Shown: positions 1-64,000 of the stretch, in pieces
Position numbering within the stretch: the first letter of the stretch is position 1
Layout of the letters: the number at the start of each line of letters is the position of its first letter
From: Parafannyhessea umbonata
GTDB taxonomy: Bacteria; Actinomycetota; Coriobacteriia; Coriobacteriales; Atopobiaceae
Direction of reading: 5' to 3'
Length of the DNA stretch: 64,000 bases
NCBI RefSeq assembly: GCF_900105025.1
Contig: NZ_LT629759.1
Span: 1,116,001 to 1,180,000, forward strand
Notes under the pieces: generated by a model
What the model saw: only the letters and a program-made list of their open reading frames with translations
Database searches by the model: none
What the model was told of the DNA's origin: nothing
Made by a program: the position numbers and the translations under genes

Positions 1-57
1 AGGCTGGTCAGAGTAGCGCTGTTCCAGATCGGCAATCACTCGCTCGGAATAGTTCAT
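1..57 (-). CDS. Probable glutamate dehydrogenase, N-terminal fragment (runs off window)
   Basis: Only the first 19 codons lie in the window, starting at an ATG whose complement is 55-57. An AGGAG ribosome site (complement of 66-70) stands 8 bases upstream, so the start is well supported. The visible peptide begins MNYSERVIADLEQRYSDQP, which resembles the N-terminus of hexameric glutamate dehydrogenases (a short Y-x-E-R-V-I helix followed by an Asp-Gln-Pro turn). That likeness is recalled, not searched, and 19 residues cannot prove the family. A palindrome upstream (147-161) may be an operator for this gene. Confidence 0.45.
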   Translation of the reverse strand, partial: MNYSERVIADLEQRYSDQP

Positions 58-146
58 GTGCTAATCTCCTCTCCGTCCGCCCATGGGCAGACGACGCTTA
101 CGAGACATCGTAACCGATGCAAAATCAGAATAGTTATTACCTGGGT

Positions 147-161
147 TCGAAACGGTTTCGA
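147..161. promoter_or_regulatory. LacI-type operator-like palindrome
   Basis: TCGAAACGGTTTCGA reads as two CGAAAC/GTTTCG half sites around a central base. LacI/GalR-family operators often have this shape. It lies 90 bp upstream of the leftward gene at 1-57 and 127 bp before the tRNA promoter, so the leftward gene is the likelier target. No regulator gene is nearby. The assignment rests on shape only. Confidence 0.35.
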
Positions 162-287
162 GCGGTTTTGCGTAACAGAATGTACACGCGGACGCAATTG
201 CGGCTAAGCCACTGGCTTTTTAGGTCAGCCGCGCCAAGGCACGCCCTCCCGCAGTCCAACTAGTTGTGACGATTGCCAAATCGACGG

Positions 288-316
288 TTGCCCAAACCGT
301 CTGAGTACCCTATACT
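288..316 (+). promoter_or_regulatory. Sigma-70-type promoter for tRNA-Pro/tRNA-Gly
   Basis: A -35 box TTGCCC (288-293) and a -10 box TATACT (311-316) are separated by exactly 17 bp. Transcription would begin near 323, just before the first tRNA at 330. Confidence 0.7.
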
Positions 317-329
317 TTCAGAGCGGCTC

Positions 330-406
330 CGGGGTGTGGCGCAGTTTGGTAGCGCATCTGCTTTGGGAGCAGAGGGTCGCTGGTTCGAATCCAGTCACCC
401 CGACCA
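330..406 (+). tRNA. tRNA-Pro (anticodon TGG)
   Basis: A full cloverleaf is visible: acceptor arms CGGGGTG and CACCCCG, D-arm, anticodon loop TTTGGGA with anticodon TGG, and the T-loop GGTTCGAATCC. The CCA end is encoded (404-406). Only 3 bases separate it from tRNA-Gly, so the two are co-transcribed. Confidence 0.97.
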
Positions 407-409
407 TAC

Positions 410-485
410 GCGGCGGTAGTTCAATTGGTAGAGCAGCAGCCTTCCAAGCTGCCTGTTGCGGGTTCGAGTCCCGTCCGCCGCTCCA
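410..485 (+). tRNA. tRNA-Gly (anticodon TCC)
   Basis: Acceptor arms GCGGCGG and CCGCCGC, anticodon loop CTTCCAA (anticodon TCC), T-loop GGTTCGAGTCC and an encoded CCA. Second gene of the Pro-Gly transcript, followed by a terminator. Confidence 0.97.
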
Positions 486-494
486 TTGCACATG

Positions 495-527
495 AGGCCA
501 CGGGTTTTTCCGTGGCCTTCTTGTTAT
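495..527 (+). terminator. Rho-independent terminator after tRNA-Gly
   Basis: Nine-base arms AGGCCACGG (495-503) and CCGTGGCCT (510-518) around a 6-base loop, followed by a T-rich tail. Confidence 0.75.
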
Positions 528-636
528 TCGGCCCCCGCCCACCGCGCGACGCTGCATCCTCGTCCCGTCCTCCCCCGCCAACGCATGCCAATGGCGCTAG
601 ATTGTTTACAAGGCGATGGATGGGAGTCGAACCAGC

Positions 637-1593
637 ATGAACGAAGGCCTTGGCAGGACGCTCGTGATAGCGAACCCCGCGGCGCACAGCGGCGACGGAG
701 CCGCGGCCGCCGAGCGCGTGAAGAGGTTCTTCTCGTCCCACGCGAACGCGACAGACGGCTTCGAGCTTCGCCTTACCCAGGCACCGGGAGACGGGATGCG
801 GATGGCGCGGGTGTCCGCTGACTTCGACACTATCGTCGCGCTTGGTGGCGATGGCATCATCCACGAGGTCGCAAACGGCCTCATGTCCGTGGCATCACGC
901 GAGCGGCCGGCACTTGCCGTCGTCCCCGTCGGCTCGGGAAACGACTTCGCTCGCACCATCGGTGCCGCCACGAACGACCCAATCGCCGCCCTTGGGCAGA
1001 TCCTGCGCGGGCGCAGGCGCGAGCTTGACCTCGGCCACGTCGCGAGCGACACCGGCGAGTCGGGCTACTTCGTGCAGACGCTCTCGTTTGGGCTCGACGC
1101 CGCCATCGCCCTCGACACGACCTACCGCCGCGCAGCGCAGACGCGCCAGAAGGGCTCAGGGCTGTTCGCGACGTCCGGCGTCAAGATCCTCTCCAAGGTC
1201 AGGGGCGAGGCGTCCGGCTATCCCTCGCGCGTCACCATGGACGGCGAGAAGGACGTCCGCCTGAACTCGATCGTGTTCGCCGTGCAGAACGGCCCCACGT
1301 ACGGCGGCGGCTTCAGGATTTGCCCTGACGCCGAGCCGTACGATGGCAGCCTCGACCTTTGCTACAACGTGAGCGTACCCGCGCTTCCCCATGTCCTCGC
1401 GCTGTTCGCCCTTGCGCGCACGGGCAGGCACGTGGGGTCGCGCGCCATCGCCACAAGGAGGGTCAGGCATCTGCACATAGAGTTCCTGGAGCGCGAACCG
1501 CCATGCCAGGTGGACGGCGAGCCGCTCCATGGGCGCACGTACGACGTCGAGGTGCGGCCACGCTCCCTCGCGCTTATTGCACCAGCGCAATAG
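637..1593 (+). CDS. Diacylglycerol kinase / YegS-family lipid kinase
   Basis: The product (318 aa) belongs to the DAGK-catalytic/LCB5 superfamily, which phosphorylates diacylglycerol or related lipids at the cytoplasmic membrane face. Visible signatures are the N-terminal NPAAHSGDG loop (residues 13-21), the nucleotide loop GGDGI (70-74) and PVGSGNDFA (97-105). The usual fifth residue of the GGDGT loop is Thr; here it is Ile, with IHEVANGL following. The start at 637 is chosen because GGGAG (622-626) lies 10 bases upstream. An in-frame ATG at 616 has no usable ribosome site. It is a monocistronic gene, ending before a shared terminator. The exact lipid substrate cannot be read from sequence. 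Confidence 0.88.
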   Translation: MNEGLGRTLVIANPAAHSGDGAAAAERVKRFFSSHANATDGFELRLTQAPGDGMRMARVSADFDTIVALGGDGIIHEVANGLMSVASRERPALAVVPVGSGNDFARTIGAATNDPIAALGQILRGRRRELDLGHVASDTGESGYFVQTLSFGLDAAIALDTTYRRAAQTRQKGSGLFATSGVKILSKVRGEASGYPSRVTMDGEKDVRLNSIVFAVQNGPTYGGGFRICPDAEPYDGSLDLCYNVSVPALPHVLALFALARTGRHVGSRAIATRRVRHLHIEFLEREPPCQVDGEPLHGRTYDVEVRPRSLALIAPAQ

Positions 1594-1668
1594 ATGGCTG
1601 GCCACAGTCGGCCGTCCACCGCTTTCACCCGCGTAGCTGCCCTCAGGTCCCAAATCCCGCCATGCAAA

Positions 1669-1694
1669 GGGGGACGCCCTTTCGGACGTCCCCC
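1669..1694. terminator. Bidirectional terminator between convergent dagK-like gene and ptsI
   Basis: Arms GGGGGACG (1669-1676) and CGTCCCCC (1687-1694) with a 10-base loop. Short T-rich runs follow on both strands, serving the rightward lipid kinase gene and leftward ptsI. Confidence 0.65.
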
Positions 1695-1727
1695 TTGGTT
1701 GCCATAGAACCTGCAGCCTCGCTCTGC

Positions 1728-3431
1728 CTACTTCTGGGCGGCCTGGAGCATGACCTTGACCTCGGTGGCGGTCTTGAGCTTCATGACCTTCTCGGTCAGG
1801 GCGTCTGCCTCCTCCTTCGTCCACTCGGAGATGATCTTGCGGGTGCGCAGGATCGACGGGGCGGACACGGAGAACTCGTTCAGGCCGAAGGAGAGCAGCA
1901 CCGGGATGAGCAGCGGGTCAGCTGCGGCCTCGCCGCACATACCGACCATGATGCCCTTCTCGCGGCCGGACTCGATGATCCTCTTGAGCGAGCGCAGGAC
2001 GGCCGGCTGGTACACGGTGTACAGGTACGAGACGCGGTCGTTGCCGCGGTCGGCGCACATCGTGTAGCCGATGAGGTCGTTCGTGCCGATGGAGAAGAAG
2101 TCGCACTCCTCCGCGAGGTCGTCGGCGATGAGGGACGCGGCTGGCGTCTCGATCATGGTACCGACCTCGATGTCCTTGTTGTATGCGACGCCGCGCTCGT
2201 CCAGCTCCTTCTTGCACTCCTCGACGAGGGCCTTCGCCTGACGGACCTCGTCCAGGGTGGTGACAAGCGGCAGCATGATCTTCACGTCACCAAACGCGGA
2301 GGCGCGAAGCAGCGCAGTGAGCTGGACCTTGTACTGCTCGGGGTTGTTCAGGCAGTAGCGGACGGCACGGAAGCCCATGAACGGGTTGTCTTCGTGCTTA
2401 AGGTTGAGATACGGAATCTCCTTGTCGCCGCCCACGTCGAGCGTGCGTATGATGACCGGCTCGTCCTTCATGCGCAGGGCGACCTTCTGATACGCGGCAA
2501 ACTGCTCGTCCTCGGTGGGGAGCTCCTTCGCGTCCATGAAAAGGAACTCGGAGCGGAAGAGGCCAACGCCCTCGGCATCGTGCTCCGCCGCCACGTTCGC
2601 GTCGTCCGGGTTGCCGATGTTCGCGACGAGAAGAACCTTCTCGCCGTCGCCGGTCACGGTCTCCTTGCCGCGGTAGGCCTCGAGAGCGGCCTTCTCCTCT
2701 GCGTAGGACTTAGCCTTCGCGCGATAGTTCTCCAGGACGTCGTCCTCGGGGTTGTTGATGACCTTGCCGAGGGTGCCGTCGACGATGACCATCTCACCGG
2801 ACTTGATGTTCTTCGTGGCATCCGCGACGGAAAGGACTGCGGGGATCTCGAGTGCACGGGCGATAATGGCGGAGTGGGAGGTGCGGCCACCGGTCTCGGT
2901 GACGATGCCCGCGACGTTCTCCTTGTCGATGTCGGCGGTCATCGAGGGCGTGAGCTCCTCGACGACAACGATGGAGTTCTCCGGGAGGGACGACAGGTCG
3001 ACGACCTGCTTGCCGAGGAGGTCGGCCAGAAGGCCGGTCTTGACGTCGGCGACGTCAGCCGCGCGCTCGCGGAAGAGCTCGTCGTCCATGTTGGAGAACA
3101 TGTTGAAGTACATGTCGTATGCTTCGCTCACGGCCTGCTCGGCGCACATGCCGGAATCGATGGACCCGTTCACCATGTCCTTGATTCCCTCGTCCTCGGC
3201 GAACTCGATGTGCGCGCCCATGATGGCGGCGGCCTCCTCGCCCACCGACTGCTTCATGCGCTCGATCTGATTGTTCGTCTGGTCGACGAACTTTGCGAGA
3301 GCCTCGTTGTAGCGGGCCTTCTCGGCCTCCGGATCCTCGGGCTTCGTCGGGGTGAAGGACAGGTCGGGTGCGACCGCAACCTGCGCGACTCCAATGCCGT
3401 AGCCGTCAGAAGCATTTACGCCTTCGTACAT
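1728..3431 (-). CDS. ptsI: PTS enzyme I (phosphoenolpyruvate-protein phosphotransferase)
   Basis: The 567-aa product has the standard enzyme I length. It takes phosphate from PEP and passes it to HPr, the first step of PTS sugar uptake in the cytoplasm. The phosphohistidine site is GGRTSHSAIIAR (181-192, His186) in the swivelling domain. The C-terminal TIM barrel shows the PEP-binding stretch with SIGTNDL and the cysteine motif MCGEAA, where the last-but-one residue is usually Met. The start has GGAGG 6-7 bases upstream. It follows fruK on the same strand after 97 bp with a hairpin between, so a fruK-ptsI operon is likely. No HPr gene (ptsH) or EII gene is present. Confidence 0.96.
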   Translation of the reverse strand: MYEGVNASDGYGIGVAQVAVAPDLSFTPTKPEDPEAEKARYNEALAKFVDQTNNQIERMKQSVGEEAAAIMGAHIEFAEDEGIKDMVNGSIDSGMCAEQAVSEAYDMYFNMFSNMDDELFRERAADVADVKTGLLADLLGKQVVDLSSLPENSIVVVEELTPSMTADIDKENVAGIVTETGGRTSHSAIIARALEIPAVLSVADATKNIKSGEMVIVDGTLGKVINNPEDDVLENYRAKAKSYAEEKAALEAYRGKETVTGDGEKVLLVANIGNPDDANVAAEHDAEGVGLFRSEFLFMDAKELPTEDEQFAAYQKVALRMKDEPVIIRTLDVGGDKEIPYLNLKHEDNPFMGFRAVRYCLNNPEQYKVQLTALLRASAFGDVKIMLPLVTTLDEVRQAKALVEECKKELDERGVAYNKDIEVGTMIETPAASLIADDLAEECDFFSIGTNDLIGYTMCADRGNDRVSYLYTVYQPAVLRSLKRIIESGREKGIMVGMCGEAAADPLLIPVLLSFGLNEFSVSAPSILRTRKIISEWTKEEADALTEKVMKLKTATEVKVMLQAAQK

Positions 3432-3477
3432 CTAAACCTCCCATTTGCATTGCCAAGTGTCCCATGCACGTATAACC

Positions 3478-3508
3478 CTGGCGGTGACTCCCCCTTTGCC
3501 GCCGCCAG
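3478..3508 (-). other. Intercistronic hairpin between fruK and ptsI
   Basis: Perfect 7-base arms CTGGCGG (3478-3484) and CCGCCAG (3502-3508) around a 17-base loop. There is no T-run on the leftward strand, so it may stabilise or process the fruK-ptsI mRNA rather than end it. Confidence 0.3.
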
Positions 3509-3528
3509 ATAACATGGCTCTTCTCGCG

Positions 3529-4458
3529 CTACTTGCCCTGCTTCGCGATTATCTCGTTCAGGTTCTGGTAGACGCGGTCGATCGTCGCGCGCTTCGCGAT
3601 GCCCTTGCTCGCCGCGGTCGCCGTGCCGCAGGCGGAAGCGAAGCGGAGCGCGGTCTCGTAGTCCGCACCCTCCTGTACCTTGGCCACGAAGCCGGCGACC
3701 ATGGAGTCGCCCGCGCCGGTCGCGTTGACCAGGCGGATCTTCGCGGTCGGGACGGTGTGGACCTCGCCCTTCTCGTCGTACAGAAGCGAGCCGTGGCCGC
3801 CGCAAGAGACGATGACGTTGCGGGCACCGCGCTCGTGCAGCTCCTTCGCGAAGGGGATGCACTCCTCCGGGGTCTCGGGACGCGCGTCGAAGATGCGTCC
3901 GACCTCGTGGTTGTTGGGCTTGATGAGGAACGGCTCGTCCTCGAGGGACTCGAGCAGCAGCTGGCCGGGAGCGTCCACGACGAAGCGGATGCCACGGCCC
4001 TTCAGCCTCTTCATGATGATGCTGTACATGTCCTCGGGAAGCGACTTCGGGATGGAGCCGGTCAGGACCAGCGTGTCGCCCTCGCCGATGTAGTCGATGC
4101 GCTCGAGCAGCTCGTCGACCTTCTTCTCGGAGATCTTGGGGCCCATGCCGTTCACCATCGTCATGACGATGCCGTTCAGCTTTACGTTGATGCGGGTGAA
4201 GCCCTTGTCCAAACGCACGAAGTTGGACGAGATGCCGTTCTTCTGGAGCGTCTTGACCAGGTAGTCGCCAGTGAATCCGGCTACGATGCCGAAGGCGACG
4301 TTGATTACCTTAAGCTCATTGAGCAGGGTTGAAACATTGATGCCATTTCCGCCACAGTACAGCTCCTCGCTCGAGGACCTGTTCGTGAAGCCCATGTCAA
4401 GCGTCAGCGGATGCATGACATAGTCAATAGCCGGGTTCAAAGTTACGGTGTAAATCAA
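3529..4458 (-). CDS. fruK: 1-phosphofructokinase (PfkB/ribokinase family)
   Basis: The 309-aa product matches FruK, which phosphorylates fructose 1-phosphate to fructose 1,6-bisphosphate after PTS fructose import. The N-terminus has IYTVTLNPAIDYV, followed by the sugar-binding loop CGGNGINVS, where FruK enzymes usually have GGKGINVS. The C-terminal anion hole and catalytic Asp are in NATGAGDSMVAGF. The start is a TTG (complement 4456-4458) with a strong AAGGAG six bases upstream. An in-frame GTG at 4479 lies ahead of that ribosome site and is rejected. Tagatose-6-phosphate kinase (LacC) is a closely related alternative, but linkage to ptsI and the N-terminal motif favour FruK. Confidence 0.9.
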   Translation of the reverse strand: MIYTVTLNPAIDYVMHPLTLDMGFTNRSSSEELYCGGNGINVSTLLNELKVINVAFGIVAGFTGDYLVKTLQKNGISSNFVRLDKGFTRINVKLNGIVMTMVNGMGPKISEKKVDELLERIDYIGEGDTLVLTGSIPKSLPEDMYSIIMKRLKGRGIRFVVDAPGQLLLESLEDEPFLIKPNNHEVGRIFDARPETPEECIPFAKELHERGARNVIVSCGGHGSLLYDEKGEVHTVPTAKIRLVNATGAGDSMVAGFVAKVQEGADYETALRFASACGTATAASKGIAKRATIDRVYQNLNEIIAKQGK

Positions 4459-4773
4459 CGTAGGCTCCTTCCAGCACACAATTTGGCTACATTATGACTC
4501 AAACGACCTGCCCCGACATCGTGAAAAAAGCTAAAACCCTACATCACATTCAACAATAGGCCAGAAACGTCGCGTTTTCGCCAATATCTCGCAAACAGCT
4601 GCCGTGAATCGGAGAAGGGCATGTACACGGACTAGTGGTCAACTCGGCAGGAACCGCCCACATGTTGCGGCACGTGCCGCGTCCTTCCCGAGGCCTCCCC
4701 ATGCCCTTCTCGTCCGCGTTCTTGGCGATTGAGCCGGCCGCGCGCGCCCACTTCGTGCTACTATCGACTACGC
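4459..4773. other. Intergenic region upstream of fruK and of tRNA-Arg
   Basis: No gene is seen in these 315 bases. The fruK-proximal half is AT-richer and has a CATAAT-like -10 on the left strand without a convincing -35. A variant of the interspersed motif (GGACGAGAAG, read on the minus strand) lies near 4705-4716. TACTAT at 4759-4764 could be the -10 of tRNA-Arg, but no -35 is well placed. Confidence 0.4.
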
Positions 4774-4850
4774 GCTCCCTTAGCTCAGCTGGATAGAGCA
4801 TCGGTCTTCTAAACCGCAGGTCAGGCGTTCGAATCGCCTAGGGAGCACCA
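4774..4850 (+). tRNA. tRNA-Arg (anticodon TCT)
   Basis: Acceptor arms GCTCCCT and AGGGAGC, anticodon loop CTTCTAA (anticodon TCT), T-loop CGTTCGAATCG and an encoded CCA at 4848-4850. A strong terminator follows 10 bases later. Confidence 0.96.
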
Positions 4851-4860
4851 GAACGCAACG

Positions 4861-4898
4861 GCAGGTCGGCGCAACGTGGCGCCCGACCTGCTTTTTTG
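4861..4898 (+). terminator. Rho-independent terminator after tRNA-Arg
   Basis: Arms GCAGGTCGG (4861-4869) and CCGACCTGC (4883-4891), then TTTTTT. Confidence 0.85.
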
Positions 4899-4973
4899 TT
4901 CCGGCCAGGCCGACGCCTGCAGACAAACGGCAGACAAGTCGGTCGCCAGCCGCGCCGCGAGGTGCGACGCGCG

Positions 4974-5636
4974 CTACGCCAGGCCGCGCTCCACGGCGGC
5001 AAGCGCCCCTATGATCGTCTTTCCGTCCTGGATGAGGCCGGCGCGGGCCGCCGAGAGCACGTCCCGCACGGGGAGCCATACCACGTCCACGAACTCGCCG
5101 CTGTCCGGTCGCGCCGTTCCGGCAGAGAGCCCGTGCGCCAAGAATACGCTCGTGGCCTCGTTCGTGAAGCCGATCGAGCCGGCCGACCGCGCGACGAACT
5201 CGAGCCTTTCCGCCACAAGCCCCGTCTCCTCCGCGAGCTCGCGCGCGGCACAGTGCGCCGGGTCCTCCCCCGCATCCAGCTTGCCGGCGGGAATCTCCAG
5301 GCTCATGCGGCCCATGGCCACGCGGTACTGCCGCACCAGGCACATCCTGCCGTCGCGCACGGCGCACACCCCGGCGCCCCCGTTGTGCCACACGACCTCG
5401 CGGTACCCCGTCGTCCCGTCGGGAAGCGCAACGTCGAGCGTCCGCACGCGGAAGATCTTCCCGTCCCACACGCGCGTCTCGCCCACGACGCGCTCCACCA
5501 GGCGCGCGTCGTCCCGCAGGAGCTCGCGGATACGATCGAGCCCGTCCGGCGAGCCTGCCGCCGCGCCGACGCAGGCGCCGGTCTCGCCTTCGCGGGCGCC
5601 TTGCTCCCGGCCGCCCTCGTTCTTCTCGCCGTCCAT
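4974..5636 (-). CDS. Nudix hydrolase, ADP-ribose pyrophosphatase type
   Basis: The 220-aa product carries a complete Nudix box, with GKLDAGEDP and then ARELAEETGL matching Gx5Ex7REUxEExGU. Members with this layout (NudF-like) usually split ADP-ribose to AMP and ribose 5-phosphate. The first 60 residues hold a low-complexity Gly/Glu segment and a helix typical of the NudF dimer arm. The start at 5636 has GGAGG seven bases upstream. A much longer reading frame on this strand (to 7427) overlaps the DEAD-box helicase gene antisense and is not credible. The gene is divergent from that helicase gene. Substrate is inferred. Confidence 0.88.
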   Translation of the reverse strand: MDGEKNEGGREQGAREGETGACVGAAAGSPDGLDRIRELLRDDARLVERVVGETRVWDGKIFRVRTLDVALPDGTTGYREVVWHNGGAGVCAVRDGRMCLVRQYRVAMGRMSLEIPAGKLDAGEDPAHCAARELAEETGLVAERLEFVARSAGSIGFTNEATSVFLAHGLSAGTARPDSGEFVDVVWLPVRDVLSAARAGLIQDGKTIIGALAAVERGLA

Positions 5637-5816
5637 GCAGGCTCCTCCCTCGTCGCGACGCAACTGGCCATCAGCAACTGGCCGTCGCTCAATGGTATCG
5701 CCTGACGGCCGTCTCGACGTGGGTTTATTTGGTAGATGCACCGCCGACGGACTTGTGGGTGCCGTTTGCGGATACGATGCCAATGCATCATTTACAGATT
5801 TGATTGGAAGTGCATA

Positions 5817-7457
5817 TTGGCAGACCGCCATCACCACAAGAAGGACCGCGCGGACGCGACCGCCGCTCGCGCGTCGCAGGAGGCGCCCGCGGGCGAGAAG
5901 ACCGTGGCCTTTGATCAGCTGGGCCTGAGCCGGGAAGTGCTGGACGCCGTGGCAGAGATGGGCCACACGCAGCCGACCCCCGTGCAGGCGCAGGCCATTC
6001 CCCTCGTGCTTGCGGGCAGGGACGTGCTGGCCGCGGCGCAGACCGGCACCGGCAAGACGGAGGCGTTCCTGCTTCCCACGCTCAGCCGTCTGGGACACGC
6101 CGGCGCGGGCAAGGGGCCGCTCATGCTGGTCATCACGCCCACGCGGGAGCTTGCGCAGCAGATAGACGACGTCGCGCGCACCATCTGCGCGCACACGGGT
6201 CACCGCACCGTCACGCTGGTGGGTGGCGTCGCATACGAGCCGCAGTACCAGGCGTTGGCGCGTGGCTGCGACGTGCTGGTGGCGACGCCTGGTCGTCTGC
6301 AGGACCTTCTGGACTCCGGCCACGCAAGCCTCGACCGCGTAGATGTTCTCGTTCTGGACGAGGCGGACCGCATGCTGGACATGGGCTTTCTGCCAGCCGT
6401 GAAGAAGATCGTGGCCCGAACGCCGTCCGAGAGGCAGACCCTGCTCTTCTCGGCCACGCTTGACGACGACGCCGTTGCGAGCACGCGCTCGCTCGTGCGC
6501 GACCCCGCTCACGTGAAGATCGCGCGCAAGGGCACGCCGGCGCAGACGATCGAGCAGTTTTCGCTGGGCGTGTCGCCCGAGGCGAAGCACGCCGTGCTCG
6601 CGGAGGTGCTGCGCCGCGAGGGGGCCGAGCGCGTCATCGTGTTCACGCGCGGCAAGCACCGCGCGGACGCCATCTGCCGCAAGCTGCGCAAGGCGGGCTT
6701 TGCGTGCGCGCCCATCCACGGCAACCGCACGCAGCGCCAGCGCGAGAACGCGCTGCGGAGCTTCCGCGAGGGCGCGGTGGACGTGCTGGTGGCGACGGAC
6801 GTCCTCGCGCGCGGCATCGACATCCCCGACGTGCGCTACGTGGTGAACTTCGACGTGCCCGGCGACGCGGAGGACTACATCCACCGCATTGGCCGCACCG
6901 GCCGCGCCGGCGAGTCCGGCTGGGCGCTGACCTTCGTGACGGAGGACGACTACCTGGAGCTTCGCGACGCGGAGGCGCTCATGGGCAAGGTCGTGCCGGA
7001 CTACCCCCGCGCCGAGGGCATCGACCTGGGCGCGGAGCCGCTGCGGCTTGACCCGGCGCGCGACCCGCGACAGAAGCTCCCCGGAAAGAAGGCCCGCAAG
7101 AAGATGGCCGAGGAGCGAGCCGCCCGCCGCGAGGCGCGACGCGCCGCGAGCGAGCCGACTGCGAAGGCGCATGGGACGCAGGCTACAGAGCCCGCTGCTG
7201 CCGGGGCCTTGGCTGCCGAGAGCCCGGCGAAGCCGCGGCGCCAGCGGCGCGGAGCGCGTGTCGCCCAGGCAAAGGCCGCGAATCCGAGGAGCTCGAAGCC
7301 GAAGGCCGCGAAGAGCGCACGCACGCCCCAGAAGCCGAGGCGTCGGAGTACCTCGCACGACGAGGCCATGCCCTACGGACCCGGCGGCAAGCCGAAGCGC
7401 TCCGCCGCGAAAAAGCTGAGCCGCCATCCCGGCGACCGCGGCGGCAGACGCGGGTAG
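5817..7457 (+). CDS. DEAD-box ATP-dependent RNA helicase (RhlE/CsdA-like)
   Basis: The 546-aa product has every DEAD-box helicase motif in order: Q-motif, AQTGTGKTEAF (Walker A), PTRELAQQ, LDEADRMLDMGF (DEAD), SATL, then in domain 2 RGIDIPDV and HRIGRTGRAG. It would unwind RNA duplexes in ribosome assembly or mRNA decay. The last 130 residues are Lys/Arg/Ala-rich and disordered, an RNA-binding tail usual for RhlE-type enzymes. The preferred start is TTG at 5817 because GGAAG (5806-5810) lies six bases upstream; the ATG at 5736 gives a Cys-rich leader not seen in this family. Immediately downstream are four large palindromes. Confidence 0.93.
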   Translation: MADRHHHKKDRADATAARASQEAPAGEKTVAFDQLGLSREVLDAVAEMGHTQPTPVQAQAIPLVLAGRDVLAAAQTGTGKTEAFLLPTLSRLGHAGAGKGPLMLVITPTRELAQQIDDVARTICAHTGHRTVTLVGGVAYEPQYQALARGCDVLVATPGRLQDLLDSGHASLDRVDVLVLDEADRMLDMGFLPAVKKIVARTPSERQTLLFSATLDDDAVASTRSLVRDPAHVKIARKGTPAQTIEQFSLGVSPEAKHAVLAEVLRREGAERVIVFTRGKHRADAICRKLRKAGFACAPIHGNRTQRQRENALRSFREGAVDVLVATDVLARGIDIPDVRYVVNFDVPGDAEDYIHRIGRTGRAGESGWALTFVTEDDYLELRDAEALMGKVVPDYPRAEGIDLGAEPLRLDPARDPRQKLPGKKARKKMAEERAARREARRAASEPTAKAHGTQATEPAAAGALAAESPAKPRRQRRGARVAQAKAANPRSSKPKAAKSARTPQKPRRRSTSHDEAMPYGPGGKPKRSAAKKLSRHPGDRGGRRG

Positions 7458-7514
7458 CGCGCGGCCGAGTGCGGTCGACTGCGCAGGTTAGGGCCGCTCG
7501 GCAGGTTGGAACCG

Positions 7515-7751
7515 CTCACTACCTGACAGGAGTGCGATCTGTCAGGTAGTGAGGGGAAAATGGCTTCCGGAACCTCAAAAGCATCCCACTTTCTGACAGG
7601 AGCGCGATCTGTCAGGTAGTGAGGGCAGAGAACTCACCACTTTCCGACAGAAGCACGATCTGTCGGAAAGTGAGGCTCAAGAGACCCGTGGAACCCAAAA
7701 AAGCCCACCACTTTCTGACAGAAACGCAACCTGTCAGAAAGTGGTGGGCTT
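7515..7751. repeat. Four consecutive palindromic hairpins
   Basis: Each unit is a long inverted repeat with a 9-base loop. Unit 1 (7515-7553) has 15-base arms ending CTGACAG/CTGTCAG. Unit 2 (7587-7621) is imperfect: its left arm resembles unit 4 and its right arm unit 1. Unit 3 (7638-7672) has 13-base arms. Unit 4 (7701-7751) has 21-base perfect arms. Loops are GAGTGCGAT, GAGCGCGAT, AAGCACGAT and AAACGCAAC. Arm sequences differ between units, but the changes are matched on the opposite arm in units 1, 3 and 4, so pairing is preserved. They fill the gap between the convergent helicase gene and queD. Confidence 0.9.
7697..7751 (-). terminator. Terminator of the folate/queD operon (palindrome 4)
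   Basis: The fourth palindrome pairs 7701-7721 with 7731-7751. On the leftward strand it is followed by TTTTTT (complement of 7697-7702), making it a very strong intrinsic terminator for queD, which ends at 7813. It may also act on the rightward helicase transcript. Confidence 0.75.
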
Positions 7752-7812
7752 GTGCTTACGGTGGAGCGTGGTCAAAGGGGCCGCGCGCATCAGCAGGCCA
7801 GTCTACCCGCGG

Positions 7813-8238
7813 CTACTCGTCCACCAGGTATGTGGCGCAGTTCAGCGGCGTCTCGTAGCAGTCCACCCGGCTCACGGGCAGACCGCGGCCCAGAAGGACC
7901 TCCGCGAAGTTGCGCGCAAGGTTCTCCGCAGTCGTGCGGAACGGCAGCATCCTGAGGGTGAAGCCCTCGCGCTCAAGGCACGCGACGGTATCTGGCGCAA
8001 GGGAGCCCTCCTCCACCAGGAACATGTGGTCGAAGCGCGCGACCTCCTCGCGAACGATGCGCTTGAACTCGCCAAAGTCCAGTACCATGTCGCGCTCGGT
8101 CCCGTCCGTGCCAAGCGAGGCCTGCCTGATGTAGACCACCACGCGCCAGCGATGGCCGTGGAGGTTCTCGCACTTACCGTTGTAATCCGTCAGAAAGTGG
8201 GCGCCGTCGAAGCTTGCCTCGGTCTTCAGCTGGTACAC
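7813..8238 (-). CDS. queD: 6-carboxy-tetrahydropterin synthase family (QueD / PTPS-like)
   Basis: The 141-aa product belongs to the COG0720 pterin synthase family. QueD turns 7,8-dihydroneopterin triphosphate into 6-carboxytetrahydropterin for queuosine. Zinc ligands are His14 (DGAH) and His27/His29 of LHGH. Cys23 sits at the QueD nucleophile position (CxxxHGH). FDHMFL and the C-terminal ET motif complete the active site. Cys23 is followed directly by Glu24. The start is GTG (complement 8236-8238) with GGGAGGA upstream, one base after the folC stop. The gene ends the folate operon. A role replacing dihydroneopterin aldolase, known for some family members, is possible; tgt in the window supports queuosine. 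Confidence 0.88.
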   Translation of the reverse strand: MYQLKTEASFDGAHFLTDYNGKCENLHGHRWRVVVYIRQASLGTDGTERDMVLDFGEFKRIVREEVARFDHMFLVEEGSLAPDTVACLEREGFTLRMLPFRTTAENLARNFAEVLLGRGLPVSRVDCYETPLNCATYLVDE

Positions 8239-8239
8239 G

Positions 8240-9757
8240 CTAGTTCCTCCCGTCGTTCGCGGCATCGTCAAATATCTGCACCCTGGGGTGGCGGTCCGGC
8301 GCGACGCGCGGCCTCACGGGACCGGCCGCGTTCTGAACGCCCGGCCTGAGCAGCGCCGCGACCTCGCCGGCCGTGGTGATCGATCCGCACGCGACGTACG
8401 ACGTGCCCGCAAGGGCGTCCGTCGCCTCGCGCACGGACGAGAAGACCGCGTCCGGCCGCTTGCCGCACTCCTGGAAGACGCGGGCAAGGTCCTGTGCAGA
8501 AAGCGCGCGGTCCGAGGCCGTCTGCGTCACGTACACGCGCGGGAACTCCGGCGCGAGCAGGCCCACGATGCCGCGCACGTCCTTGTCCGCGAGCACGGCG
8601 CACAAAAGCGCCGGGCGCGTGGCCACGTTGGGGTCCACGCCGCGCACGGCCGTCAGGAACGTCTGGACGCTCTGCGGGTTGTGGCAAGCGTCTATGAGCA
8701 CGGGCGGGTCCGGCACCACCAGGTCGAAGCGGCCGGGCGTCGGGCACGTCACGAGGGACTGGAACAGCGCGTCGCCGTCGAGCGGGCGCCCCAGGAAAAG
8801 CTGTGCCAGCGTGACGGCGCACGCGAGGTTCGCGGCCTGGTACGCGGGCTTCAGCACGGAGAGCTCGCGGTATTCGCGGCCGTCCGGGCCCGGCGTCCGG
8901 ACGTCCACCATGAGAGGCGCGCCTATGCGGTCCGGACGCCGCGTTATGCGATACGTTGCGTGCGGCAGCCCCTCGTGCGCGCGCGGGGTGCCGGGATGCA
9001 TCTCGCCCGCGGCGTCCGAGGGGTCGGCCGGCCTCAAGAGCACGGGCGTGACGCCCTGCTCCGCGCATCGGGCGAGAAACACGTCCTCCACGCTGTCCGG
9101 CGTCGCAGTGCCAACACCCAGCACGCAGGTGCGCCCCCGCTTGATGATTGCGGCCTTCTCGCCCGCGATCTTCTCCAACGTGTCGCCCAGGATGCGCATG
9201 TGATCGAGCCCGATGCCCGTGATGGCGACGGAGCGTATGTTGTGCGCGGCGCTCGTGGCGTCCCAGCGGCCGCCCATGCCGCACTCCAGCACGCACGCGT
9301 CCACACCGGCCTCCGCGAAGACCACCATGGCCGCCACGGTCAGCACGTCGAACTCCGTTATGTCGTACGGGCGCTCGCCGGCGGCCTCGCGGCGCGCGTT
9401 CACGCGCTCGCCGGCGTAGACGGCGGCCGCGACGCCACGCGCGAACTGCGCCTCGCTCACGGGGTGGCCCGCCACCTCCATGCGCTCCGTCATGCTCACG
9501 AGCTCCGGGGAGGTGTACAGGGCGACGCGAAGCCCCTCTCCCCCAAGGATCGCCGCCGTGAAGCGCGCCGTCGAGGTCTTGCCGTTCGTGCCGGCTATCT
9601 GCACGCTCTGGAAGTGCTCGTCGGGGTTGCCCAGTTCGGCGAGCATGTCCTCCACGCTCTCGAGCATGGGCTGGATGCCAAAGCGCTTCGTGGCGGCAAG
9701 GCGCGCCATCGCGTCCTCGTAGCCGATGGAAGGTATCTGGAAGGGAACCTGGTACAT
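8240..9757 (-). CDS. folC: Bifunctional folylpolyglutamate synthase / dihydrofolate synthase
   Basis: The 505-aa product is a Mur-ligase-like enzyme that adds glutamate to dihydropteroate or tetrahydrofolate using ATP. The P-loop GTNGKTST is at 56-63, the omega-loop and ligase core include ECGMGGRWDAT, and the C-terminal domain shows IDACHNPQS. At about 505 aa it is longer than most FolC (about 430); the extra length is loops near residues 240-290 and a C-terminal tail. AAGGAG lies 11 bases before the ATG. It sits 43 bp after folE and one base before queD. Confidence 0.95.
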   Translation of the reverse strand: MYQVPFQIPSIGYEDAMARLAATKRFGIQPMLESVEDMLAELGNPDEHFQSVQIAGTNGKTSTARFTAAILGGEGLRVALYTSPELVSMTERMEVAGHPVSEAQFARGVAAAVYAGERVNARREAAGERPYDITEFDVLTVAAMVVFAEAGVDACVLECGMGGRWDATSAAHNIRSVAITGIGLDHMRILGDTLEKIAGEKAAIIKRGRTCVLGVGTATPDSVEDVFLARCAEQGVTPVLLRPADPSDAAGEMHPGTPRAHEGLPHATYRITRRPDRIGAPLMVDVRTPGPDGREYRELSVLKPAYQAANLACAVTLAQLFLGRPLDGDALFQSLVTCPTPGRFDLVVPDPPVLIDACHNPQSVQTFLTAVRGVDPNVATRPALLCAVLADKDVRGIVGLLAPEFPRVYVTQTASDRALSAQDLARVFQECGKRPDAVFSSVREATDALAGTSYVACGSITTAGEVAALLRPGVQNAAGPVRPRVAPDRHPRVQIFDDAANDGRN

Positions 9758-9800
9758 GGTGGGATGTGCTCCTTCTTGCGCGTGGGCGCAGGCCGCAGGG

Positions 9801-10454
9801 CTAGCCCCTCAGCAGCCTGAACGCCTCCTCGCGCGTCTTGCTGTCTGCCTTGAACACGCCGCGCACGGCGCTCGTGACGGTGGACGATCCCGCGGCGCGC
9901 ACGCCGCGCATGGTCATGCACGTGTGCTCCGCCTGCATGACCACCATGACGCCCAGCGGGTCGAGCTCGCGCATGAGCGCGTCCGCCACCTGCGCGGTCA
10001 GGCGCTCCTGCACCTGCAGGCGGTGCCCGTAGCCCACGACGCAGCGTGCGATCTTGGAGAGCCCGGTGATCCGCCCCTTGCGCGGGATGTAGCACACGCT
10101 GGCCGTACCCTCGAACGGCAGGATGTGGTGCTCGCACATAGACGAGAACGGGATGTCGCGCACGACGACCATCTCTTGGTTCTGCTCCTCCTGGAACTGT
10201 CGGCGCAGGTGGGCAGCGGGGTCCTCCTGCATGCCGCCAAAGAGCTCCTCCGCGGCGCGCGCCACGCGCTCCGGCGTGCCCCTCAGGCCCTCGCGGTCTG
10301 GGTCCTCGCCGATCGCGAGCAAAAACTCGCGCACGGCGGCCTCCGCCCGCGGCTTGTCTATGGGTGCAAATCCCTGGTCGTTCAGCGGTCGGCCGTAGCG
10401 GTCCTTCTCGCCCGTCGGCTCCGCCGCGCGAAACGAGCTCGTCTCTGGCACCAT
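9801..10454 (-). CDS. folE: GTP cyclohydrolase I
   Basis: The 217-aa product converts GTP to 7,8-dihydroneopterin triphosphate, the entry step to folate and also the source of the QueD substrate. The zinc-binding MCEHH motif (Cys107, His109 and His110) and the second cysteine in QAEHTCMTMRG identify the type I enzyme. The core matches the usual length, with about 30 extra N-terminal residues. Its ATG follows the folD stop with no gap, so translation is coupled. Downstream are folC and queD. Confidence 0.96.
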   Translation of the reverse strand: MVPETSSFRAAEPTGEKDRYGRPLNDQGFAPIDKPRAEAAVREFLLAIGEDPDREGLRGTPERVARAAEELFGGMQEDPAAHLRRQFQEEQNQEMVVVRDIPFSSMCEHHILPFEGTASVCYIPRKGRITGLSKIARCVVGYGHRLQVQERLTAQVADALMRELDPLGVMVVMQAEHTCMTMRGVRAAGSSTVTSAVRGVFKADSKTREEAFRLLRG

Positions 10455-11309
10455 CTATCCAACCGTCCTTTCCGCGGCCTCCACCACGTGCTTCGCGAGG
10501 CAGGCCGTCGTAACCGCTCCAACGCCGCCGGGCACGGGCGTGATCGCGCCCACGATGGGTTCGACCGCGTCGAAGTCCACGTCGCCTACAAGACGCTGGG
10601 CGTCCTCGTCCCAGTTGATGCCTACGTCCACCACGACCTGCCCCGCATGCGCGCACCGGGCACCAAACGTGCCCGCGTGGCCGGCGGCCACGACCACTAC
10701 GTCCGCGTCGGCGCACTTTGCCGCGAGGTCGCGCGTGTGCGTGTGGCACATGGTCACGGTGGCGTTTGCCGCCTGCAGCAGCATCGACACGGGCCGCCCT
10801 ATCACGAGCGAGCGCCCCACGACCACGACGTCCGCGCCGTCGAGCGCCACTCCGTGGTGGCGGAGCAGCTGGAGCACGGCCTCCGCGGTGCACGGCGGAA
10901 AGCCGACGGCCTCGCCCGCGAACACGCCCGCAAGGGACCCCGCCGTGATGCCGTCCACGTCCTTCGCCACGTCAAGCGCCTCGCACGCCGCGTGCTCGTC
11001 CAGTGCGGCCGGCAGCGGGCGGAACATGAGGCAGCCGTGCACGGACGGGTCCGCGTTCACGTCGCGGATGGCGCGCTCCAGCTCCGCCTGCGCGCAGTCC
11101 GCCGGCAGCGCGACGCGCCGGGCGGAGATCCCCACCTTCTCGCAGCGCCTCAGCGCGGCGCGCTCGTACGAGAGGTCGTCCGGGCGCTCCCCCACGCGCA
11201 GTATCGCGAGTCCGGGCGTGACGCCGCGGGCGAGAAGTGCCGCCACGCGCGTCCCAAGCTCCTCCGTGAGCGCACGGGCGACGGGCGCCCCCTTCAGCAA
11301 CTCCGCCAA
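10455..11309 (-). CDS. folD: Methylenetetrahydrofolate dehydrogenase (FolD family, cyclohydrolase residues missing)
   Basis: The 284-aa product has the FolD fold: N-terminal catalytic lobe, then the NAD(P) lobe with VVVGRSLVIGRPVSMLL and the C-terminal TPVPGGVGAVT. The catalytic Tyr is present (Tyr48 in LSYERAAL), but the Lys four residues later, part of the usual YxxxK, is Ala52. The usual VQLPLP is MFRPLP, so the catalytic Gln is Phe96. Asp119 (KDVDG) remains. Human and E. coli studies tie that Lys and Gln to the cyclohydrolase step, so this is probably a dehydrogenase only, with FchA upstream supplying the other step. The start is TTG with AAGGGG six bases upstream, three bases after the fchA stop. 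Confidence 0.92.
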   Translation of the reverse strand: MAELLKGAPVARALTEELGTRVAALLARGVTPGLAILRVGERPDDLSYERAALRRCEKVGISARRVALPADCAQAELERAIRDVNADPSVHGCLMFRPLPAALDEHAACEALDVAKDVDGITAGSLAGVFAGEAVGFPPCTAEAVLQLLRHHGVALDGADVVVVGRSLVIGRPVSMLLQAANATVTMCHTHTRDLAAKCADADVVVVAAGHAGTFGARCAHAGQVVVDVGINWDEDAQRLVGDVDFDAVEPIVGAITPVPGGVGAVTTACLAKHVVEAAERTVG

Positions 11310-11311
11310 GA

Positions 11312-11956
11312 CTATCCCCTTCCCCTCACGCGGTCCGTCACGGAGCGCGCGAGCGCCTCGGCCCGGGGCACGTACGCCGCGAGCATGCCGTCGCAGCGGG
11401 CCTCCAGCTCCCTCGCGCACGCGCGGTCCTCTAGCGCGGCCGCGTTCACGAACACGTTCAGGCTCGCGGACTCCAGCGCGGCACGGGCAAGGTGCGCGCC
11501 CGTCCCGACGTCGGCCACGAGCAGGGCAGAGCCCTTCTCGCCCATCTCCTCCAGAAGGTCGATGGCCCGGCACGCCTGCCCCATCATCGCGAGCGGCGCC
11601 TCGCACGCGAGCCGCGTCGCGTCCTGGATGGCCTGCGGGCGCTCGGCGTCGTCCTTTGGCAGCGCGTACGCGCGCGACAGCGGCAGAAAGCCGCGGGCGT
11701 CCTCGTCCACAAGCTCAAGCAGGCGTCGGCGCACCTCCCCCGCCCGCTCCACCATGCGCTGCACGTCCAGCTCGACGGCGGCGTAGCGGCGCTTGCCCAG
11801 CGTGAACGCGCCGGCCATGGAGCACAGCGCGGCGGCCAGCGCGCCCACGTACGCCGCGGCGCCACCGCCCCCGGGCACGGGGCTCCTTCCGGCGAGCTCC
11901 TCCGCGAAGCGGGCGCAGCTCTTGTCCACGAGCCTCTCTTCGGGCCTCTCTTGCAC
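11312..11956 (-). CDS. fchA: Methenyltetrahydrofolate cyclohydrolase / cyclodeaminase
   Basis: The product (214 aa) matches the FTCD C-terminal/FchA family, which hydrolyses or forms methenyl-THF. The hallmark is the N-terminal VPGGGGAAAYVGAL glycine-rich loop followed by a helical bundle. It sits between fhs and folD, as in purine- or formate-using clostridia. The start chosen is a GTG (complement 11954-11956) with GGGAG ten bases upstream. An earlier GTG at 11995 is inside a hairpin (11977-11998, one mismatch) after fhs and is less likely. Given the FolD substitutions this enzyme probably carries the cyclohydrolase step of the pathway. Confidence 0.9.
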   Translation of the reverse strand: MQERPEERLVDKSCARFAEELAGRSPVPGGGGAAAYVGALAAALCSMAGAFTLGKRRYAAVELDVQRMVERAGEVRRRLLELVDEDARGFLPLSRAYALPKDDAERPQAIQDATRLACEAPLAMMGQACRAIDLLEEMGEKGSALLVADVGTGAHLARAALESASLNVFVNAAALEDRACARELEARCDGMLAAYVPRAEALARSVTDRVRGRG

Positions 11957-12035
11957 GATATGCACACTCCCATGAGGGGGCGCCCCTTCGGGCACCCCGC
12001 AGGTCAGGTTGGTTGTACGGACGAGAAGGACGCAG

Positions 12036-13703
12036 CTAGAACAGGCCGACGATCTTTCCGTCGGGCGTGACGTCGATCTTCTCGGCGGCCGGCACCTTCG
12101 GGAGGCCCGGCATGGTCATGATGTCCCCCGTGAGCGCGACGATGAAGCCCGCGCCGGCAGAGACCTTCAGGTTGCGCACCGTGATGCGGAAGCCCTCGGG
12201 CGCGCCGAGCCGCTTGGGGTCGTCCGTGAAGGAGTACTGGGTCTTCGCGATGCAGATGGGGAGCTTGCCGAAGCCTTGCTCCTCGAGCTGGGCCATCTGG
12301 CGCGCCGCCTTCGGCGTGAAGTCCACGCCGTCCGCGTGGTAGACCTTCGTCGCGATGGCCTCGACCTTGTTGGCGATCGTGTCGTCCACGTCGTAGGCGA
12401 AGCGGAAGTCGTTCGGCTGGTCGCACAGGCGGATGACCTCGTTCGCGAGGGCCTCGCCGCCCTCGCCGCCCTTCGCCCAGACCTCGGAGAGCGCCACGTT
12501 CACGCCGAGCTTGCCGCACTCCTTGGCCACGAGGTCGAGCTCGGCCTTCGTGTCCGTCGGGAACGCGTTGATGGCCACGACGACGGGCAGGCCCCAGACG
12601 TCTGTGATGTTCGAGACGTGGCGCAGCAGGTTGGGAAGGCCGGCGCGCACGGCGTCGAGGTTCTCCTCCGTGAGCTCTGCCTTCGGCACACCGCCGTTGT
12701 ACTTGAGGGCGCGCACCGTCGCCACGAGCACGACGGCGTCGGGATGAAGGTTCGCGTAGCGGCTCTTGATGTCCAGGAACTTCTCGGCACCGAGGTCCGC
12801 GCCGAAGCCGGCCTCCGTGACGACGTAGTCCGCGAGCCTGAGGGCGGTCGTCGTGGCCTCGACGGAGTTGCAGCCGTGCGCGATGTTCGCGAACGGGCCA
12901 CCGTGCACGAACGCGGGGTTGCCCTCGAGCGTCTGCACGAGGTTCGGCTTTATGGCGTCCTTCAGGAGCGCCGTCATGGCACCCTCGGCGTGGATGTCGT
13001 GGACCGTCACCGGCCTGCGGTCGTAGGTGTACGCGACGACCATGCGGCCGAGGCGCGCCTTCAGGTCCATGAGGTCCGTCGCGAGGCAGAACACGGCCAT
13101 GACCTCGGACGCGACGGTGATGTCGAAGCCGTCCTCGCGCGGCATGCCGTTCGCGACGCCGCCGAGGCCGTCCACCACATTGCGGAGCTGGCGGTCGTTC
13201 ATGTCGACGCAGCGCTTCCAGACGATGCGGCGCGGGTCGATCCCCAGGGAGTTGCCCTGCTTGATGTGGTTGTCGAGCATCGCGGCGCACAGGTTGTTCG
13301 CGGCTCCGATCGCGTGGAAGTCGCCCGTGAAGTGCAGGTTGATGTCCTCCATGGGGACGACCTGCGCGTAGCCGCCGCCCGCGGCGCCGCCCTTGATGCC
13401 GAAGACGGGTCCCAGGGACGGCTCGCGCAGGCAGAGCATGGAGTTCTTGCCGAGCCTGCACAGGGCGTCCTCGAGGCCGACGGACGTGGTGGTCTTGCCC
13501 TCGCCCGCAGGCGTTGGGTTGATGGCCGTCACGAGGATGAGCTTGCCCCTCATGGGCTTGTCCCTGAAGGCGTGGATGTCCACCTTCGCCTTGTAGTTGC
13601 CATAGAGCTCGAGCTGCTCCGGACCAAGGCCGGCCTTCTTGGCCACCTCGGTGATGGGGAGCATCGTTGCCTCCTGCGCGATCTCGATGTCTGACTTTGC
13701 CAT
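12036..13703 (-). CDS. fhs: Formate-tetrahydrofolate ligase
   Basis: The 555-aa product joins formate to THF using ATP, yielding 10-formyl-THF in the cytoplasm. It has the family's usual length. The P-loop is TPAGEGKTT (64-72); other conserved stretches are [22 protein letters not shown] and the C-terminal [11 protein letters not shown]. The start is the ATG at 13703, with GGAAG upstream; the preceding 14 in-frame codons are basic leader and not family-like. It is the first gene of fhs-fchA-folD-folE-folC-queD, preceded by a 172-bp leader in which no riboswitch was recognised. Confidence 0.97.
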
Positions 13704-13875
13704 CCTCAGCGCTTCCTTTCGCTTCTTGGAGCGGTCGGGCTCCAACGGTTACCGGGTCTCACGGGACGAACTGACCGTTACCCCATTGTGCGCGTTCGGG
13801 ATTGCGTTTGTGGCGAGGATCGAGCCGCGGATATCGAATAGTCGCAATTGGCACGCATCGAGGTCGTACCCGTGC

Positions 13876-14475
13876 CTAGCGCTGGGACCGAATGACGCGC
13901 TCCTCCGTGACGACGACGTCGACCGGCACGTCGTGCTCGTCGAGCGCGAGGGCGCCCACCGGGCTCATCTGCGGCTCGCGGCAGAGTCCGACGGAGGCAC
14001 CGGCAAACTCTGCGAGGAAGACGTCGTAGAAGCCGCCACCGTAGCCCATGCGATAGCCGCGCTCGTCGAACGCGAGCCCCGGCACGATGGCAAGCGCACG
14101 TGACCCCGCCTTCGGGTCCACCTCGCGCGCGGGGTCGGGCACGGGCTCTTCCACGCCAAAGGGGCTCCTCACGAGGCCGTCGAAGCTGGACACGTAAAAC
14201 CAGCGCATGCGACGCGTGCCGGGAACGCACCACGGCAGCGCGACGGCCTTGCCCCGCGCCCAGGCGTCGCGCACGATCGCGCGGGTGTCGACCTCGTCTC
14301 CCACGGACAGGTACGTGAGCACGGTGTCCGCGGCCAGATACTCCGGGAGTCGCGTGACGCCACCTGCTATGGCGGCGTCCCTTCTCGCCCGTCCGTCCTT
14401 GCCGAGGGCGCTCCTGACCTCCTTGTAGCGGCGGCGCAGCCCCCGCTTGCGCTCGCGCGTCCCGTCGCCGTCCAT
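13876..14475 (-). CDS. 5-formyltetrahydrofolate cyclo-ligase
   Basis: The 199-aa product matches the 5-FCL family (FthC/YgfA), which recycles 5-formyl-THF to methenyl-THF with ATP. The signature is MGYGGGFYD near the C-terminus, and the N-terminal RKRGLRRRYKEVR helix is the usual start. AAGGGGG stands six bases before the ATG at 14475. The gene ends 172 bp before the fhs start and is on the same strand, so it may be co-transcribed with the folate operon. It is divergent from gpmA. Confidence 0.9.
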   Translation of the reverse strand: MDGDGTRERKRGLRRRYKEVRSALGKDGRARRDAAIAGGVTRLPEYLAADTVLTYLSVGDEVDTRAIVRDAWARGKAVALPWCVPGTRRMRWFYVSSFDGLVRSPFGVEEPVPDPAREVDPKAGSRALAIVPGLAFDERGYRMGYGGGFYDVFLAEFAGASVGLCREPQMSPVGALALDEHDVPVDVVVTEERVIRSQR

Positions 14476-14623
14476 GCGGCGCCCCCCTTCTGGCGTGACC
14501 CTTGCGTCGCGCCCGTCGTGCGCGTTGGGTGAAATCCGGCGCGTTGCGCCCATGCGACCCCGCGCGCGCCGTAACCTCGCCCTAGGGTACCGCAGGCCGT
14601 GCAATCGATGCGAGGGGGCTGCC

Positions 14624-15433
14624 ATGGCGACGGCGACGCTGGTGATCATGCGTCACGGCGAGAGCGCGTGGACGGACAAGCGGGTGAACCGCTTCGCGGG
14701 TTGGGTGGACGTCCCGCTGACGGAGCGCGGGCGCGCCCAGGCGGCGGAGGCGGGCAGGCTCATGCGCGAGGCAAACATCAGGCCGGACGCGGTGTTCACG
14801 TCGCTTCTGGAACGCTCCATCGTGAGCGCGGACATCGCGCTGCACGAGGTGGGCCGCCTGTGGGTGCCTGTCATCCGAAGCTGGCGCCTGAACGAGCGCC
14901 ACTACGGCGCGTTCCAGGGCCAGACGCGGCCGGACATGCGCAAGGCGTACGGCGAGGAGCTATTCGAAACATACCGGCGCAGCTTCGACGTGAGGCCACC
15001 GATGATCGATCCCGCCTCCCCGTACTTCCAGGCAGACGACCCGCGCTACGGCGCGCTCTCGCAGGACGGGCTCGACGCGACGGACCCGCGGCAGATACGC
15101 AGCGAGTGCCTGAAAGACGTGATTGCGCGGCTTGAGCCGTTCTGGGGCGCCTACGTGACGCCGCCCCTGCTGTTGGGGCAGACGGTGCTCGTGGTGACGC
15201 ACGGGTCTGTGGTGCGCTCGCTCATCAAGGTGGTCGAGGGCGTGTCCGCGGAAGAGATTCGCAAGGTGAACGTCCCGACGGGCCAGCCCCGCGTGTACGA
15301 GTTCGAGACCGGCGGCATGGGAGGGCTTCGCCTTGCGGGTCCCGGGCGCTGGCTTGACCCGGATGCCGCAAGCCGCGGCGCAGCGGAGGCGCTTGCGCTG
15401 GGTTCGGACCCAGCTCCCTCGGGCCCGGCATAG
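14624..15433 (+). CDS. gpmA: Phosphoglycerate mutase, 2,3-BPG-dependent type
   Basis: The 269-aa product converts 3-phosphoglycerate to 2-phosphoglycerate. The phosphohistidine motif is VIMRHGESAW (His11). The dPGM-type stretch LNERHYGAFQGQ and the partner VVTHGSVVRSLIK are present. Compared with E. coli GpmA it has about 20 extra C-terminal Ala/Pro-rich residues. GAGGGGG precedes the ATG; longer in-frame extensions upstream overlap fthC antisense and are rejected. It is monocistronic and converges on a tRNA cluster. Confidence 0.94.
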   Translation: MATATLVIMRHGESAWTDKRVNRFAGWVDVPLTERGRAQAAEAGRLMREANIRPDAVFTSLLERSIVSADIALHEVGRLWVPVIRSWRLNERHYGAFQGQTRPDMRKAYGEELFETYRRSFDVRPPMIDPASPYFQADDPRYGALSQDGLDATDPRQIRSECLKDVIARLEPFWGAYVTPPLLLGQTVLVVTHGSVVRSLIKVVEGVSAEEIRKVNVPTGQPRVYEFETGGMGGLRLAGPGRWLDPDAASRGAAEALALGSDPAPSGPA

Positions 15434-15520
15434 TGCACGTCCCGATGGAGCCGCGGGCAGGTGGGTGTCCTTCTCGCCCGCGCGCCCGATGAGTGCCGCC
15501 GGCACATGTTGTGGCCATAC

Positions 15521-15552
15521 AAAAAGCCCGACGCACGAGCGCCGGGCTTGCT
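15521..15552 (-). terminator. Terminator of the His-Lys-Lys tRNA operon
   Basis: Arms AAGCCCG and CGGGCTT (plus-strand reading) with GC-rich inner bases, followed on the leftward strand by TTTTT (complement of 15521-15525). A copy of the interspersed motif lies just beyond at 15470-15478. Confidence 0.8.
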
Positions 15553-15559
15553 TTCAAGA

Positions 15560-15635
15560 TGGTGGGTCGTGAGGGGGTCGAACCCTCGACCTTGGGATTA
15601 AGAGTCCCCTGCTCTACCAACTGAGCTAACGACCC
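15560..15635 (-). tRNA. tRNA-Lys (anticodon CTT), copy 2
   Basis: Acceptor arms GGGTCGT and ACGACCC, anticodon loop CTCTTAA (CTT), T-loop GGTTCGACCCC, CCA encoded. Identical over all 76 bases to the copy at 15673-15748. Last gene of the cluster. Confidence 0.96.
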
Positions 15636-15672
15636 ATCTATATGTGCTGGCATGTGCCAGAGAAGAGGTCAA

Positions 15673-15748
15673 TGGTGGGTCGTGAGGGGGTCGAACCCTC
15701 GACCTTGGGATTAAGAGTCCCCTGCTCTACCAACTGAGCTAACGACCC
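15673..15748 (-). tRNA. tRNA-Lys (anticodon CTT), copy 1
   Basis: Same sequence as the neighbouring tRNA-Lys, with a different 37-base spacer between them, so the pair arose by duplication but the spacers have diverged or differ in origin. Confidence 0.96.
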
Positions 15749-15775
15749 ATTGACGTCCCTGCGCTGCGCTTGGAA

Positions 15776-15852
15776 TGGGGTGGGTAGAGGGGCTCGAACC
15801 CTCGACCTACGGAGCCACGGTCCGTCGCTCTGCCAACTGAGCTACACCCACC
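15776..15852 (-). tRNA. tRNA-His (anticodon GTG)
   Basis: The anticodon loop is CCGTGGC (GTG). The acceptor stem can form eight pairs, giving the extra G-1:C73 pair typical of tRNA-His. CCA is encoded (complement of 15776-15778). First gene after the promoter. Confidence 0.95.
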
Positions 15853-15881
15853 ATCAGGTCCCGCTCGCAACGCGCTTTGTA

Positions 15882-15910
15882 ATAATGCCTAAACTGCGCG
15901 GTCCGCGCAA
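15882..15910 (-). promoter_or_regulatory. Promoter of the His-Lys-Lys tRNA operon
   Basis: On the leftward strand TTGCGC (complement of 15905-15910) and CATTAT (complement of 15882-15887) are 17 bp apart. The start site would be about 24 bases before tRNA-His. Confidence 0.65.
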
Positions 15911-16138
15911 GGGTGAATTTGGAAAATTCTTTATCCAACGCCTGGTTTGCCACAAACGCCCACGTAGATGGCTCGCACCACCCTTCATAAGATGGAGACA
16001 AGGTGGAGAAGGTCCGCCATCCTCGCCCGCGGCCCCCATATCTGGCGCCAAGACGCCCTCCTGGCAGCACAGCGCGGTGCCCTCTCCTTTCCGCTCGCGG
16101 CCATGCTCTCGCGAAACAGACTCTTAACTGCGCACGTC

Positions 16139-16167
16139 TTGAAGCCCCCACCCCCGTGGCCTATGCT
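16139..16167 (+). promoter_or_regulatory. Promoter of the amino-acid ABC transporter
   Basis: TTGAAG (16139-16144) and TATGCT (16162-16167) with a 17-bp spacer, 68 bp before the binding-protein start. Confidence 0.65.
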
Positions 16168-16234
16168 TACTGTAGCGCACTAAAGTGAATGCGCGGATCT
16201 CGTGATCTCACGCTACGATGCCCGGAGGTATCAC

Positions 16235-17053
16235 ATGGATCGTCGTCAGTTCCTCAAGCTCTCCGCCGCGGCACTCGCCGCCCCCACCCTCGCAGGCCTT
16301 GCCGGATGCGGCAGCACCGCCACCAAGACGCAGAAGAAGACGAAGCTCGTCGTCGGCTTCGACCAGGAGTTCCCGCCGTACGGCTACGTCGGCGACGACG
16401 GCAAGTACACCGGCTTCGACCTCGACCTGGCAAAGGCCGTCTGCAAGATGGAGGGCTGGGAGTACAAGCCCACGCCCATCTCGTGGGACGCGAAGGACAG
16501 CCTGCTCAACAGTGGCCAGATCACGTGCATCTGGAACGGCTTCACCATCGAGGGGCGCGAGAAGGACTACGCGTTCACGAAGCCGTACATGGAGAACCGT
16601 CAGGTCGTCGTGGTCCCGAAGGACTCCAGCGTCAAGACCCTCGCGGACCTCGCGGGCAAGAACGTCATCACCCAGGCGGACTCCGCCGCGCTCGACCTGC
16701 TGTCCAAGGGTGGCGCGCAGGAGAAGCTCGGCAGCACGTTCAAGAAGCTCCAGACCATCGACAACTACAACACGGCGTTCATGATGCTCGAGAACGGCTC
16801 CGTGGATGCCGTCGCCATCGACTACCCCGTTGCCGTGTACAACATCGGCGACCGCAAGGACGAGTTCACCATCCTCGACGAGGCCCTCAACTCCGAGCAC
16901 TTCGCCGTCGGCTTTGCGAAGACCGCGGAAGGCAAGGAACTCGCGAAGACCGTCCAGGCGGACCTCAAGAAGCTCGACAAGCAGGGCAAGGTCAAGGAGC
17001 TCTGCGAGAAGTACGCGGACCAGGGCGTGTCGTACGACCTCTGGGTGCTCTAG
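16235..17053 (+). CDS. Polar amino-acid ABC transporter, substrate-binding lipoprotein
   Basis: The 272-aa product is a family 3 solute-binding protein. It opens with MDRRQFLKL, a twin-arginine signal, and a lipobox LAGC at Cys25, so it is probably exported folded and lipid-anchored. The mature part shows the family pattern GFDQEFPPYGYVGDDGKYTGFDLDL (split here as GFDQEFPPYG, then GFDLDLAKAV), typical of glutamine/cystine/polar amino-acid binders. GGAGG lies eight bases before the ATG at 16235. A terminator follows, then the permease and ATPase genes. The ligand is not determinable by eye. Confidence 0.92.
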   Translation: MDRRQFLKLSAAALAAPTLAGLAGCGSTATKTQKKTKLVVGFDQEFPPYGYVGDDGKYTGFDLDLAKAVCKMEGWEYKPTPISWDAKDSLLNSGQITCIWNGFTIEGREKDYAFTKPYMENRQVVVVPKDSSVKTLADLAGKNVITQADSAALDLLSKGGAQEKLGSTFKKLQTIDNYNTAFMMLENGSVDAVAIDYPVAVYNIGDRKDEFTILDEALNSEHFAVGFAKTAEGKELAKTVQADLKKLDKQGKVKELCEKYADQGVSYDLWVL

Positions 17054-17075
17054 CCACGGCATAGAAGCCCTGCCG

Positions 17076-17105
17076 GTCGGCGGCCCCCGTGGCCGCCGAC
17101 TTTTT
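17076..17105 (+). terminator. Terminator or attenuator after the binding-protein gene
   Basis: Arms GTCGGCGGCC (17076-17085) and GGCCGCCGAC (17091-17100), then TTTTT. It lies inside the transporter cluster, so it likely lowers permease and ATPase expression relative to the binding protein. A weak promoter (TTGGGA at 17111, CATACC at 17134) may restart transcription. Confidence 0.8.
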
Positions 17106-17184
17106 GCCGTTTGGGACATGCGTCCCCTCCTGGCATACCATAGTGTTCGCCATGCAAACCAGCTAGCACAAGGCGGTAAGCAAC

Positions 17185-17838
17185 TTGGAAATCTCGACCA
17201 TGACCAGCATGCTCCTGGACGGCTACGTCGTGTCGCTCCAGATATTCGCCATCACGCTCGTGGGCGCCATTCCCCTGGGCGTCGTCGTGGCGCTCGGCAG
17301 GCTCTCCCGGTTCAGGCCACTCTCGTGGCTCGTGGGCCTCTACATCTCGCTCATGCGCGGCACGCCGCTCATGCTGCAGATGTTTGCCGTGTTCTTCATC
17401 CCCTACTACCTCTTCGGCCAGCAGACGGGGCCCGGCTACATGTTCGTCGCCGTCATGATTGCGTTCATCGTGAACTATGCGGCGTACTTCGCAGAGATCT
17501 ACCGCTCTGGCATCCAGAGCATGCCGCGCGGCCAGTACGAGGCGGCGCAGGTCCTGGGCTACTCCAAGGGGCAGACGTTCTTCAGGATCATCCTCCCGCA
17601 GGTGTTCAAGAGGATCCTCCCCGCAATGGGCAACGAGGTCGTCACCCTGGTGAAGGACACCTCCCTCGCGTTCTCCATCGGAGTCGCGGAGATGTTCACC
17701 ACCAGCCGCGCGCTCGTCGCGTCGCAGCGCAGCATGGTGCCGTTTGCCATAGCGGCCGCCATCTACTGGGTCACGTGCCTGGTAATCGAATTCGTCATGC
17801 GCAGGATCGAGAAGAGGATGGACTACTACCATGACTAA
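17185..17838 (+). CDS. Polar amino-acid ABC transporter permease
   Basis: The 217-aa product is a HisM/GlnP-type membrane permease with about five hydrophobic spans and the EAA loop around QYEAAQVLGYSKGQTFFRIILPQ, the ATPase contact. It forms the membrane channel for the binding protein at 16235. The start is uncertain: TTG at 17185 has AAGGCGG upstream, while ATG at 17200 (MTSMLLDGY) resembles family starts more closely. It overlaps the ATPase gene by 8 bp, which suggests translational coupling. Confidence 0.93.
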   Translation: MEISTMTSMLLDGYVVSLQIFAITLVGAIPLGVVVALGRLSRFRPLSWLVGLYISLMRGTPLMLQMFAVFFIPYYLFGQQTGPGYMFVAVMIAFIVNYAAYFAEIYRSGIQSMPRGQYEAAQVLGYSKGQTFFRIILPQVFKRILPAMGNEVVTLVKDTSLAFSIGVAEMFTTSRALVASQRSMVPFAIAAAIYWVTCLVIEFVMRRIEKRMDYYHD

Positions 17839-18655
17839 GCCCAAGCTGCGCGAGATGCCGCGCCCCGATATCAGCCTCACGTCCGCGCTGGGACTTCCCG
17901 CCGTCTACGTGAAGGACGCGCGCAAGTCCTTTGGCGACAAGGAGGTGCTCCGCGACGTCAGCCTCCAGATCGGCCGGGGCGAGGTCGTCTCGCTCATAGG
18001 CCCCTCCGGCGCCGGCAAGTCCACGATGCTGCGCTGCCTCGCCCTTCTCGACACGTTCGACTCCGGCGAGCTCGCCTACGGCAACGTCCGCGTCTGCGCA
18101 AACCAGCCCGGAAGCGAGAAGACCACCTACGACAAGGCGGCCATGCGCCAGGCGCGCATGCGCTTTGGCATCGTGTTCCAGAACTACAACCTCTTCCCGC
18201 ACTACACGGTGCTCAAGAACGTGATGGACGCCCCCATCGTCGTGCAGAGGCGCGACCCCAAGGAGGTGGAGGAGCAGGCCCGCACGCTCCTGGAGCAGCT
18301 CGACATCGCGGACCACGCGGACAAGGTGCCGGACCAGCTCTCCGGCGGCCAGCAGCAGCGCGTCGCCATCGCCCGTGCCCTGTGCATGAACCCCCAGGTC
18401 ATCTTCTTCGACGAGGCCACCTCGGCCCTCGACCCCAAGCTGACGCAGGACATGCACCGCCTCATCCGCAGGCTCGCGAAGGACGGCATGGCCGTCGGCA
18501 TCGTCACCCACGAGATGGGCTTCGCGCGCGAGGTGTCAGACCGCATCGCGTTTTTGTTCGACGGCCAGATCGTGGAGGAGGGCACGCCGGAAGAGGTCTT
18601 GGTGCACCCCACCGACGAGCGCACCAAGAGGTTCCTCGCCAACGCGGAGGACTAA
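17831..18655 (+). CDS. Polar amino-acid ABC transporter ATP-binding protein
   Basis: The 274-aa product is a GlnQ-like ATPase that powers the importer. Walker A is GPSGAGKST, the signature is LSGGQQQRVAIARAL, Walker B is VIFFDEATSALD and the switch His is in IVTHEMGFA. An extra N-terminal stretch of about 25 residues precedes the usual domain. It ends the three-gene transporter operon; an inverted pair of the interspersed motif and a terminator follow. Confidence 0.95.
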   Translation: MTKPKLREMPRPDISLTSALGLPAVYVKDARKSFGDKEVLRDVSLQIGRGEVVSLIGPSGAGKSTMLRCLALLDTFDSGELAYGNVRVCANQPGSEKTTYDKAAMRQARMRFGIVFQNYNLFPHYTVLKNVMDAPIVVQRRDPKEVEEQARTLLEQLDIADHADKVPDQLSGGQQQRVAIARALCMNPQVIFFDEATSALDPKLTQDMHRLIRRLAKDGMAVGIVTHEMGFAREVSDRIAFLFDGQIVEEGTPEEVLVHPTDERTKRFLANAED

Positions 18656-18658
18656 CGC

Positions 18659-18700
18659 GCGAGAAGGGCGGTCCTGCCAAGGACGCGCGTCCTTCTCGCC
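18659..18700. repeat. Inverted pair of the GGCGAGAAGGAC motif
   Basis: GCGAGAAGG (18659-18667) faces CCTTCTCGC (18691-18699), with an inner GTCCT/AGGAC pairing. The right copy is the full GTCCTTCTCGCC form. It lies directly after the ABC ATPase stop. No T-run follows; the real terminator is at 18744. Confidence 0.7.
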
Positions 18701-18743
18701 CGCATCGCTATCCCACACACGTACAAGCACACACGCACACGCA

Positions 18744-18773
18744 AAGGGGACGGGCCACACGACCCGTCCCCTT
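18744..18773. terminator. Bidirectional terminator between ABC transporter and asd
   Basis: Arms AAGGGGACGGG (18744-18754) and CCCGTCCCCTT (18763-18773) with an 8-base loop; short T-rich runs on both sides serve two convergent operons. Confidence 0.75.
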
Positions 18774-18838
18774 CTTGCATCATGTCTGAACGACCCTCCC
18801 ATCCAGATGATGCCTCTTTTTATAGCTTTGCGCTGGCG

Positions 18839-19855
18839 CTACAGCAGGTGCTCCGCAATCTGCACCGCGTTCGTGGCCGCGCCCTTGCGGATCTGGTCGC
18901 CGCAGCACCAGAACGTGAGCGCACTCACGCCGTCCGGCGCGGAAAGGTCGCGGCGGATGCGGCCCACGTACACCAGGTCCTGGTCGGACGTGTCGAGCGG
19001 CATGGGGTAGCGCAGGTTCGCGGGGTCGTCCACGACCTTGACGCCCGGTGCCTTGGACAGCACCTCGCGCGCCTCGTCCGGCGTGATGGGACGCTCGAAC
19101 TCCACGGTGATGGACTCGGAGTGCGAGCGCATGACCGGCACGCGCACGCAGGTGCAGTTGACGCGGAGCTCGGGCATGTGCATGATCTTGCGGCCCTCGT
19201 TCTGCATCTTCAGCTCCTCGGAGGTGTACGCCTCCTCCTTGAAGCCGCCGATCTGCGGGATGAGGTTGAACGCGAGCTGGTAGGCAAACGGTGCGGTATC
19301 ACCGACCTCGCCGCCCTCGGCCAGCACGCGGCTCTCGCGCTCGAGCTCCTTGAGGCCCGGCATGCCGGCGCCGGAGGCCGCCTGGTACGTGCTCACGATG
19401 AGCCTCTTGAGGCCGGCCCTCTGCGCAAGCGGCCACGTGGGGACGAGGCCGATGATCGTGGCGCAGTTGGGGTTCGCGATGATGTTCCTGGGGTGGTTCG
19501 CGATGTCCTCGGGGTTGATCTCCGGGATGACCAGGGGCACGTCCGCGTCCAGCCTGAACGCGTGGGAGTTGTCCACGCACACGGCGCCGCGCGCCGCCGC
19601 CTCGGGCAGAAGCTCCTTCGCCTGGGCGTCGCCCGCGGCACCCAGCACGATGTCGACGCCGTCGAACGCGTCCGGCGTCGCCTCGAGCACGGTCACGTCC
19701 TCGCCGTTGAACCTCACGGTCTTTCCCGCGGAGCGCGCGCTCGCAAGCGGCACGAGCCGCTCAACGGGAAAGTCCCTCTCCTCCAGGCACTGGATCATCT
19801 GGGTGCCGACGACGCCGGTTGCGCCCAGGATCGCGACGACCAACTTGTCTGCCAT
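18839..19855 (-). CDS. asd: Aspartate-semialdehyde dehydrogenase
   Basis: The 338-aa product reduces aspartyl phosphate to aspartate semialdehyde with NADPH. The N-terminal LGATGVVGTQM nucleotide loop, the catalytic cysteine in ANPNCATI (Cys131) and GGFKEEAYTSEE are plain. The start at 19855 is preferred over the ATG at 19861 because GAGGAG is six bases upstream of it. It is the last gene of hom-lysC-asd. Two hairpins in the 82-bp gap after lysC (19872-19888 and 19901-19930) may tune its level. Confidence 0.95.
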   Translation of the reverse strand: MADKLVVAILGATGVVGTQMIQCLEERDFPVERLVPLASARSAGKTVRFNGEDVTVLEATPDAFDGVDIVLGAAGDAQAKELLPEAAARGAVCVDNSHAFRLDADVPLVIPEINPEDIANHPRNIIANPNCATIIGLVPTWPLAQRAGLKRLIVSTYQAASGAGMPGLKELERESRVLAEGGEVGDTAPFAYQLAFNLIPQIGGFKEEAYTSEELKMQNEGRKIMHMPELRVNCTCVRVPVMRSHSESITVEFERPITPDEAREVLSKAPGVKVVDDPANLRYPMPLDTSDQDLVYVGRIRRDLSAPDGVSALTFWCCGDQIRKGAATNAVQIAEHLL

Positions 19856-19937
19856 GTCCATCTCCTCACTGTTCTCGCACGGCGAGAAACGCAGGTGTTC
19901 GGGCTCGGAGCCACGTGCGGACCCGAGCCCCGGGTGT

Positions 19938-21278
19938 CTAGTTCTTCTCGTCCAGGCTCACGTACTCCGACTCCACGAAGTTGTCGTAGATGACCTTGAT
20001 CGCGCGAGCGAAGTCCGAGTTGTTGACGCCGAGGATGATCGAGATCTCCTGCGAGCTCTGGGTGATCATGCGGATGTTGATGCCCGCCTCGCCCAGCACG
20101 CCGAAGATGCGGCCGGAGGTGCCGGCACGGCGGCTCATGTTGCGGCCGACGACGGAGATGAGTGCAAGGCTGTCTATCACGTTGATGCTGTCCGGCTTCA
20201 GCTCCTGGCGAAGGTCGTTCACGATCGAGTAGATCGTGTCCTTCACGTCCGCTCCGTTCACGACGATGCCGAAGGAGTCGACGCCCGTGGGGATGTGCTC
20301 CACGGAGACGCCGTAGCGCTCGAACACGGAGAGCGCGCGGCGCACGAAGCCGACGGAGTTGGACATGTGGGCCTTCTGGACGTGGATCGCCATGAAGTCC
20401 TTCTTGCCCGCGATGCCGGTGATGAGGTGCTCGCGCTCGTGCTCCGTCGCGGTCTCGCGGATGACGGTGCCCTGGGCGGACGGGTCGTTCGTGTTCTTGA
20501 TCTGGATGGGGATGCCGACCTCGCGCACGGGGAAGATGGCCTCCTCCTGCAGGACGGACGCGCCCATGTAGCTGAGCTCGCGCATCTCGTCGAACGTGAT
20601 GCGGTGGATGGAGCGGGGGTTGTCCACTATGCGGGGGTCTGCCGCGAGGAAGCCGGAGACGTCCGTCCAGTTCTCGTACACGCCTGCGTCGAGGCAGCGC
20701 GCCAGGATGGCACCCGTGATGTCGCCGCCGCCGCGCTGGAAGAGCTTCAGCGTGCCGTCGACCGTCGACCCGTAGAAGCCGGGCAGGAGGAACCCGCCCA
20801 GGCGCGCCGCGGCGTCCTTCACGTGGGTGGCCGTGCGCTCCATGTCGACGGTGCCGTCGTGGTGGAACACGATCACGTCGGCGGCGTCCACAAACGGAAT
20901 GCCCAGGTACTCGGCCATGAGCTGTCCGGTGAACCACTCGCCCCTCGACACGATGTACTCTGGCGACAGGCTGGAGACGACCGAGGAGAACTCCTCGAAC
21001 TTCTCCTCTATGGGGTACTTGAGCCCGAGCTCGTCCCTGATGTCCACGAAGCGCTGCTCGATGGTCTTAAGAAGCGACGTGCAGTCCACGTGGTACTCGA
21101 TGTGGGCGTTCACCAGAAGCAGCAAGTCGGTCAGCTTGTTGTCGCCGCTGAAGCGCTTGCCCGCGGCAGACACGACGATGAACCTGCGGTCGGGGTCCGC
21201 CTTCACGATGGACTTGACCTTCTTGAACTGGCTGGCCTCGGCGACGCTGGAGCCGCCGAACTTGGATACCTTGATCAT
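19938..21278 (-). CDS. lysC: Aspartate kinase
   Basis: The 446-aa product phosphorylates aspartate, the first step to lysine, methionine and threonine. The N-terminal KFGGSSVA and the VVSAAGK nucleotide site mark the kinase domain. The C-terminal third holds paired ACT domains with the pattern ISVVGRNMSRRAGTSGRIFGVL, so feedback by end-products is expected. Its size matches a monofunctional, single-start enzyme. It begins three bases after the hom stop. Confidence 0.95.
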   Translation of the reverse strand: MIKVSKFGGSSVAEASQFKKVKSIVKADPDRRFIVVSAAGKRFSGDNKLTDLLLLVNAHIEYHVDCTSLLKTIEQRFVDIRDELGLKYPIEEKFEEFSSVVSSLSPEYIVSRGEWFTGQLMAEYLGIPFVDAADVIVFHHDGTVDMERTATHVKDAAARLGGFLLPGFYGSTVDGTLKLFQRGGGDITGAILARCLDAGVYENWTDVSGFLAADPRIVDNPRSIHRITFDEMRELSYMGASVLQEEAIFPVREVGIPIQIKNTNDPSAQGTVIRETATEHEREHLITGIAGKKDFMAIHVQKAHMSNSVGFVRRALSVFERYGVSVEHIPTGVDSFGIVVNGADVKDTIYSIVNDLRQELKPDSINVIDSLALISVVGRNMSRRAGTSGRIFGVLGEAGINIRMITQSSQEISIILGVNNSDFARAIKVIYDNFVESEYVSLDEKN

Positions 21279-21281
21279 GTG

Positions 21282-22412
21282 CTAGCCCTCCTGCGGAAGC
21301 GCCGCCATGAAGCTGGTGGCGTCCACGCTCGTTGCGTACTCGAAGACCTCGCGCGCCCTTACCGCAGAAAGGCCGCGCACGAGCACCATGCCCTCGCAAA
21401 ACGGCTCCGCACCGTCGAGCCTTGCCTTCGTGCGGAACACGTAGTCGGACGTGAGGAGCTCCGGGCGCCACTCGAGCCCGCGCGAGAAGTCGTAGTGGGG
21501 ACGGCGGCCCGCCGCGAAGTCCAGCACGTCCTGCACCATGGCGTTGCCCGTGGGCAGCATGCCGGCGCCCTGGCCGTAGAACTTCAGCGGCCCGACGGTG
21601 GTGGCGTCCAGCGAGATGAGGTTGAAGTTCGAGGGCACGTTCGCCTCGAGCGACTCGATGGGGACGGCGACGGGCTCGACGGCGGCCGCGTAGCCGCCAT
21701 CGCGCTGCACGCCGCGGCCCAGCAGCTTCACCCCCCTGCCCATCGCGCGGAGCGCGTCGAGGTCGCCCTTGGCGAGCGTCCTGATGCCCGTGGTGGGCAT
21801 GTCCTTCTCGCACGCGGTGTCGAACGCGACGCCCACGGTGATGATGGTCTTGTTGCGGACGTCCACGCCGTCGATGTCCGCGGACGGGTCGCGCTCGGCA
21901 TAGCCCAGTGCCTGCGCCTCCGCAAGCACCTGGTCGAAGTCCGCGCCCTCCTTCACCATGCCGTCCACGATGAAGTTCGTGGTGCCGTTCATGATGCCCG
22001 AGAAGGACGTGACCTCGTCGATGCGGCGCACCTTCTCGATCGAGGCGATCCAGGGGATGCCGCCTCCGACGGACGCCTCGATGAGCAGGCTCGCGTCCGT
22101 CGCGTTCGCCTGCCGCACGAACTCGTCGAAGTAGGCGGCGACCACGGCCTTGTTGGACGTGACGACGCTCTTGCCCTTCGCGAGCGCGTCGAGGATGAAC
22201 GTGTGGGCGGGCTCGAGGCCGCCCATGCACTCCACGACGACCTTGATGTCGTCGTCTTCCACGATCTGCGCATAGTCGGACGTCATGCGCGGGTCGGTCA
22301 GGCGGTCCGGCAGCTCGAGGATGCGAGAGACCTCCACGCCGCTCACGCGCTCCGATATGATGCGGTCGACGCCCTTTCCGACGGTGCCATAGCCCAGGAC
22401 GGCAATCTTCAT
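21282..22412 (-). CDS. hom: Homoserine dehydrogenase, short form without a clear ACT domain
   Basis: The 376-aa product reduces aspartate semialdehyde to homoserine. The Rossmann loop is LGYGTVGKGV, and the catalytic region includes FSGIMNGTTNFI and YAERDPSADIDG. Typical Gram-positive Hom proteins run to about 430 residues with a C-terminal ACT domain; this one stops at 376 and shows only about 40 residues after the catalytic core, so threonine feedback through that domain may be absent. The start at 22412 gives MKIAVLGYG, with AGAAAG upstream. Confidence 0.94.
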   Translation of the reverse strand: MKIAVLGYGTVGKGVDRIISERVSGVEVSRILELPDRLTDPRMTSDYAQIVEDDDIKVVVECMGGLEPAHTFILDALAKGKSVVTSNKAVVAAYFDEFVRQANATDASLLIEASVGGGIPWIASIEKVRRIDEVTSFSGIMNGTTNFIVDGMVKEGADFDQVLAEAQALGYAERDPSADIDGVDVRNKTIITVGVAFDTACEKDMPTTGIRTLAKGDLDALRAMGRGVKLLGRGVQRDGGYAAAVEPVAVPIESLEANVPSNFNLISLDATTVGPLKFYGQGAGMLPTGNAMVQDVLDFAAGRRPHYDFSRGLEWRPELLTSDYVFRTKARLDGAEPFCEGMVLVRGLSAVRAREVFEYATSVDATSFMAALPQEG

Positions 22413-22514
22413 GGCTATCCAATCTTTCTGTTGTGTGACGTTAGAACGGCCCAATGCCGGCTGCGGCTATCATACGTTATGTAGTGCCGCCAAACCGAGG
22501 CAAGGAGCGCCACG

Positions 22515-23999
22515 ATGACAACTTTCTATCACAGCACGCGCAGCGATAGCGAAACCGTAACAAGCAAGCAAGCAATCCTCGCGGGAATCGCACCCGACGG
22601 TGGACTGTACGTGAGCGACGACGCCGTCCGCAACAAGCTGGACCTGCGGGCCGTGTGCCAGGAGGGCTACCACCAGATCGCGCGGCGCGTGCTCGGCACC
22701 CTGCTGCCAGACTTCACCGAGCAGGAGGTCGCCTCGTGCGTGGAGGCCGCGTACTCCGACAACTTCGACACGCCCGCCGTCACGCCGCTCTCCCCGCTCG
22801 GCACCGACTGGCTGCTCGAGCTCTACCATGGCCCCACCTGCGCGTTCAAGGACGTCGCCCTGCAGATGCTGCCGCGCCTCATGTCCGTCGCACGCAAGGG
22901 AGAAGGACGCAACGTCATGATCGTCACCGCCACGTCGGGCGACACCGGCAAGGCGGCCCTCGCCGGCTTCGCGGGCGTGCCGGGCACGGGAGTCACGGTC
23001 TTCTATCCCGACGGCAAGGTCTCCGACGTCCAACACCTGCAGATGGTCACCCAGACCGGCGACAACGTCGCGGTCTGCGGCATCAAGGGCACGTTCGACG
23101 ACGCCCAGACCCAGGTGAAGCGCATCTTCGCGGACAGGGACCTCGCAGGACGCCTCGCCGCCCAGAACGTGATGCTCTCGAGCGCGAACTCCATCAACGT
23201 CGGCCGGCTCGTCCCGCAGGTCACGTACTACTTCTCCGCGTACGCCCAGCTCGTGCAGACCGGCGCCATCGTGATCGGTGACGAGGTCGACTTCTGCGTG
23301 CCCACCGGCAACTTCGGCGACGTGCTCGCCGGCTACTACGCCAAGCTCCTCGGGCTCCCCGTCGGCAAGCTCGTCGTCGCGTCCAACAGCAACAAGGTCC
23401 TGACGGACTTCCTCACCACCGGCACGTACGATCGCCGCCGCGACTTCGTGAAGACCATCTCGCCCTCCATGGACATCCTCGTGTCGTCCAACCTCGAGCG
23501 CATGCTGTACTACCTCACGGACGGCGACTGCGAGGCGGTCGCAACCTACATGGCCGACCTCGCCCAGAAGGGCTGCTACACCATATCCAAGGACCTTCTC
23601 GCCAAGCTCCGCCAGACGTTCGACTGCGGCTTCGCGACGGACGACGAGACCCGCCAGACCATCCGCGACACGTGGGAGAAGGACCACGTCCTCATCGACA
23701 CCCACACCGCCGTCGCGCGCCACGTGCTGGGCAGGTTCGCGCCGGAGGGCCGCCAGCGCGTGTGCCTGTCCACCGCGAGCCCGTACAAGTTCTCCGCGGA
23801 CGTCCTCGCGGCGCTCGGCACGGACGTGAGCGGCCTCGACGGCTTCGCGTGCATGGACAGGCTGCAGGCCCTCACGGGCGTAGCGGCGCCGGCGCAGCTT
23901 TCCGGCCTCAGGGACGCCCCAGTCCTCCACGCAGACGTGTGCGACATGGACGGCATGACCGCGTTCGTCGAGGGCTCCTGCAACCGCGTCTTCGCCTAG
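22515..23999 (+). CDS. thrC: Threonine synthase
   Basis: The 494-aa product converts O-phosphohomoserine to threonine with PLP. The PLP lysine lies in HGPTCAFKDVA (Lys112), and TATSGDTGKAA binds phosphate. The length fits the long (type 2, yeast/E. coli-like) form. AAGGAG lies eight bases before the ATG. It is divergent from hom across a 102-bp gap and leads thrC-thrB. Confidence 0.96.
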   Translation: MTTFYHSTRSDSETVTSKQAILAGIAPDGGLYVSDDAVRNKLDLRAVCQEGYHQIARRVLGTLLPDFTEQEVASCVEAAYSDNFDTPAVTPLSPLGTDWLLELYHGPTCAFKDVALQMLPRLMSVARKGEGRNVMIVTATSGDTGKAALAGFAGVPGTGVTVFYPDGKVSDVQHLQMVTQTGDNVAVCGIKGTFDDAQTQVKRIFADRDLAGRLAAQNVMLSSANSINVGRLVPQVTYYFSAYAQLVQTGAIVIGDEVDFCVPTGNFGDVLAGYYAKLLGLPVGKLVVASNSNKVLTDFLTTGTYDRRRDFVKTISPSMDILVSSNLERMLYYLTDGDCEAVATYMADLAQKGCYTISKDLLAKLRQTFDCGFATDDETRQTIRDTWEKDHVLIDTHTAVARHVLGRFAPEGRQRVCLSTASPYKFSADVLAALGTDVSGLDGFACMDRLQALTGVAAPAQLSGLRDAPVLHADVCDMDGMTAFVEGSCNRVFA

Positions 24000-24032
24000 C
24001 GAACGCGCATCGATCCTTTGGGGGCTCAACTC

Positions 24033-24974
24033 ATGACTGACCAGACCAAGGACCGCGCGGGCGAGAAGCACGCGGCACCGCGCAGGTTCCGCGTGCTCGT
24101 GCCCGCGACCTCCGCGAACGTGGGCGTGGGCTACGACTGCCTCGGGCTCGCGCTCGACCTCACGGCGAGCTTCACGTTCGAGGTGTCGGACCAGCTGCTG
24201 ATCGACGGTTGCCAGGAGCGCTTCCGTGGCGAGGACAACCTCGTATGGACGAGCTACCTCGACACCTGCCGCGAGCTGTACTCGCGCCCGCACGCCCTGC
24301 ACATCACCATCGACTCGCCCGTGCCGCTCTCGGGCGGCCTCGGGTCCAGCTCCACCTGCGTCGTCGCGGGAGTCGTCGCGGCGCAGGTGCTCCACGCAGG
24401 CGGCTTCGACGCAGACGCCGCGCTCGACTTCGCCACCAGGATCGAGGGCCATCCGGACAACGTGGCCCCGGCGCTCATGGGCGGGCTCGTGAGCTCGTTC
24501 GTGGACGAGGGCCGCACACGCTCCCTGCGCTTCGACATCGCGCCCAACCTCACGTTCGTGGCCATCGCGCCGCCGTACGAGGTCCGCACGGCAGAGGCGC
24601 GCAAGGTCATGCCGAAGGAGGTCTCCGTCCAGACCGCCGTGTGGCAGATGGGCCACTGCGTCGCGGTCGTGGACGCGCTCAGGCGCGGCGACGCGGAGCT
24701 CCTCTCCGCCGCGGCGAAGGACCGCCTGCACGAGCCGTACCGCGCGACCCTCATCCCGGACTACGAGCCCATCCGCCGCACCGCGCTCGCCGCCGGCAGT
24801 GCCGCCTTCCTCATCTCCGGCTCCGGCTCAACCATGCTCGCCATCACGGACGGGCGCAAGGCCGCGGATCGCGTCGCGGCGTCTGTCACCAACATGGTCG
24901 AGAACCACGTAGACGGCCTCTGGGTGCGCGTGCTCGCCGCGAACTCGCGCGGCACGGAGGTCGAGGTGCTGTAG
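24033..24974 (+). CDS. thrB: Homoserine kinase
   Basis: The 313-aa GHMP-family kinase phosphorylates homoserine for ThrC. The ATP motif is PLSGGLGSSSTCV, and the C-terminal SGSGSTMLA is the third GHMP motif. The ATG at 24033 has GGGGG nine bases upstream; a TTG at 24018 lies inside that region and is rejected. About 20 Lys/Glu-rich residues precede the domain. It follows thrC by 33 bp. Confidence 0.94.
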   Translation: MTDQTKDRAGEKHAAPRRFRVLVPATSANVGVGYDCLGLALDLTASFTFEVSDQLLIDGCQERFRGEDNLVWTSYLDTCRELYSRPHALHITIDSPVPLSGGLGSSSTCVVAGVVAAQVLHAGGFDADAALDFATRIEGHPDNVAPALMGGLVSSFVDEGRTRSLRFDIAPNLTFVAIAPPYEVRTAEARKVMPKEVSVQTAVWQMGHCVAVVDALRRGDAELLSAAAKDRLHEPYRATLIPDYEPIRRTALAAGSAAFLISGSGSTMLAITDGRKAADRVAASVTNMVENHVDGLWVRVLAANSRGTEVEVL

Positions 24975-25053
24975 CGTAGCGTCGTCCCATGCGAACTCAC
25001 CGCGCGGTCCACTCCGCACGAGGACGTCTGCACGCAAAGGCTTTCCAACAAGA

Positions 25054-25085
25054 AGAACGGGCGTCCCAAGCGGGGCGCCCGTTCT
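25054..25085. terminator. Bidirectional terminator between thrB and livF
   Basis: Fourteen-base arms (25054-25067 and 25072-25085, one G-T pair) around AAGC. It serves two convergent operons. Confidence 0.75.
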
Positions 25086-25135
25086 CTGTTGCGGCTCTTG
25101 CCGGGTAGCGGATTGCCTGCGCGTGACGCCTAAGC

Positions 25136-25843
25136 CTAGCCTCCGAGGTAGGCCTTGCGGACGTCGTCGTCGTGCAGCAGGTCCGAGCCGGTGCCGGTCT
25201 TGCTGATGTGGCCGACCTCGAGCACGTAGCCCCTGTCCGCGATGGAGAGCGCCATGGACGCGTTCTGCTCGACCAGCAGGATGGTCGTGCCCTGATCGTT
25301 CAGGGCGCGGATGATGTCGAAGATCTCCTCCACGAGGATGGGCGCGAGGCCCATGGACGGCTCGTCCAGCATGAGGAGCTCCGGCTTGCTCATGAGCGCG
25401 CGGCCCATGGCGAGCATCTGCTGCTCGCCGCCGGACAGCGTGCCGGCCGTCTGGTTCATGCGCTCCTTCAGGCGAGGGAAGCGCTCGTACACGATCTCGA
25501 GCGTCTCCGCGTTCTCCGCGTCAGTGCGGGTGTAGCCGCCCATCTCGAGGTTCTCGGCCACAGTCATCTGCGCGAACACGCGGCGTCCCTCCGGGCAGAG
25601 GGCGAGGCCCTTCTCGACGATCTTGTGGGCCTTCACGCCCACGAGGCTCTCGCCCTTGAACTCGATGGAGCCGGAGTCGGGCTTGATGATGCCCGCGACG
25701 GTGTTGAGCGTGGTGGACTTGCCGGCACCGTTCGCGCCGATGAGGGTGACGATCTCGCCCTGGTTGATGTCGAACGAGATTCCTTGCACCGCCTTGATGG
25801 CGCCATACGACACGTGCAGGTCCTTGACGGAAAGAAGCGCCAT
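25136..25843 (-). CDS. livF: Branched-chain amino-acid ABC transporter ATPase (LivF)
   Basis: The 235-aa product is the smaller of the two Liv ATPases. Walker A is GANGAGKST, the signature LSGGEQQMLAMGRAL and Walker B LLMLDEPSMGLAP. With LivG it drives leucine/isoleucine/valine import. Its ATG overlaps the livG stop (TAATG), so it is translationally coupled. It ends the livJHMGF operon. Confidence 0.96.
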   Translation of the reverse strand: MALLSVKDLHVSYGAIKAVQGISFDINQGEIVTLIGANGAGKSTTLNTVAGIIKPDSGSIEFKGESLVGVKAHKIVEKGLALCPEGRRVFAQMTVAENLEMGGYTRTDAENAETLEIVYERFPRLKERMNQTAGTLSGGEQQMLAMGRALMSKPELLMLDEPSMGLAPILVEEIFDIIRALNDQGTTILLVEQNASMALSIADRGYVLEVGHISKTGTGSDLLHDDDVRKAYLGG

Positions 25844-26697
25844 TACTTCACCCCCTGCTTGCCAAGATAGGCCTCGATGACCTTCGGGTCCTGCTGGATC
25901 TCCTCGGGCGTGCCCTTCGCAATGATTTTGCCGTAGTTGAGGACGCCGACGACCTCGCACACGCCCATGACGAGGGACATGTCGTGCTCGATGAGGAGGA
26001 TCGCGATCTGGAACTCGTCGCGGATCTTCAGGATGTTCTCCATCAGCTCCTCGGTCTCGTTCGGGTTCATGCCCGCCGCAGGCTCGTCCAGAAGCAGGAC
26101 CTTGGGATGCGTCGCGAGCGCGCGCAGAATCTCGAGGCGACGCTGCGCGCCGTACGGCAGGTTGCCCGCCCTCGTGTCCGCGAACTTCTGCATGTCGAAG
26201 ATGCCGAGAAGGTCCATCGCCTTGTCGCGGAACTCCCTCTCCTGCTTCCAGTGCTTGGGGAAGCGCAGCATGTCCGTCACGAGGTTCGTGCTCATGGAGT
26301 TGCCGAAGCCGACGAGGATGTTCTCCGCGACGGTCATCTGGCTGAACAGGCGGATGTTCTGGAACGTGCGGGCGACGCCGAGCTTGTTTACCTGGACCAT
26401 GCTCATGCCTGCCGTGTCGTAGCCATCGACGAGGATGGTGCCGCGCGTCGGCTTGTACACGTTCGTGAGCAGGTTGAAGATCGTGGTCTTGCCGGCGCCG
26501 TTGGGCCCGATGAGGCCGGAGATCTCCGTGCGACCCATGGCTATGTTGAAGTCGTCGACGGCCGTGAGTCCGCCGAAGTCGATGCCGAGGTGCTTCGCCT
26601 CGAGGACGGGGATCTTGCCAAGGTCTCGCTCGGGGATGAGGTTGGGGCTCTCCATCTGCACCAGGACGGAGCGGCGCTTCTTCTCTTCGCTGGTCAA
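25843..26697 (-). CDS. livG: Branched-chain amino-acid ABC transporter ATPase (LivG)
   Basis: The 284-aa ATPase has Walker A GPNGAGKTT, the LivG-type signature LPYGAQRRLEILRAL and Walker B VLLLDEPAAGMNPNE. The start read here is TTG (complement 26695-26697) with GGTGGAG just upstream, two bases after the livM stop. An internal ATG (MESPNLIPE) is an alternative. A 30-residue N-terminal extension precedes the domain. Confidence 0.95.
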   Translation of the reverse strand: MTSEEKKRRSVLVQMESPNLIPERDLGKIPVLEAKHLGIDFGGLTAVDDFNIAMGRTEISGLIGPNGAGKTTIFNLLTNVYKPTRGTILVDGYDTAGMSMVQVNKLGVARTFQNIRLFSQMTVAENILVGFGNSMSTNLVTDMLRFPKHWKQEREFRDKAMDLLGIFDMQKFADTRAGNLPYGAQRRLEILRALATHPKVLLLDEPAAGMNPNETEELMENILKIRDEFQIAILLIEHDMSLVMGVCEVVGVLNYGKIIAKGTPEEIQQDPKVIEAYLGKQGVK

Positions 26698-26699
26698 GG

Positions 26700-27824
26700 C
26701 TACTCCACCTCCTCTGCGGACGCGCTCTTCTTCCAGGGGAACTCGCGGTTGGCGATCTTCTCGAGGACGTTGCCGAGCGAGAAGTCGTACGTGCCGAGCA
26801 GGCCCTGCGGACGGAAGATCATGACGAGGATCAGCACGATGGCGTACACGACCATGCGGTAGTCCGCGAACGCGCGCAGTGCCTCGGGCAGGATCGTGAG
26901 GAAGGTCGCGGACAGCACGGAGCCGAGCATGGAGCCCATGCCGCCGAGGACGACCATGACCAGGATCTCGATCGACTTCATGAAGCCGAACTTCGCGGGG
27001 GCCATGACGCCGATGCAGCCTGCGTACAGGCCTCCGCCGATGCCGGCGAAGAACGCCGAGACGACGAACGCGAGCGTCTTGTAGTACGTGGTGTTCACGC
27101 CGGAGGCCTCGGCTGCGATCTCGTTGTCGCGGATGGCGAGGATCGCGCGGCCGTGGCGGGACTTCATCATGGTGTGGATGAGGAAGAGTGAGATGACCAC
27201 GACGACGGACGTGTTCAGGAAGTTCGTGTACGCGGGGATGCCCGTGAGGCCCTTCGCGCCGCCCGTGAGCTCGAAGCCAAGTACGCCATCGATGTTAAGC
27301 ATGATGACGCGAATGATCTCGGCGAAGCCGAGCGTGATGATGGCGAGGTAGTCGCCCTTCAGGCGCAGCGCCGGGATGCCGATGATGATGCCGCAGATGG
27401 CGGCGCAGATGCCGCCGAACACGAGCCCGACGACGAACAGAAGCGACGCAGCGGGGGTGCCGAGAACGAAGTCGCGCATCGTGACGCCGAAGGCAGGCAT
27501 CATGCGCATGATGAAGATGGCGCACGAGTAGCCGCCGACCGACATGAAGCCGGCGTGACCGAGCGGCAGCTGTCCGAGGTAGCCGGTCGCGATGTTGAGC
27601 GACACCGCCATGATGATGTAGATGCCCACCTGCTCGAGCACGGACGTCTGGTAGCGGGTGATGATGCCCTGGCCCACCATCATGTCGCCGATTGCGAGGA
27701 ACAGGACGACGAGCACGGTGTTGATGATGTAGCGCTTTCCGACGGATATGGTCTTGCGAGGACGAGAGCCCTTCGGAGCGCCTGCGGTAATGATGGGCTT
27801 CTCCCCGTTCTTGAGTTCTTCCAC
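26700..27824 (-). CDS. livM: Branched-chain amino-acid ABC transporter permease (LivM)
   Basis: The 374-aa membrane protein has about nine hydrophobic spans and the LivM pattern LGQLPLGHAGFMSVGGY and SRHGRAILAIRDNEIAAEASG, the ATPase contact. It starts at a GTG (complement 27822-27824) with GGAGG five bases upstream. It lies 10 bases after livH. Confidence 0.95.
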   Translation of the reverse strand: MEELKNGEKPIITAGAPKGSRPRKTISVGKRYIINTVLVVLFLAIGDMMVGQGIITRYQTSVLEQVGIYIIMAVSLNIATGYLGQLPLGHAGFMSVGGYSCAIFIMRMMPAFGVTMRDFVLGTPAASLLFVVGLVFGGICAAICGIIIGIPALRLKGDYLAIITLGFAEIIRVIMLNIDGVLGFELTGGAKGLTGIPAYTNFLNTSVVVVISLFLIHTMMKSRHGRAILAIRDNEIAAEASGVNTTYYKTLAFVVSAFFAGIGGGLYAGCIGVMAPAKFGFMKSIEILVMVVLGGMGSMLGSVLSATFLTILPEALRAFADYRMVVYAIVLILVMIFRPQGLLGTYDFSLGNVLEKIANREFPWKKSASAEEVE

Positions 27825-27834
27825 GACGACCTCC

Positions 27835-28710
27835 TTACACTTTCTCGCTCATCGTGCGGCCGAGAATGCCGGTGGGCTTGACGATCAGCACGATGATAAG
27901 GAGCAGGAACACGACGGCGTCCTTCCACACGGAGAGCCCCAGCGCGGAGACGAACACCTCTGCGAAGCCGACGAGCAGACCGCCGATGACGGCGCCCGGA
28001 ATCGACCCGATGCCGCCGAGGACGGCCGCGACGAACGCCTTCGTGCCGAGCATGATGCCCATGGTCGGCGTCGCCTGGGAGTAGGCCATGCTGTACAGGA
28101 CCGCGCCGATGCCCGCGAGCGCAGAGCCAAGGGCGAACGTGAAGGAGATCGTGGTGTTGACGTTGATGCCCATGAGCCTTGCCGCACCCATGTCCTCGGA
28201 CACCGCGCGCATGGCCTTGCCGAGCTTCGTCTTCTGGACGAGGAACGTCAGCACCGCGGTCGAGATGGCCGTCACGACGATCGTGAGGATGGCGTTCAGC
28301 GAGAGGCTCATGCCCGCGACCTTGATGTTCGAGACGCTTATGAACGGAGGGACGACCTTCGCGTCTGCGCCGAATACGAGCTGCGCGCCGTTCTCCAGGA
28401 AGTACGAGACGCCGATGGCCGTGATCAGGATGGAAAGGCGCGGTGCGTTGCGCAGCGGGGCGTATGCGACCTTGTCGATGAGGACGCCGAGCAGCGTGCA
28501 GCCCGCGACCGAAAGAATGACGGCGATGACGGGGTTCATCCCCAGCTTCGCCATGACGATCCAAGAAATGTACGCGCCGACCATGATGATGTCGCCATGG
28601 GCAAAGTTAAGGAGCAGGATGATGCCATACACCATCGTGTAGCCCAGGGCGACGAGCGCATAGATGCTGCCGAGCTGCAATCCGTTCAGCAGCTGCGTTA
28701 AAAACGTCAC
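27835..28710 (-). CDS. livH: Branched-chain amino-acid ABC transporter permease (LivH)
   Basis: The 291-aa integral membrane partner of LivM. LQLGSIYALVALGYTMVYGI and FAHGDIIMVGAY are typical of LivH. The start chosen is the GTG at 28710, eight bases after GAGGAAG; another GTG at 28719 overlaps the ribosome site. It follows livJ after a 139-bp gap with a hairpin. Confidence 0.95.
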   Translation of the reverse strand: MTFLTQLLNGLQLGSIYALVALGYTMVYGIILLLNFAHGDIIMVGAYISWIVMAKLGMNPVIAVILSVAGCTLLGVLIDKVAYAPLRNAPRLSILITAIGVSYFLENGAQLVFGADAKVVPPFISVSNIKVAGMSLSLNAILTIVVTAISTAVLTFLVQKTKLGKAMRAVSEDMGAARLMGINVNTTISFTFALGSALAGIGAVLYSMAYSQATPTMGIMLGTKAFVAAVLGGIGSIPGAVIGGLLVGFAEVFVSALGLSVWKDAVVFLLLIIVLIVKPTGILGRTMSEKV

Positions 28711-28795
28711 GGCAAACACTTCCTCTCGTGTACCAGCTCGTTGGTTCGGTTACTGACTCGGGACCGGGGCTCTCTTGCGTGCCCCCGTACCCCAA

Positions 28796-28823
28796 AGGCG
28801 CCGAGAGAGATCCCCCGGCGCCT
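28796..28823 (-). terminator. Partial terminator between livJ and livH
   Basis: Arms AGGCGCCG (28796-28803) and CGGCGCCT (28816-28823). Only a short T-run follows on the leftward strand, so read-through is likely; such elements keep the binding protein in excess of the membrane parts. Confidence 0.55.
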
Positions 28824-28849
28824 CCAAAGTGTCTCCTAAGAGACCATCC

Positions 28850-30052
28850 CTACAGGGTGGTCTCGATGTACTCCTTGCCGTCCTTGAAGCCGATGATGAG
28901 CGTCGACTTCACGGGGTCGCCGGTGCCGTCGTACTTGATCGTACCGGTGACGCCCTCGACCTTGCCCTTCGCGATGGCGTCGATGACCTTCTGCTTGTAG
29001 TCCTCGTAGTCCTTCGCGTCGCCGTCCTTCTCGACCTTGTCGATGGCGGTGAGCAGGATCATCGCGGCGTCATAGCCCAGTGCGCAGAAGTTCGTCGGGT
29101 CGCTCTTGTACTCGGCCTTGTAGTCCTTGATGAACTGCTGGACGTGCTTGTCGTCGTTCGCGGAGACGAACGAGGTGTCATAGAAGCAGCCCTCGAGGTC
29201 CTTGCCGGAGGCGTAGTCCTCGTCGCCGCCGACGATGTTCGCCCAGCCGTCGGCGCCCAGGAAGACGCCCGTGTAGCCGAGCTCGCGCGCCTGGGTGACG
29301 ATCTTGCCGTCGTCCTGGTAGTAGTTCGGGGAGAGGACGGCGTCCGGCTTCTTCGCGATGATGTTCGCGAGCTGCGCCTTGAAGTCGACGTCACCCTGGG
29401 AGTAGCTCTCCTGCGTGGCGACGGTGAGGCCCTTCTTCTTAGCCTCCTTCACGAACGCGTCGTTCACGCCCTTCTCGTAGTCGCCGCCGGAGTTGAAGAT
29501 GGTGCAGACGGTCTTGTAGCCCTGCTGCGCCGCGAAGTCGGCCATGAGCTTGCCCTGGTAGGGGTCGGTGTAGCATGCGCGGAACGCGTTCTTGCCGTAC
29601 TTGATGAAGTCGGCCGCGGTGGCAGAGGCGGTGACCAGGGGGATGTTGTCGCTGACGGACGCCTGCGCGACGGCGATGGACGGCGTGGACGTGACGTCGC
29701 CGACGATGCCGACCACGTTGTCCTCGACCATCTTCTGGTACACGTTCACGGCCTCGGTGGCATCGCCCTTCTCGTCCTGGACGACGAGGTCGATCTTCTT
29801 GCCGGACTTGGTGCCGCCCTTCTTGTTGAACTGCTTCACGTAGAGCTTGGCACCGTTGCGGACGGCGAGGCCGTACTGGGCGACGTCGCCGGAATACGGA
29901 CCCATGAGGCCGACCTTCAGGGTCTTGCCAGAGATGGCGGAGTCAGAGCCGGAACCGGAGCCACAGGCGGAAATGAGCGAGGCTACCCCAAGGCCCAGGG
30001 CGGTGGTGCCACTCGCCTTGAAGAGGTCGCGCCTCGTGATGTTGTTTGCCAT
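28850..30052 (-). CDS. livJ: Branched-chain amino-acid ABC transporter, substrate-binding lipoprotein
   Basis: The 400-aa product is a type I periplasmic-fold binding protein of the Leu/Ile/Val family, with VGLMGPYSGDVAQYG at the front of the mature part and NSGGDYEKG later. The N-terminus MANNITRRDLFK is a twin-arginine signal and LISAC is a lipobox (Cys30), so export via Tat and lipid anchoring are probable. GGAGG lies seven bases before the ATG at 30052. It leads the livJHMGF operon. Confidence 0.95.
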   Translation of the reverse strand: MANNITRRDLFKASGTTALGLGVASLISACGSGSGSDSAISGKTLKVGLMGPYSGDVAQYGLAVRNGAKLYVKQFNKKGGTKSGKKIDLVVQDEKGDATEAVNVYQKMVEDNVVGIVGDVTSTPSIAVAQASVSDNIPLVTASATAADFIKYGKNAFRACYTDPYQGKLMADFAAQQGYKTVCTIFNSGGDYEKGVNDAFVKEAKKKGLTVATQESYSQGDVDFKAQLANIIAKKPDAVLSPNYYQDDGKIVTQARELGYTGVFLGADGWANIVGGDEDYASGKDLEGCFYDTSFVSANDDKHVQQFIKDYKAEYKSDPTNFCALGYDAAMILLTAIDKVEKDGDAKDYEDYKQKVIDAIAKGKVEGVTGTIKYDGTGDPVKSTLIIGFKDGKEYIETTL

Positions 30053-30204
30053 TTTATTACCTCCATCTTTACTAAGGGTGCCTCTAGGCATCATTTAGCT
30101 TGAACCAAACTTAAGCCTTTAGGTGCTTCAAGTCACCGAAAGCTGCCGATGGTTATCGTGTCTGCAACATTTGAAGTCGTTTGGAAACATGCGCACGATA
30201 ACGT

Positions 30205-30244
30205 GGCGAGAAAAGCGAGGGGACGCGGCTTTGGCCACGCCCCC
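30205..30244 (-). terminator. Terminator after the VanZ-like gene
   Basis: Arms GGGGACGCGGC (30219-30229) and GCCACGCCCCC (30234-30244), with two G-T pairs and a TTTG loop, followed on the leftward strand by CGCTTTTCTC. It shields the liv operon from the upstream genes. The rest of 30053-30264 holds the livJ promoter region; a GCTTGAA/TTAAGC inverted repeat near 30100-30113 may be a control site. Confidence 0.65.
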
Positions 30245-30264
30245 ACAACAACAATTTTTTCACG

Positions 30265-30765
30265 TTAGCCCCGGCGTCGCCTGAGGCGTCGCGCCGCGAG
30301 CATGACGAGCGTGCCGAACAGCACGCCCGAAAGGTCGAGCAGCACGTCCGTGAGCAGGCTCGACCTGCCGGGCGTGAACATCTGGATGGTCTCGTCCGCC
30401 ACGGGCGCGAGGCAGCACGCGAGCGTGCCGAGCTTCACGAGGCGCATCGCCCCTGCGTCCACGCCGTAGGACGCGCGCATGAAGCCGCCCTGGGCCGCCG
30501 TACGCAGCCCGGAGCACAGAAGCCCGAGCATCGCGTACTCCAGGAAGTGGGCGCACTTGCGTATGAGGTGCGTCATCTGGTGCGCGTCGGTGACGCCCGC
30601 CGCCTCGAACGCCGGGCGCAGCGCGTGCATCACCACGTTGCTCTCCCCCGTCGACGCGGGTCCCGGCACGAGCGAGTGCCCCCACACGAACGCGAGCCAC
30701 AGCAGCACGACCACGAGCCACACGCCCGCGGCGCGCGACGCGTGCGCGGAGCCCCTGCCGGCCAC
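30265..30765 (-). CDS. VanZ-family membrane protein
   Basis: The 166-aa product has about four hydrophobic spans and the VanZ pattern HLIRKCAHFLEYAMLGLL plus DETIQMFTPGR and DVLLDLSGV. VanZ proteins are linked to glycopeptide (teicoplanin) tolerance, but most family members are of unknown role and there are no other van genes here. It starts at a GTG eight bases after GGGAGG and sits just after the uncharacterised membrane protein gene at 30769, so the two are probably co-transcribed. Confidence 0.87.
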   Translation of the reverse strand: MAGRGSAHASRAAGVWLVVVLLWLAFVWGHSLVPGPASTGESNVVMHALRPAFEAAGVTDAHQMTHLIRKCAHFLEYAMLGLLCSGLRTAAQGGFMRASYGVDAGAMRLVKLGTLACCLAPVADETIQMFTPGRSSLLTDVLLDLSGVLFGTLVMLAARRLRRRRG

Positions 30766-30768
30766 GCT

Positions 30769-32166
30769 CTAGGCCTCCCTGACCATGCTCGCCATGTGGC
30801 GGGGCTTGTACGCGGCCTGCGCACCGCGCTGGCGCGTGCGGTGCAGCTTCGCCGTGGACTTCAGGCTTTGGCTTCCGCCCTGGATGACGTGGAGGTACTC
30901 ACGCGAGGAGCGGCGTGCCGCTTGGCTCTTGTTGCGCGAGAACTCGTCGTCTATCAGGTAGTCGATGTAGGACTCCGTGTCCACTACCTCGGGGTGGCCG
31001 GCCGGCGCGCGGAACGGGATGAACTTCGTCGGGTCCTCGAGGCCGGTCGGGTCGTCGATCGCGTCCGCGCTTCCGACGACGTCGTTGAAGGCCGGTACGC
31101 GCGGGCCGCGGTCGATGTTCTCGTCCATCGCCTCGAGCGCGGTCTCCCACAGGTCGCCCTGGTCCAGCTCGTCCGCATCGCGGCGCTCGGGATACTTGCC
31201 CTGGTACACTTCTGGGACGCTCTGCGCTATGCGCGCGGCGCGGGAGCGCGCGAACTCCATGGCGGGCGTGAGCTTCCTGCCCTCGGCACCCTCCCCCTGC
31301 GCTGCTTCCGCCTGTGCCGCGGCGGCGCGTCGCGGAGCGGGGTCCATCCACGCCGGAATCTCTAACGAGTCCGCCGTCTGGTTCACGCTCGGAGCGAAGT
31401 CCAGCTGGTCCGGCGCGCCCACCAGGCGCACGGACTCGCCCAGGCGCTCGTTCCACCAGCTCGTGCCCACGTCGCCCACCGATCCGTCCGCGCGCTCGAT
31501 GATGGGCAGCCCCTCGAACTTGTCGCCTCCCAGGCGGTCGTGCAGGACGCTCGCCACGCCGCGGGCGCGAGCGGCCATGCGGGCACTGAGCGTCTCGTGC
31601 TTCACGTAGCGCTCGGCGACGTTCACGTAGTCGTTCTCGTTCGCGGACTCCTCGTCCACGGCGGGCACGCGCGACGCGATGACCGCGTTCACGGGGCGCG
31701 CGATCGTCTCGTCCACGGAGTATGCGCCGCTGACGGGCATGACGCCCACGTAGTGGCCGGCGGGTTCCGCCATCTTCGGGGCGGCGTAGCTGCGGGACGG
31801 CGCGGGCGCGACCGGCTGTGCCGGCTGGTGGCTCTCCGCCTGCGCCGCAGGGACGGCCGAACCATCGAGGCTGGCCGCGGCTCTCGCGGCGACGTCACCC
31901 CTCGCACCCAGGACGGCCGTCGGCTCCTCAGCCTGCCCGTCCTTCTCGGCGCCTTCCCTGCGCGCATGCGCCCGGGCGAGAAGTGCCACGACGCTCGTTG
32001 CGGCCGCACCGCAGGCGACGCCCAGGGCGAAGGTGGCGAGGGGGTTGCCCGCGACGTCGCGACCAAGGTCGGCCAGGGTCGCCGCATGGGCCGTCTGAGG
32101 GACGACCGCGCCCCATGCGCCAAGAAGCCCCGCAGCCACCGCCGGGTTCCTTCTTGCCTTGTTCAT
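30769..32166 (-). CDS. Uncharacterised membrane-anchored protein
   Basis: The 465-aa product is not recognised. Residues 8-28 look like a signal peptide (LLGAWGAVVPQTAHA), and a hydrophobic span around 42-62 (ATFALGVACGAAATSVVALL) may anchor it. Residues 70-130 are Ala/Pro/Glu-rich and disordered. The remainder is soluble, acidic and mixed helical, with recurring phrases such as NDYVNVAERYVKHETLS and ESYIDYLIDDEFSRN; the C-terminus is basic (LHRTRQRG). GGGAGG stands before the ATG. Likely lineage-specific. It is followed by the VanZ-like gene. Confidence 0.7.
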   Translation of the reverse strand: MNKARRNPAVAAGLLGAWGAVVPQTAHAATLADLGRDVAGNPLATFALGVACGAAATSVVALLARAHARREGAEKDGQAEEPTAVLGARGDVAARAAASLDGSAVPAAQAESHQPAQPVAPAPSRSYAAPKMAEPAGHYVGVMPVSGAYSVDETIARPVNAVIASRVPAVDEESANENDYVNVAERYVKHETLSARMAARARGVASVLHDRLGGDKFEGLPIIERADGSVGDVGTSWWNERLGESVRLVGAPDQLDFAPSVNQTADSLEIPAWMDPAPRRAAAAQAEAAQGEGAEGRKLTPAMEFARSRAARIAQSVPEVYQGKYPERRDADELDQGDLWETALEAMDENIDRGPRVPAFNDVVGSADAIDDPTGLEDPTKFIPFRAPAGHPEVVDTESYIDYLIDDEFSRNKSQAARRSSREYLHVIQGGSQSLKSTAKLHRTRQRGAQAAYKPRHMASMVREA

Positions 32167-32400
32167 CCCTGCACCTCCCGCGCCGTGCCCGATGCATCAC
32201 ACGCGGAATCGAAGAATCGCCAGCGACGCCAGCGGCTTTAACCACGCTGCGCGTCCATTTGCGGAGACAACGGCCTGCTTCGTCTTATCTTCGTATACCG
32301 TCGTAGTATGCAGTCGAGGCAGAGTACCTCAGACTGTTTTCGATATTAGCCAAACCCCCGGGTTTTTCAAGGCTCAGGGCCAAATCTTAGGAGCAGATAG

Positions 32401-33204
32401 ATGAAAAGCATCGCCATTGTGACGGGCGCGTCGTCGGGGGTGGGCCGCGAGTTCGTGCGCCAGCTTGATGCGGGCGCGGGCGGCCCCCTGGACGAGCTAT
32501 GGCTCATCGCGCGTCGCAAGGCCGTCCTGGACGACATCGCCTCCGGCTGCCGCACGCCCACGCGCGTGCTCGCGCTCGACCTCACGGATGCCGCCTCGTT
32601 CGAGGTGCTGTCGCGCGAGCTTTCCCGCGAGGAGCCGCGCGTGCAGTGGCTCGTCAACAGTGCGGGCTTCGGCAAGTTCGGGGACTTTTCCGCCATTAGC
32701 GAGAAGGACACGGCGGACATGGTCCGGCTCAACTGCCTGGCCGTGGTCGAGATGTGCTACCTCGCGCTCCCCCATATGGCCGCTGGCTCGCGCATCATCA
32801 ACCTCGCGTCCATCGCCGGCGTCATCCCCCAGCCCAGGCTCTCCGTGTACTCCGCGACGAAGTCGTTCGTGCTCGAGTTCTCGCGCACCGTCGACCACGA
32901 GCTTTCGGGTTCCGGCATCCACATCACTGCGCTGTGCCCCAAGTTCATGCGGACGGGCTTTCTGGACAAGCCAAACGACGGCGAGGTCGCGCGCAAGATG
33001 TGCCGCATAGGCTTCAGCCCCGTGGACAAGGTGGTCCGCCGGGCGCTGCGCGCCGCCGTGCTCGGGCGCGCGCTGTGCATACCCTCCCTCGACATGAAGG
33101 CGGCGCACGTGATCACGAAGATCCTGCCAGCCTCCGTGACGATGGAGCTGGAGGAGATGGTCCTTGGCCTGTGGGAGCCCATGCACAACACGCCGAGGGT
33201 ATAG
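32401..33204 (+). CDS. Short-chain dehydrogenase/reductase
   Basis: The 267-aa product is a classical SDR with NAD(P) loop TGASSGVGREF near the N-terminus, NSAG, the catalytic Ser in LASIAGV and YSATK (Tyr-x-x-x-Lys). Such enzymes oxidise or reduce alcohols and ket(o)acyl groups; the substrate cannot be told. TAGGAG lies eight bases before the ATG. In the 234-bp region before it, a short AAACCC/GGGTTT hairpin (32352-32367) with a T-run could attenuate expression. It stands alone, converging on rho. Confidence 0.9.
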   Translation: MKSIAIVTGASSGVGREFVRQLDAGAGGPLDELWLIARRKAVLDDIASGCRTPTRVLALDLTDAASFEVLSRELSREEPRVQWLVNSAGFGKFGDFSAISEKDTADMVRLNCLAVVEMCYLALPHMAAGSRIINLASIAGVIPQPRLSVYSATKSFVLEFSRTVDHELSGSGIHITALCPKFMRTGFLDKPNDGEVARKMCRIGFSPVDKVVRRALRAAVLGRALCIPSLDMKAAHVITKILPASVTMELEEMVLGLWEPMHNTPRV

Positions 33205-33234
33205 CGTGGAGGCAGCACCAGAGGTCTAAGGGAA

Positions 33235-33268
33235 AGGGCGTCCCGGCCATGGTTGGCAGGGGCGCCCT
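33235..33268 (+). terminator. Hairpin after the SDR gene
   Basis: Arms AGGGCGTCCC (33235-33244) and GGGGCGCCCT (33259-33268), ten pairs with one G-T. There is no T-run, so it is a weak terminator candidate between convergent SDR and rho. Confidence 0.45.
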
Positions 33269-33292
33269 CGTGTTGTGGCCCATGCGTGGCGC

Positions 33293-33321
33293 GGCTCTTC
33301 TCGCCCATGGCGAGAAGAGCC
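33293..33321. repeat. Perfect palindrome of two interspersed-motif copies
   Basis: GGCTCTTCTCGCC (33293-33305) and GGCGAGAAGAGCC (33309-33321) form a 13-pair stem with a CAT loop. Each arm contains the GGCGAGAAG core. It sits between the convergent SDR and rho genes, where it may help end both transcripts. Confidence 0.75.
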
Positions 33322-33334
33322 CTGACAGGGCCGG

Positions 33335-35431
33335 CTACACGCCGATGAACTCCGTCTGCTGCGCCTTCTTCGCGGATCGAATGAGGAACTCCTCGTTGTC
33401 CTTTGTTGCCTTCAGACCGCGCACGAGGGCCGTTGCCGCGCGCTCCGTGCTGTTCATGTTGGCGAGCAGGCGACGGATGCCCCAGATGAACGGCTGGAGG
33501 CTCGGGTCGATCAAGAGGTCCTCGTTCCTGGTGCCGGACGCAATGGGGTCGATCGCCGGGAAGACGCGGCGGTCGGCGAGGTCGCGATCGAGCTTGAGCT
33601 CCATGTTGCCCGTGCCCTTGAACTCCTCGAAGATGACCTCGTCCATCTTGGAGCCGGTGTCGACGAGCGCCGAGGCGAGGATCGTGAGCGAGCCGCCGTT
33701 CTCGATGTTGCGTGCCGCGCCGAGGAACTTCTTCGGCGGGTACAGCGCCGCGGAGTCGACGCCGCCCGAGAGGATCCTGCCGGAGGCGGGCGCCGCGAGG
33801 TTGTAGGCGCGGGCGAGCCTCGTGATGGAGTCGAGCACGACCACGACGTCCTCGCCCATCTCGACCAGGCGCTTCGCGTGCTCGATCACAAGCTCGGACA
33901 CGGACGTGTGGTTGGAGGCCGGCATGTCGAACGTGGACGCGACGACCTCGCCCCTGATGGAGCGCTCCATGTCCGTGACCTCCTCCGGGCGCTCGTCCAC
34001 GAGCAGGCAGAACAGGTGGACCTCCGGGTTGTTGGCGGCGATGGACTGGCAGATCTTCTTCAGGACCGTGGTCTTGCCGGCCTTGGGGGGCGACACGATG
34101 AGGCCGCGCTGGCCCTTGCCGATGGGAGCGACCAGGTCGATGGCGCGACCGGTGATGGAGTCCTTGCCGTGCTCCATAACGAGGCGCTCGTTGGGATAGA
34201 TGGGCGTGAGGTCGCGGAAGCGCGGGCGAGATTTCATCTCCTCCGGCGCGCGGCCGTTGATGGTCTCGATCGCGTGCAGCGGCGGGTACTTGTTGCCGGC
34301 TTTCGCGGGCGCGACGCTGCCCTTGACGCGGTCGCCCGGACGCAGGCCAAACTGCCTGATCATCTGCTGGTGCACGAAGGCGTCGGAGTCGCCGGCCATG
34401 TAGTTGCCCGTGCGGACGTACGCGTAGCCCTCGTTCTGGAACTCGAGGACGCCCTCCACCGGCCTGAAGCCCTCCGCAAGCGCAGCGGCCTCGTACACGG
34501 ACTCCGCGAGGTCCTTCTTGCGCAGGCCAACGTAGTCGATCCCCAGCTCGGCAGCCTTCTTGCGAAGCTCGGCCACCTTCATCTGGGCGACGTCGTCGCG
34601 CGAGAGCGTGGGCTCGACGTTCTGCTCGCGCTGGTTGCCCTTGCGGTTGCGACGGCGCTGGTTTCGGCCCTGCCTCTGGTTGTTGTCGCGGCCAGCGTTG
34701 CCGTTTCCGCCAGACCCGGCCTCGGAGCGGCCGTTGTGGCGCCTGCGGCGTCGTCCGCCGTGCTCCTCGCGCTCGTCCTCGCGCTCGTCACGCGCGTCCT
34801 TCTCGCCTGCGTCGCGGGTAGCGGGCTTCGCCTCTGCCGACGCCTGGTCCGCGCCCTCGTGTGCCGCACGTTCCTCGTCGGCATGGGCGGCGGCATCCGC
34901 CTCGGCAAGCGTCGTGGCCGGCGCGCCCAAGAGCCCCACCGTCGCGGGCAGCGGCTCCTGCTGGGGCGCCACCTCGGCCTTGTGCTCCGCGGCGTCCTCC
35001 GCCGCCTTCGGCCTCCTGCCACGGCGGCGCGGCTTCGGCGCCTCGCCCTCGGCCTGAGCCTCTGCCTGAGCGCCCTCGGCCTGCCCCTGCTGGGACTCCG
35101 CCTTGCGCGGACGTCCGCGGCGACGTGCGGGCTTCTTATCCGCCTCGGGGGCGTCGCCCTCCGTCGCCTGGCCGCTGTCCTCGTCCGCGGACCTCGGCTG
35201 CTCGCCCTCCGCGGGCGCCTTCTTCGCAGCGCGCCTCCGCGTCGTGCGCTTGGGCTTCTCGCCCTCTGACGCCTGCGCGGAGCCCTCAGAGGCGGCCGTT
35301 GGCTGGGCGTCCTCCTCCGCGGTCTTCTTCGTGACGCGCCTGCGGCGCCGCGGCTTCTCCTCGCCGGGCTGTGCCGCCGCCTCGCCCTCTTGCGGGGTGG
35401 GCATGCTGGTGGGCTGGTTGTCTTCCTCCAT
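33335..35431 (-). CDS. rho: Transcription termination factor Rho with long basic N-terminal extension
   Basis: The 698-aa product contains the whole Rho hexamer helicase from about residue 275 on: N-terminal SAP-like helices, cold-shock RNA-binding fold, Walker A PPKAGKTT (448-455) and Walker B VVVLDSITRLARAYN. Residues 1-275 are disordered and Lys/Arg/Glu/Ala-rich with two AT-hook-like cores, RRRGRPRK (103-110) and RRRGRRPK (135-142), followed by an Arg/Asn/Gly-rich stretch. Such extensions are known in actinobacterial Rho (Micrococcus, Mycobacterium) and widen RNA binding. The start at 35431 has AAAGG upstream. A promoter lies at 35603-35630. Confidence 0.96.
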   Translation of the reverse strand: MEEDNQPTSMPTPQEGEAAAQPGEEKPRRRRRVTKKTAEEDAQPTAASEGSAQASEGEKPKRTTRRRAAKKAPAEGEQPRSADEDSGQATEGDAPEADKKPARRRGRPRKAESQQGQAEGAQAEAQAEGEAPKPRRRGRRPKAAEDAAEHKAEVAPQQEPLPATVGLLGAPATTLAEADAAAHADEERAAHEGADQASAEAKPATRDAGEKDARDEREDEREEHGGRRRRRHNGRSEAGSGGNGNAGRDNNQRQGRNQRRRNRKGNQREQNVEPTLSRDDVAQMKVAELRKKAAELGIDYVGLRKKDLAESVYEAAALAEGFRPVEGVLEFQNEGYAYVRTGNYMAGDSDAFVHQQMIRQFGLRPGDRVKGSVAPAKAGNKYPPLHAIETINGRAPEEMKSRPRFRDLTPIYPNERLVMEHGKDSITGRAIDLVAPIGKGQRGLIVSPPKAGKTTVLKKICQSIAANNPEVHLFCLLVDERPEEVTDMERSIRGEVVASTFDMPASNHTSVSELVIEHAKRLVEMGEDVVVVLDSITRLARAYNLAAPASGRILSGGVDSAALYPPKKFLGAARNIENGGSLTILASALVDTGSKMDEVIFEEFKGTGNMELKLDRDLADRRVFPAIDPIASGTRNEDLLIDPSLQPFIWGIRRLLANMNSTERAATALVRGLKATKDNEEFLIRSAKKAQQTEFIGV

Positions 35432-35602
35432 TAAGGACCTTTCTAAAGTCTCCTTGCGCGACCGCAGCCTCGGTGGGGTTAGAGCCCAAACGCAGGCAGA
35501 CACGCCACCTCAGTGCTCCTGAGGCCTGCCTTGCTTGGCTCCGTTTAAGTGGTGAGGCTTGTGCGCGAGATAAAGAATGCGACCATGCGCAAATTCGGCT
35601 TC

Positions 35603-35630
35603 ACTATACCATTTCCCCCGCGAAACACAA
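35603..35630 (-). promoter_or_regulatory. Promoter of rho
   Basis: On the leftward strand TTGTGT (complement of 35625-35630) and TATAGT (complement of 35603-35608) are 16 bp apart. Confidence 0.55.
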
Positions 35631-35744
35631 CCTCGACAACCCGTTTTGCGCAACGGAATTCCCCGCATGCGCACATGGGGGCACCCATGCCCACCCAGGC
35701 GGACGAGAAGAACGCGGCATCGTGGCTGAGGCTGCGCGCAAAGA

Positions 35745-35769
35745 GCGGGGCCCCCCGAAAGGACCCCGC
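35745..35769 (-). terminator. Terminator after the tandem winged-helix regulator gene
   Basis: Arms GCGGGG (35745-35750) and CCCCGC (35764-35769) extend inward with C-G pairs and are followed on the leftward strand by TCTTTG. Confidence 0.6.
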
Positions 35770-35811
35770 ACCTCCGTACCCGTTTCGCTTTTCTGCCGCC
35801 CGGCGCCTTGC

Positions 35812-36486
35812 CTACTCCGACTTGAGCCTGCGGCGGCGCCTCACGACCAGCTCGCCTATCCGGCTCGCGAATTCGCGCGCGGCGGCACCGCCCTTCTCGG
35901 TCAGCCCCACGTGAAAGCCGTGCCGGCTGTCGCCGATCCTCTGCACGTAGCCGTCGCCCTCGAGCGCGGCCACTGACATCGAGACCGTCGGCTGCAGCAG
36001 CCCAAGGGCATCCACCAGCGCGCTGATGGTGTGCGCATTCCCGTCCAGCACGTAGATGCCAAGCAGGATGAGCTCGCTCGCATCGCAGTTCAGGGAACCC
36101 ATGGCATCCACGTACGCGCGGATGCGGCTTGCAGTGGTGCGCGAGAGCGGCTCCTGGGGACGGATGGCCGATCGCGTTGCCTCGCACAGCCTGTCCGCCA
36201 CCGTGAGCCCCTTGCACGAGATGGTGCAGAAGATGTTGCGCTTGTCGTCGGAGCCCTGCTCGCGCTCGATGAGGCCCATCGACGCGAGGTGCTTTGTCCT
36301 GTGCGTCATCGTGGGGCGCAGGACGTGCTGGTAATCCGCAATGTCCGACGTACGCATCCCGCCTTCGCAGTTCGCAAGCCTGCAAAGGATCGAAAACTCG
36401 GAGAAGGACAGCCTCTCGGGCTTGTCGGCATGCTGCCTAACGAGGTTGTACGCTTTGCGGATTGACAAGTATTCTCGTGCGTCCAT
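35812..36486 (-). CDS. MarR-type regulator with two winged-helix domains
   Basis: The 224-aa product contains two DNA-binding-like modules. The first (about residues 20-100) has a MarR pattern with LSFSEFSILCRLAN, TSDIADYQHVLRPTMTHRTKHL and the wing GLIEREQGSDDKRN. The second (about 130-210) repeats it: SALVDALGLLQPTVSMSVAALEGDGYVQRIGDSRHGFH (read in parts), then LTEKGGAAA. A typical MarR protein is about 150 residues with one domain. The start at 36486 is preferred to a GTG at 36525, though both ribosome sites are weak. An inverted repeat TTAAG-N13-CTTAA lies within the probable promoter, which suggests autoregulation. Confidence 0.8.
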   Translation of the reverse strand: MDAREYLSIRKAYNLVRQHADKPERLSFSEFSILCRLANCEGGMRTSDIADYQHVLRPTMTHRTKHLASMGLIEREQGSDDKRNIFCTISCKGLTVADRLCEATRSAIRPQEPLSRTTASRIRAYVDAMGSLNCDASELILLGIYVLDGNAHTISALVDALGLLQPTVSMSVAALEGDGYVQRIGDSRHGFHVGLTEKGGAAAREFASRIGELVVRRRRRLKSE

Positions 36487-36610
36487 GTGAGACCTACAGC
36501 TCTCTGTATCGCTTACTTGCTGCACTCGCCTATGGAGAGGTGCGCCCCACCTCGGCCGATGGGACGCACCTCGCGCATGGGCCTTCTCATGCCCACACGA
36601 TACAACATGA

Positions 36611-36638
36611 AATTAAGCGGCGAACGAAAACTTAACAA
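36611..36638 (-). promoter_or_regulatory. Probable promoter/operator of the tandem winged-helix gene
   Basis: On the leftward strand TTGTTA (complement of 36633-36638) and TTAATT (complement of 36611-36616) are 16 bp apart. The arms TTAAG (36613-36617) and CTTAA (36631-36635) overlap both boxes, where a repressor would block RNA polymerase. A second palindrome, GTAACGTTAC, is at 36647-36656. Confidence 0.45.
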
Positions 36639-36698
36639 TCGTGCCCGTAACGTTACCAACTAGAAAGATTCGTACGGCAACGTCGCGCGCGCATTTGC

Positions 36699-38543
36699 CT
36701 ACATCACGTCCGGCGCGGACACGCCGATGAGCTTGAGCGCGACCTCGAGGTTGATGCGGACGGCGTCGCACGCGACGAGACGGGCCTTCGAGACCTCGGG
36801 GTCGACGGGACGGCCCTCGCTCGGAAGGACCTGGCAGTTCGCGTAGAAGCCGTGGAACGCACCAGCGAGCTCCTCCGCGAAGTGCGTCAGACGGAACGGC
36901 GCGCGGTCGCGCGCGCAACCAGCCACGAGGTCCGGGAACTCGGAGATCTTGCGTGCAAGCGCAGCCTCGGTCGGGTCGGTCAGCAGCGACAGGTCAGCAG
37001 AGTCGCCGATTGCCTTCTGGGCGACCTTCTCCATGCCAAGCTCGAGTGCCTCGTCCTCGCTCACGCCGGCGGCCTTGCGCAGGATGGAGCAGACGCGTGC
37101 GTGCGCGTACTGGACGTAGTACACGGGGTTCGTGTTGTTGCGCTGCTTCACGGCCTCGATGTCGAAGTCGATGGTCTGGTTCGAGGACTTGGACACGAGG
37201 GTGTAACGCGTCGCGTCAACGCCTACCTCGTCGATGAGCTCCTGGAAGGTGATCATCGTGCCCTTGCGCTTGGACATGCGGACGGGCTCGCCGTTCCTCA
37301 GCAGGTTGACGAACTGGCCGAGGTCGACCTCGAACTTCCCGGGATAGCCAAGGGCGTCGCACACGTTCGTGACGCGGGCGATGTAGCCGTGGTGATCGGC
37401 GCCCCACAGGTCGATGGAGTAATCGTCACGCTGGAACTTGTTCCAGTGGTAGGCGACGTCGGACGCGAAGTAGGTGTACTCGCCGTTCGACTTGATGAGG
37501 ACGCGGTCCTTGTCGTCGCCAAGGGCGGTCGACTTGAACCACAGGGCGCCGTCGTCGGTCTTGTACAGGTAGCCCATCTTGTCGAGCTTGTTGAACGCGC
37601 GGTCGACCTGAGAGGTGCCGGACTCGTCCTTCACGTAGAGCGAGCGCTCCGAGAACCACAGGTCAAACGGGCAGCGGACCTCGTCGCACGTCGCCTTGAT
37701 GCGAGCGAGCATGGACTTGTAGCTGCGCTCGCGGAACTGCTCCAGGGAGTCCTCAACGGGCACGTCCACCCACTTGTCGCCGTCGGACGCGACGAACTCG
37801 CGCGCGATGTCCACGATGTAGTCGCCGCCATAGGAGTTCCCGCCGAGCTCCTCGTTGAAGGCGTCCATGTACGGGTGGGTCTCGGGACGCTCGTCGTCCT
37901 CGTCCTCGACGTAGGCCTGGCGGTCAGCGAGCAGCTTGTCGTGCGCGGCATCCAGGTCGCATCCGTCCTCGCGCATGATCTCCTCGAGCTGCAGGTAGCG
38001 CCTCTGGACGGAGCGTCCGAACACGTCCATCTGCGAGCCGTGGTCGTTGATGTAGTACTCGCGGTCCACGTGGTAGCCCGTGAAGTCGAACACGTTGCAC
38101 ATGGAGTCGCCGAGCGCAGCCCAGCGGCCATGGCCCACGTGCAGGGGACCGGTCGGGTTCGCAGAGATGAACTCGTAGTTCAGCTTCAGGCCGTGGCCAA
38201 GGTCGCTCCTGCCCCAGTCGGCACCCTTCTCGCGCACCTCCTGCAGCACCTCGTTGTTCGCGGAGGCGTTCAGGTAGAAGTTGATGAAGCCGGGACCTGC
38301 GACCTCCACCTTAGAGACGGCGCTGCTCTGCGGCATGTGGGCGACAATCGCCTGCGCGATCTTTGCGGGGGCCATGTGGGCAAGGCGTGCGGAGCGCATC
38401 GCGACGGTGGTGCTCCAGTCGCCGTTGGTCGTGTCGGCGGGACGCTCGACGCCGAGCTCCTTCACCTCGAACTCCGGCAGGTCGCCTGCGGACTGCGCCG
38501 CGGCGATCGCCTGCTTGACAAGCTCCTCTATGGTCTCCGGCAT
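36699..38543 (-). CDS. argS: Arginyl-tRNA synthetase
   Basis: The 614-aa product charges tRNA-Arg. The N-terminal Add-1 domain binds the D-loop, the HIGH-type motif is HVGH (135-138) in NPTGPLHVGHGR, and the KMSK-type loop is RMSKRKG. The C-terminal helical domain contacts the anticodon. AAGGAG precedes the ATG at 38543. A hairpin GAGTGCC/GGCACTC (38594-38619) lies in the upstream gap next to the presumed promoter. Confidence 0.97.
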   Translation of the reverse strand: MPETIEELVKQAIAAAQSAGDLPEFEVKELGVERPADTTNGDWSTTVAMRSARLAHMAPAKIAQAIVAHMPQSSAVSKVEVAGPGFINFYLNASANNEVLQEVREKGADWGRSDLGHGLKLNYEFISANPTGPLHVGHGRWAALGDSMCNVFDFTGYHVDREYYINDHGSQMDVFGRSVQRRYLQLEEIMREDGCDLDAAHDKLLADRQAYVEDEDDERPETHPYMDAFNEELGGNSYGGDYIVDIAREFVASDGDKWVDVPVEDSLEQFRERSYKSMLARIKATCDEVRCPFDLWFSERSLYVKDESGTSQVDRAFNKLDKMGYLYKTDDGALWFKSTALGDDKDRVLIKSNGEYTYFASDVAYHWNKFQRDDYSIDLWGADHHGYIARVTNVCDALGYPGKFEVDLGQFVNLLRNGEPVRMSKRKGTMITFQELIDEVGVDATRYTLVSKSSNQTIDFDIEAVKQRNNTNPVYYVQYAHARVCSILRKAAGVSEDEALELGMEKVAQKAIGDSADLSLLTDPTEAALARKISEFPDLVAGCARDRAPFRLTHFAEELAGAFHGFYANCQVLPSEGRPVDPEVSKARLVACDAVRINLEVALKLIGVSAPDVM

Positions 38544-38666
38544 ACTGGCTCCTTCTCCTTTGGGTTGAGACACATTTTGTGGATAGTCTAGCAGAGTGCC
38601 ACACCCGTGTGCGGCACTCCAAAAAAGGCAACGTTCATGTAACGACTTTGCCAGGCGAGAAGGACG

Positions 38667-40148
38667 CTACCTCCGGCCCGAGTCCCTGAGCTCGGCCCGG
38701 GCAAGGTCGCTCCTGAGCCTCGCGAGTCCGCGCTCGAGTCCCACGGGGTAGATCTGCGGGTTGAGGAAGCGCCTCACGGACGGGTCCAGGTGCATGAGCG
38801 CCTCGCGGCAGCGGGACTTCGCCTGCTCGATGGTGTCCGGTTCCTTGGTGCGCGCGCCCTTCTCCACCAGCTGCTCCATCAGCTCGCGGGGGGTGCCGCC
38901 GCTCACGTCGTACGTCGTGAGCTCGTCCAGCACGTCCACGATGGTCGCGTCGTCGCCGCCTGCCACGGAGTCGTCCACGATCATGTCTCCCATGGGGCAG
39001 CCGGCCTCGTCGTAGTAGCGGCGGATGTGCTGCACGCCGGGAATCGTGCGCTTGTACGCCATCTCGCTCAGCTTGATGACCGGGTCCCACGGATCGTCGG
39101 GCGTCGCCCTCGTGGCCGAGAGCTTGTAAACACCGCCGAGCGAGGGCTGCGGGTCGCACGTCGCGAGCTTCGTGCCCACGCCGAACGAGTCTATGGGCGC
39201 ACCCTGCGCAAACAGCGACTGGATGGTGTACTCGTCCAGGTCGTTCGATACGGAGATCTTCACGTAGTCAAGACCCGCCTCGTCAAACGCGGCGCGCGTC
39301 TCCTTCGAGAGCTTCGCAAGGTCGCCGGAGTCTATGCGGATGGCGGCCAGGCGCTCGCCGGCCTGCTCCATCTCCTTCGCGACGGTGATCGCGTTCCTGA
39401 TGCCCTGGTGCACGTCGTACGTGTCCAGCAGCAGCACGCAGTTCTTCGGGCTCGTCCTCGCGAACGCGCGGAACGCGTCGAGCTCGGTCGGGAACGCCAT
39501 CACCCACGAGTGGGCGTGCGTGCCGAAGACGGGGATGCCGTAGATCTTGCCGGCAAGCACGTTCGAGGTGGAGCTGGCGCCGCCGATGTACGAGGCGCGT
39601 GCAACGGCCAAGCCTCCGTCCGGCCCCTGCGCGCGGCGCAGGCCAAAGTCGGACACGGGGTGGCCCTCCGCCGCGTGGACCACGCGCGCCGTCTTCGTCG
39701 CGACGAGCGTCTGGAAGTTCACGAGGTTCAGAAGCGCGGTCTCAAGCAGCTGACAGTCGATCAGCGGACCCTCGACCCTCACCATGGGCTCGCGCGGGAA
39801 CACGAGCTCCCCCTCGGGAATGGCCCACACGGAGACCCTCATGCGGAAGTCTCGCAGGTACCTCAGGAAGCCCTCCTTGAACATGGGGCCTCCCCCCGGG
39901 GCCTGCACACCGGCGAGGTACTCGATCGCATCGTCCTCGAACACGAAGTTCTCCACGAGGTCCGCGATCTGCCCCATGCCGCACGCCACCGCGTAGCCGC
40001 CGCCAAACGGCGCGTCGCGGAAGAACACGTTGAAGCACCCTTCGGCGTCCGCGAGTCCCGACTCCCAGAACCCCTGCGCCATCGTCAGCTCGTACAGGTC
40101 GGTGTTAAGCGCCACGTCTGTCGGCTTGGTCGCGTCCGTCAGTGCCAT
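38667..40148 (-). CDS. pncB: Nicotinate phosphoribosyltransferase
   Basis: The 493-aa product joins nicotinate and PRPP to form nicotinate mononucleotide in the NAD salvage pathway. The motif FGLRRAQGPDGG and the following ARASYIGGASSTSN are hallmarks of this family. GGAGGAG stands before the ATG at 40148; an upstream in-frame extension overlaps the tail of the preceding gene and is rejected. It follows the small tail-anchored gene by 82 bp on the same strand. Confidence 0.95.
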   Translation of the reverse strand: MALTDATKPTDVALNTDLYELTMAQGFWESGLADAEGCFNVFFRDAPFGGGYAVACGMGQIADLVENFVFEDDAIEYLAGVQAPGGGPMFKEGFLRYLRDFRMRVSVWAIPEGELVFPREPMVRVEGPLIDCQLLETALLNLVNFQTLVATKTARVVHAAEGHPVSDFGLRRAQGPDGGLAVARASYIGGASSTSNVLAGKIYGIPVFGTHAHSWVMAFPTELDAFRAFARTSPKNCVLLLDTYDVHQGIRNAITVAKEMEQAGERLAAIRIDSGDLAKLSKETRAAFDEAGLDYVKISVSNDLDEYTIQSLFAQGAPIDSFGVGTKLATCDPQPSLGGVYKLSATRATPDDPWDPVIKLSEMAYKRTIPGVQHIRRYYDEAGCPMGDMIVDDSVAGGDDATIVDVLDELTTYDVSGGTPRELMEQLVEKGARTKEPDTIEQAKSRCREALMHLDPSVRRFLNPQIYPVGLERGLARLRSDLARAELRDSGRR

Positions 40149-40230
40149 TGCGGTCTCCTCCGTCTTGGTTGTCCCATGACATAGTCCAACGACAGAAGGG
40201 TACCACTCACGGGGCAAACGGGTCCGCACG

Positions 40231-40545
40231 TTAGCGGCCCAGCGTCATCACCAGCACGATGGCAACCGCGATGACCGCGAGGGCGAGAAGGACCACCTTC
40301 TGTCCCGTCGGCATCCTCAGGTCGTCGTCGGGCTCCATGAGCTTCGCGTTCCTCTCGCGTAGCTCCCGTGCCCTCCGGTCCTTCTCGGCCTCCGCGCGCG
40401 TGCGCTCCTGCTCCGCCTTCAGCCTCTTAAGCTCCGCACGCTCGCGCTGGGTCCGCTGCGCCTCCTCGCGACGCGCCTTCTCGGCTCGCAGCTCCTCGAG
40501 CTCCCTGCGCTCGTCGTCGCTCAGTCCGCCGTTCTCTGCAGCCAT
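40231..40545 (-). CDS. Small tail-anchored coiled-coil protein, function unknown
   Basis: The 104-aa product is not recognised. Residues 8-75 are almost purely charged (E, R, K, A) and should form a long coiled coil. Residues 84-101 (VVLLALAVIAVAIVLVMT) are a single C-terminal membrane span, so it is probably a tail-anchored protein facing the cytoplasm. GAGGAG lies five bases before the ATG. It starts 55 bp after the radical SAM gene on the same strand, and a motif copy (40590-40598) lies in that gap. Confidence 0.65.
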   Translation of the reverse strand: MAAENGGLSDDERRELEELRAEKARREEAQRTQRERAELKRLKAEQERTRAEAEKDRRARELRERNAKLMEPDDDLRMPTGQKVVLLALAVIAVAIVLVMTLGR

Positions 40546-40600
40546 GTCTGCTCCTCGCTCACAGACCGCCCTCGGGCGGCCGCCTCGTCCTTCTCGCCCG

Positions 40601-41572
40601 CTATGCGCGCGCCGTGGGCTCGTGTCCGTCTTCGCCGCAAAGCTCCGGTCCCTCGACGCCCGTCGCGTCGAACGCCGGGACGAAGCTCTCGGACACCGTG
40701 CCACCCTGCTGCCACCACATGCGCTCGAACCCAAGCTCGTCCGCGTGGTCGAGCACGGCCTCGTACTCCTCGTCCGTCACGGCGCGCGCCAGGTCTCCCC
40801 CGGCCAGCCTGCACCCCTCGTTCGGCGTGTACTGGTTCATGACCGAGAGGTCCACGTCGTTGCCGCACAGCTCCCACACGCGGTCCAGTACCGCAAGCGA
40901 GTCCTGCACGTGCCCCGGCAACACCAGGTGTCTCACGATGATGCCACGCCGCATGATGCCGCGTGCGTCCTCGCTGCGACCGCCTGCCGCCCTCACGGCG
41001 GCGAGCATCTTAAGAAGCGCCTCCTCCGCCCTCTGGGGGTAGTCCGGCACCGCGGAAAGTGACCCGGACACGAGGCCCGACGCGTACTTGAAGTCCGTGA
41101 GCCATATGTCGACAACGTCGGACATGGCCTGCACGACCTCGGCGTTCTCGTAGCCAGAGGTGTTGCATACAATCGGCAGGTCCATGCCATGGGCCTTCGC
41201 CTCGAGCACCGCTTTCCTCACGTGCGGGGCAAAGTGCATCGGCGTCACGAGGTTAATGTTGTTCGCGCCCTGGTCCTTCAGCTCGAGCATCATCTGGGCA
41301 AGGCGCGCGGTTGTGACCTCGAGCCCGAAACCCTCCTGCGATATCTCGTGGTTCTGGCAGAACACGCACCTCAGCGGGCATCCCGTGAAGAAGATCGCCC
41401 CGGAGCCGGACTCCCCCGATATGGGCGGCTCCTCCCAAAAGTGGAGCGCGCTCCTTGCGACCCTCAGCGTGGCCGACGCACCGCAGAGACCGGCGCGCCC
41501 GGAAGACCTGCGCGCATGGCACCTCCTCGGGCACAGCTCGCAGCTGTCGTACATGCCAAAGCCGATTTCCAT
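40601..41572 (-). CDS. Radical SAM protein, PflX/COG1313 family
   Basis: The 323-aa product has the radical SAM cluster motif CPLRCVFC (Cys65, Cys69, Cys72) after the family phrase SGSGAIFFTG. A second, N-terminal cysteine set (CELCPRRCHA, then GLCGA, Cys11-Cys30) is typical of COG1313, distant relatives of pyruvate formate-lyase activase. The role is unknown; no glycyl-radical enzyme gene is near. The ATG at 41572 follows AGGA by four bases; a longer frame runs through tRNA-Ala and its terminator and is rejected. It lies 15 bases after that terminator, so expression depends on read-through or an internal promoter. Confidence 0.88.
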   Translation of the reverse strand: MEIGFGMYDSCELCPRRCHARRSSGRAGLCGASATLRVARSALHFWEEPPISGESGSGAIFFTGCPLRCVFCQNHEISQEGFGLEVTTARLAQMMLELKDQGANNINLVTPMHFAPHVRKAVLEAKAHGMDLPIVCNTSGYENAEVVQAMSDVVDIWLTDFKYASGLVSGSLSAVPDYPQRAEEALLKMLAAVRAAGGRSEDARGIMRRGIIVRHLVLPGHVQDSLAVLDRVWELCGNDVDLSVMNQYTPNEGCRLAGGDLARAVTDEEYEAVLDHADELGFERMWWQQGGTVSESFVPAFDATGVEGPELCGEDGHEPTARA

Positions 41573-41587
41573 CCAGTCCTCGCATAC

Positions 41588-41616
41588 AAAAAAGCCCGGA
41601 TGCAATGCATCCGGGC
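41588..41616 (-). terminator. Terminator after tRNA-Ala
   Basis: Arms GCCCGGATGC (41594-41603) and GCATCCGGGC (41607-41616) with an AAT loop, then TTTTTT on the leftward strand (complement of 41588-41593). Confidence 0.85.
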
Positions 41617-41628
41617 ACTGGTTCCAAA

Positions 41629-41704
41629 TGGTGGAGATGAAGGGATTCGAACCCTCGGCCTCTGCCTTGCGAAGGCAGCGCTCTCCCAGCTGAGCTACAT
41701 CCCC
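41629..41704 (-). tRNA. tRNA-Ala (anticodon CGC)
   Basis: Acceptor arms GGGGATG and CATCTCC (one G-T pair), anticodon loop TTCGCAA (CGC), T-loop GGTTCGAATCC and an encoded CCA. It has its own promoter (41726-41754) and terminator. Confidence 0.95.
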
Positions 41705-41725
41705 AGAGCAATTCGCGCAAGAAGT

Positions 41726-41754
41726 ATTGTTGCAAGAACCCAAGTCTGTGTCAA
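41726..41754 (-). promoter_or_regulatory. Promoter of tRNA-Ala
   Basis: A consensus TTGACA (complement of 41749-41754) and AACAAT (complement of 41726-41731) are 17 bp apart; the start would fall about 15 bases before the tRNA. Confidence 0.75.
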
Positions 41755-41795
41755 CCCTAAATCTCGAACGTTTTTCTCGTCATATTCTCGGCAAG

Positions 41796-41963
41796 AAAAA
41801 GTCGCCCCCTGCGGTTGCGAAATGAACCCACCTCTCTCAGGTGGGTGCCCTCGTCGTCTGTTCCAGCTTCCTCAGCAACGGAGGATGCCTGTACTGGGAA
41901 CGATATGTGGGCTCCCTCAAAACGCTTGTCGGTTCACCCAATTGTGTCCGCAGGGGAACGACA
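41796..41963 (-). ncRNA. ssrS: Probable 6S RNA
   Basis: On the leftward strand a transcript of about 168 bases would start with GTCGTTCCCCTGCGG. Its ends pair: GTCG/CGAC (41959-41962 with 41801-41804) and a nine-pair stem (41948-41956 with 41806-41814). A large unpaired middle follows, with a hairpin on its 3' side (ACCCACC/GGTGGGT, 41826-41846), then an apical stem GTTCC/GGAAC (41860-41864 with 41897-41901) capped by TCCTC/GAGGA. The closing stem is followed directly by TTTTT (complement of 41796-41800). A closing stem, open bubble with a 3'-side hairpin and apical stem is the 6S layout. TATAGT (complement of 41970-41975) gives a start near 41963. The family is inferred from structure only. 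Confidence 0.65.
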
Positions 41964-41969
41964 CCTATG

Positions 41970-41975
41970 ACTATA
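41970..41975 (-). promoter_or_regulatory. -10 box of the 6S RNA candidate
   Basis: TATAGT on the leftward strand, seven bases before the predicted RNA 5' end. The -35 region (CTGTTT) is weak. Confidence 0.5.
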
Positions 41976-42000
41976 CGGGACCTTTGCCGAAAAAACAGTC

Positions 42001-42030
42001 TTGACTTGAGGTCTCATCCTGCCAACATTA
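42001..42030 (+). promoter_or_regulatory. Possible promoter of the TagO/WecA-like gene
   Basis: TTGACT (42001-42006) and AACATT (42024-42029) with a 17-bp spacer. Between here and the gene at 42164 there is a nine-codon reading frame (42118-42147) without a clear ribosome site and a GC-rich hairpin near 42088-42102; neither has a known role. Confidence 0.4.
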
Positions 42031-42163
42031 GGAGGTGTGGCCTACCGCTTTCGGGAGGCCCGCTTTCATATTTGGGGGCCGCGCGCCCGCCGTGCGGGCA
42101 CATCCTGTATCATTGCCATGTTAACTGTTGCTTCTGGAGGTGCCTAAGCGGGAGGGAGGGTGC

Positions 42164-43363
42164 ATGTATCGGCCGTGGCTGCCATACCTCTGCCTCTTCG
42201 TCGCGGCGCTGCTTGCGGCACTTGTCACGACCCCGCTCGCGCGACGCGTCGCCTGGAGGCTCGGCGCCGTCGACTATCCCGACAAGCGCAGGATCAACAC
42301 GCGCCCCATTCCGCGCATGGGCGGCATCGCGGTCTTCACCGGCATCATCGCGGCGCTTGTCGTGCAGTACCTCGGTACCAAGTTCCTCGAATGGCCCATG
42401 GTGCTCATGCCGGCGCCCTTCCTCCAGAACGTGAACTACAAGCTTCTGGTCTGCGGGTTTGCCGCCATATTCCTCACGGGCGTCCTGGACGACGTGTTCC
42501 AGCTCAAGCCCCTGCAGAAGCTCCTCGGGCAGGTCGTCGCCTCGCTTTTCGCCGTCGCGGCCGGCGTCGTCATCGGCGTCATCGTGAACCCCGCGACGGA
42601 GGGCGCGTTCTACCTCGGAATCTGGACCTACCCCATCACCATCGTCTATCTCGTCGCGTACGTGAACATCTTCAACCTCATCGACGGGCTCGACGGGCTC
42701 GCCTCCGGGCTCGCCTGCATCGCGAGCTTCACGATGTTCATACTCTCCGTCATGTCCGGCAGGACGGATGCCGCCGCCCTTGCCATCGCGCTCTCCGGCG
42801 CCACGCTCGGCTTCCTACGCTACAACTTCAATCCGGCGAGCATATTCCTCGGGGACTCCGGCTCCCTCCTGCTCGGCTACACGCTCGGCATCGTGTCCAT
42901 GCTCTCTGTTACGCGCGTCGCCGGCCTCACCACCATCATCGTTCCGCTCGTGATCGCGGGCATCCCCATCATCGACACGTTCTCGGCCATCGTCCGCCGC
43001 AAGCGCGCCCATGTCAGCATCGGCCAGGCGGACCGCGGCCACATCCACCACCGTCTCATCGCCGAGGGCTTCAACCAGCGCCAGGCAGTCCTCATCATGT
43101 ACGCGTGGACCGCGCTGCTCTGCCTCGGAACCTTCCTCATGACCCAGGTATCCGTCATGCCCCGCATCGCGATCTTCGCGGCGCTCCTCATCGTCTCCGC
43201 GCTCATCGCGGGCAAGCTCCATCTCTTCAGGCCGGTGCTCCTCCACCACAAAGACCCCAAGACCGGTGACGACGAACTCGTGTCCCCCCAGGACCCCGAG
43301 TTTGTAGAAGAAGAGGAGAAGTTCGAGGAACGCCAGGCAAAGCGCCATCACAGGCACCGCTAG
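42164..43363 (+). CDS. Undecaprenyl-phosphate GlcNAc/MurNAc-pentapeptide-type phosphotransferase (TagO/WecA family)
   Basis: The 399-aa integral membrane enzyme (about ten spans) moves a sugar 1-phosphate from a UDP-sugar to undecaprenyl phosphate, starting a cell-wall glycopolymer. The Mg-binding pair is in GVLDDVFQLKP (Asp109-Asp110); further motifs are NLIDGLDGL, FLGDSGSLLLG and the cytoplasmic RGHIHHRL. The HIHH motif marks the WecA/TagO branch rather than MraY. The C-terminal 40 residues are acidic then His/Arg-rich. GGGAGGG precedes the ATG; the earlier frame from 42128 lacks a ribosome site. The sugar is presumed GlcNAc. Confidence 0.92.
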   Translation: MYRPWLPYLCLFVAALLAALVTTPLARRVAWRLGAVDYPDKRRINTRPIPRMGGIAVFTGIIAALVVQYLGTKFLEWPMVLMPAPFLQNVNYKLLVCGFAAIFLTGVLDDVFQLKPLQKLLGQVVASLFAVAAGVVIGVIVNPATEGAFYLGIWTYPITIVYLVAYVNIFNLIDGLDGLASGLACIASFTMFILSVMSGRTDAAALAIALSGATLGFLRYNFNPASIFLGDSGSLLLGYTLGIVSMLSVTRVAGLTTIIVPLVIAGIPIIDTFSAIVRRKRAHVSIGQADRGHIHHRLIAEGFNQRQAVLIMYAWTALLCLGTFLMTQVSVMPRIAIFAALLIVSALIAGKLHLFRPVLLHHKDPKTGDDELVSPQDPEFVEEEEKFEERQAKRHHRHR

Positions 43364-43378
43364 CAAGCCTCCTACCTC

Positions 43379-43399
43379 GCGTTATGCGATACATAACGC
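43379..43399. promoter_or_regulatory. Palindrome after the TagO/WecA gene
   Basis: Perfect arms GCGTTATG (43379-43386) and CATAACGC (43392-43399) around five bases, with no T-run. It lies between the transferase stop and the next gene (43493), so it could be an operator for that gene or an mRNA end structure. Confidence 0.4.
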
Positions 43400-43492
43400 A
43401 TCTCGAAAGCCAGCTGCAACCCAAATAAAGCCTACTGCGACGCCCATGTCCTAGCCTGTTCCCACCATCAGCCACGACGGAGGGAGCAAGGC

Positions 43493-44044
43493 ATGGCAGC
43501 ATCCGCGCAGCACGATCCCGTCCGGGAGGTCCTCGGCCACGACGAGAGGCTCTTCTCGGCATTCCTGCGCTACCAGCTTCGCCAGGAGGTGACACGCGAT
43601 CTGTTCGGCGAATGCGGTGCGCCTGGGGGTGCCGCATCGCGCACCGAAAGCAGCGAAACCTTCCCTGACGATTCGTGGGGAGCGTCCCCGTACGACCCCA
43701 CAAGCCCGTTTCTGCCGTTTATCGAGCCAGGATTCCCCTTGGATGTCCCACGCTTTGATTACGGCCCCCACAGCTCCCTCGAGAGCGTTCTTAGGTCCGA
43801 GTACGAGGAGGGCTTCGCCGACGGTGGGCAGGCCACGCTCGACATGGTGAGGGAGCTCTTTGGGGCGCTCGGTAAGAAGGGCGACCTCTCGGGGCTCGAG
43901 GATGCCCTCGAGGGGCCCGAGGAGCTCTCGTACGCCATCGAGCGCGTCCGACGGGTGGAGCAGGACGATCCCCGACGCCAACCGCATGAGGACGAGAAGA
44001 GCCAAGTCGCGTCTGCTGACGCGTCGCCGGAGCAGAGCGCGTAG
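43493..44044 (+). CDS. Uncharacterised acidic protein
   Basis: The 183-aa product is not recognised. It is soluble and acidic. An N-terminal helical segment (HDERLFSAFLRYQLRQEVTR) precedes a Ser/Pro/Asp-rich linker (45-90). A helical segment then follows with SLESVLRSEYEEGFADGGQ and DMVRELFGALGKKGD, and the last 30 residues are charged and disordered. GGAGGGAGC stands before the ATG. It is alone between the TagO/WecA gene and the convergent rplT operon. Confidence 0.6.
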   Translation: MAASAQHDPVREVLGHDERLFSAFLRYQLRQEVTRDLFGECGAPGGAASRTESSETFPDDSWGASPYDPTSPFLPFIEPGFPLDVPRFDYGPHSSLESVLRSEYEEGFADGGQATLDMVRELFGALGKKGDLSGLEDALEGPEELSYAIERVRRVEQDDPRRQPHEDEKSQVASADASPEQSA

Positions 44045-44113
44045 TCCATCGGTCGCCACGGCATGAGAGGCGCATAAGTCGCCAACAGGCACCAGAGCCA
44101 CACGCACAAGAAA

Positions 44114-44141
44114 GGGTCCCGCGGACTTCTCCGCGGGACCC
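44114..44141 (-). terminator. Terminator of the infC-rpmI-rplT operon
   Basis: Eleven-base arms GGGTCCCGCGG (44114-44124) and CCGCGGGACCC (44131-44141), followed on the leftward strand by CTTTCTTG. It may also act for the rightward gene ending at 44044. Confidence 0.75.
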
Positions 44142-44163
44142 CATCAGCTTTTGTATGCGTGGG

Positions 44164-44523
44164 CTACTCGGCGAGGGCCTTCTTCGCGACCTCCGCGAGG
44201 TCTGCGAACGCGGCCTCGTCCTCGTAGGCGATCTGCGCGAGGACCTTGCGGTCGAGCTCGACGCCGGCGAGCTTCAGGCCGTGCATGAACTTGCTGTAGG
44301 AAAGGTCGTTCAGGCGAGCGGCTGCGTTGATGCGCTGGATCCACAGGGCGCGGATGTCACGCTTCTTGTTACGACGGTCGCGATAGGCGTACTGGCCGCT
44401 GTGCTGCGACTGCTCCTTCATGCCACGGAAGGTGCGGGAGGAAGTTCCATAGTAGCCCTTGGTGCGCTCCACCAGGGTCTGACGCTTCTTACGGCCGGCG
44501 ACTGCGCGCTTGACTCGTGCCAT
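44164..44523 (-). CDS. rplT: 50S ribosomal protein bL20
   Basis: The 119-aa basic protein has the full bL20 length and the expected start [14 protein letters not shown], with [16 protein letters not shown]. It binds 23S rRNA early in 50S assembly and, in other bacteria, represses its own operon through the leader. AAGGAG precedes the ATG. Last gene of infC-rpmI-rplT. Confidence 0.98.
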
Positions 44524-44573
44524 ATCTAATCAACTCCTTGGAAAATGCAATCAAATGACGCGTGCGCGCCTCG

Positions 44574-44774
44574 TTAGTTCTTGGAACCCATGCGCTGGGA
44601 AATGACCTTCACGTCGGCCGGAGCAACCTCCGCCTCCTTGCGGAAGCCACGGATGCGCTTCTGGGACTTCTTGGTCAGAATGTGGCTCTTGAAAGCCTTG
44701 GCACGCATGATCTTGCCGGTGCCGGTGCGGCGGAAACGCTTTGCCGAACCCTTGTGAGTCTTCATCTTGGGCAT
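44574..44774 (-). CDS. rpmI: 50S ribosomal protein bL35
   Basis: The 66-aa product begins [14 protein letters not shown] and ends with a [15 protein letters not shown] stretch typical of bL35. The start at 44774 has GGAGA upstream; longer frames run into infC. One base separates it from the infC stop. Confidence 0.97.
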
Positions 44775-44775
44775 G

Positions 44776-45354
44776 CTAGTTCTCCTTCTCGCTCTCGCTG
44801 TCGTCCTCGAGGTCCTTCTCGTCGAAGGCACCCTTGATCGGGGCGACGAGCATGTGCATATTACGACCTTCCATCTTAGGCTTCTGCTCGACCGTCGCGT
44901 ACGGCTTCAGGTCGTCCGCAAGCCTATTCAGGACGTTGAGGCCCTGCTCCGGATGAGCCATCTCGCGGCCACGGAACATAATCGTGACCTTGACGCGAGC
45001 ACCCTTCTTCAGGAAGCGCATGACGTGGTTCTTTTTGGTCGTATAGTCGCCCACGTCAATCTTGGGCCTGAACTTCATTTCCTTGACCTCGACCTTGACC
45101 TGCTTCTTGCGCGCAGCCTTGGCCTTGCGGTCCTGTTCGTACTTGAACTTGCGGTAGTCCATGACCTTGCATACCGGAGGCTCCGCGTTCGGAGCGATCT
45201 CCACGAGGTCGAGGTTCTGCTCGTCGGCGATGCGCTGCGCGTCGCGAATGCCGAACAGACCAAGCTGGGAGCCATCGACGCCAATCAGACGGCAAGTACG
45301 TGCGGTGATCTCGTCATTGATGCGAGGACCCTGGTTCTTGGCTATCTTTGACAC
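44776..45354 (-). CDS. infC: Translation initiation factor IF-3
   Basis: The 192-aa product has the IF-3 two-domain layout: N-terminal [16 protein letters not shown], a basic linker ([20 protein letters not shown]) and the C-terminal domain with [10 protein letters not shown]. The last 15 residues are acidic. The frame opens with GTG at 45354, but AAGG lies only a few bases before it. The codon ATA four codons later (complement 45340-45342) has AAGG at an ideal eight bases. In E. coli infC uses AUU for autoregulation, so an unusual start is plausible here. It leads infC-rpmI-rplT. Confidence 0.95.
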
Positions 45355-45386
45355 CTTCCCTTCATCTGCGACGTCTCCGTCGCAAT

Positions 45387-45420
45387 AAAAAACTCCTGGC
45401 GCATGACATGCGTCCAGGAG
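45387..45420 (-). terminator. Leader attenuator of the infC operon (L20-leader-like)
   Basis: In the infC leader the leftward strand folds CTCCTGG and CCAGGAG with a further six pairs inside and one bulged A, followed by TTTTTT (complement of 45387-45392). It lies 33 bp before infC. Upstream in the same leader are CCGCC/GGCGG (45428-45441), TGTCTG/CAGACA and GGGGC/GCCCC hairpins. Together they match the layout of an L20-controlled attenuator known in Firmicutes. Confidence 0.7.
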
Positions 45421-45616
45421 ACAACGTCCGCCTAGGGGCGGTTAAAATCTTTGTCTGACCAGACAGCAGCCACGAGGCGCCGTGTAGGTGGGGGCCAAAG
45501 CCCCGCTTTGCAACACACAGGGGTAACAGTACCTCATCACCCCGCTTCGGACAAGAAGAATCCGTCCAAAACAGCCACTTCACAATACCACGACATCCGT
45601 TGGACCAGATGTGACG

Positions 45617-45703
45617 TGGTGCCCGAGGTGGGACTCGAACCCACACGCTGTTGCCAGTAGCAGATTTTGAGTCTGCCGCGTCTGCCAATTCCGCCACTCG
45701 GGC
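45617..45703 (-). tRNA. tRNA-Leu (anticodon CAA)
   Basis: A class II tRNA of 87 bases with a long variable arm. Acceptor arms GCCCGAG and CTCGGGC, anticodon loop CTCAAAA (CAA), T-loop GGTTCGAGTCC and an encoded CCA. It lies upstream of the infC leader on the same strand. Confidence 0.95.
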
Positions 45704-45760
45704 AATCAAGCGGCCTGCGTGAAAGACTATACCAGAGCTTTCGCGAGACCGCCGCCACAA

Positions 45761-46576
45761 TTAGCGAAGGTACGGGTTCTGCGCAAGCTCGTCCTCCATG
45801 GTCGTCGGATCGCCATGGCCGCAGAACACGTTCGTGTGGGCGGGAATCTCGCGCTTAAGCCTCGCAAGCGTGCGACGGAGGTCCTCCTGGCTTCCGCCCT
45901 TGAGGTCCGTCCTTCCACACGAGCCCTTGAACAGCGTGTCCCCCACGAAGCAGACGTGCTCCGCAGATCCGCCGCCGAGAAGCACTATGCCTCCCGGGGT
46001 GTGGCCCGGCGCCTCCAGGACCCTGAACTCCGCGGTCCCGACCTTGAGGACGTCCCCCTCCGACAGCGTGAGATCGGGGTCGGGCGCGTTGTCGTCGTAC
46101 GAGCGGCCAAGCTCGCTCTTCTCGCCCGCGTGTTTCGCGAGCTCAGCGTCGGGGGCGGAAATCGCGTACTTAGCCCCCGTGGCCTCCCTCAGTGCCCTGA
46201 CGCCGCCCACGTGGTCGCCGTGGCCGTGGGTTGCGACGATGTAGTTGACCGTCACGTCGGGCGGGAGGTGCTCCGCTATCGCCTTGCCGGAGTTTCCCGG
46301 GTCGACCACGAGACACTCCCCCTGCGACACGTACGCGTAGCAGTTGGTCTCGATCGGACCCACGACGAACATGGCAATCTGGTCGCGGTCGTCCGCGCCG
46401 CAGCATCCCCCGCCGCAGCAGCCGCCGTCATGGTGCCCGCCGCAGCAGCCGCCGTCGTGCTCGTGGCCACCGCAGCAGCCGCCGTCGTGCTCGTGGTCGT
46501 GGCCACCGCAGCAGCCGCCGTCTGCCTGGTGGCCGTGGTTGCCGCAGCAGTGGTCGTTCTCTTCTCCGCAGGCCAT
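45761..46576 (-). CDS. Metallo-beta-lactamase-fold hydrolase with N-terminal Cys/His repeat domain
   Basis: The 271-aa product joins two parts. Residues 1-60 hold six Cys-Cys pairs and ten His in a Gly-rich repeat of the type GGCCGGH, likely a metal-binding domain. Residues 65-271 are a glyoxalase II-like hydrolase fold with the HxHxDH motif THGHGDHVGG (117-122), GHTPGG, GDTLF and a final CGHGDPTT. The dinuclear metal site is intact. The repeat is also visible in the DNA as a tandem of near-identical units. Its ATG overlaps the rel stop (TAATG), so it is translationally coupled. Substrate unknown. Confidence 0.9.
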   Translation of the reverse strand: MACGEENDHCCGNHGHQADGGCCGGHDHEHDGGCCGGHEHDGGCCGGHHDGGCCGGGCCGADDRDQIAMFVVGPIETNCYAYVSQGECLVVDPGNSGKAIAEHLPPDVTVNYIVATHGHGDHVGGVRALREATGAKYAISAPDAELAKHAGEKSELGRSYDDNAPDPDLTLSEGDVLKVGTAEFRVLEAPGHTPGGIVLLGGGSAEHVCFVGDTLFKGSCGRTDLKGGSQEDLRRTLARLKREIPAHTNVFCGHGDPTTMEDELAQNPYLR

Positions 46577-48915
46577 TAGACCCTCCTCTTCATCTGGTTG
46601 GCGCCCTCTCCCGGAAGTATGCGGCGGGCGCTGTACACTGACGGCACACGGCCGACCGTCGCCAGAAGCGGCGCCAGGCGCGATGCGTCAGAGATCGCTA
46701 TCAGGAACCTCAGGCGGGCGGCGCCGGACTTCGCCGTCTGCGTCGCCGCCGAGAGGATGTTGCCGCCGGAGTCGCCGATCGCGATGGTGACGTCCTTCAG
46801 GAGCCCCATACGGTCCGTGGCCTCGACCACGATCTCCACCTGGAACTCCGTGGCGCCCGTCGTGTCCCACTCCACGTCGATCATGCGCTCGGGGTGCTGC
46901 ATGAGCCCCTTCACGTTAGGGCAGGTAGCGCGGTGGACGGACACTCCCCTGCCGCGCGTCACGAAGCCGACGATGTCGTCTCCCGCGACGGGGTTGCAGC
47001 AGTGCGCAAGGTGAACCAGCAGGTCGGGGTCGCCCTTCACCACCACGCCGCAGTTGTTGCCCTGGCGGCGCTTCGCAAGCGAGCGCGAGTTGCCGGCAAG
47101 CGGGGCGAGAGGCTTGTCCTCCTCAATCGCCTGCTGCTTCGCAGCGTCCTTCTGCCGCTCGGTCTGCTTCTCGGCGCTGTCCTTGCCAAGGGCCGCCTCG
47201 ATGCGGTTCGCGATCTGCTTGGAAGAAACCTTGTTGGTGCCGACAGCCGCGAACAGGTCGTCCACGCGTACGTAGTCCAGCTGGCGCACGACCTCGTCTA
47301 TTGCCTTCACCGTGCGGGGCGTGTTGATGCCAAGGCCGCGCTTGCGAAGCTCGTGCGCGACGTCGCTCCTGCCCTGCTCGGCATCGTCGGTCTTCGTGGC
47401 GGTGGTGAAGTACTTGCGGATCTTCGCCTTCGCGGACGGTGTGGCCACTATTTTTAGCCAGTCGCGGCTCGGCTTCGAGTTCTTGTTCGTCAGGACCTCG
47501 ATGCGGTCGCCGCTTTCCAGGTGGTACGTCAGCGGGACCACGGACCCGTTGACCTTCGCGCCGACGCAGTGGTTGCCCACCTCCGTGTGCACGGCATATG
47601 CGAAGTCGAGCGGCGTGGAGTCGCGCCTGAGGCTCATGACGTCGCCCTTGGGCGTGAACACGAAGATCTCGTCCTCGAACAGGTCGACCCTCAGGTTGTT
47701 CAGGTACTCGGTCGCATCGCCCATCTCGTCGTCCGTCGCCCAGTCCAGGCTGCGGCGGATCCAGTTGATCTGCGTGTCGATGTCCCTGTCGGAGCTCGAC
47801 ATGGCACCCTCGGAGTTGCCGGCCTTCTTGTACAGCCAGTGGGCGGCGATGCCGTACTCCGCGCGGTCGTGCATCTCGAACGTGCGAATCTGGATCTCGA
47901 TCGGACGTGCGTCCGCCCCGATGACCGTCGTGTGCAGCGACTGGTAGCCGTTAGGCTTCGGCATCGCGATGTAGTCCTTGAAGCGACCGGGCAGCGGGTG
48001 CCAGAGCGTGTGCACAGCGCCGAGCGCGGAGTAGCAGTCCCCCACGGAGCGCGCGAGCACGCGCAGCGCGATGAGGTCGTATATGTCCGAGAACTCCTTG
48101 TTCTTGCGGGTCATCTTCTGGTAGATGGACCACAGGTGCTTCGGGCGGCCCGTGATCTGGTAGCCGGAGAGCCCCACCCGCTTCAGCTCCGCGTCGAGCA
48201 CGCGGATGGCCTCGCGCGTGTTCTGTTCGCGCTGGGCGCGCGTCTCCTGCACCATGCGCGCGATGCGCTCGTACTCGTCGGGCTCGAGGTAGAAGAACGC
48301 GAGGTCCTCAAGCTCCCACTTGATGGAGCTGATGCCGAGCCTGTCCGCGAGCGGCGCGTACACGTCCATGGTCTCGCGCGCCTTGAAGCGCCTCCTGTCG
48401 GGGGGCAACGCGGCGAGCGTCCGCATGTTGTGCAGCCTGTCCGCGAGCTTGATGATGACGACGCGGATGTCCTTCGACATGGCCAGAAACATCTTGCGCA
48501 GCGTAAGGGCCTGCTTCTCGTCCATGGAGCTCACGCTGATGGAGGTGAGCTTCGTCACGCCGTCCACGAGCTCCGCGACGGTGTCGCCAAAGCGCTCGCG
48601 CACGTCGTCCAGGGTGACGGGCGTGTCCTCCACCGTGTCGTGCAGCAGCGCGGCGCAGATGGGGTCCGCGTCCATGCGCAGGTCCTTCGCCAGGATGAAC
48701 GCCACCTCGACGGGATGGTTGATGTACGCCTCGCCGGAGCGACGGCGCTGGTCGCGGTGGCACTCCGCCGCGAAGTTGTACGCGTCCTCGACCTTTGCGA
48801 GGCCGTCGGCGTCTAGGTACTCGGCGCAGGTGCTTCGCAGGATGCGCCAGTTGTCTGCTTGGGGAACGTTCCTTCGTCGGCTGGGTTCTCCCGCGGCCAC
48901 GGAAGTCTCTCCCAT
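46576..48915 (-). CDS. rel: Bifunctional (p)ppGpp synthetase/hydrolase Rel
   Basis: The 779-aa product has the full long-Rel architecture. The hydrolase HD domain is intact (His53, His67, His92-Asp93 in LLHDTVEDT), so (p)ppGpp can be broken down. The synthetase domain follows with EFSDIYDLIALRV and the ribosome-interacting TGS region (residues ~405-470). The C-terminus has a zinc-finger/ACT pair with LAHCCNPVAGDDI. No second rel gene is present, as expected for a single bifunctional enzyme. AGGGG lies six bases before the ATG. Confidence 0.96.
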   Translation of the reverse strand: MGETSVAAGEPSRRRNVPQADNWRILRSTCAEYLDADGLAKVEDAYNFAAECHRDQRRRSGEAYINHPVEVAFILAKDLRMDADPICAALLHDTVEDTPVTLDDVRERFGDTVAELVDGVTKLTSISVSSMDEKQALTLRKMFLAMSKDIRVVIIKLADRLHNMRTLAALPPDRRRFKARETMDVYAPLADRLGISSIKWELEDLAFFYLEPDEYERIARMVQETRAQREQNTREAIRVLDAELKRVGLSGYQITGRPKHLWSIYQKMTRKNKEFSDIYDLIALRVLARSVGDCYSALGAVHTLWHPLPGRFKDYIAMPKPNGYQSLHTTVIGADARPIEIQIRTFEMHDRAEYGIAAHWLYKKAGNSEGAMSSSDRDIDTQINWIRRSLDWATDDEMGDATEYLNNLRVDLFEDEIFVFTPKGDVMSLRRDSTPLDFAYAVHTEVGNHCVGAKVNGSVVPLTYHLESGDRIEVLTNKNSKPSRDWLKIVATPSAKAKIRKYFTTATKTDDAEQGRSDVAHELRKRGLGINTPRTVKAIDEVVRQLDYVRVDDLFAAVGTNKVSSKQIANRIEAALGKDSAEKQTERQKDAAKQQAIEEDKPLAPLAGNSRSLAKRRQGNNCGVVVKGDPDLLVHLAHCCNPVAGDDIVGFVTRGRGVSVHRATCPNVKGLMQHPERMIDVEWDTTGATEFQVEIVVEATDRMGLLKDVTIAIGDSGGNILSAATQTAKSGAARLRFLIAISDASRLAPLLATVGRVPSVYSARRILPGEGANQMKRRV

Positions 48916-48939
48916 GAAAACCCCTCTCGTCGGTTACGA

Positions 48940-51900
48940 CTAGCCTACCACGCGGCCGAAGCCGGGTGTGATGGGCTTGTTGATGCGCTCGAGCAGCTCG
49001 GTCGCGTCCGCGCCCAGGACCCACTCGCAGAACCCCGCGAACGCCTCGCGCGAGTGCAGCCCCTCAAGATAGCGAATCGAGTCGCCGAGCTCCATCTTAC
49101 GCGGCGAATCCACCATCGCTATTCGGCGAGCGGACCCATATCCGGAGGTGGTGAGGAACCCCAGCTCCTTGAAGACGGACACCCCGCACGACACGCCCTT
49201 CTCGTCCAGGCGCGACCTTGGGTCCGTGTCGAGCGCGAACTGCGCGATGTCGGCGTTGGATGACGAGAAGGACCCGTCGCCGCCCTCGGCGGCCGCCTGC
49301 GAGGCCAGGCTCCTGAGGGCTCGGTACAGCCTCACGAGGTCGTCGCGGCCCGGGGCCGCCGAAGAGACGATCCTTTCGTTGATGCGTGCGTCGCGCGCGC
49401 CAAACAGCAGGAAGATCTGGGCGTCGTCGCCGTCGCGGCCCGCGCGGCCGCTCATCTGGTTGAACTCCGTCGCGCCGAACGGCATGTGGTACAGCATCAC
49501 GTTGCGGATGTCCGGGAGGTTCACGCCCTCGCCAAACGCGCTCGTGCTCACGATGCAGCACAGCTCGCCGGAACGGAACGCCCCCTCCACGCGCAGGCGG
49601 TCCTGACGCGACAGGCCGGCATTGTAGAACGCGATGCGGTGCGCGAGCTCGGGAATGCGCTGCCTGAGCATGCGCGCGAGCGATACGGACTGCTCGCGGG
49701 AGTTGACGTAGACCACGGTCTTGAGCCCGCACGACACGACGTTCACGAGCACGGCCTCGCGGTCGCGCAGCTCGCGCAGGTCGCGCAGGTGCAGGTTCTG
49801 TCTCACGGAGCGGTCGACCACGACGTCCTCCTCCGCGATGCCAAGAAGGCCGCAGATCCTGCGCGCCACGTCATCTGCCGCCGTTGCCGTGACCGCGAGC
49901 GTCGTGGGATGGCCGAGGGCATCGAGCACCTGCGGCATCTGCGCGTACGCGCCGCGGCCGCCCTCTCCGGCGTGGTGCGCCTCGTCTATCACGAGGAAGG
50001 ACACCCTGCCGCCCCGGGCAAAGCGGTCGCGATGTATCGCGAGGAACTCCGGCGTCGTCAGCACGACGTCCACCTCGCCGGCCGCAAGCGCGTCGAACGT
50101 GCGGGAGCGCTCGTCCAGCGGGGTCTCCCCCGTGAGCACCCGCACGGCCATGCCAAGCTTCCCGAACGAGTCTGACAGGTGGTACGCCTGGTCCGTCACG
50201 AGGGCGCGCAGCGGATACACGAACACGCTCGCGCGCCGTCGCAGTATCGCCTCGCGCGCGGCATGCATGTGGAAGATGAGCGATTTGCCGCGCCCCGTCG
50301 CCATGATGGCGAGCGTGGACGTTCCGCGGGCAAGCTGCTCTATGGCGAGCCTCTGGGCATCAAGCAGCTCGTGCTCGCCGATCATGGTGCGCCTGAGCTC
50401 GTCTGTGAGCTCGACCTCGGACAGCGTCTCCAGGTAGCCGCGCACGGCGCCTGCAGTCGCGCGGGCGGCCTCCTCGCCGTCGGCGGCCGACGTGCGCTCC
50501 ACCACGACGTTCACGCCGCGCGAGCGCTTCTGCTCCGTGCCGCCCGTCACCTCGCTCACGCGCGCGGCGTACGTGGCGCCCGCATCCATGAGCGGCGCGA
50601 GCGCGGCCGCGATCTGGCGGCGCAGATAGCCCACCTGCGTGCCGTTCGCCGTCATCACGGCGATGGCGTTCTCGTCCGCCGGGTTGTCCTCCTGGCGCAC
50701 GAGGGACAGCTCTTCTCCCCCGCGAAGCTCCGCCGCGGCGGACTGGCGTTCGTCGAAGCTCACGCCCACGACCTTCGTCGCAAAGCTCTTTGCCTCCGCG
50801 ACGCCCGCGTACTCGTCGCGTGACAGGATCTCGCCGGCACGCGAGAAGAGCTCGTCCGCGAGGTCGTCGCCATCCATGGGCGCGCCCGGCGCCGGGTCGC
50901 GATACACGATGTCGCGCACCATGAGCTTTGGCTTCGTCCTGCCCTGCCACGTCTCGCTCACGGGCTCGAACACGAGGTCGACCGCGCCGTCGCAGTCCAC
51001 GGCACGGTCGATGTGCGGCGTGCGGAACATTATGGCCGCGACGCTGCTCACGCCGTCCGTCGCCACGAAGCGCAGATGGTTGCCCTTGCCGCCCACCTTC
51101 GCGCGGTTGCGCATCGTGACGCCACGGGTGCCGAACAGCGGCTTCTTGTTGCCCTGGCCAAACGGCTGCATCACCTCGAGCGCATCGATGTTCTCGACCG
51201 TCATCTCGTCCAGGCCCACGAGCGCCGTGACCTCGCCACGGTCCTCGAACTCCTCCTCGGGAAGCGCGTCCATCACGTCCTCGAGCGACTGCCTGAACGA
51301 GTCCAGGCTCGCGGCGTCGCACGTGACGCCTACGGCGCCCGCGTGCCCGCCAAAGCGCACGAGCTCGTCCGAGCACTGCTCCACCGCGTGGAACAGGTCG
51401 ACCGAGCCGACGGAGCGGCCAGAGCCGCGCGCTATGCCGTCCGAGATGGAGAACAGGATCGCGGGCACGTGATAGCGGTTCGTGATGCGGCTCGCGACGA
51501 TGCCCTTCACGCCCTCGTGCCAGCCCTCGCCGCCGACGACGATGACGCGGCCGCCGTCGTAGGTGGCCTCGACCTTTGCCATCGCCTCGTCCGTGAGCTG
51601 CGCCTCTATCTCGCGTCGCTCCGTGTTCACCTGCTCCAGGCGTGCGGCCAGCTGCGCCGCGCGCGCGGGGTCGGAGGTGAGCAGCAGGTCGAACGCGACG
51701 TCGGTCGTACCCATGCGCCCCGCCGCGTTCAGGCGCGGTATGAGCGAGAAGGGCAGGTCGTCTGAGCCGATGGTCGCGAGGTCCACGCCGGCGGTCGCGG
51801 CAAGCGCCACGATACCCGGTCGGCGGGTGGCACGCATGCATGCGATGCCATCGGCAACGAGGGCGCGGTTCTCCCCCTCGAGCAGCATCATGTCCGAGAT

Positions 51901-52602
51901 GGTACCGAGGGTCGCGACCTCCGTGTACGCGCGCCACAGCGCCGGTTCTCCCTTGCGGCGGCCAAGCTCCTGTGCGAGCTTCAGCGCGACGCCGGCGCCC
52001 GCGAGCTCGCGCGAGACGTTGTGCTCCTCGAGCTTGGGATCGCACACGGGCACGCCCTCGGGAACGAGCTCAGCCGGCTCGTGATGGTCGGTCACGACCA
52101 CGTCGATGCCCTGGGTCTTGAGCCAGTCGACCTCGGCCCTGGAGGCGATGCCGTTGTCCACGGTGACGATGAGGTCGGGATGGCAGCCCTCTATGACGCG
52201 GGCAAGCGCGTCGCGCGAGAGGCCGTAACCCTCGCCAAAGCGGTTGGGGATGTACGGCTGCACCCTGCCGCCCAGCTCGCGCAGGGCGAGCGTCAGCAGG
52301 CAGGTCGCAGACATGCCGTCCACGTCGAAGTCGCCGAAGACCGCGATGGACTCGCCGGCGTCGAGCGCGCGCTCCACGCGGTCCGCCGCCGCGCCCATGC
52401 CGGGGATGAGCAGCGGGTCCGCCCAGTCGCGCTCGAGCGACGGCGTGAGGAAGCGCTCTGCCTCCTCCACCGTCGCGATGCCGCGGGCGGCGAGCGTCCT
52501 GGCCACGATGGCCGGGACGTGGCAGCCCTCCATGAGGGCGCGCTCCGCCGAGACGTCCCTGGGCAGGATGTCCCACCTGCGACTGTCAGCGAGCCCGGGC
52601 AC
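48940..52602 (-). CDS. recJ: RecJ exonuclease fused to a HIRAN domain and an SF2 (RecQ-like) helicase
   Basis: The 1220-aa product is about twice the usual RecJ length. Residues 1-560 are RecJ: motif I DFDVDG (91-96), DNG at 149-151, DHH (172-174), DHHA1 with FGGHAGAVG and the OB fold. Residues 608-690 match a HIRAN domain (GVSFDERQ, NPADENAIAV, VGYLRRQIA). Residues 745-1100 are an SF2 helicase: Walker A MATGRGKS (767-774), DEAH (873-876), TAT (905-907) and QMSGRAGRDG (1049-1058). No RQC or HRDC zinc region of RecQ is seen. It starts at a GTG two bases after the secF stop; the N-terminal RRWDILPRD is typical of RecJ. Unwinding and 5'-3' degradation in one chain would suit recombination repair. 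Confidence 0.93.
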   Translation of the reverse strand: MPGLADSRRWDILPRDVSAERALMEGCHVPAIVARTLAARGIATVEEAERFLTPSLERDWADPLLIPGMGAAADRVERALDAGESIAVFGDFDVDGMSATCLLTLALRELGGRVQPYIPNRFGEGYGLSRDALARVIEGCHPDLIVTVDNGIASRAEVDWLKTQGIDVVVTDHHEPAELVPEGVPVCDPKLEEHNVSRELAGAGVALKLAQELGRRKGEPALWRAYTEVATLGTISDMMLLEGENRALVADGIACMRATRRPGIVALAATAGVDLATIGSDDLPFSLIPRLNAAGRMGTTDVAFDLLLTSDPARAAQLAARLEQVNTERREIEAQLTDEAMAKVEATYDGGRVIVVGGEGWHEGVKGIVASRITNRYHVPAILFSISDGIARGSGRSVGSVDLFHAVEQCSDELVRFGGHAGAVGVTCDAASLDSFRQSLEDVMDALPEEEFEDRGEVTALVGLDEMTVENIDALEVMQPFGQGNKKPLFGTRGVTMRNRAKVGGKGNHLRFVATDGVSSVAAIMFRTPHIDRAVDCDGAVDLVFEPVSETWQGRTKPKLMVRDIVYRDPAPGAPMDGDDLADELFSRAGEILSRDEYAGVAEAKSFATKVVGVSFDERQSAAAELRGGEELSLVRQEDNPADENAIAVMTANGTQVGYLRRQIAAALAPLMDAGATYAARVSEVTGGTEQKRSRGVNVVVERTSAADGEEAARATAGAVRGYLETLSEVELTDELRRTMIGEHELLDAQRLAIEQLARGTSTLAIMATGRGKSLIFHMHAAREAILRRRASVFVYPLRALVTDQAYHLSDSFGKLGMAVRVLTGETPLDERSRTFDALAAGEVDVVLTTPEFLAIHRDRFARGGRVSFLVIDEAHHAGEGGRGAYAQMPQVLDALGHPTTLAVTATAADDVARRICGLLGIAEEDVVVDRSVRQNLHLRDLRELRDREAVLVNVVSCGLKTVVYVNSREQSVSLARMLRQRIPELAHRIAFYNAGLSRQDRLRVEGAFRSGELCCIVSTSAFGEGVNLPDIRNVMLYHMPFGATEFNQMSGRAGRDGDDAQIFLLFGARDARINERIVSSAAPGRDDLVRLYRALRSLASQAAAEGGDGSFSSSNADIAQFALDTDPRSRLDEKGVSCGVSVFKELGFLTTSGYGSARRIAMVDSPRKMELGDSIRYLEGLHSREAFAGFCEWVLGADATELLERINKPITPGFGRVVG

Positions 52603-52604
52603 CC

Positions 52605-53576
52605 CTACTCAGCGTCCTTGGAGACGACGGGCTCCGCGGGGGTGGCGGCGACGTCCCACCCGTACTTCTCCTCGAGCCTCTTCCACTTCTTCTCGCTCGT
52701 CTTCCAGATGGAGAGCAGCGGGCTTGCGACGGCGAAGCTCGAGTACGTGCCCAGCAGCTCGCCGACAAGCATGGCGAAGGCGAAGTCCTTGAGGGTCGAG
52801 CCGCCGAGCGCGAGCATGCAGATGACCGGCACCACCGTGGTGATGGTGGTGTTGATGGTGCGGACGATGACCTCGTTGATGGAGAAGTTCGCAATCTGGT
52901 GGAACGTGCGGTGCACGCCGTCCCTCAGCTGCCTCGCGTTCTCGTTCACGCGGTTGAACTCGACGACGGTGTCGTAGAGCGAGTAGCCCATGATGGTGAG
53001 GAGCGCCGCGACGACGTTTGGCGTGATGGGCGTCTGCGTCCACGCGTACACGCCGAGCGTGATCACGAGGTCGTGCAGGAGCGCGACGACGGCCGTGATG
53101 GACATCTTGAACTCGTAGCGCACGGAGACGAACGCGATGATGAGCGCGATGGCGATGCCGAACGCGAGCGCAGACGAACGCGTGACGTCCGAGCCCCAGT
53201 CCGGGCCGATGGTCGTGACGGTGTAGTTCTCGGACGTGAGGCCGAGCGCCTTCGCCGCAGCGGCCGCATGCCTGTTTGCCGTGGACGGGTCCGTCGTGCC
53301 GGTGCGCACGAGGAAGCCGCTCTTGGCATCGCTCACCGTGGTCTGGACGCTTGCGTCCTTCTCGCCTGCGTCGGACAGCGCGTCCCTCATCTGGGCGATG
53401 GTGACGCTTCCGGTGTTGGTGAAGTCTATCTCGGTGCCGCCCTGGAACTCGATGCCGAAGACGAGGCCGCGCGCGACGAGCCCCACGACGGCCAGGACGA
53501 CGAGGACGGCGGACAGCCCGAGGAGCTGCCTCCTGTGCTGGATGAACGGAATCTCGTGGGCGAAGTGGCTACGCAT
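52605..53576 (-). CDS. secF: Protein translocase subunit SecF
   Basis: The 323-aa membrane protein has six spans and the SecF pattern FGIEFQGGTEID, with DTVVEFNRVNENAR near the fourth span. With SecD it uses the proton gradient to drive late steps of protein export. GGGAGG precedes the ATG. It overlaps secD by 8 bp. Confidence 0.96.
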   Translation of the reverse strand: MRSHFAHEIPFIQHRRQLLGLSAVLVVLAVVGLVARGLVFGIEFQGGTEIDFTNTGSVTIAQMRDALSDAGEKDASVQTTVSDAKSGFLVRTGTTDPSTANRHAAAAAKALGLTSENYTVTTIGPDWGSDVTRSSALAFGIAIALIIAFVSVRYEFKMSITAVVALLHDLVITLGVYAWTQTPITPNVVAALLTIMGYSLYDTVVEFNRVNENARQLRDGVHRTFHQIANFSINEVIVRTINTTITTVVPVICMLALGGSTLKDFAFAMLVGELLGTYSSFAVASPLLSIWKTSEKKWKRLEEKYGWDVAATPAEPVVSKDAE

Positions 53577-55059
53577 TCCGGACACCTCCCTTCTTCGCCT
53601 GGGCATCCTGCCTGCGCTTGGCCTCCGCGAGGTCCTGGTCGACGCCCCAGAAGACGGGGTGGCGCTCGATGGTGCCGAGGGCGAGCAGGCGCAGCGCCGG
53701 CGCCTTGAAGCAGAACATGGTGACGACGTCGCAGGCGATGCCGAGGGCGAGCGTGAGGCCGAAGCCCTTGACGGAGCCGATCGCGAAGAGGAACAGCGCG
53801 AGGGCGGTCACGAGCTGGACGGCGTCCGCGTCGAGCGACGTCATGATGCCGTGCTTCGCGCCGGAGACGGACGCGGCGCGCACGCCACGGCCCATGCGGA
53901 TCTCCTCGCGGAAGCGCTCGAGCACGAGGATCGAGGAGTCCGCGGCGGAGCCCGTGGTCAGAACGACGCCGGTAAGGCCCGGCAGCGTGAGCGCGAACAG
54001 GCCGAAGTGCGAGAGCGCCGCAAGGATGCCAAGGTAGACGATGCCGAACACCGCAAGCGAGCCAAGCGTGAGCAGGCCGAGGCCGCGGTAGAAGACAAAC
54101 AGGTACACGACGACGATCGCGACGCCGACCGCGATGGCGACGACGCCCTGGGTGAGGGAGTCCTGGCCGAGCGTGGGGCCGACGACGCGGCTCTCGGAGT
54201 ACTTGAGGGTGACGGGAAGCGAGCCGGAGTCGAGCACGGTCTTGAGGCTCTGGGCCTCCTTGAGCGTGAACTTGCCCGTGATGGAGACCTCGCCGCCGGT
54301 GATCTTGCTCTGGACGGCGGGGGCGGACTTCACGACGCCGTCCAGCACGATGGCGATGCGGCCGTTCGTGGGGGCGAGCTCGCCCGTGACGTCTGCGAAC
54401 TTCTTGCTGCCCGTGCCGTCGAGCTTGATGTTGACGGCGTAGTCGCCGGACAGCGAGTTGCCGGACTGCCCCACCTGAACGGAGTCTATGTGCGAGCCCG
54501 TCATGAACGGGGTGTAGGTGCCGCTCTTGAGCTTGACGTCCTCCGTGCCGGCGTTGATCTTCGCGAGGGCGTCCGCGTCTCCTATCTCGTCCAGGCGCAC
54601 GAACTCGAGAAGGCCCGTCTGGCCGATGGTCTTGATGGCCTGGTTGGCGTCGGTCGCACCGGGGATCTGGATGAGGATGGACTTGTCGCCCTGCTTCTGG
54701 ACCGTGGTCTCGGACGCGCCGAGCGAGTTCACGCGGTTCTGGACGATGGTGGTCGCGGTCGCCATGTCGTCGGCGGACGGGGCCGACCCGTCCGGCTTGC
54801 TCGCCGTCATGATGACGGACACGCCGCCGCGGATGTCGAGTCCCTGGGTGATCTTCTCGCCCACCGGCGTGAACGCGATGACGCACGCCACGAGAACGGC
54901 CAGCAGCACCACGAGCGTTGACGCGTAGCGCCTGCGGCGCGGGTCCGACTTCCTGCCCCGGCGTCCCCTGCGCGCGGGCTTGGGACGAGCCGCGCCCTCC
55001 GTGGCGTTCCAGCGGTCGACGCCGGAGAGGGACTCAGAGTTCTTCTTCTCTCGAGCCAT
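53569..55059 (-). CDS. secD: Protein translocase subunit SecD
   Basis: The 496-aa product has an Arg/Lys-rich cytoplasmic N-terminus, one span, a large exported P1 region (TQGLDIRGGVSVIM), then five spans with ESRVVGPTLGQDS. The length fits actinobacterial SecD. AAGG lies seven bases before the ATG at 55059. It pairs with SecF and follows tgt. Confidence 0.96.
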   Translation of the reverse strand: MAREKKNSESLSGVDRWNATEGAARPKPARRGRRGRKSDPRRRRYASTLVVLLAVLVACVIAFTPVGEKITQGLDIRGGVSVIMTASKPDGSAPSADDMATATTIVQNRVNSLGASETTVQKQGDKSILIQIPGATDANQAIKTIGQTGLLEFVRLDEIGDADALAKINAGTEDVKLKSGTYTPFMTGSHIDSVQVGQSGNSLSGDYAVNIKLDGTGSKKFADVTGELAPTNGRIAIVLDGVVKSAPAVQSKITGGEVSITGKFTLKEAQSLKTVLDSGSLPVTLKYSESRVVGPTLGQDSLTQGVVAIAVGVAIVVVYLFVFYRGLGLLTLGSLAVFGIVYLGILAALSHFGLFALTLPGLTGVVLTTGSAADSSILVLERFREEIRMGRGVRAASVSGAKHGIMTSLDADAVQLVTALALFLFAIGSVKGFGLTLALGIACDVVTMFCFKAPALRLLALGTIERHPVFWGVDQDLAEAKRRQDAQAKKGGVRNA

Positions 55060-55135
55060 AGCAAAGCCTTCTGTCTGTGGGGGCTAGGCCCCCGATTGAT
55101 TCAACCCGTCCATAATAGCCCACTTGGTGGACGCC

Positions 55136-57857
<2,722 letters not shown>

Positions 57858-57999
57858 AGCCGCTCCCATTCTGACAAGTCCAACGGACGTCTCTGTGACC
57901 ACCCGAGTATACGCGCAACCGCACCCTCTCCCCTCCGCGCGCTACCATGATGGAATGACACGCAGCCACGGCCAGACAACGCATAAGCGAGGAGGGACG

Positions 58000-59211
58000 A
58001 TGCCACGCTTTCTGTTCGCATCGGATTCGTTCAAGGGCACGCTGAGCTCCGCCCAGACGGCAGAGCTCCTTGCCGCCTCGGCGCGACGGCACTTCCCCGG
58101 CTGCCGCACGCAAGCCATCCCCATGGCAGACGGCGGAGAGGGCACCGCACGGGCGCTCGCCCTCGCACAGGGTGGCCGCATGGTGCACTCAGCGGCGCAC
58201 GACGCCCTCGGCAGGCCGATCGTGGCCTCCTACGCGCTCCTCCCCCACGGGCGCGCCGTGATAGAGATGGCCGCGGCGGCGGGCCTTCCCCTCGTGGCGC
58301 CTGCAGAGCGCGACGTTGAGGCCGCAAGCACCGCGGGCGTGGGCGAGCTCGTCAAGGACGCGCTCGACCGCGGCGCGCGCGACGTCACCATCGCCCTCGG
58401 CGGCAGCGCCACAAACGATGGCGGCATGGGCTGCATGCGCGCGCTGGGGTTTCGCCTGCTTGGCGCCGGGCGAGAAGAGCTTGCCGGCCGCGGCGGAGAC
58501 CTCGCGCTGGTCCGCGCCATCGACTGCTCCCATGCGGACGCGCGCCTTTCGCGAACGAGCTTCACCGTGATGTGCGACGTGGACAACCCGCTCCTGGGAC
58601 CCGACGGCGCCGCGCGCACGTTCGCCCCGCAGAAGGGTGCGGACGCCTCGTGCGTGAAGCGGCTGGAGCGTGGCATGGAAAACTACGCCCGTGTGCTCGA
58701 GCGCACGTTCGGCAAAGGCTTCGACGTGCCCGGTGCCGGCGCCGCCGGCGGCATGGGAGCCGGCTGCCTCGCGTTTCTGGGCGCCCGCGCCGAGCCGGGC
58801 GTCGAGCGCGTGCTTTCGCTCGTGGGCTTCGACCGGCTGCTTCAAGACGCGGACCTCGTGGTCACGGGCGAGGGACGCCTCGACGCCCAGACGGCCCGCG
58901 GCAAGGTCGTCGCCGGGGTAGCCGCCGCGTGCGCCCGGGCGGGCGTGCCATGCGTGGCCGTCGTCGGCTCCGTGGAGCCCGGTGCCACGCCGCCGGCGGG
59001 CGTCACGGCGACCTTCCCCACCACAAGCGGCCCCATGACCCTGGACTACGCGCTCGCCCACGCCACCGAGCTCTATGCCCAGACGGCGGAGCGGCTCTTC
59101 TCGGCCCTTGCCGCAGGCGCCAGCCTTGGCGCGCGCGAGCCCACGCCGTCGGCCTCGGCCATGGCCGTGCCCGCACCGGCGCCGGCTCGCCGCGCGGTGC
59201 CGCCGCGCTAA
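58000..59211 (+). CDS. glxK: Glycerate kinase (GlxK/GarK type)
   Basis: The 403-aa product phosphorylates glycerate, feeding it into glycolysis. The family phrases SDSFKGTLSS, ADGGEGTARAL and GAAGGMGAGCLA are present. The last 40 residues are Ala/Pro-rich and disordered. GGAGGGACG is directly before the ATG at 58000. It stands alone, divergent from the M18 peptidase gene, with gpmA elsewhere as a downstream step. Confidence 0.92.
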   Translation: MPRFLFASDSFKGTLSSAQTAELLAASARRHFPGCRTQAIPMADGGEGTARALALAQGGRMVHSAAHDALGRPIVASYALLPHGRAVIEMAAAAGLPLVAPAERDVEAASTAGVGELVKDALDRGARDVTIALGGSATNDGGMGCMRALGFRLLGAGREELAGRGGDLALVRAIDCSHADARLSRTSFTVMCDVDNPLLGPDGAARTFAPQKGADASCVKRLERGMENYARVLERTFGKGFDVPGAGAAGGMGAGCLAFLGARAEPGVERVLSLVGFDRLLQDADLVVTGEGRLDAQTARGKVVAGVAAACARAGVPCVAVVGSVEPGATPPAGVTATFPTTSGPMTLDYALAHATELYAQTAERLFSALAAGASLGAREPTPSASAMAVPAPAPARRAVPPR

Positions 59212-59295
59212 ACTGCTACCCTAGGGAGACCGACCCGCCACGCCGCGACGGAGGCGCGGCCGGCAGAGCCTCACCGTCGCACGTTAGGACAACGC

Positions 59296-60264
59296 ATGAA
59301 CCTCGCACAGGCCATCGAGCACGCAAACGCGCTGGCGTTTCCCGGCTTCCTCGTGGATGACCAGTCCCTCACGGACGAGCGCCGCAAGAACGAGGAGGCA
59401 ATCGGCCTGCTGCTCGATGCCTGGAAGAGCGCGCCGGCCGGCCAGGAGCCGTTCTCGTTCGCCCTCATCCAGTCGCTGGCCGATCAGAACCGCGTCATCT
59501 GCGACAAGTACGGAGCGGCGCGCCTGCGCAACGACTCCAACGACTTCAGCCTCGCGCGCAAGCTCTCGGACGAGGACCTGGTGCGGTCGGTGGCCGCCAT
59601 GCAGCACCGGCCGGAGGCGGACGTCGCCGCATCGGCGGGACCGCTTCTGCAGGATTTGGGCATCGCGTACACGGAGGCGCCGGTCAGCGGCACCGTCATG
59701 GGTATCGACCTCGAGACGACGGACCGCTACCCGGACCGCGGATACATCATCAACCTGGGCATGGAGTTCATGGACCTTTCGCCCAAGGCGAAGCCGCACG
59801 ACGGCCACACCGCGTACTTTGGCATCCCGTCGCTGTACCAACAGGCAGGCGTGCCCCTGAGCGACATCCACCACATCACGTGGGACGACCTTGCGGGCAA
59901 GCCGGCGTTTCGCGATGCCCGCCGCGAGCAGGAGGCGCTGCTGACGGCGTTCAAGGCGTTTCCCATCATGGCGCACAACGCCGCGTTCGAGGACTCGTGG
60001 CTCACGCTGCACCTGGACGGCTACGCCGAGGCGCGCAAGGCCGGCCAGATCGTGGTGATAGACTCGCGCGACATCTGTCGTCGCGTGGACCCGGACTACA
60101 AGACCCTCCCTCACGACTCGCGTCCCGCGGCGCTCGAGAGCTGGGCAAAGCGCCGCGGCGTCCTTTCCGGCGACGAGGCGGAGGTCCACCTGGGCCTCGA
60201 CGACGTAGACCTCATGTTCAAGACGGTCCAGGCGGAGTTTGCCGAGCGCAACATGTTCAAGTAG
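59296..60264 (+). CDS. DnaQ-like 3'-5' exonuclease
   Basis: The 322-aa product has a DEDD exonuclease domain from about residue 130: Exo I GIDLETTDR with the paired acidic residues, Exo II MAHNAAFEDSWL, and an Exo III region HLGLDDVDLMFK. The N-terminal 120 residues are helical and unrecognised. This layout resembles RNase T/epsilon-type nucleases, but the real substrate is not clear. AGGA stands six bases before the ATG. It converges on the alpha-glucosidase gene. Confidence 0.85.
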   Translation: MNLAQAIEHANALAFPGFLVDDQSLTDERRKNEEAIGLLLDAWKSAPAGQEPFSFALIQSLADQNRVICDKYGAARLRNDSNDFSLARKLSDEDLVRSVAAMQHRPEADVAASAGPLLQDLGIAYTEAPVSGTVMGIDLETTDRYPDRGYIINLGMEFMDLSPKAKPHDGHTAYFGIPSLYQQAGVPLSDIHHITWDDLAGKPAFRDARREQEALLTAFKAFPIMAHNAAFEDSWLTLHLDGYAEARKAGQIVVIDSRDICRRVDPDYKTLPHDSRPAALESWAKRRGVLSGDEAEVHLGLDDVDLMFKTVQAEFAERNMFK

Positions 60265-60348
60265 CGCCGGCTGCGCCTGCGCCCGCGGGCGAGAGGGACG
60301 CGGCGCCGCGCTCCCGGCCGTCTGCCGACCCCGGCGTCGCAGCGTCCG

Positions 60349-62082
60349 CTAGTCCACGAGCACCGCGTCGCGGCCAAACACGTACGCGCGTGTCTCCCAC
60401 GGGCGCAGCGTCAGCTGGTTCGCGTCGTCGGCCTCCGCGTCCGTCACGTAGTAGTTCGAAAGCGCCAGCACGCCGTCGCCCAGGTCTCCGTACGTGTCCG
60501 GCACGTGAAACGTCACGGGCTCGTCGGAAAACGAGCACATCACCAGCAGCCGCGACCACGTGGACTCACGCGCGTACACGTACAGCTTCGAGCTCGCGCG
60601 CTTGAACTCGTGATACCTGCCGCTGCGCACCACGGGCAGCAGCCTGCGCAGCCGTATGGCGCGCCTATAGAAGTTCAGGGGCGACATGAGGTCGTCGTCC
60701 TCCGCCGCCACGTTCACCTCCACGTGGTTGGGGTTCACGGCGACCCACGGCCCCTCGTGGGCGTCCTTCGGGCAGAAGCCCGCGTCCTTCTCGCCCGTCC
60801 ACTGCATGGGCGAGCGCGCGTTGTCGCGCCCGGCACGGTTTACCAGGGCAAGCGCGTCCTCCGGGGACTTCCCGCCCTCCACCACGCGGCGGTAGTGCGC
60901 GTGGGCCTGCGAGTCTGGCACCTGCTCGATGGAGTCGAAGCGCACGTTGGTCATGCCCAGCTCCTGGCCCTGGTACACGAAGGGCGTCCCCCGTTGAAAG
61001 AGGTAGCTCGCGGCGAGAGACGCCGCAGACTCCGCGCGAAACGCCTCGCTGCCGTAGCGGCTCACCACGCGCGGGTGGTCGTGGTTCTCGAGGTACAGCG
61101 CGCACCAGCCGCTCTCTCCCAGCGCGTCCTGCCACTGCGCGTACGCGCGCTTCAGCTTGCGCAGCGAGAACGGGCGCGGCAGGTACTCCGTGTACATGCA
61201 GTCCGCCTGCATGTGGTCGAAGCCTATCACCAGGTCGAGCGGGCGCTCGCCGCGGCGGGCGGCCGTCAGGGCCAGCGCCTTGCGCGCACCGAGCATGGGC
61301 GCCTCGCCCACCACCACGCAGTCGTGGGAGTCCAGCACGTCGCGACGGAACTGCATCAGGTAGCTCCGCAGGCGCGGCCCGCAGTTGTACAGCCGCAGCC
61401 CGCGCGAGCCCGGCAGCCCCAGCACGTCGCTCGGCAGGCCCTGCGGCTTGCTCACGAACGTTATCACGTCCTCGCGAAATCCGTCCACGCCGCGGTCCAG
61501 CCAGAAGCGCATCACGTCCTCCACCTCGCCACGGACGGCGGGGTTATCCAGGTTCAGGTCCGGCTGCGCCTTGTCGAACGTGTGCAGGTAGTACTCGTCC
61601 AGCGCCTCCACGTACTCCCACGCGGATCCGCCAAGCAGGCTGTCCCAGTTGTTGGGCGGCACGCGTCGACCCTTGCGGTCCACGCTCCCCCTGCGGAAGA
61701 AGTAGTAGTCGTGGTACGGCGAGTCCGCATCCGCCAGCGCCTGCCTAAACCACTCGTGCTCGCTGGAGGTGTGGTTTATTACCAGGTCCATGACCACCTT
61801 CAGGCCGCGCTCGTGCGCGGCGGCAACCACCTGGTCAAACACGTCCAGGTCGCCGTACGCGGGGTCGATGGCGCGGTAGTCGCTCACGTCGTAGCCAAAG
61901 TCCACGTTCGGGGAGGGGTACAGCGGGCTGAACCAGATGCCGGTCACGCCAAGCGACTTGATGTAGTCCAGCTTCTGCAGCACGCCCCACAGGTCTCCCA
62001 CGCCGTCGCCGTTGCCGTCGCAGAAGCTGCGCGGCCAAATCTGGTAGAAGACCATGTCCTTGTACCAGTCCGTCCGAGCCAT
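60349..62082 (-). CDS. GH13 alpha-glucosidase / oligo-1,6-glucosidase
   Basis: The 577-aa product is a TIM-barrel GH13 enzyme that hydrolyses short alpha-glucosides such as isomaltose or maltose. The nucleophile is Asp205 in GVDGFREDV, where most relatives have Met before the Asp, and the acid/base is Glu260 in VVVGEAP. The third acidic residue lies in ENHDHPR. The N-terminal WYKDMVFYQIWPRSF is typical. GGAGGG precedes the ATG. No sugar transporter genes are adjacent. Confidence 0.93.
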   Translation of the reverse strand: MARTDWYKDMVFYQIWPRSFCDGNGDGVGDLWGVLQKLDYIKSLGVTGIWFSPLYPSPNVDFGYDVSDYRAIDPAYGDLDVFDQVVAAAHERGLKVVMDLVINHTSSEHEWFRQALADADSPYHDYYFFRRGSVDRKGRRVPPNNWDSLLGGSAWEYVEALDEYYLHTFDKAQPDLNLDNPAVRGEVEDVMRFWLDRGVDGFREDVITFVSKPQGLPSDVLGLPGSRGLRLYNCGPRLRSYLMQFRRDVLDSHDCVVVGEAPMLGARKALALTAARRGERPLDLVIGFDHMQADCMYTEYLPRPFSLRKLKRAYAQWQDALGESGWCALYLENHDHPRVVSRYGSEAFRAESAASLAASYLFQRGTPFVYQGQELGMTNVRFDSIEQVPDSQAHAHYRRVVEGGKSPEDALALVNRAGRDNARSPMQWTGEKDAGFCPKDAHEGPWVAVNPNHVEVNVAAEDDDLMSPLNFYRRAIRLRRLLPVVRSGRYHEFKRASSKLYVYARESTWSRLLVMCSFSDEPVTFHVPDTYGDLGDGVLALSNYYVTDAEADDANQLTLRPWETRAYVFGRDAVLVD

Positions 62083-62187
62083 GCACCCTCCTAAACGCAC
62101 GCCCGCGCACGCGGCGCGGGCACCATCGTATCCCCCATCATTTTTGAGTCCGCTCCCAAAAAACGCAAGGCGAAACGGTGTAAAAAA

Positions 62188-62215
62188 GGGCGAGAAGTAC
62201 GCGTCCTTCTCGCCC
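62188..62215 (-). terminator. Intrinsic terminator built from two interspersed-motif copies
   Basis: GGGCGAGAAG (62188-62197) pairs with CTTCTCGCCC (62206-62215) around an 8-base loop. On the leftward strand it is followed by TTTTTT (complement of 62182-62187). It lies about 100 bp before the alpha-glucosidase start and would end a leftward transcript from the 62.2-62.8 kb stretch. Confidence 0.8.
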
Positions 62216-62216
62216 C

Positions 62217-62816
62217 TAACCTCTTATTTAGCGGAGCCAGTCCGCATGACCGTTAGTGTGGTATCCCTCCTTGATAGGCCGCCCCCTACCGAGGTGCGAC
62301 GTCTTTCTCAGGAAAGCTCGGGCCTCTGCCCGATCGAATCAAAACTTTGGTCTCACCCTCTTGCCGACCCTACGATACGCAGGGCAGATCCTATCCCTCA
62401 GAGCGAGTGGCTGCCCTCGCAGCCAGCTACAGGCTCGTAAAGAATCCCGACAGGGTCAAAGCGCGCCACGCCATTTCGTCATCTTCCGGGCAAGCGCGAA
62501 GCCTGACGAGTGGCTCGCCCGCGCGTCTGCCTTCCGGATCCTGGCTGGAAGCCCACAATCTGGACCAAAACCGCGGTGCCCAAACGCTACCGCAAAAGGA
62601 AAGAGCTAAAGGTCCATGGGCAGACGCACTGGATGGCATTCATCTAGGCCCATTGGACTCACCCCCAAAGCTCGAGGCCGCCGCTCACGTTCCGACGTCC
62701 TTCTGTAACTGGTGTCAGTCTACCCATTCGCGCGCAATCGATACGTCGCGATGGCCCTGAATTTTACTTTTCCAAGGCGCTTTCGGAAACCCCTCGGAAA
62801 CGCGGGCTCGGGCTCC
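62217..62816. other. 600-bp stretch with no recognised gene
   Basis: No credible coding frame of normal codon use was found. The stretch is less GC-rich than its surroundings and has many stops in all frames. Short protein-like fragments appear, such as a leftward frame ending GYHTNGHADWLR and a rightward one ending HGQTHWMAFI, but neither is long or recognised. This could be a decayed gene or element, or a long untranslated or noncoding RNA read leftward from the gene at 62817 to the terminator at 62188. tmRNA, SRP RNA and RNase P signatures were looked for and not seen. Confidence 0.5.
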
Positions 62817-63077
62817 CTAGCGGGGCTTCCGGTGCGTCAGGTGCCAGCCACCGCACAGCTCGCAGCGGTACGCGTACAGCTGCGGCGCGTCCTTGCGCCT
62901 CGATCCGCGACTCGCCGCCTTTTGGGCCTCGGTCTTGGACTCGAAGCGTCGCTTGCGCTCACACGCGTGGTATGAGCGGTCGTGCACCATGCCCTCGTCC
63001 ACAGCCTGGCCGTGTATCACGCAAGGCGCCGTCGGCCTCCCCTTGCGCCTTCCCGCGGCGGCAGACGACCTCGTCAC
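62817..63077 (-). CDS. Small uncharacterised protein with C-terminal Cys/His motif
   Basis: The 86-aa product is basic. Its C-terminus reads YRCELCGGWHLTH, a CxxC plus HxxxH pattern that could bind zinc and is common in small actinobacterial and phage proteins. The start is a GTG overlapping the preceding stop (GTGA), so it is translationally coupled to the gene at 63074. An internal ATG 29 codons later is an alternative. Function unknown. Confidence 0.6.
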   Translation of the reverse strand: MTRSSAAAGRRKGRPTAPCVIHGQAVDEGMVHDRSYHACERKRRFESKTEAQKAASRGSRRKDAPQLYAYRCELCGGWHLTHRKPR

Positions 63078-64000
63078 TCGCTCGCCTCCGCTCCGGCGCG
63101 CTTCTCCTTGCGGCCCTTGCCGCCCTTCTTCTTGGGCTTCTTGCCCTTCTCGGCACCCCTGTCCTTCTCGCCCTTGCCCTTCTTGCGCCTCTTCTTGGGA
63201 TTGCCGCCCTTCTTGCTCTTCTTCTCCTTCGTGGACTTGCCGCCCTTCCCGGGGTCTTCGCCCAGCGTCCCCGCGGCGGGCACGTCGGGGTTCCATGCCT
63301 CGTGGAGCGTCCTGCTCATCACGTCCCACGGCAGCTCCATATCGCACCAGAAGCTCATCTGAAGCACCCACAGTTGCACCGCGCGCGCAAGCTCCACAAA
63401 CGCCTCGTACGTCTCGGCGCCTTCAAGGTAGCTTGCCGCCTCCGCTAGGATCAGCCGCGTGTCCACCATGTGCGCGGAGCTCCCAAACACGTCCGAGAAG
63501 AACCGGCACTGCTCCGCCGCGACGGCGCGCAGGGTCCTGACGCCGCCGTTCTTCTGGCGCGCCATGCGCATGAGCACGAGGAGCATGTCCGAGAGGTTCA
63601 CGAGCTCGCCCCAGGCATACGCCCATACGCCCAGCTCGCGGCCGGTCGTCGCGTTTCGCTCAACCATGTCGTCGAGCTCGACGGGGCGCTCGAGCCAAAT
63701 CTCGCGCAGCAGGGACTCGAAGCGCGCCACCGCGGGTGGGGCCATGCGCCGCGGCGTGCTCGCGGGACCAAGGTGGCGCTCGGTCCCCGTGGCGTCGTCG
63801 CACTCCACCACCTCGCAGCGCAGGCGCACGCCCTGGCGGTGCCACACCCTCGCGTACAGCTCTTGGAACGCCGGCAGGTCGCACGGCCTTACCTGGGCCA
63901 CCTTCGCACCCGGCGCAAACTGCTCCATCCTCTGCGTGAAGATGCAAAGGGCGCTCCAGTCTTTGTAGAACGTCACATCACCGGGAAGCGTCTCCTCCCG
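63074..64000 (-). CDS. Uncharacterised protein with Lys-rich tail (5' end outside window)
   Basis: The frame stays open to the window end, with codons for EETLPGD before a GTG at 63976, so the true start may lie beyond 64000. The body (about 230 residues) is helical, with Trp-rich segments such as ELYARVWHRQG and ELGVWAYAWGELVNL; it is not recognised. The last 75 residues are an almost pure Lys/Gly/Glu tail (repeated KKGG, KKRRKKGKG), likely disordered and nucleic-acid or ribosome binding. It overlaps the next small gene by 4 bases. Confidence 0.65.
   Translation of the reverse strand, partial: REETLPGDVTFYKDWSALCIFTQRMEQFAPGAKVAQVRPCDLPAFQELYARVWHRQGVRLRCEVVECDDATGTERHLGPASTPRRMAPPAVARFESLLREIWLERPVELDDMVERNATTGRELGVWAYAWGELVNLSDMLLVLMRMARQKNGGVRTLRAVAAEQCRFFSDVFGSSAHMVDTRLILAEAASYLEGAETYEAFVELARAVQLWVLQMSFWCDMELPWDVMSRTLHEAWNPDVPAAGTLGEDPGKGGKSTKEKKSKKGGNPKKRRKKGKGEKDRGAEKGKKPKKKGGKGRKEKRAGAEASE

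Follow-up and report, generated by a model that had tools for sequence, protein, structure and literature searches.

Clustered intergenic palindromes are usually ascribed to mobility or to RNA hairpins. The parS, Noc, matS, and SlmA sites are palindromic chromosome-organising sites that are mostly single and 13–20 bp in length, and the CIRCE operator of HrcA, TTAGCACTC-N9-GAGTGCTAA, has exactly 9 bp between its arms and occurs as single copies at chaperone promoters. The closest systems described in the literature each share features with the arrays reported here: (i) REP/BIME elements are likewise intergenic imperfect palindromes of 20–40 bp, clustered and mostly 3′ of genes (PMC3733652, PMC2817692), (ii) the NIME/dRS3 elements of Neisseria also form intergenic arrays of short inverted repeats, ATTCCC-N8-GGGAAT, in which the spacer length is fixed (PMC9778887), and (iii) strong gyrase sites similarly combine a central segment with phased A/T arms, in lengths close to those seen here (PMC6379681). 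In E. coli, the gyrase motif consists of a centre of ~36 bp flanked by 47-bp arms in which G+C recurs with a 10.75-bp period, and BIME-2 palindromes are cleaved by the enzyme (PMC6379681). Of the features that define REP/BIME, NIME/dRS3, CIRCE, terminators, and IS ends, at least one per kind is lacking or left open in the arrays. The arrays are best described as a further form of clustered intergenic palindrome, set apart by a helical design; the literature searched contained no earlier report of it, which does not prove absence.

The stretch of DNA analysed (64 kb, hereafter the window) covers positions 1,116,001–1,180,000 of a 2,353,093-bp single-contig genome of the genus Parafannyhessea (Atopobiaceae). 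An earlier note on this DNA had described four inverted repeats at 7515–7751, each with a 9-nt loop; all are present, and their stems were located (Table 1). They share the core CTGACAG in units 1, 2, and 4 and CCGACAG in unit 3. Pairing is perfect in units 1, 3, and 4, while unit 2 is, as the note had it, a chimera, with a left arm identical to that of unit 4 and a right arm identical to that of unit 1. The view that only the last palindrome is a clear terminator also holds: unit 4, read on the minus strand, is the one palindrome scored as an intrinsic terminator followed by a T-run. With up to two mismatches, CTGACAG-N9-CTGTCAG matches the 64-kb window 4 times, always at this locus, where 0.30 matches would be expected (0 of 100 shuffles). 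The ortholog of unit 2 in P. umbonata has symmetrical arms (CACTAAC/GTTAGTG), and unit 3 differs from its ortholog there by two paired changes, at positions 5 and 8. This first reading of the locus missed the helical spacing, the A/T phasing of the linkers, and eight further arrays.

Table 1. Palindromic units, linkers, and neighbouring genes at the window locus (positions in the window)
Feature	Position	Strand	Description
Unit 1	7515–7553		stem 7515–7529/7539–7553, 15 bp, extended
Unit 1, 35-bp core	7517–7551		CACTACCTGACAG-gagtgcgat-CTGTCAGGTAGTG
Linker 1–2	7552–7586		35 bp; start-to-start 70 bp, 7 turns at 10.13 bp
Unit 2	7587–7621		stem 7587–7599/7609–7621
Linker 2–3	7622–7637		16 bp; spacing 51 bp, 5 turns
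Unit 3	7638–7672		stem 7638–7650/7660–7672; CCGACAG core on both arms
Linker 3–4	7673–7708		36 bp; spacing 71 bp, 7 turns
Unit 4	7701–7751		stem 7701–7721/7731–7751, 21-bp arms; 35-bp core 7709–7743 inside
Intrinsic terminator	7697–7749	-	unit 4 plus TTTTTT; serves the minus-strand PTPS gene
DEAD-box RNA helicase gene	5736–7457	+	stop codon 59 bp ahead of unit 1 core
6-Pyruvoyl tetrahydropterin synthase (PTPS, QueD-like) gene	7813–8271	-	convergent; end 69 bp from unit 4 core

Searching the genome and its relatives for the core arms, as the earlier note had proposed, revealed further arrays in the same genome and in one congener. The window's genome contains 38 copies of CACTWTCTGACAG-N9-CTGTCAGAWAGTG, all of them confined to nine intergenic arrays, with 2 to 7 units apiece, near 111, 139, 600, 1123, 1214, 1485, 1600, 1865, and 2197 kb. 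Relaxed searches for CACNNNCYGACARR-N7-YYTGTCRGNNNGTG recovered the 38 units and, in this genome, no lone units outside the nine arrays. Relative to the best dnaA match at 2,071 kb, these positions place the arrays around the chromosome. Five matches of identical score (G000 C1:1279034, 1304221, 1480847, 1812891, and 2328698), with a 314-aa frame similar to the ATPase region of DnaA, are probably the helper ATPases of a multi-copy IS21-type element.

A second Parafannyhessea genome, the array sequences of which match P. umbonata 105184, has 37 units in nine arrays with the same neighbour genes, and all nine arrays occupy identical loci in the two species. A third species of the genus has no arrays; at its examined loci (kdpE-like, rph, PNP, ldh, hisS, and aldo-keto reductase), ordinary spacers lacking the palindromes are found. 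Across 400 Coriobacteriia genomes, arrays are confined to these two related species, both gut bacteria, and two other genomes have one lone core each, at about chance level. An exact scan of 84,980 species returned nothing but the P. umbonata arrays plus single sites in a Chlorobium MAG (L047 567–601) and in Aneurinibacillus (L048 7764–7798, immediately 3′ of a gene); these look-alike palindromes were judged to be chance rather than a wider distribution. Plasmids, phages, and viral contigs yielded no match to the array sequences, and a plasmid or phage source was dismissed on this ground.

All nine array spacers are convergent or co-directional and none is divergent. The neighbours are (i) the DEAD-box helicase and PTPS genes, (ii) ldh, (iii) hisS, (iv) PNP/DUF523, (v) a KdpE-type regulator, (vi) EamA and GmrSD-like genes, (vii) rph and tRNA-Val, (viii) an aldo-keto reductase, and (ix) purH with a ZTP riboswitch, some of these names being readings of the sequence without a Pfam hit. 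Since these genes are functionally unrelated, the set does not look like a regulon. The ZTP riboswitch lies upstream of purH on the minus strand (L031 7209–7292), with the array directly adjoining. The EamA/GmrSD array appears partly decayed; it contains orphan half-sites and a perfect 32-bp palindrome, CCCGTCAGATAGTGGTACCACTATCTGACGGG, at L088 1960–1992 (the same in the L034 array), in which the half-sites are reversed in facing.

The consensus of the unit was built on 75 units, i.e., 150 half-sites, from the two species. A2, G9, and C11 are invariant in 150 of 150 half-sites and positions 1, 3, 7, 10, and 12 nearly so, positions 8 and 13 vary mildly, and positions 4–6 are variable (mostly TWT, also ACC and AAC). 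The spacer measures 9 bp in every unit. This length is common to the arrays and CIRCE, but the sequences differ and CIRCE does not form arrays; the consensus, CACTWTCTGACAG-N9, is likewise unrelated to that of dRS3. The outer bases of the spacer are R and Y, while its positions 2–3 and 7–8 are often directional (RAGNNNGAY) and non-palindromic, with a direction that is constant within many arrays. The flanks of the 75 units are symmetrical, CCT or CAC.

Because divergence over 33 orthologous unit pairs is 4.5% at core arm positions compared with 32% in the spacer and 26% in equal-length orthologous linkers, the arm core is under strong purifying selection in both species; positions 4–6 diverge by 29%. 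The idea that concerted evolution alone keeps the arms conserved was rejected, given that these variable positions are flanked by conserved blocks. Orthologous loops often remain similar where the arms differ, which disfavours replacement of whole units. The near-invariance of the arms outside positions 4–6 indicates recognition of sequence and not of structure alone.

The spacing of the units is tightly restricted. Start-to-start distances fall only at 39–41, 49–52, 61–62, 70–71, and 81 bp, 50 and 51 bp being the commonest, with no intermediate values. Fitted over 56 spacings in 18 arrays of the two species, they are multiples of 10.126 bp (95% CI 10.110–10.141, array-level bootstrap) with a largest residual of 1.75 bp and a Rayleigh R of 0.95, against a null maximum of 0.46. 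When each spacing class is counted once per locus (19 values), R is 0.96, which none of 20,000 random sets reached. The register is kept even as linker lengths change between orthologs, from 46 to 16, 66 to 46, 16 to 5, 14 to 5, and, between units 1 and 2 of the window, 35 to 46 bp in the orthologous array, i.e., by about −30, −20, −11, −9, and +11 bp. An internal 184-bp duplication in the rph array of P. umbonata (L050 4090–4490) amounts to 18 turns and an additional step in the ldh array between species to 81 bp; both preserve the register. Helical spacing points to protein-bound double-stranded DNA; the spacing, the A/T phasing of the linkers, and the conservation of the arms together indicate a selected function at the DNA level.

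The anatomy of 13-bp arms around a 9-bp core also recalls site-specific recombination sites of the lox or dRS3 style, as do the often directional core, the direction of which is kept within many arrays, and the arms that appear exchanged between units. However, the core differs among arrays and evolves fast (32%), the loci are in identical positions in both species, and recombination has no need for the helical phasing of many sites, all of which makes this reading highly improbable.

The linkers carry a second periodic signal. Measured from the palindrome centres, A and T in the 46-bp linkers gather at half-integer turns (R 0.38, null maximum 0.12), significantly in each species alone, and linkers of 26–36 bp are phased likewise (R 0.29, null maximum 0.22). 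Linkers of 14–17 bp show no A/T phasing (p 0.88), and DNA beyond the outermost units shows almost none (R 0.09, p 0.015). Linkers at different loci are just 37% alike in the better orientation. Phased A/T thus sits where bound proteins could touch only with bent DNA. Predicted intrinsic curvature, computed with wedge parameters, is raised mainly in short two-unit arrays with a 46-bp linker.

Taken together, these patterns suggest that the 35-bp palindromes are in-phase sites for a putative dimeric protein that would assemble into a cooperative nucleoprotein cluster on one face of the helix at nine loci; we place the probability of this reading at roughly 0.6. Each palindrome would be a two-fold symmetric site in which the putative dimer reads CAC and CTGACA per half-site, with the 9-bp centre as a spacer. 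Spacing by integral turns would bring the bound proteins onto one helix face, in contact with one another and forming a continuous cluster. Sites 40–51 bp apart could make contact on nearly straight DNA, while those 61–81 bp apart would require an intervening bend, which the phased A/T-rich minor grooves, found in these linkers only, may provide. Free DNA has 10.5 bp per turn; the shorter register of 10.13 bp would be compatible with a left-handed wrap like that of nucleosomes. As the neighbouring genes are functionally unrelated, the role of the putative cluster is likely to be in chromosome organisation, segregation, or local topology. The palindrome family and its nine conserved loci, the register, the A/T phasing, selection on the core, and the species distribution are direct results; the protein, its cooperativity, the wrapping, its handedness (deduced from a period shorter than 10.5 bp), and a role in organising the chromosome are inferred. 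Like the parS, Noc, matS, and SlmA sites, the arrays are sequence-specific palindromes at conserved chromosomal positions beside unrelated genes; unlike them, they set as many as seven sites of 35 bp in a helical register.

The chief rival also acting at the DNA level is gyrase wrapping, in which the arrays would be BIME-like topological sites that bind and wrap DNA gyrase 3′ of genes and remove transcription-driven supercoils, the signal for wrapping being the palindromes together with the phased A/T. The non-divergent setting of all nine spacers and the resemblance of the 35-bp unit plus 46-bp phased linker to the dimensions of the E. coli motif are consistent with this idea. Yet gyrase is universal, whereas the arrays occur in two species, and it does not specifically recognise a 26-bp palindrome, which leaves the invariant arms unexplained; its motif is degenerate and lacks such arms. 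In addition, the arrays are phased inside long linkers only, with DNA flanking the outermost units barely phased, and not on both sides of each centre, 50/51-bp spacings are too tight for 130-bp footprints, and the period is 10.13 rather than 10.75 bp. Gyrase wrapping therefore seems unlikely.

The dimer reading itself has difficulties. Simple dimer binding does not predict the covariation at positions 4–6 (see below), so that a further cause has to be invoked, either hairpin-templated repair or a role as a cruciform; a presence in just two species is odd for a core chromosome function; certain units serve also as terminators; and predicted curvature is high chiefly in two-unit arrays. It is tentatively conceivable, and rather doubtful, that the nine loci are nucleosome-like wrapping stations of the chromosome which, through a putative lineage-specific protein and bending linkers set by A/T placement, constitute an undescribed chromosome-architecture system. 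Over 75 sites in two species, the register persists across as much as 400 bp, with linker sequence free to diverge. If the dimer model is true, the arrays would offer a design for a multi-protein DNA wrap that is readable and has been tested by evolution. The model predicts that inserting 5 bp into a linker would abolish binding and that inserting 10 bp would retain it, and the presence or absence of arrays between close species provides a direct route to the putative binding protein.

The earlier note had also read the paired arm differences as compensatory changes that reflect selection for structure, in RNA or as cruciform DNA. The changes are borne out, with 13 double changes between species that keep Watson-Crick pairing against a null mean of 3.4 and maximum of 11 (right arms shuffled, 5000 rounds). 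Eleven of the 13 fall at or beside arm positions 4–6, and the excess elsewhere is not significant (2 against 0.6 expected); pairing-preserving changes are mainly confined to the part of the arm without sequence conservation. The covariation may come from hairpin-templated correction at replication, a mutational process that is already known, or from a cruciform stage. Regarding selection, a genome-wide palindrome family under selection is supported, and a role in RNA is not: with arrays oriented along the entering transcript, G·U mismatches (23) are not above A·C (32). Selection for an RNA stem is unsupported because a selected stem should show more G·U than A·C.

The same evidence bears on whether the arrays are transcribed 3′ elements, i.e., tandem RNA hairpins for termination or protection of mRNA 3′ ends. 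Eight of the nine arrays start 24–128 bp past a stop codon, the folding z-score is −8.8, the double changes are paired, and a few proximal units double as terminators, including unit 4 of the window, a good one on the minus strand. Against this, no role in RNA is known for helical spacing, arm bases 7 and 9–12 are near-invariant rather than covarying, and a T-run is absent at most other units. The L031 and L038 arrays, moreover, lie beyond terminator-like hairpins of a neighbouring gene and of tRNA-Val, respectively (T-runs and hairpins as read from sequence). Rfam covariance models matched none of the nine arrays, that of the window included, and an RNA element was rejected on this and the lack of a G·U excess. 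The RNA-hairpin explanation is very unlikely.

The suggestion of a REP/BIME-like mobile palindrome with a RAYT-type transposase did not survive comparison. Y1_Tnp (PF01797) has no match in the three congeneric genomes (G000, G001, and G002), while control genomes were positive, the two species have all nine arrays in the same fixed places, and lone copies are absent. The arrays further differ from REP/BIME in that none of the 75 units has a one-sided GTAG or CGTC tag outside the stem, in numbering 38 copies in nine clusters rather than more than 100, and in their strict helical register. From NIME/dRS3 they differ in that dRS3 flanks repeated 50–150-bp RS units, while the linkers here are non-homologous and phased, and in forming nine clusters rather than hundreds. 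A broader version, in which a mobile palindrome (of REP/RAYT, MITE, or IS256-end descent) spread and was then frozen, leaving the arrays as its relic, would accommodate the third species without arrays and one IS256-like element in P. umbonata that has CACTTTCTGACAG at its end. It is nonetheless improbable, considering the missing Y1_Tnp and lone copies, the lack of an IS256-type transposase in the window's own genome, the non-homologous linkers at different loci, the arms that are still under selection, and the related IS elements, the ends of which have in common only the outer part around GCGCACTTT. For the target-site duplication check, the empty loci of the third species are too diverged to place exact ends.

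The 13-bp identity between the unit half-site and one IS end in P. umbonata is striking but probably a coincidence, as the motif is not conserved in related IS and the window's genome has no transposase of this type; an IS256 origin was set aside as improbable. The half-site concerned, CTGTCAGAAAGTG, lies within the end of the IS256-family element in L092 (about 2576–2588; G001 C6:22075), ~25 bp past a transposase gene with an internal stop, and the opposite end of the element is GCGCACTTTGACAG.
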